Shown: positions 1-12,422 of the stretch, in pieces
How the letters are laid out: the number at the start of each line of letters is the position of its first letter
Numbering within the stretch: position 1 is the first letter of the stretch
NCBI GenBank assembly: GCA_020631315.1
Contig: JAHDHM010000050.1
Span: forward strand, 2,025 to 14,446
Direction: 5' to 3'
DNA: 12,422 nucleotides
Source: Acidimicrobiales bacterium
GTDB lineage: Bacteria > Actinomycetota > Acidimicrobiia > Acidimicrobiales > Poriferisodaliceae
Position numbers and translations under genes: made by a program
The notes under the pieces: model-generated
What the model saw: the letters and a program-made list of their open reading frames with translations, nothing else
Told to the model about the DNA's origin: nothing
The model's database searches: none

Positions 1-23
1 CACAATCCGGGGGGGGAATCACC

Positions 24-53
24 CGGGGGGGCCGCGCCCCCCGACGTCGTTTT
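24..53 (+). terminator. possible terminator hairpin at the left edge
   Basis: A 7-bp G/C stem (24-30 with 37-43) encloses the 6-nt loop at 31-36. On the plus strand it is followed by ACGTCGTTTT, which resembles the tail behind the hairpin at 5698-5726 read on the minus strand. The T-run lies on the plus-strand side, so it would best serve a convergent plus-strand gene outside the window. It could also help to end the crotonase transcript. The other bases of 1-101 show no gene. Confidence 0.35.
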
Positions 54-101
54 CCGCAGAGTCCCGACGAACCCCGCCGCGTCGTTCTCGGTCAGCCGTC
101 G

Positions 102-779
102 TCAGTCGGCGAGCGCTGCACGCATGCGCTGCACGAGACCGCCACGTACGCGTCGCTTCGTCAGTGCGTACGCCTCAGCTGGCAAGGTGCCGAGCCGCAC
201 CGCACGTTCACGGGCCGTCGCCAGGACCTCGTCGGCGGCTACCACGGTGTCGACGAAGCCGACGGCGGTGGCCGCTGCGGGCGAGTACGTCGTGGCGTGA
301 GCCGTGGCGGGCAGCAGCGCATCGGCGGCCAGGAACTCACGGGCGAGCTCGACGGCCAGCAGCGGCAACGGCATCCCCTGTCGCACCTCGCTGAAGCCGA
401 CCTGATGGTCGCCGGCTGCCATCACGACATCGTCAGCGGCGAGGCACAACATGGCGCCGGCTGCGATGGCCGGTCCGTTCACGGCGGCGACCAGCGGCAC
501 GGGCAGTTCGACCGCCTGCACCAGCACCGCGGCCATGGCGTCGAGCAGCTCGGCCGCTGCCTCGCCGCCCGTTCGCAGCACCTTCAGGTCGAGACCGGCG
601 GTGAAGGCGCCCGCGCGACCCGTCAGGACGACGGGATGCCCGGATGCGACTGCGAGGTCGAAGCCCTCGCCGATGGACGACACCGCCGCCAGATCGAGCA
701 CGTTGAGCAGGCCGTCATCGATCGTGATCTCGACGAAGTGGTGTTCGCCCTGCGACACGGATTCGATGGTGACGCTCAT
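102..779 (-). CDS. short crotonase-fold (enoyl-CoA hydratase/isomerase family) protein
   Basis: A 225-residue crotonase-superfamily protein, expected to be cytosolic and to act on an acyl-CoA thioester. Visible family marks are the CoA/oxyanion motif FTAGLDLK (59-66), the second oxyanion segment NGPAIAAGA (101-109) and GFSEVRQGMPLP (128-139), whose Glu131 matches the second catalytic Glu of crotonases. By hand alignment the first catalytic Glu falls on Gly123, so isomerase or another activity is more likely than classic hydration. It is shorter than the usual 255-265 residues, mainly at the C-terminus. The ATG at 779-777 overlaps the hemW TGA (ATGA), and an AGGAG at 787-791 stands 7 nt upstream, which fixes this start over longer in-frame extensions. 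Translation is probably coupled to hemW, although no functional link is obvious. The family is sure; the substrate is unknown. Confidence 0.85.
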   Translation of the reverse strand: MSVTIESVSQGEHHFVEITIDDGLLNVLDLAAVSSIGEGFDLAVASGHPVVLTGRAGAFTAGLDLKVLRTGGEAAAELLDAMAAVLVQAVELPVPLVAAVNGPAIAAGAMLCLAADDVVMAAGDHQVGFSEVRQGMPLPLLAVELAREFLAADALLPATAHATTYSPAAATAVGFVDTVVAADEVLATARERAVRLGTLPAEAYALTKRRVRGGLVQRMRAALAD

Positions 780-1894
780 GAGTCGGCTCCTGCGGGATCG
801 AGACGGACAGCGACCTCGTTGGCCAGCAGGCGTCCGTCGAGAGTGAGACGGGCACGGCGATCTTCGCCGACCTCCACGAGATGCCGCACCTCCTCGGGCA
901 CGGTCTCGACCGGCACACCGTCGCGCAGGCGCACCTGCAGCTGCAGGAGTTCGATCGAGCGCGTCTCGGGGTCGAGTGTCTCCGACCCGGCTTCGACCGA
1001 GGCGCCGGACTCGACGGCCGCGATGAACCGGTCGGGCGTGCGCACGCTCCAGAACCGTCGCCCGGCGATGTGGCTGTGCGCGGCGCACCCCAAGCCCAGG
1101 TAGTCGCCGCCGGTCCAGTAGAGAAGGTTGTGGCGGCACTCCTCCCCCGGCCTCGCCCAGTTCGAGATCTCGTAGTTCGCGAGGCCCGCCGCGGTCAGCG
1201 CTGCGTCGGCGGCGAGGTACTTCTCGGCCTGATCGTCGTCGTCGGGATGGCGGGCCGGATCGTCCGCCAGACCGGTACCGGGCTCGATGGTCAGCGCATA
1301 GGCACTGACGTGATCGGGACCGAGTGCGACTGCGTCGGCGAGGGTCCGCTCCCAGTCCGCCAGCGACTCACCCGCACCCCCGTAGATGAGGTCCAGGTTG
1401 AGACGAGGGATGCCCGCCGCTCGCGCCGCCTCGACGGCAGCAGCGACGTTGTCCGGGTCGTGCGTGCGCCCGAGGGCCTGGAGCACGTGCGGGACCATCG
1501 ACTGCACTCCGAGGCTGATCCGGTCGACCCCGTGCGCTCGATAGGTCTCGAACAGCTCGACGTCGACCGTGTCCGGATTGCATTCGACCGACACCTCGGC
1601 CCCGTCGGCCAGAGGAAGTTCGTCGAGCACCGCCATCAGCTGTTCAGCCGACACCAGCGACGGTGTGCCGCCGCCCACGAACACCGTGTCGACGGGCGGC
1701 ATGGTCACCGCCGCCTCGGCCGCCTGACGCCGCACAGCGTCCATGTACGCATCGACCAGATGCCCCCGATCAGTCCACGTCGCGAACGCGCAGTAGTCAC
1801 ACTTGTGCACACAGAACGGCACATGCACATACACGCCGCTCGCTTCACTCGCTAACGGAGTTCCACCCTCACTCCGTTCGGGCACAACTCCCAT
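776..1894 (-). CDS. hemW: HemW-like radical SAM protein (heme chaperone family)
   Basis: A radical-SAM protein of about 372 residues, the usual HemW length. HemW proteins bind heme and a 4Fe-4S cluster and are often misnamed oxygen-independent coproporphyrinogen oxidase. Counting from the chosen start, the cluster motif C-x3-C-x2-C is Cys28, Cys32 and Cys35, followed by Ala-Phe as in HemW; HemN has Cys-x-Cys here. GGGTPS (74-79) is the SAM-binding glycine motif. Later segments ECNPDT, YEISNWA, CRHNLLYW and YLGLGCAAHS are typical of the HemW body and C-terminal domain. The start is uncertain. The ATG at 1894 has no Shine-Dalgarno but has CATACT 6 nt upstream, and it gives a 20-residue leader encoded largely by a 54-bp repeat. 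Other options are GTG at 1885 or GTG at 1834, right at the core. The stop overlaps the next gene by 4 nt. Confidence 0.9.
   Translation of the reverse strand: MGVVPERSEGGTPLASEASGVYVHVPFCVHKCDYCAFATWTDRGHLVDAYMDAVRRQAAEAAVTMPPVDTVFVGGGTPSLVSAEQLMAVLDELPLADGAEVSVECNPDTVDVELFETYRAHGVDRISLGVQSMVPHVLQALGRTHDPDNVAAAVEAARAAGIPRLNLDLIYGGAGESLADWERTLADAVALGPDHVSAYALTIEPGTGLADDPARHPDDDDQAEKYLAADAALTAAGLANYEISNWARPGEECRHNLLYWTGGDYLGLGCAAHSHIAGRRFWSVRTPDRFIAAVESGASVEAGSETLDPETRSIELLQLQVRLRDGVPVETVPEEVRHLVEVGEDRRARLTLDGRLLANEVAVRLDPAGADS
1837..1890. repeat. 54-bp imperfect direct repeat, copy A
   Basis: It matches 1937-1990 at 46 of 54 positions by hand count, with no gaps and an offset of exactly 100 bp. 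Both copies begin with CGCTCGCTTC and end in CAACTC. On the minus strand copy A contains the inverted pair AACGGAGT/ACTCCGTT with a 9-nt spacer, but copy B has lost this pairing. Copy A encodes most of the predicted HemW N-terminal extension (ERSEGGTPLASEAS). Confidence 0.75.
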
Positions 1895-1900
1895 CCACTG

Positions 1901-1906
1901 AGTATG
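1901..1906 (-). promoter_or_regulatory. possible -10 element for hemW (leaderless arrangement)
   Basis: On the minus strand CATACT is 6 nt before the ATG at 1894. It has the A at position 2 and the T at position 6 that matter most in -10 boxes, and no Shine-Dalgarno is present. It lies between the two 54-bp repeats. No convincing -35 is seen. Its weight comes mainly from the same spacing at hrcA, leuS and the acyl-CoA ligase. Confidence 0.3.
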
Positions 1907-1936
1907 GCTGGCCGGAAACGCAACGAAGCCGCCCGA

Positions 1937-1990
1937 CGCTCGCTTCGCTCGCTTCCCGAGTTCCACTCTCACTTCGTTCGTGCGCAACTC
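1937..1990. repeat. 54-bp imperfect direct repeat, copy B
   Basis: Partner of 1837-1890, with 8 mismatches and no gap. It contains the pattern CGCTCGCTTCGCTCGC. A related GAAGCCGCCC string follows each copy's neighbourhood (1925-1934 and 2001-2010), so the repeated unit may be larger than 54 bp. It lies wholly in the spacer between the BldD-like gene and hemW. No transposase gene or target-site duplication is seen. Confidence 0.75.
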
Positions 1991-1999
1991 GCAACGCGA

Positions 2000-2026
2000 C
2001 GAAGCCGCCCCGGTGGAGCGGCTTCG
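2000..2026 (-). terminator. possible terminator hairpin after the BldD-like gene
   Basis: A perfect 9-bp stem, CGAAGCCGC paired with GCGGCTTCG, has a 9-nt loop (2009-2017). It starts 24 nt beyond the regulator's stop codon. There is no T-run after it (TCGCGTTGCG on the minus strand), so it is at best a weak intrinsic terminator. It may instead be part of the surrounding repeat structure. Confidence 0.4.
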
Positions 2027-2050
2027 AGGCTCAGACTGATGTCGGTGGGG

Positions 2051-2563
2051 CTAACCCCCGAGGCGGAGGCCCAGGTCGGACAGACGGCTGGAGGCCGAGT
2101 CGACGCTGGTGTCGAGGATGCAGGCGATCGCACGGAGATCGTCACGACGAATGGTCAGCATCCGGCCGTTGAAGTCCTGGCGTTGCATCTGGATCATCGA
2201 CAGGTAACGCGTGAGCATCGCCGCATCAGGACCGTCCATGGACTCGAGGCGAGTCAGGTCGATCGTGACGTTGGCGTCGTCACGGTTGTCGACGCCGTCG
2301 ACGGCATCGTCGTCGTCGGTGCGTGGCAGCAGCTGCGAGACCGGCACGTTGTAGAAACGTGCGAGTCGGTGCAGGCGAGGCACGGAGACGCCTCGCTCGT
2401 AGGCGCCCAGCACGGACGCCTTGAACTCGTGTGTCGACTCGGCTTCGACGTCCTGGAGCGACATGCGCTTCTGGCGACGAATGGCACGCAAGCGCTCACC
2501 CACACGCTTGCCGTAGGCCACATCCTCTTCGGATTCTGCCGATGTCAGATCGATGTCCGGCAC
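2051..2563 (-). CDS. bldD: BldD-like c-di-GMP-responsive transcriptional regulator
   Basis: A 170-residue regulator close in plan to Streptomyces BldD, the c-di-GMP-controlled repressor of development genes. Residues about 17-80 form the XRE-type helix-turn-helix (GERLRAIRRQKRMSLQDVE, then LGAYERG and FYNVPVSQLLP). An acidic linker follows (81-98, rich in Asp). The C-terminal domain (99-170) carries the BldD c-di-GMP signature RxD-X8-RxxD: Arg128-Gln-Asp130, eight residues, then Arg139-Arg-Asp-Asp142. The flanking QRQDFNGRMLTIRRDDLR closely follows BldD. Ligand-driven dimerisation on DNA is therefore expected, by analogy. The start is GTG at 2563, with AGGA (2574-2577) 10 nt upstream. A perfect BldD box at 2660-2672 suggests autoregulation. 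It lies between rsmE and hemW with spacers of 96 and 156 nt, so it is probably transcribed partly on its own. Confidence 0.93.
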   Translation of the reverse strand: MPDIDLTSAESEEDVAYGKRVGERLRAIRRQKRMSLQDVEAESTHEFKASVLGAYERGVSVPRLHRLARFYNVPVSQLLPRTDDDDAVDGVDNRDDANVTIDLTRLESMDGPDAAMLTRYLSMIQMQRQDFNGRMLTIRRDDLRAIACILDTSVDSASSRLSDLGLRLGG

Positions 2564-2659
2564 TGTTCGAGGTTCCTACCCGCTCACACAGGCAAGGGTT
2601 GCCGCGGCTGGACGATCCAGCTGCTCCCATGCCCGCCTCAATTCGGGGTGCACCCTAGC

Positions 2660-2672
2660 TCACTCTGAGTGA
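2660..2672. promoter_or_regulatory. predicted BldD-box operator
   Basis: TCACTCTGAGTGA is a perfect 6-1-6 palindrome. It fits all nine specified positions of the published Streptomyces BldD consensus nTnACnC(A/T)GnGTnAn. It overlaps the rsmE stop codon and lies 97 nt upstream of the BldD-like start codon. A second palindrome, GGGTGCACCC (2646-2655), is only 4 nt away on the regulator side. No firm promoter hexamers could be assigned in 2564-2659. Confidence 0.6.
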
Positions 2673-3391
2673 TGGCGCATCATGCCGGTCCGAATCGCCT
2701 GCAGAAGGGTCCCCGCGACCACCGCAGCGGTCTCCGCGCGCAGGACTCCGGGACCGAGGTCGACCGTCGCTCGCGCGGCGTCGATCTCCGCGGAATCCCA
2801 ACCGCCTTCTGGGCCAACGAGGATCGTGGGGTGGTCGAGGCCGACCGGCGCGCCACCCCATTGGGCGACTGCGACGCCGTCTCGAGCCATCACCTCAGTG
2901 GCGTTCGTCACCGGCTCGATCACCGGAAGATGGACGCGCCGCGACTGCACCGCCGCGGACCGTGCGACACCGTCCAGACGGCGTACTGCGGCCTCGCCCT
3001 TCTCGCCCTTCCAACGCACCACCGAGCGTGAGGACGACAGGAGGAGGATGCGGTCGACGCCGATCTCGGTGAGCTTCTGCACCGCCCACGTGGTCCGGTC
3101 GCCCTTGACCGCGACGATGCCGACGGCGATCGGCACCGCGGGTTCGGGGACGACGATCGGTTCGTGTTCGAGCTCGGCGACCGGGGCGAATCGTGCTGCA
3201 GCCCAGCTGCCTCGTCCGTCCCCGACCGTGATCGGGTCGCCGTGGCGCAGACGCCGTACACGGCCGAGGTGGTGTTGGTCCTCGTCGCTCAGGACGGGTG
3301 TCGACAGATCGTCGACGAACACGTGCGGGCCGCCGCGGCCGTCGGGGCGACGGACGCCATGGGCATCGCCGTCGGAGGGCTCGTTGGACAC
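2660..3391 (-). CDS. rsmE: 16S rRNA (uracil-1498-N3)-methyltransferase RsmE
   Basis: A 243-residue SPOUT-class methyltransferase, normal for RsmE, which methylates N3 of U1498 in 16S rRNA using S-adenosylmethionine. An N-terminal RNA-binding part (about 20-80, with DEDQHHLGRVRRLRHGDPI) precedes the SPOUT domain. There the family marks are QKLTEIGV (105-112), LVGPEGGW (191-198) and LGPGVLRAETA (212-222), the last two shaping the trefoil-knot SAM site. The start is GTG at 3391, one base after the dnaJ stop (TGA-C-GTG). No clear Shine-Dalgarno precedes it, so translational coupling to dnaJ is likely. hrcA-dnaJ-rsmE order is common in actinobacteria. The end of the gene overlaps a predicted BldD operator. 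Confidence 0.95.
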   Translation of the reverse strand: MSNEPSDGDAHGVRRPDGRGGPHVFVDDLSTPVLSDEDQHHLGRVRRLRHGDPITVGDGRGSWAAARFAPVAELEHEPIVVPEPAVPIAVGIVAVKGDRTTWAVQKLTEIGVDRILLLSSSRSVVRWKGEKGEAAVRRLDGVARSAAVQSRRVHLPVIEPVTNATEVMARDGVAVAQWGGAPVGLDHPTILVGPEGGWDSAEIDAARATVDLGPGVLRAETAAVVAGTLLQAIRTGMMRHHSE

Positions 3392-3392
3392 G

Positions 3393-4514
3393 TCAGCGGA
3401 AGGCGGACTTGAACTTCGACATCAGGCCCTCGTTGGGTGGGGCGACATCCTCCCCGCGCAATTCGGCCAGCTGCCGCAGCAGCGCTTCCTGCTCGTCGGG
3501 CAGCTTCTTCGGCACGTCGACGACGATGGTGATGAGCAGATCACCACGGCCGCGGCCCTGGAGGCGTGGCACACCTTCGCCGCGGAGGCGGATCACCTCG
3601 CCGGGCTGCGTGCCGGCCGGGATCTCGAGCTCTTCGGTGCCGTCGAGCGTCTCGTAGGTGAGGTTGACACCGAGGGCGGCCTGGGCGAGCGACAGGTGCA
3701 GCTCGTCGTGGACGTCCTCACCGGACCGCACGAACCGCTCGTGTGAGGCGACACGGATGTGCACGTACAGGTCGCCGGCAGGGCCGCCTCGCGGGCCTGC
3801 GGCGCCGCGACCGGTCAACCGCAGCGTGGTGCCGTGATCGACGCCCTGCGGGATGCGAACGGTGTGGTCGACCTTCTCGGTGACGCGGCCCTCGCCGCGG
3901 CAGGTGCCGCAGCTCTCGGTGACCTGGGTGCCGTCGCCCTGGCATGCCGGGCACAGGCCCGTCGTGACCATCTGGCCGAGGATGGAGTTCCGGACCTGGC
4001 GCACCTGGCCGGCACCACCACACGTCGAACAGGTGACGATCTCGGCACCCTCAGCCGCTCCGTTGCCGTCGCAGGTCCCGCAGGTCACGGGGCTGCGCAA
4101 CGACACCTCGGTCTCGGTGCCGAACACGGCGTCGAGGAAGGAGATGTCGGCGGCGACCTCCATGTCGGCGCCTCGCGGCGGACCCGACGGGCCGCGTCCG
4201 CGACCGCCACCACCGAAGGGGCTCTGGCCGCCGAAGAAGGCTTCGAAGATGTCGTTGACGTTGCCGAACCCCTGGAACGGGTCGTAGCCGGCGCCGCCGA
4301 GGCCTTCTTCGCCGTAGCGGTCGTAGGTGGCCCGCTGTTCGTCGTCGGACAACGTGGCGTAGGCCTTGGAGACCTCTTTGAACTTCGCCTCGGCCTCGGG
4401 GTCGTCCGGGTTCGCGTCGGGGTGCAGCTGGCGCGCCAGCTTGCGATAGGCCTTCTTGATCTCGTCGGCGGAGGCGTCACGCCCCACACCCAACAGTTCG
4501 TAGTAGTCAGCCAC
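3393..4514 (-). CDS. dnaJ: DnaJ co-chaperone (type I, full zinc-finger form)
   Basis: A 373-residue Hsp40 that stimulates the DnaK ATPase and delivers unfolded substrates; cytosolic. It has the J domain (about 3-67) with His31-Pro-Asp33, a Gly/Phe-rich stretch (about 71-115) and four CxxCxGxG zinc motifs (Cys145/148, 162/165, 188/191, 202/205). The C-terminal substrate domains follow. The GTG start at 4514 puts the J domain at residue 3 and has GGAG (4524-4527) 9 nt upstream; a longer in-frame GTG at 4577 would add a non-conserved leader. Association with hrcA suggests the second DnaJ of actinobacteria (DnaJ2) rather than the dnaK-operon copy, but that cannot be shown from this window. The 151-nt spacer from hrcA holds no clear terminator. 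Confidence 0.95.
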
Positions 4515-4665
4515 GGACGCGGACTCCGCTCCTCGACACGTCGATGTGAGCAGACATTGTGCCACCGCGACCCCCACAACCCGACGAGGCTGCCGGCGAC
4601 ATCAGGCCGATGCCTTCTGGCGAGCTGCGCCCCTTCGTGAACTCGCCGCCGCCCCTGCGGCTCGG

Positions 4666-5667
4666 TCAGCTCGCGGTGTCGATGGACTCGCCGAGTTGTT
4701 CGGACACGACCTCGACCGCGGCGAGGGCCTTCGGGTAGTCCATGCGTGTCGGGCCGAGCACACCGACCGAACCGGCCTGCTCGCCGTCGACCACCAGCGG
4801 CGCCAGCACCACCGAGCACTCGGCGAGCGGCAGACCGGTTTCTGAACCGATGGCGACGGACAGACCACGGTCGAGCAGATCGCTCACCATGCTCACGACG
4901 ATCAACTGCTGCTCGAGGATGCTCAGCACGCCCCGCACGGTGTCGATGGCGTCGAACTGGGCGGCCATGTTCGAGGTACTGCCGACGAACACCGGCGCCC
5001 CGGCATCGCTTCCGGCGACGGCGTTCACCGCGGCCTCGACGACCACGTCGAGGCGGGCCTCACCGGTCGAACGGACCTCCAGCTCCGAACCCAGGCCCGA
5101 GCCGACGAGCAGGTCCGCCAGTGCGTTCGTGGCCCTGGCGACCAGATCGTCATCGGCGTCGTCGGGGAGCACCACGTCGTGTCGCTCGACCGTGCCGGAC
5201 GACAGCACGACGACCAGCAGCGCACGACCCGGCTCGAGCAGGACGAGCTGTGCGGACTTGACGACCGCCGGATCGTGCGACGGCCCGACGATCACGCCGG
5301 TGTAGGCGGTCAGGTCGGACAACAGCTCCGACGTGTCGGCCAACCGGTCTTCGATCGCCCCTCGTGCGGCCTGGAAGAAGTCCCGCACCTGCGCCGACTC
5401 GGTGGGCTGCAACACGCCGGCGCCACCCAGACCGTCGACGAACACGCGGTAGCCGAGCTCCGTCGGGACCCGACCGGCGCTCGTGTACGGCTGGCTCAGA
5501 TAGCCGAGCTGCTCGAGGGCGGCCATCTCGTTGCGGACGGTCGCCGACGACACACCGATCGACTCGTCCTTCGCGATGGCGACCGAACCCACGGGTTGTG
5601 CCGTGTCGATGTACTGGGCGACGACCGCCCGGAGTACCGCCGACTTGCGCTCGTCGAGGTCCGCCAT
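4666..5667 (-). CDS. hrcA: heat-inducible transcription repressor HrcA
   Basis: A 333-residue HrcA, the repressor that binds CIRCE elements at chaperone operons and is kept active by GroEL. The N-terminal winged helix (about 5-80) has SIGVSSATVRNEMAALEQLG followed by the HrcA hallmark SAGRVPTELGYRVFVD. The remainder is the GAF-like/dimerisation part, ending in LGPTRMDYPKALAAVEVV. The ATG at 5667 has no Shine-Dalgarno but TAGAAT lies 6 nt upstream, suggesting a leaderless transcript. No CIRCE (TTAGCACTC-N9-GAGTGCTAA) is seen before hrcA or dnaJ, so its targets, probably groES/groEL, would be elsewhere and hrcA seems not to be autoregulated by CIRCE. The terminator at 5698-5726 separates it from the acyl-CoA ligase gene. 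Confidence 0.96.
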   Translation of the reverse strand: MADLDERKSAVLRAVVAQYIDTAQPVGSVAIAKDESIGVSSATVRNEMAALEQLGYLSQPYTSAGRVPTELGYRVFVDGLGGAGVLQPTESAQVRDFFQAARGAIEDRLADTSELLSDLTAYTGVIVGPSHDPAVVKSAQLVLLEPGRALLVVVLSSGTVERHDVVLPDDADDDLVARATNALADLLVGSGLGSELEVRSTGEARLDVVVEAAVNAVAGSDAGAPVFVGSTSNMAAQFDAIDTVRGVLSILEQQLIVVSMVSDLLDRGLSVAIGSETGLPLAECSVVLAPLVVDGEQAGSVGVLGPTRMDYPKALAAVEVVSEQLGESIDTAS

Positions 5668-5673
5668 CAGGAC

Positions 5674-5679
5674 ATTCTA
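5674..5679 (-). promoter_or_regulatory. predicted -10 element for hrcA (leaderless)
   Basis: TAGAAT on the minus strand matches TANNNT and lies 6 nt before the ATG, so the predicted transcript would start at or next to the start codon. There is no Shine-Dalgarno. No good -35 is seen at the usual 16-18 nt. Confidence 0.5.
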
Positions 5680-5697
5680 GCTGTCCCAAAACGACGA

Positions 5698-5726
5698 CCG
5701 CCCGGCCGAACGGAACGGCCGGGCGG
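5698..5726 (-). terminator. intrinsic terminator of the acyl-CoA ligase gene
   Basis: A perfect 11-bp stem (5698-5708 with 5716-5726, all G/C) has a 7-nt loop. On the minus strand it is followed by TCGTCGTTTT. It sits 37 nt past the ligase stop codon and upstream of the hrcA promoter, so it would insulate hrcA from read-through. On the plus strand there is no T-run. Confidence 0.7.
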
Positions 5727-5763
5727 CGAGTTCGTCGCAGAACGACGAGGAGGCAAGGCAGAA

Positions 5764-7329
5764 CTAGTTGATGCCCTTGTCGTGGCCTTCCCAATACGGG
5801 GCACGCAGGTCACGCTTGAGCACCTTCATGGCGCCCGACAGCGGCAGCGGCTCGGCACGGAAGTCGACGCCCTTCGGCACCTTGTAGCCGGCGATCGACT
5901 GGCGTGCGTGCTCGATGATCTCCTCGGCGGTGACCTCGGCGCCCTCGTTCGGGACGACGATGGCGTGCACCTGCTCGCCCCACATCTCGTGCGGGATGCC
6001 GATGACGGCGACCTGGGCGACCGCGGGGTGGGTCGAGATCGCGTTCTCGACCTCGGCCGAGTACACGTTCTCGCCACCCGAGATGATCATGTCCTTCACG
6101 CGATCGACGAGGAACAGGTAGCCCTCCTCGTCGAGATAGCCCGCGTCGCCGGTGTGGTACCAGCCGTCCTGGAACACCTCGGCCGTGGCCTCGGGCTTGT
6201 TCCAGTACTCGGTCATGAAGTTGCCGGCCTTGGCGCAGACCTCGCCGATCTCACCCTGCGGGAGGATGTTGCCGTCCTCGTCCTGGATGGAGAGCTCGAC
6301 GCCGAGCACCGGCTGGCCGACCGAGCGCAGACGCGGGTTGCCCGCCACGTGATCCTCGGGCGACAGGAAGGTGAGCACGGCCGAGGCCTCGGTCATGCCG
6401 TAGCCCTGGGTGAGCTCGACGTTCGGCAGGTCCACGAGGAGCTTGTCGAGGATGGCGGCCGGCATCGGCGACGCGCCGTAGGTGAGGGTCTCGAGCGTGG
6501 CCAGCTTCTCCGGCGAGTAGTCCGGGTGGGCGATGGTCATGCCGATCATGGTCGGGACCATGACGGTCTGGGTGACGCTCTCGGCCTGGCACAGGGCCAG
6601 CACGCCGGCCGGGTCGAACAACGGGATGAAGACGGTCTTGGCGCCGCTGATGACCATGCCGAGGATGCCGACCATCGACGCCGCATGGAACATCGGTGTC
6701 TGCATCAGGTAGATGGCGTCCTTGCGAAGGCCGCCGAGCGCGATGCCCGAGTGGTAGATGTTCAGCATCTCGGCGCGCTGGTCGAGCAGCACGCCCTTGG
6801 GCAGGCCGGTGGTGCCGCCGGTGTACATGAGGACGACCGGCGAGTCCTCCTCGGGCTCGGCCGGGCGGGTCGGCGTGGCCGCAGCCAGCAGGTCCTCGTA
6901 CTTGTCGGTGTGGGGGACGTCGCCGTCGCCGATGAGCACCACGTGGCGCAGGGGGCTGTCCTCCTGCTGGGTGATCGCCGCGTCGATGAGCGGGGCGAAG
7001 AACGCGTCGACGAACACGACCTCGCAGCCCGAGTCACGGACGATGTAGTCGAGTTCGGCGCCGGCGAGGCGCAGGTTCAGCGGATTGATGACTCCGGCCC
7101 CGAGGAAGGCTGCGTGGTACAGCTCCTCGTACTGATGACCGTTGAGCGCCATGACGGCGAAGCGGTCGGTCGGGCCGACGCCGAGCGACGACAGCGCGTC
7201 GCACAGGCGAAGGACGCGGTCAGCGTGCTCCTTCATCGTGGCCCGGTACGCGCCGGAAACCATCACTTCGCGGTCACCGAACTTGTCGATGGCCGGGTAG
7301 AAGAGGCGGGAGTAGACGAGTTCCTTCAT
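5764..7329 (-). CDS. acyl-CoA ligase/synthetase (ANL superfamily, FadD-like)
   Basis: A 521-residue AMP-forming ligase that activates a carboxylic acid via an acyl-adenylate and transfers it to CoA. The motifs are complete: phosphate-binding YTGGTTGLPKG (169-179), the A5 motif QGYGMTE (308-314), YHTGD (391-395) with the ATP-binding Asp395, the hinge Asp409-Arg410 and SGGENVYSAEVE (417-428). The C-terminal LPLSGAMKVLKRDLR (495-509) holds the catalytic-type lysine Lys502, with Met in place of the usual Gly before it. The substrate cannot be read; fatty or aromatic acids are the common choices. The ATG at 7329 is preferred over a longer ORF because conserved sequence begins there. AGGA (7338-7341) is 8 nt upstream and overlaps TAGGAT (7337-7342), so the gene may be leaderless or not. 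A strong hairpin follows it, and an operator-like repeat precedes it. Confidence 0.93.
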   Translation of the reverse strand: MKELVYSRLFYPAIDKFGDREVMVSGAYRATMKEHADRVLRLCDALSSLGVGPTDRFAVMALNGHQYEELYHAAFLGAGVINPLNLRLAGAELDYIVRDSGCEVVFVDAFFAPLIDAAITQQEDSPLRHVVLIGDGDVPHTDKYEDLLAAATPTRPAEPEEDSPVVLMYTGGTTGLPKGVLLDQRAEMLNIYHSGIALGGLRKDAIYLMQTPMFHAASMVGILGMVISGAKTVFIPLFDPAGVLALCQAESVTQTVMVPTMIGMTIAHPDYSPEKLATLETLTYGASPMPAAILDKLLVDLPNVELTQGYGMTEASAVLTFLSPEDHVAGNPRLRSVGQPVLGVELSIQDEDGNILPQGEIGEVCAKAGNFMTEYWNKPEATAEVFQDGWYHTGDAGYLDEEGYLFLVDRVKDMIISGGENVYSAEVENAISTHPAVAQVAVIGIPHEMWGEQVHAIVVPNEGAEVTAEEIIEHARQSIAGYKVPKGVDFRAEPLPLSGAMKVLKRDLRAPYWEGHDKGIN

Positions 7330-7336
7330 GCCGCAG

Positions 7337-7342
7337 ATCCTA
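7337..7342 (-). promoter_or_regulatory. possible -10 element for the acyl-CoA ligase gene
   Basis: TAGGAT on the minus strand matches TANNNT and stands 7 nt before the ATG. The same bases contain AGGA, which could act as a Shine-Dalgarno, so the two readings compete. A weak TGTGAC lies 15 nt further upstream, inside the inverted repeat. Confidence 0.35.
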
Positions 7343-7357
7343 CGGCAGGAGACGATG

Positions 7358-7407
7358 GTCACACCCTCCCGAGTAGGTCGGACGGTGGGTGTGCCAATGG
7401 GTGTGAC
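7358..7407. promoter_or_regulatory. operator-like inverted repeat upstream of the acyl-CoA ligase gene
   Basis: A perfect 9-bp inverted repeat, GTCACACCC (7358-7366) and GGGTGTGAC (7399-7407), has a 32-nt spacer. A further GGGTGTG (7387-7393) lies 12 nt before the one at 7399. The three related half-sites fill most of the 90-nt spacer between the patatin-like and ligase genes, just upstream of the possible -10. There is no T-run, so a terminator is less likely than a regulator site. The regulator is not identifiable here. Confidence 0.45.
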
Positions 7408-7419
7408 GCCGAGGGTCCC

Positions 7420-8337
7420 TCAGAAGAGGCCGATGTTCAGCGGCTCGGCGACATCGGGATCGAGTGCTCGCACTCCGGGTTCGACCGATGCCGGTCCGGC
7501 GACGTCCTCGTCCGGCTGCCCGATCGGAGCGTCGAGGTCGAGCGTCGACAGCCACGCCTCGGCGGTCGAGCGACCGGCCTCGATCAGTTCTGCGCCGTGG
7601 GCGAAGTCGAGCGCACCGACATCGACCGGACACGGCGGCGGGATGACACGCAGGTCGACGGTGTCACGGAAGCGCTCGACGTCGCGAGCCAGGCGCCGGT
7701 TCACGAGCAGCGACACCGCGTGCAGCGCCATACCCAGTGCCGACGACGGTGCCCGGGTCGTGCCGCAGGCGAATGCGTTCGGGATGACCCAGACGCGGTC
7801 AGCACCCAGCTGGATGGTGTGGGTCAGCGGCGTGTTGTTGACCGTGCCGCCGTCCAGGTACAGCGAGCCGTCGATCTCGACCGGCGGCAGGACACCGGGG
7901 ATCGACGCCGACGCGACGACCGCATCGAGCACCGGGCCGCTCGAGAACCGGTGGTCCTTGCCTTCGAGCACGTCGGCGGCGATGACGTGGAACTCGATCT
8001 CGGCGTCCTCGATCCGGCGGAACGGGACGTTGCGCGAGATCATCCGACGCAGCGGATCCGACGACACGAAGTGATCGGCGCGTCCGGTCAGCCCCTTGGC
8101 CACGCGCCACCACGACACCGGGAAGACGGTGGAACGCTGCAGCTCTCGCCACACGGCAGCGAGCCCGTCGAGGTCGTCGTAGCCGCCTGGCTTCGCCACC
8201 CAGGCGCCGTTGATGGCGCCGGCCGACGTCCCCACGACCAGGTCGGGACGGATGCCGTGCCCGTGCAGGGCCTGCAGCATGCCGACCTGCACCGCGCCGA
8301 GCGCGGCTCCACCGGAGAGAACGAAGGCGGTGCGCAC
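7420..8337 (-). CDS. patatin-like phospholipase family protein
   Basis: A 305-residue patatin-fold hydrolase expected to cleave acyl ester bonds in lipids with a Ser-Asp dyad. The oxyanion motif is SGGAALG (8-14, with Ala where the usual motif has a third Gly). The nucleophile elbow is Gly36-Thr-Ser38-Ala-Gly40, and the catalytic Asp162 is in LYLDGG (159-164). No signal peptide or membrane segment is seen, so it is probably cytosolic or peripherally attached. The C-terminal 70 or so residues are Asp/Pro-rich and less conserved in appearance. The start is GTG at 8337, which begins at the first beta strand (RTAFVLSGG); a longer in-frame reading would overlap the upstream gene by about 190 nt with low-complexity Ser/Thr sequence. 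It follows the upstream gene by 7 nt, so the two probably form an operon. Only a weak GGG precedes the start. Confidence 0.9.
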   Translation of the reverse strand: MRTAFVLSGGAALGAVQVGMLQALHGHGIRPDLVVGTSAGAINGAWVAKPGGYDDLDGLAAVWRELQRSTVFPVSWWRVAKGLTGRADHFVSSDPLRRMISRNVPFRRIEDAEIEFHVIAADVLEGKDHRFSSGPVLDAVVASASIPGVLPPVEIDGSLYLDGGTVNNTPLTHTIQLGADRVWVIPNAFACGTTRAPSSALGMALHAVSLLVNRRLARDVERFRDTVDLRVIPPPCPVDVGALDFAHGAELIEAGRSTAEAWLSTLDLDAPIGQPDEDVAGPASVEPGVRALDPDVAEPLNIGLF

Positions 8338-8344
8338 GGCCCGG

Positions 8345-9301
8345 TCAGACGTCCGCGAGGAGCTGGCGGCCGTGGCGGTAGAACTCGAGCGCTGCGGCCC
8401 GCTGGTCGTCGGCGTCGATGAACGACGACAGGGGCTTCGCTGCGAAGCCGTTGGTCCAGAAGTCGTTCGCCGGCTGGTCGGCGCCGTACCAGGGGCCGAC
8501 GTAGAGGTAGGGCTCGTCGATGTGCACGTCACCGGGCGAGGCGCCGTAGCTGGCCCGCCGCTTCTCGGCGTCGCTCAGCATCTCGAACGCCGGGTCGAAG
8601 TGTTCGGGCCACAGCTGGATGCGGCTGACATCGGACGACTCAGGGTCGTGACGGAGCTCCTCGAGCACCGATGTGGCGAAGCCGTACCACTCCCCCAGCC
8701 ACGCCGATGCGGCAGGGTCGACGTTCAGCGGTGCGTCGAGATCACCCGGCTCGGGGATGTCGAACTGCGACGCCCACTCGACGTCGGGCGTGCTGCCGAG
8801 TGCGGCGGCGACCTCGTTGAGCGTGGTCAGCGGCACGGCTCGAACCGTGTCACCTTGCTGGACCACGAGGTCGGTTCCCTCGATCCGCAGCTGCTCGTCA
8901 GCGCCGAAGAACGGTGTGCCGAATCCCCCGAGTGTCCAACGCAGGGCGATCTTCTCGTTGACCCGCCGGCGGGCGGGTGACATCACGTAGGCAGCGACCC
9001 GGTGGAGGGCGAGGCGCGTGTCGGCGAGCGTCGCCGGCGGCGCGCTGAGTCGGCGTGTCGGGGTGAGCCAACGTGCGTCCGCGAACTCGGCCAGCGCGGC
9101 GTCTGCGGCGACGACCTCGGCCCAGGTCGTGTCGGCGTTGGCGACCGGCGAGACGGTCGCTCCTTCGGTGGCGACCTCGGTCGGATCGTCGGCGAAGAAC
9201 TCGTCCATGACCGCGGGCGGCGACGGTTCGAGCACCCGCGCGGCCATGCCGTCACCGAGCAGTGCCTCGGCCTCTCCTCGAGCGTTGCGTACTTCAGCCA
9301 T
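8345..9301 (-). CDS. uncharacterised conserved actinobacterial protein
   Basis: A 318-residue protein with no function I can name. The C-terminal half resembles a hypothetical-protein family common in actinobacteria, marked by QLWPEHFD (229-236), ASYGASPGD (250-258), EPYLYVGPW (263-271) and a final helix ALEFYRHGRQLL (304-315). The middle (110-170) looks mostly beta-rich. The N-terminal 60 residues are acidic and low in complexity. No signal peptide, membrane segment, nucleotide loop or cysteine motif is visible; the protein seems soluble. The ATG at 9301 is supported by GGAG (9311-9314) 9 nt upstream; a longer reading adds 20 basic residues without support. It is probably cotranscribed with the patatin-like gene. 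Its 169-nt upstream region contains the palindrome at 9410-9453 and otherwise nothing recognised. Confidence 0.8.
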   Translation of the reverse strand: MAEVRNARGEAEALLGDGMAARVLEPSPPAVMDEFFADDPTEVATEGATVSPVANADTTWAEVVAADAALAEFADARWLTPTRRLSAPPATLADTRLALHRVAAYVMSPARRRVNEKIALRWTLGGFGTPFFGADEQLRIEGTDLVVQQGDTVRAVPLTTLNEVAAALGSTPDVEWASQFDIPEPGDLDAPLNVDPAASAWLGEWYGFATSVLEELRHDPESSDVSRIQLWPEHFDPAFEMLSDAEKRRASYGASPGDVHIDEPYLYVGPWYGADQPANDFWTNGFAAKPLSSFIDADDQRAAALEFYRHGRQLLADV

Positions 9302-9409
9302 GTCTCTCGTCTCCGGTGTGCGGTGTCGCTGCGTTGCGGTGCCACGGCGCAGCGGTGTCACGACGACAACCCGAGAACGTACCGACTTGCTTCCGCCGCG
9401 CTGTTGCTT

Positions 9410-9453
9410 CTGTCTGTCCCAGCCGTTGCCAGAGCAACGCTGGAGACAGACAG
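9410..9453. repeat. 44-nt bulged palindromic element, copy 1
   Basis: Outer stem CTGTCTGTC/GACAGACAG (9 bp), middle stem CCAG/CTGG (4 bp) and inner stem CGTTGC/GCAACG (6 bp) close on the tetraloop CAGA. One base is bulged on each side, C9423 and A9444. The same architecture recurs at 12376-12419. It lies 17 nt past the leuS stop and 108 nt before the next gene. There is no T-run on either strand, so it is not a standard intrinsic terminator. Confidence 0.8.
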
Positions 9454-9470
9454 TTCGCCGGCGCGCAGGG

Positions 9471-12332
<2,862 letters not shown>

Positions 12333-12339
12333 CCCAGAG

Positions 12340-12345
12340 AGGCTA
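12340..12345 (-). promoter_or_regulatory. possible -10 element for leuS (leaderless)
   Basis: TAGCCT on the minus strand fits TANNNT and lies 7 nt before the ATG, with no Shine-Dalgarno in between. No T-box or other leader fits in the 43 nt left before the palindrome. No clear -35 is seen. If correct, the palindrome at 12376-12419 is upstream of the transcript. Confidence 0.4.
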
Positions 12346-12375
12346 GGACCTCGTCACGCTGCCCGAGTGCCCTTT

Positions 12376-12419
12376 CTGTCTGTCGCAGGCGTTGCCCTGG
12401 CAACGCTGCAGACAGACAG
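12376..12419. repeat. 44-nt bulged palindromic element, copy 2
   Basis: Same length and orientation as copy 1: stems CTGTCTGTC/GACAGACAG, GCAG/CTGC and CGTTGC/GCAACG, tetraloop CCTG, with bulges G12389 and A12410. It matches copy 1 at 38 of 44 positions. The differences fall in the loop, in the left bulge and in one pair that swaps C-G for G-C. It lies 43 nt upstream of leuS, and the window ends 3 nt beyond it. Confidence 0.8.
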
Positions 12420-12422
12420 TTC

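Follow-up and report, generated by a model that had tools for sequence, protein, structure and literature searches.

A BldD box conserved on the rsmE stop codon, a probable site of BldD self-control in Acidimicrobiia

Introduction

Development in Streptomyces is under the control of a c-di-GMP-dependent master regulator, BldD. Its binding site there, the BldD box, follows the consensus TNAC(N)5GTNA, which the available part of PMC4151990 cites from den Hengst et al. 2010. The same text describes a c-di-GMP tetramer that links two subunits of BldD and promotes their binding to this box. According to the accessible text of PMC4255298, Streptomyces BldD directly represses, among other targets, its own gene, as an earlier note on the present DNA had also stated. 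Control of the diguanylate cyclases CdgA, CdgB, CdgC and CdgE by Streptomyces BldD is described in the accessible part of PMC8325347. As far as the available portions of PMC8325347, PMC13102240, PMC4151990 and PMC4255298 go, BldD is tied to sporulating actinomycetes; they also mention a BldD orthologue in Acidimicrobium and suggest that simpler actinomycetes might use BldD in growth and stationary phase. No paper on BldD sites in Acidimicrobiia was found among the matches listed, whose available texts come from the open-licence literature, with most subscription papers outside it.

The site studied here lies in a stretch of 12,422 nucleotides (the window) from a member of the Acidimicrobiia, a class that is not known to form the aerial spores of Streptomyces. 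It is like the Streptomyces box in matching all eight fixed bases, in forming a 13-bp pseudo-palindrome and in lying upstream of bldD, but differs in its position inside the end of rsmE and in its host, which is not a sporulating actinomycete. The sites of the order additionally favour [GT]C[AT]G[AC] at the centre, and the first T of the consensus is often C. The site, its position and conservation, the synonymous constraint on rsmE, the -10-like element and the c-di-GMP signature reported below were all obtained by computation. The palindrome is probably the operator of the bldD promoter, at which c-di-GMP-bound BldD would repress its own gene. A known kind of operator would thereby be extended to the Acidimicrobiia and to a position that takes in a neighbour's stop codon.

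The box at the end of rsmE

The genes around the site are all on the minus strand, in the order hrcA-like, dnaJ-like, rsmE, bldD-like and hemW-like; hrcA, dnaJ and hemW were named by eye. The features used below are as follows.

2660 to 2672, no strand assigned: BldD box and putative operator TCACTCTGAGTGA, overlapping the last rsmE codons and the stop codon, conserved in relatives.
2652 to 2657, minus strand: TAGGGT, a -10-like element and presumed core of the bldD promoter, two bases past the box, assigned by conservation.
2564 to 2651, minus strand: presumed 5' leader of the bldD mRNA, without a known RNA family.
2051 to 2563, minus strand: bldD-like gene with a GTG start, 170 amino acids, HTH plus BldD-like C-terminal domain.
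2138 to 2182, minus strand: codons of the c-di-GMP signature RQD-X8-RRDD (RQDFNGRMLTIRRDD), an instance of RXD-X8-RXXD as given in the available part of PMC4151990.
2389 to 2390, minus strand: junction at which three residues are missing from the window's BldD by alignment with relatives, just after the predicted DNA-recognition helix.
2660 to 3391, minus strand: rsmE, RNA methyltransferase family (PF04452, 1.3e-31), whose 3' end carries the box.
4666 to 5667, minus strand: hrcA-like open reading frame, named by eye.

All 8 fixed bases of TNAC(N)5GTNA are matched by the box, as the earlier note had claimed, and the rsmE tail CAT-CAC-TCA-GAG-TGA is spelled across it on the minus strand, the stop codon TGA (2662-2660) included; the note's placement of the box over that stop codon is thus correct. 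Its description as a perfect palindrome holds for the two 6-bp arms but not for the centre, where a T/A cannot complement itself. The spacer between the box and the GTG start at 2563 is 96 nt (2564-2659).

The consensus occurs once in the whole window, where 1.37 matches are expected from whole-window shuffles. One match per 12.4 kb is therefore unsurprising, and the significance of the box rests on its position. The chance of the eight fixed bases falling within about 100 nt is about 1.5 in 1000, close to the 1 in 1000 estimated by the earlier note.

The BldD-like protein

By BldD, the nearest relatives of the window are Acidimicrobiia genomes from metagenomes (best 80 of 508 loci, which form the first set of relative loci); a scan of viral contigs found no relatives. 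Seven close proteins (P0002 and P0004-P0009) were compared at the protein level only.

Like Streptomyces BldD, the window's protein has an N-terminal HTH and a BldD-like C-terminal domain (PF21179, 1.6e-20), although HTH_31 and HTH_3 match this copy below their gathering scores. Searches with phmmer matched PDB chains 2ewt (2.7e-13), 4oaz and others that are listed as DNA-binding proteins and that we take to be BldD domains. The protein carries RQD-X8-RRDD as its version of the c-di-GMP signature RXD-X8-RXXD. Of 145 distinct BldD sequences, 133, the window's included, have this signature; the remaining 12 all belong to one sister clade and have RXE-X8-RXXD (L047, L060, L062, L194, L243-L247, L250-L252). 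In the available part of PMC4151990, the D is called conserved in all homologues compared there. The RXE sister clade keeps a 7-of-8 bldD box despite having E for D.

Unlike Streptomyces BldD, the protein reaches only about half of the NCBI cutoff (138.7 bits against 250 for the BldD equivalog model NF050110), its gene adjoins rsmE and a hemW-like gene, and three residues of the HTH domain are missing. Because 138.7 bits lies below the cutoff, it is called a BldD-family protein, probably an orthologue and not an equivalog by NCBI's rule.

The missing residues (RG-VSV in place of RGERAISV) are present in 29 of 29 aligned relatives. This raises an unlikely but still appreciable alternative for the window itself, namely a defective or wrongly assembled allele in which the operator is inherited but this copy of BldD fails to bind it. 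AlphaFold2 models made with 30 sequences fit such a defect. For the relative P0003, residues 21-80 had block-mean pLDDT values of 84-89, with separate helices and a clear HTH, whereas the model of the window's BldD, built from those 30 sequences too, reached 48-65 over residues 31-80 and had its first helices merged. By eye, a short repeat at the 2389-2390 junction would permit slippage. Nevertheless, the reading frame is open, the protein is 83-92% identical to those of six clade relatives, and both operator and c-di-GMP signature are intact. The gap may be a real deletion or an assembly error, the two being equally possible because there is one record only. Such a defect can be compatible with self-repression by BldD in the clade as a whole.

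Conservation at the rsmE-bldD junction

Of 39 genomes of the family, 20 had a BldD match at 1e-50; their junctions and that of the window gave 21 distinct junctions (24 loci with three duplicate pairs). All 7 of the window-clade junctions compared (the window and L001-L006) have the box on the rsmE stop codon; it is an 8-of-8 match in four of them (the window, L001, L002 and L004), and in the other three the first T is replaced by C. In the sister clade, whose BldD is about 65% identical to the window's, 12 of 12 distinct junctions have a 7-of-8 box on the same stop codon. Its sequence is CCACTCT[CG]CGTGA, read as the codons CAC-TCT-[CG]CG-TGA, in which the first T of the consensus is C; in 9 of the 12, C also replaces the central G of the extended core. 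The left half-site has decayed in two further family loci, L249 and L253.

The DNA of the rsmE tail itself appears to be under selection. Over the five terminal codons of rsmE, synonymous-codon identity, counted as identical codons among sequence pairs sharing an amino acid with Met and Trp excluded, was 0.92 in the window clade (7 sequences) and 0.96 in the sister clade (12 sequences, among them L247, which contains Ns and has a misaligned end). The gene-wide values were 0.42 and 0.49, a baseline that takes in poorly aligned 5' ends since reading frames were set from the preceding stop codon. The last four-codon window ranked 1 of 130 in the window clade and 2 of 154 in the sister clade. Promoter and operator would extend into the 3' end of rsmE, so that its last codons would be fixed by the operator and not by the protein alone, a clean example of a regulatory site that constrains the codons of an upstream gene. 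The palindrome is thus conserved beyond what the rsmE codons need, a point on which the earlier note had made its proposal depend.

The box also occurs outside codons. A 9/9 match to the extended box TNACNCWGNGTNA was found within 300 nt upstream of bldD in 11 of 81 loci, against 0.06 expected from the remaining 387 kb of the same loci, which hold one such match. Seven of these 11 loci, from other lineages (L039, L045, L056, L057, L059, L064 and L077, of which four are closely related to one another), have the box in the non-coding stretch between rsmE and bldD. L059 comes from strain IMCC26207, whose record carries no metagenome label. Short GTGAGTAG-like repeats, seen by eye, follow the box in L056, L057, L059 and L064, and their copy number varies between relatives.

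Directly after the box, TGA-N2-TANGGT is conserved in 20 of 21 distinct family junctions; the spacing is broken in the exception, L004. A strict sigma-70 consensus scan found no -35/-10 pair, and TAGGGT was therefore assigned to the presumed promoter by conservation. The pair TTGGAC-17-TATGGT was seen by eye in 3 of 12 sister-clade junctions (L060, L062 and L243); the other nine differ in the first hexamer. No terminator was found at the box site. The leader has a faintly riboswitch-like look, but a riboswitch or structured leader was rejected, as no Rfam match reached gathering scores in the window; the one chance-level match within 2500-2720 overlaps the box and lies outside the leader.

In the proposed mechanism, a BldD dimer joined by c-di-GMP would bind the palindrome and, since this is placed directly before the -10-like TAGGGT, exclude RNA polymerase from the bldD promoter. 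At high c-di-GMP, BldD would in this way limit its own synthesis. Binding, its dependence on c-di-GMP and repression in preference to activation are what we infer here. The conservation of the box in related uncultured actinobacteria suggests BldD self-control far from the spore-forming Streptomyces. The conserved autoregulatory loop proposed by the earlier note is to that extent supported by the computations, autoregulation being its inferred part.

A genuine BldD operator could also act mainly otherwise than by repressing a bldD promoter, by activating bldD or by blocking read-through from hrcA-dnaJ-rsmE into bldD. This would suit a box that sits in the end of an upstream gene, with rsmE and bldD co-oriented and with a -35 element that is unrecognisable in the window. 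It is improbable in view of the TANGGT found right after the box in nearly all junctions, the sister-clade TTGGAC-17-TATGGT pairs seen by eye and the non-coding boxes of the seven loci.

The box before bldD across the order

The comparison was widened to 170 loci, of which L219 and L225 were dropped (BldD anchor missing); 29 of the remaining 168 had identical upstream regions, leaving 139. The added loci were taken by score rank, which biases the set toward closer relatives, down to G240:C23 and without G221. Among the 139, the anchor is less certain in 19, which account for 2 of the 49 core matches below, and three have shortened upstream regions.

Of the 139 distinct regions before bldD, 29 contain the published box as an 8-of-8 match (4.8 expected) and 110 do not. 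The core ACNCWGNGT gave 49 matches in 42 upstream regions, and three of these matches (in L029, L069 and L076) lie less than 60 nt from the anchor and are probably intragenic; 3.6 matches are expected from the rest of the loci, and the exact core is absent from 97 of the 139 regions. The reversed core, used as a control, gave two matches, and 100 dinucleotide shuffles gave a mean of 6.2 and a maximum of 13. When the loci were clustered at 80% BldD identity, the core was present in some member of 18 of 46 clusters and in 13 of 46 when each was represented by one locus, against 2 of 46 for the reversed core.

An unbiased scan for inverted repeats (256 half-sites x 13 gaps, with the 208 present in at least five loci ranked) placed CACT-N3-AGTG first and CACG-N3-CGTG second. 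In the 58 added loci taken by themselves, the latter ranked first; none of these loci has a full 9/9 extended match.

The presence of the hrcA-like reading frame nearby raises a further alternative, that the palindrome is the site of another regulator, such as a CIRCE-like site for HrcA. CIRCE is GCACTC-N9-GAGTGC, and its half-sites CACTC and GAGTG recur in the box. The arms of the box are, however, one base apart and not nine, and none of the ten CIRCE-like matches in the window (12.3 expected by chance) has fewer than three mismatches. In addition, relatives carry CACGC-A-GAGTG, which does not fit CIRCE, and the box tracks bldD upstream regions throughout the order. The HrcA site was rejected, and we attach very little probability to any reading of this kind. 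A chance spelling of the box by the rsmE tail codons (H-[SA]-E-stop) would agree with the 1.37 matches expected in the window but has a negligible likelihood and was rejected, given the counts before bldD (11/81 against 0.06 and 29/139 against 4.8), the non-coding occurrences in other lineages, the unbiased scan, the reversed-core and shuffle controls, and the codon identity.

Genome-wide placement and candidate targets

In the genomes of six relatives, CACKCWGMGTG occurs 65 times against 39 for its reversed control, with the control commoner than the box in G004 (7 box against 11 control). The placement of the sites was compared after removal of bldD loci and duplicates, which left 57 box sites, and with 38 of the 39 control sites, of which 18 had shorter flanking sequence. 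Among the box sites, 33 of 57 fall outside called open reading frames, against 3 of 38 for the control (Fisher P 3e-7), and 29 of 57 are within 300 nt before a start, against 2 of 38 (Fisher P 1e-6). These figures rest on a simple purpose-made ORF caller based on codon usage, and they come from relatives that are not independent, as G005 and G006 have several sites in common. The other 24 box sites are inside called open reading frames and have no evident target. In these six genomes the looser box TNACNCWGNGTNA has 49 sites and its control 33, a difference that is unconvincing alone.

At the level of the order, 298 genomes showed no excess of CACKCWGMGTG (1439 against 1433 for the reversed control), and box and control counts were independent of a BldD match (1074/1084 in genomes with one and 365/349 in those without). 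A plain genome-wide count of the box was consequently rejected as evidence of a regulon at order level, and the regulon reading is restricted to the window's relatives. Of the genome-wide check put forward in the earlier note, non-random placement was borne out in the six relatives, but no excess in number accompanied it in the 298 genomes.

Several neighbours of the relatives' boxes recall the control of Cdg proteins in Streptomyces. In L281 (G005) and L277 (G006), a HAMP-GGDEF-EAL gene has its start codon 42 nt downstream from where the core box begins; the two were counted as one case because G005 and G006 are close relatives. In L142 (G004), a GGDEF protein is encoded downstream of a looser box. 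Unlike the Streptomyces targets, other candidate neighbours are flagellar, cell-wall or surface genes, with none for sporulation among those inspected. A box lies between the flagellin and FliD genes in L134 (G002), and an M23 peptidase is encoded downstream of a looser box in L129 (G002). These assignments were made with Pfam; the L125 protein had no Pfam match. Further box neighbours recognised by eye are TetR regulators, secreted repeat proteins, peptide-binding lipoproteins and other coiled-coil cell-wall enzymes.

It is possible, and put forward tentatively, that BldD of the Acidimicrobiia heads an old c-di-GMP regulon for motility, surface and cell wall, with two feedback loops, one through its own gene and one through genes that make or degrade c-di-GMP. 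If this were true, the developmental role of BldD in Streptomyces would be a later use of an older switch between motile and sessile states, and the bldD operator would have been retained in its neighbour's stop codon since before the two clades of the family split. The conserved box and the candidates in c-di-GMP turnover, flagella and cell wall offer a concrete way into the role of BldD before sporulation.

In L100 (1786-1832), three tandem copies of TCACCCTGCGTCA with 17-bp spacing lie upstream of a gene that resembles, by eye, one for an MFS transporter.

Other repeats in the window

A direct repeat, AACGC[AG]ACGAAGCCGCCC, occurs at 1917-1934 and 1993-2010, between bldD and the hemW-like gene, and the stretch around it is, by eye, rich in GAAGCGAGCG-like repeats. 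A 49-nt imperfect palindrome is present in two 88% identical copies (9408-9456 and 12374-12422) that flank leuS (9471-12332), and the end of the window coincides with the second copy. In the six relatives, the core of this palindrome was found in three places, each with two mismatches, in two of the six genomes.
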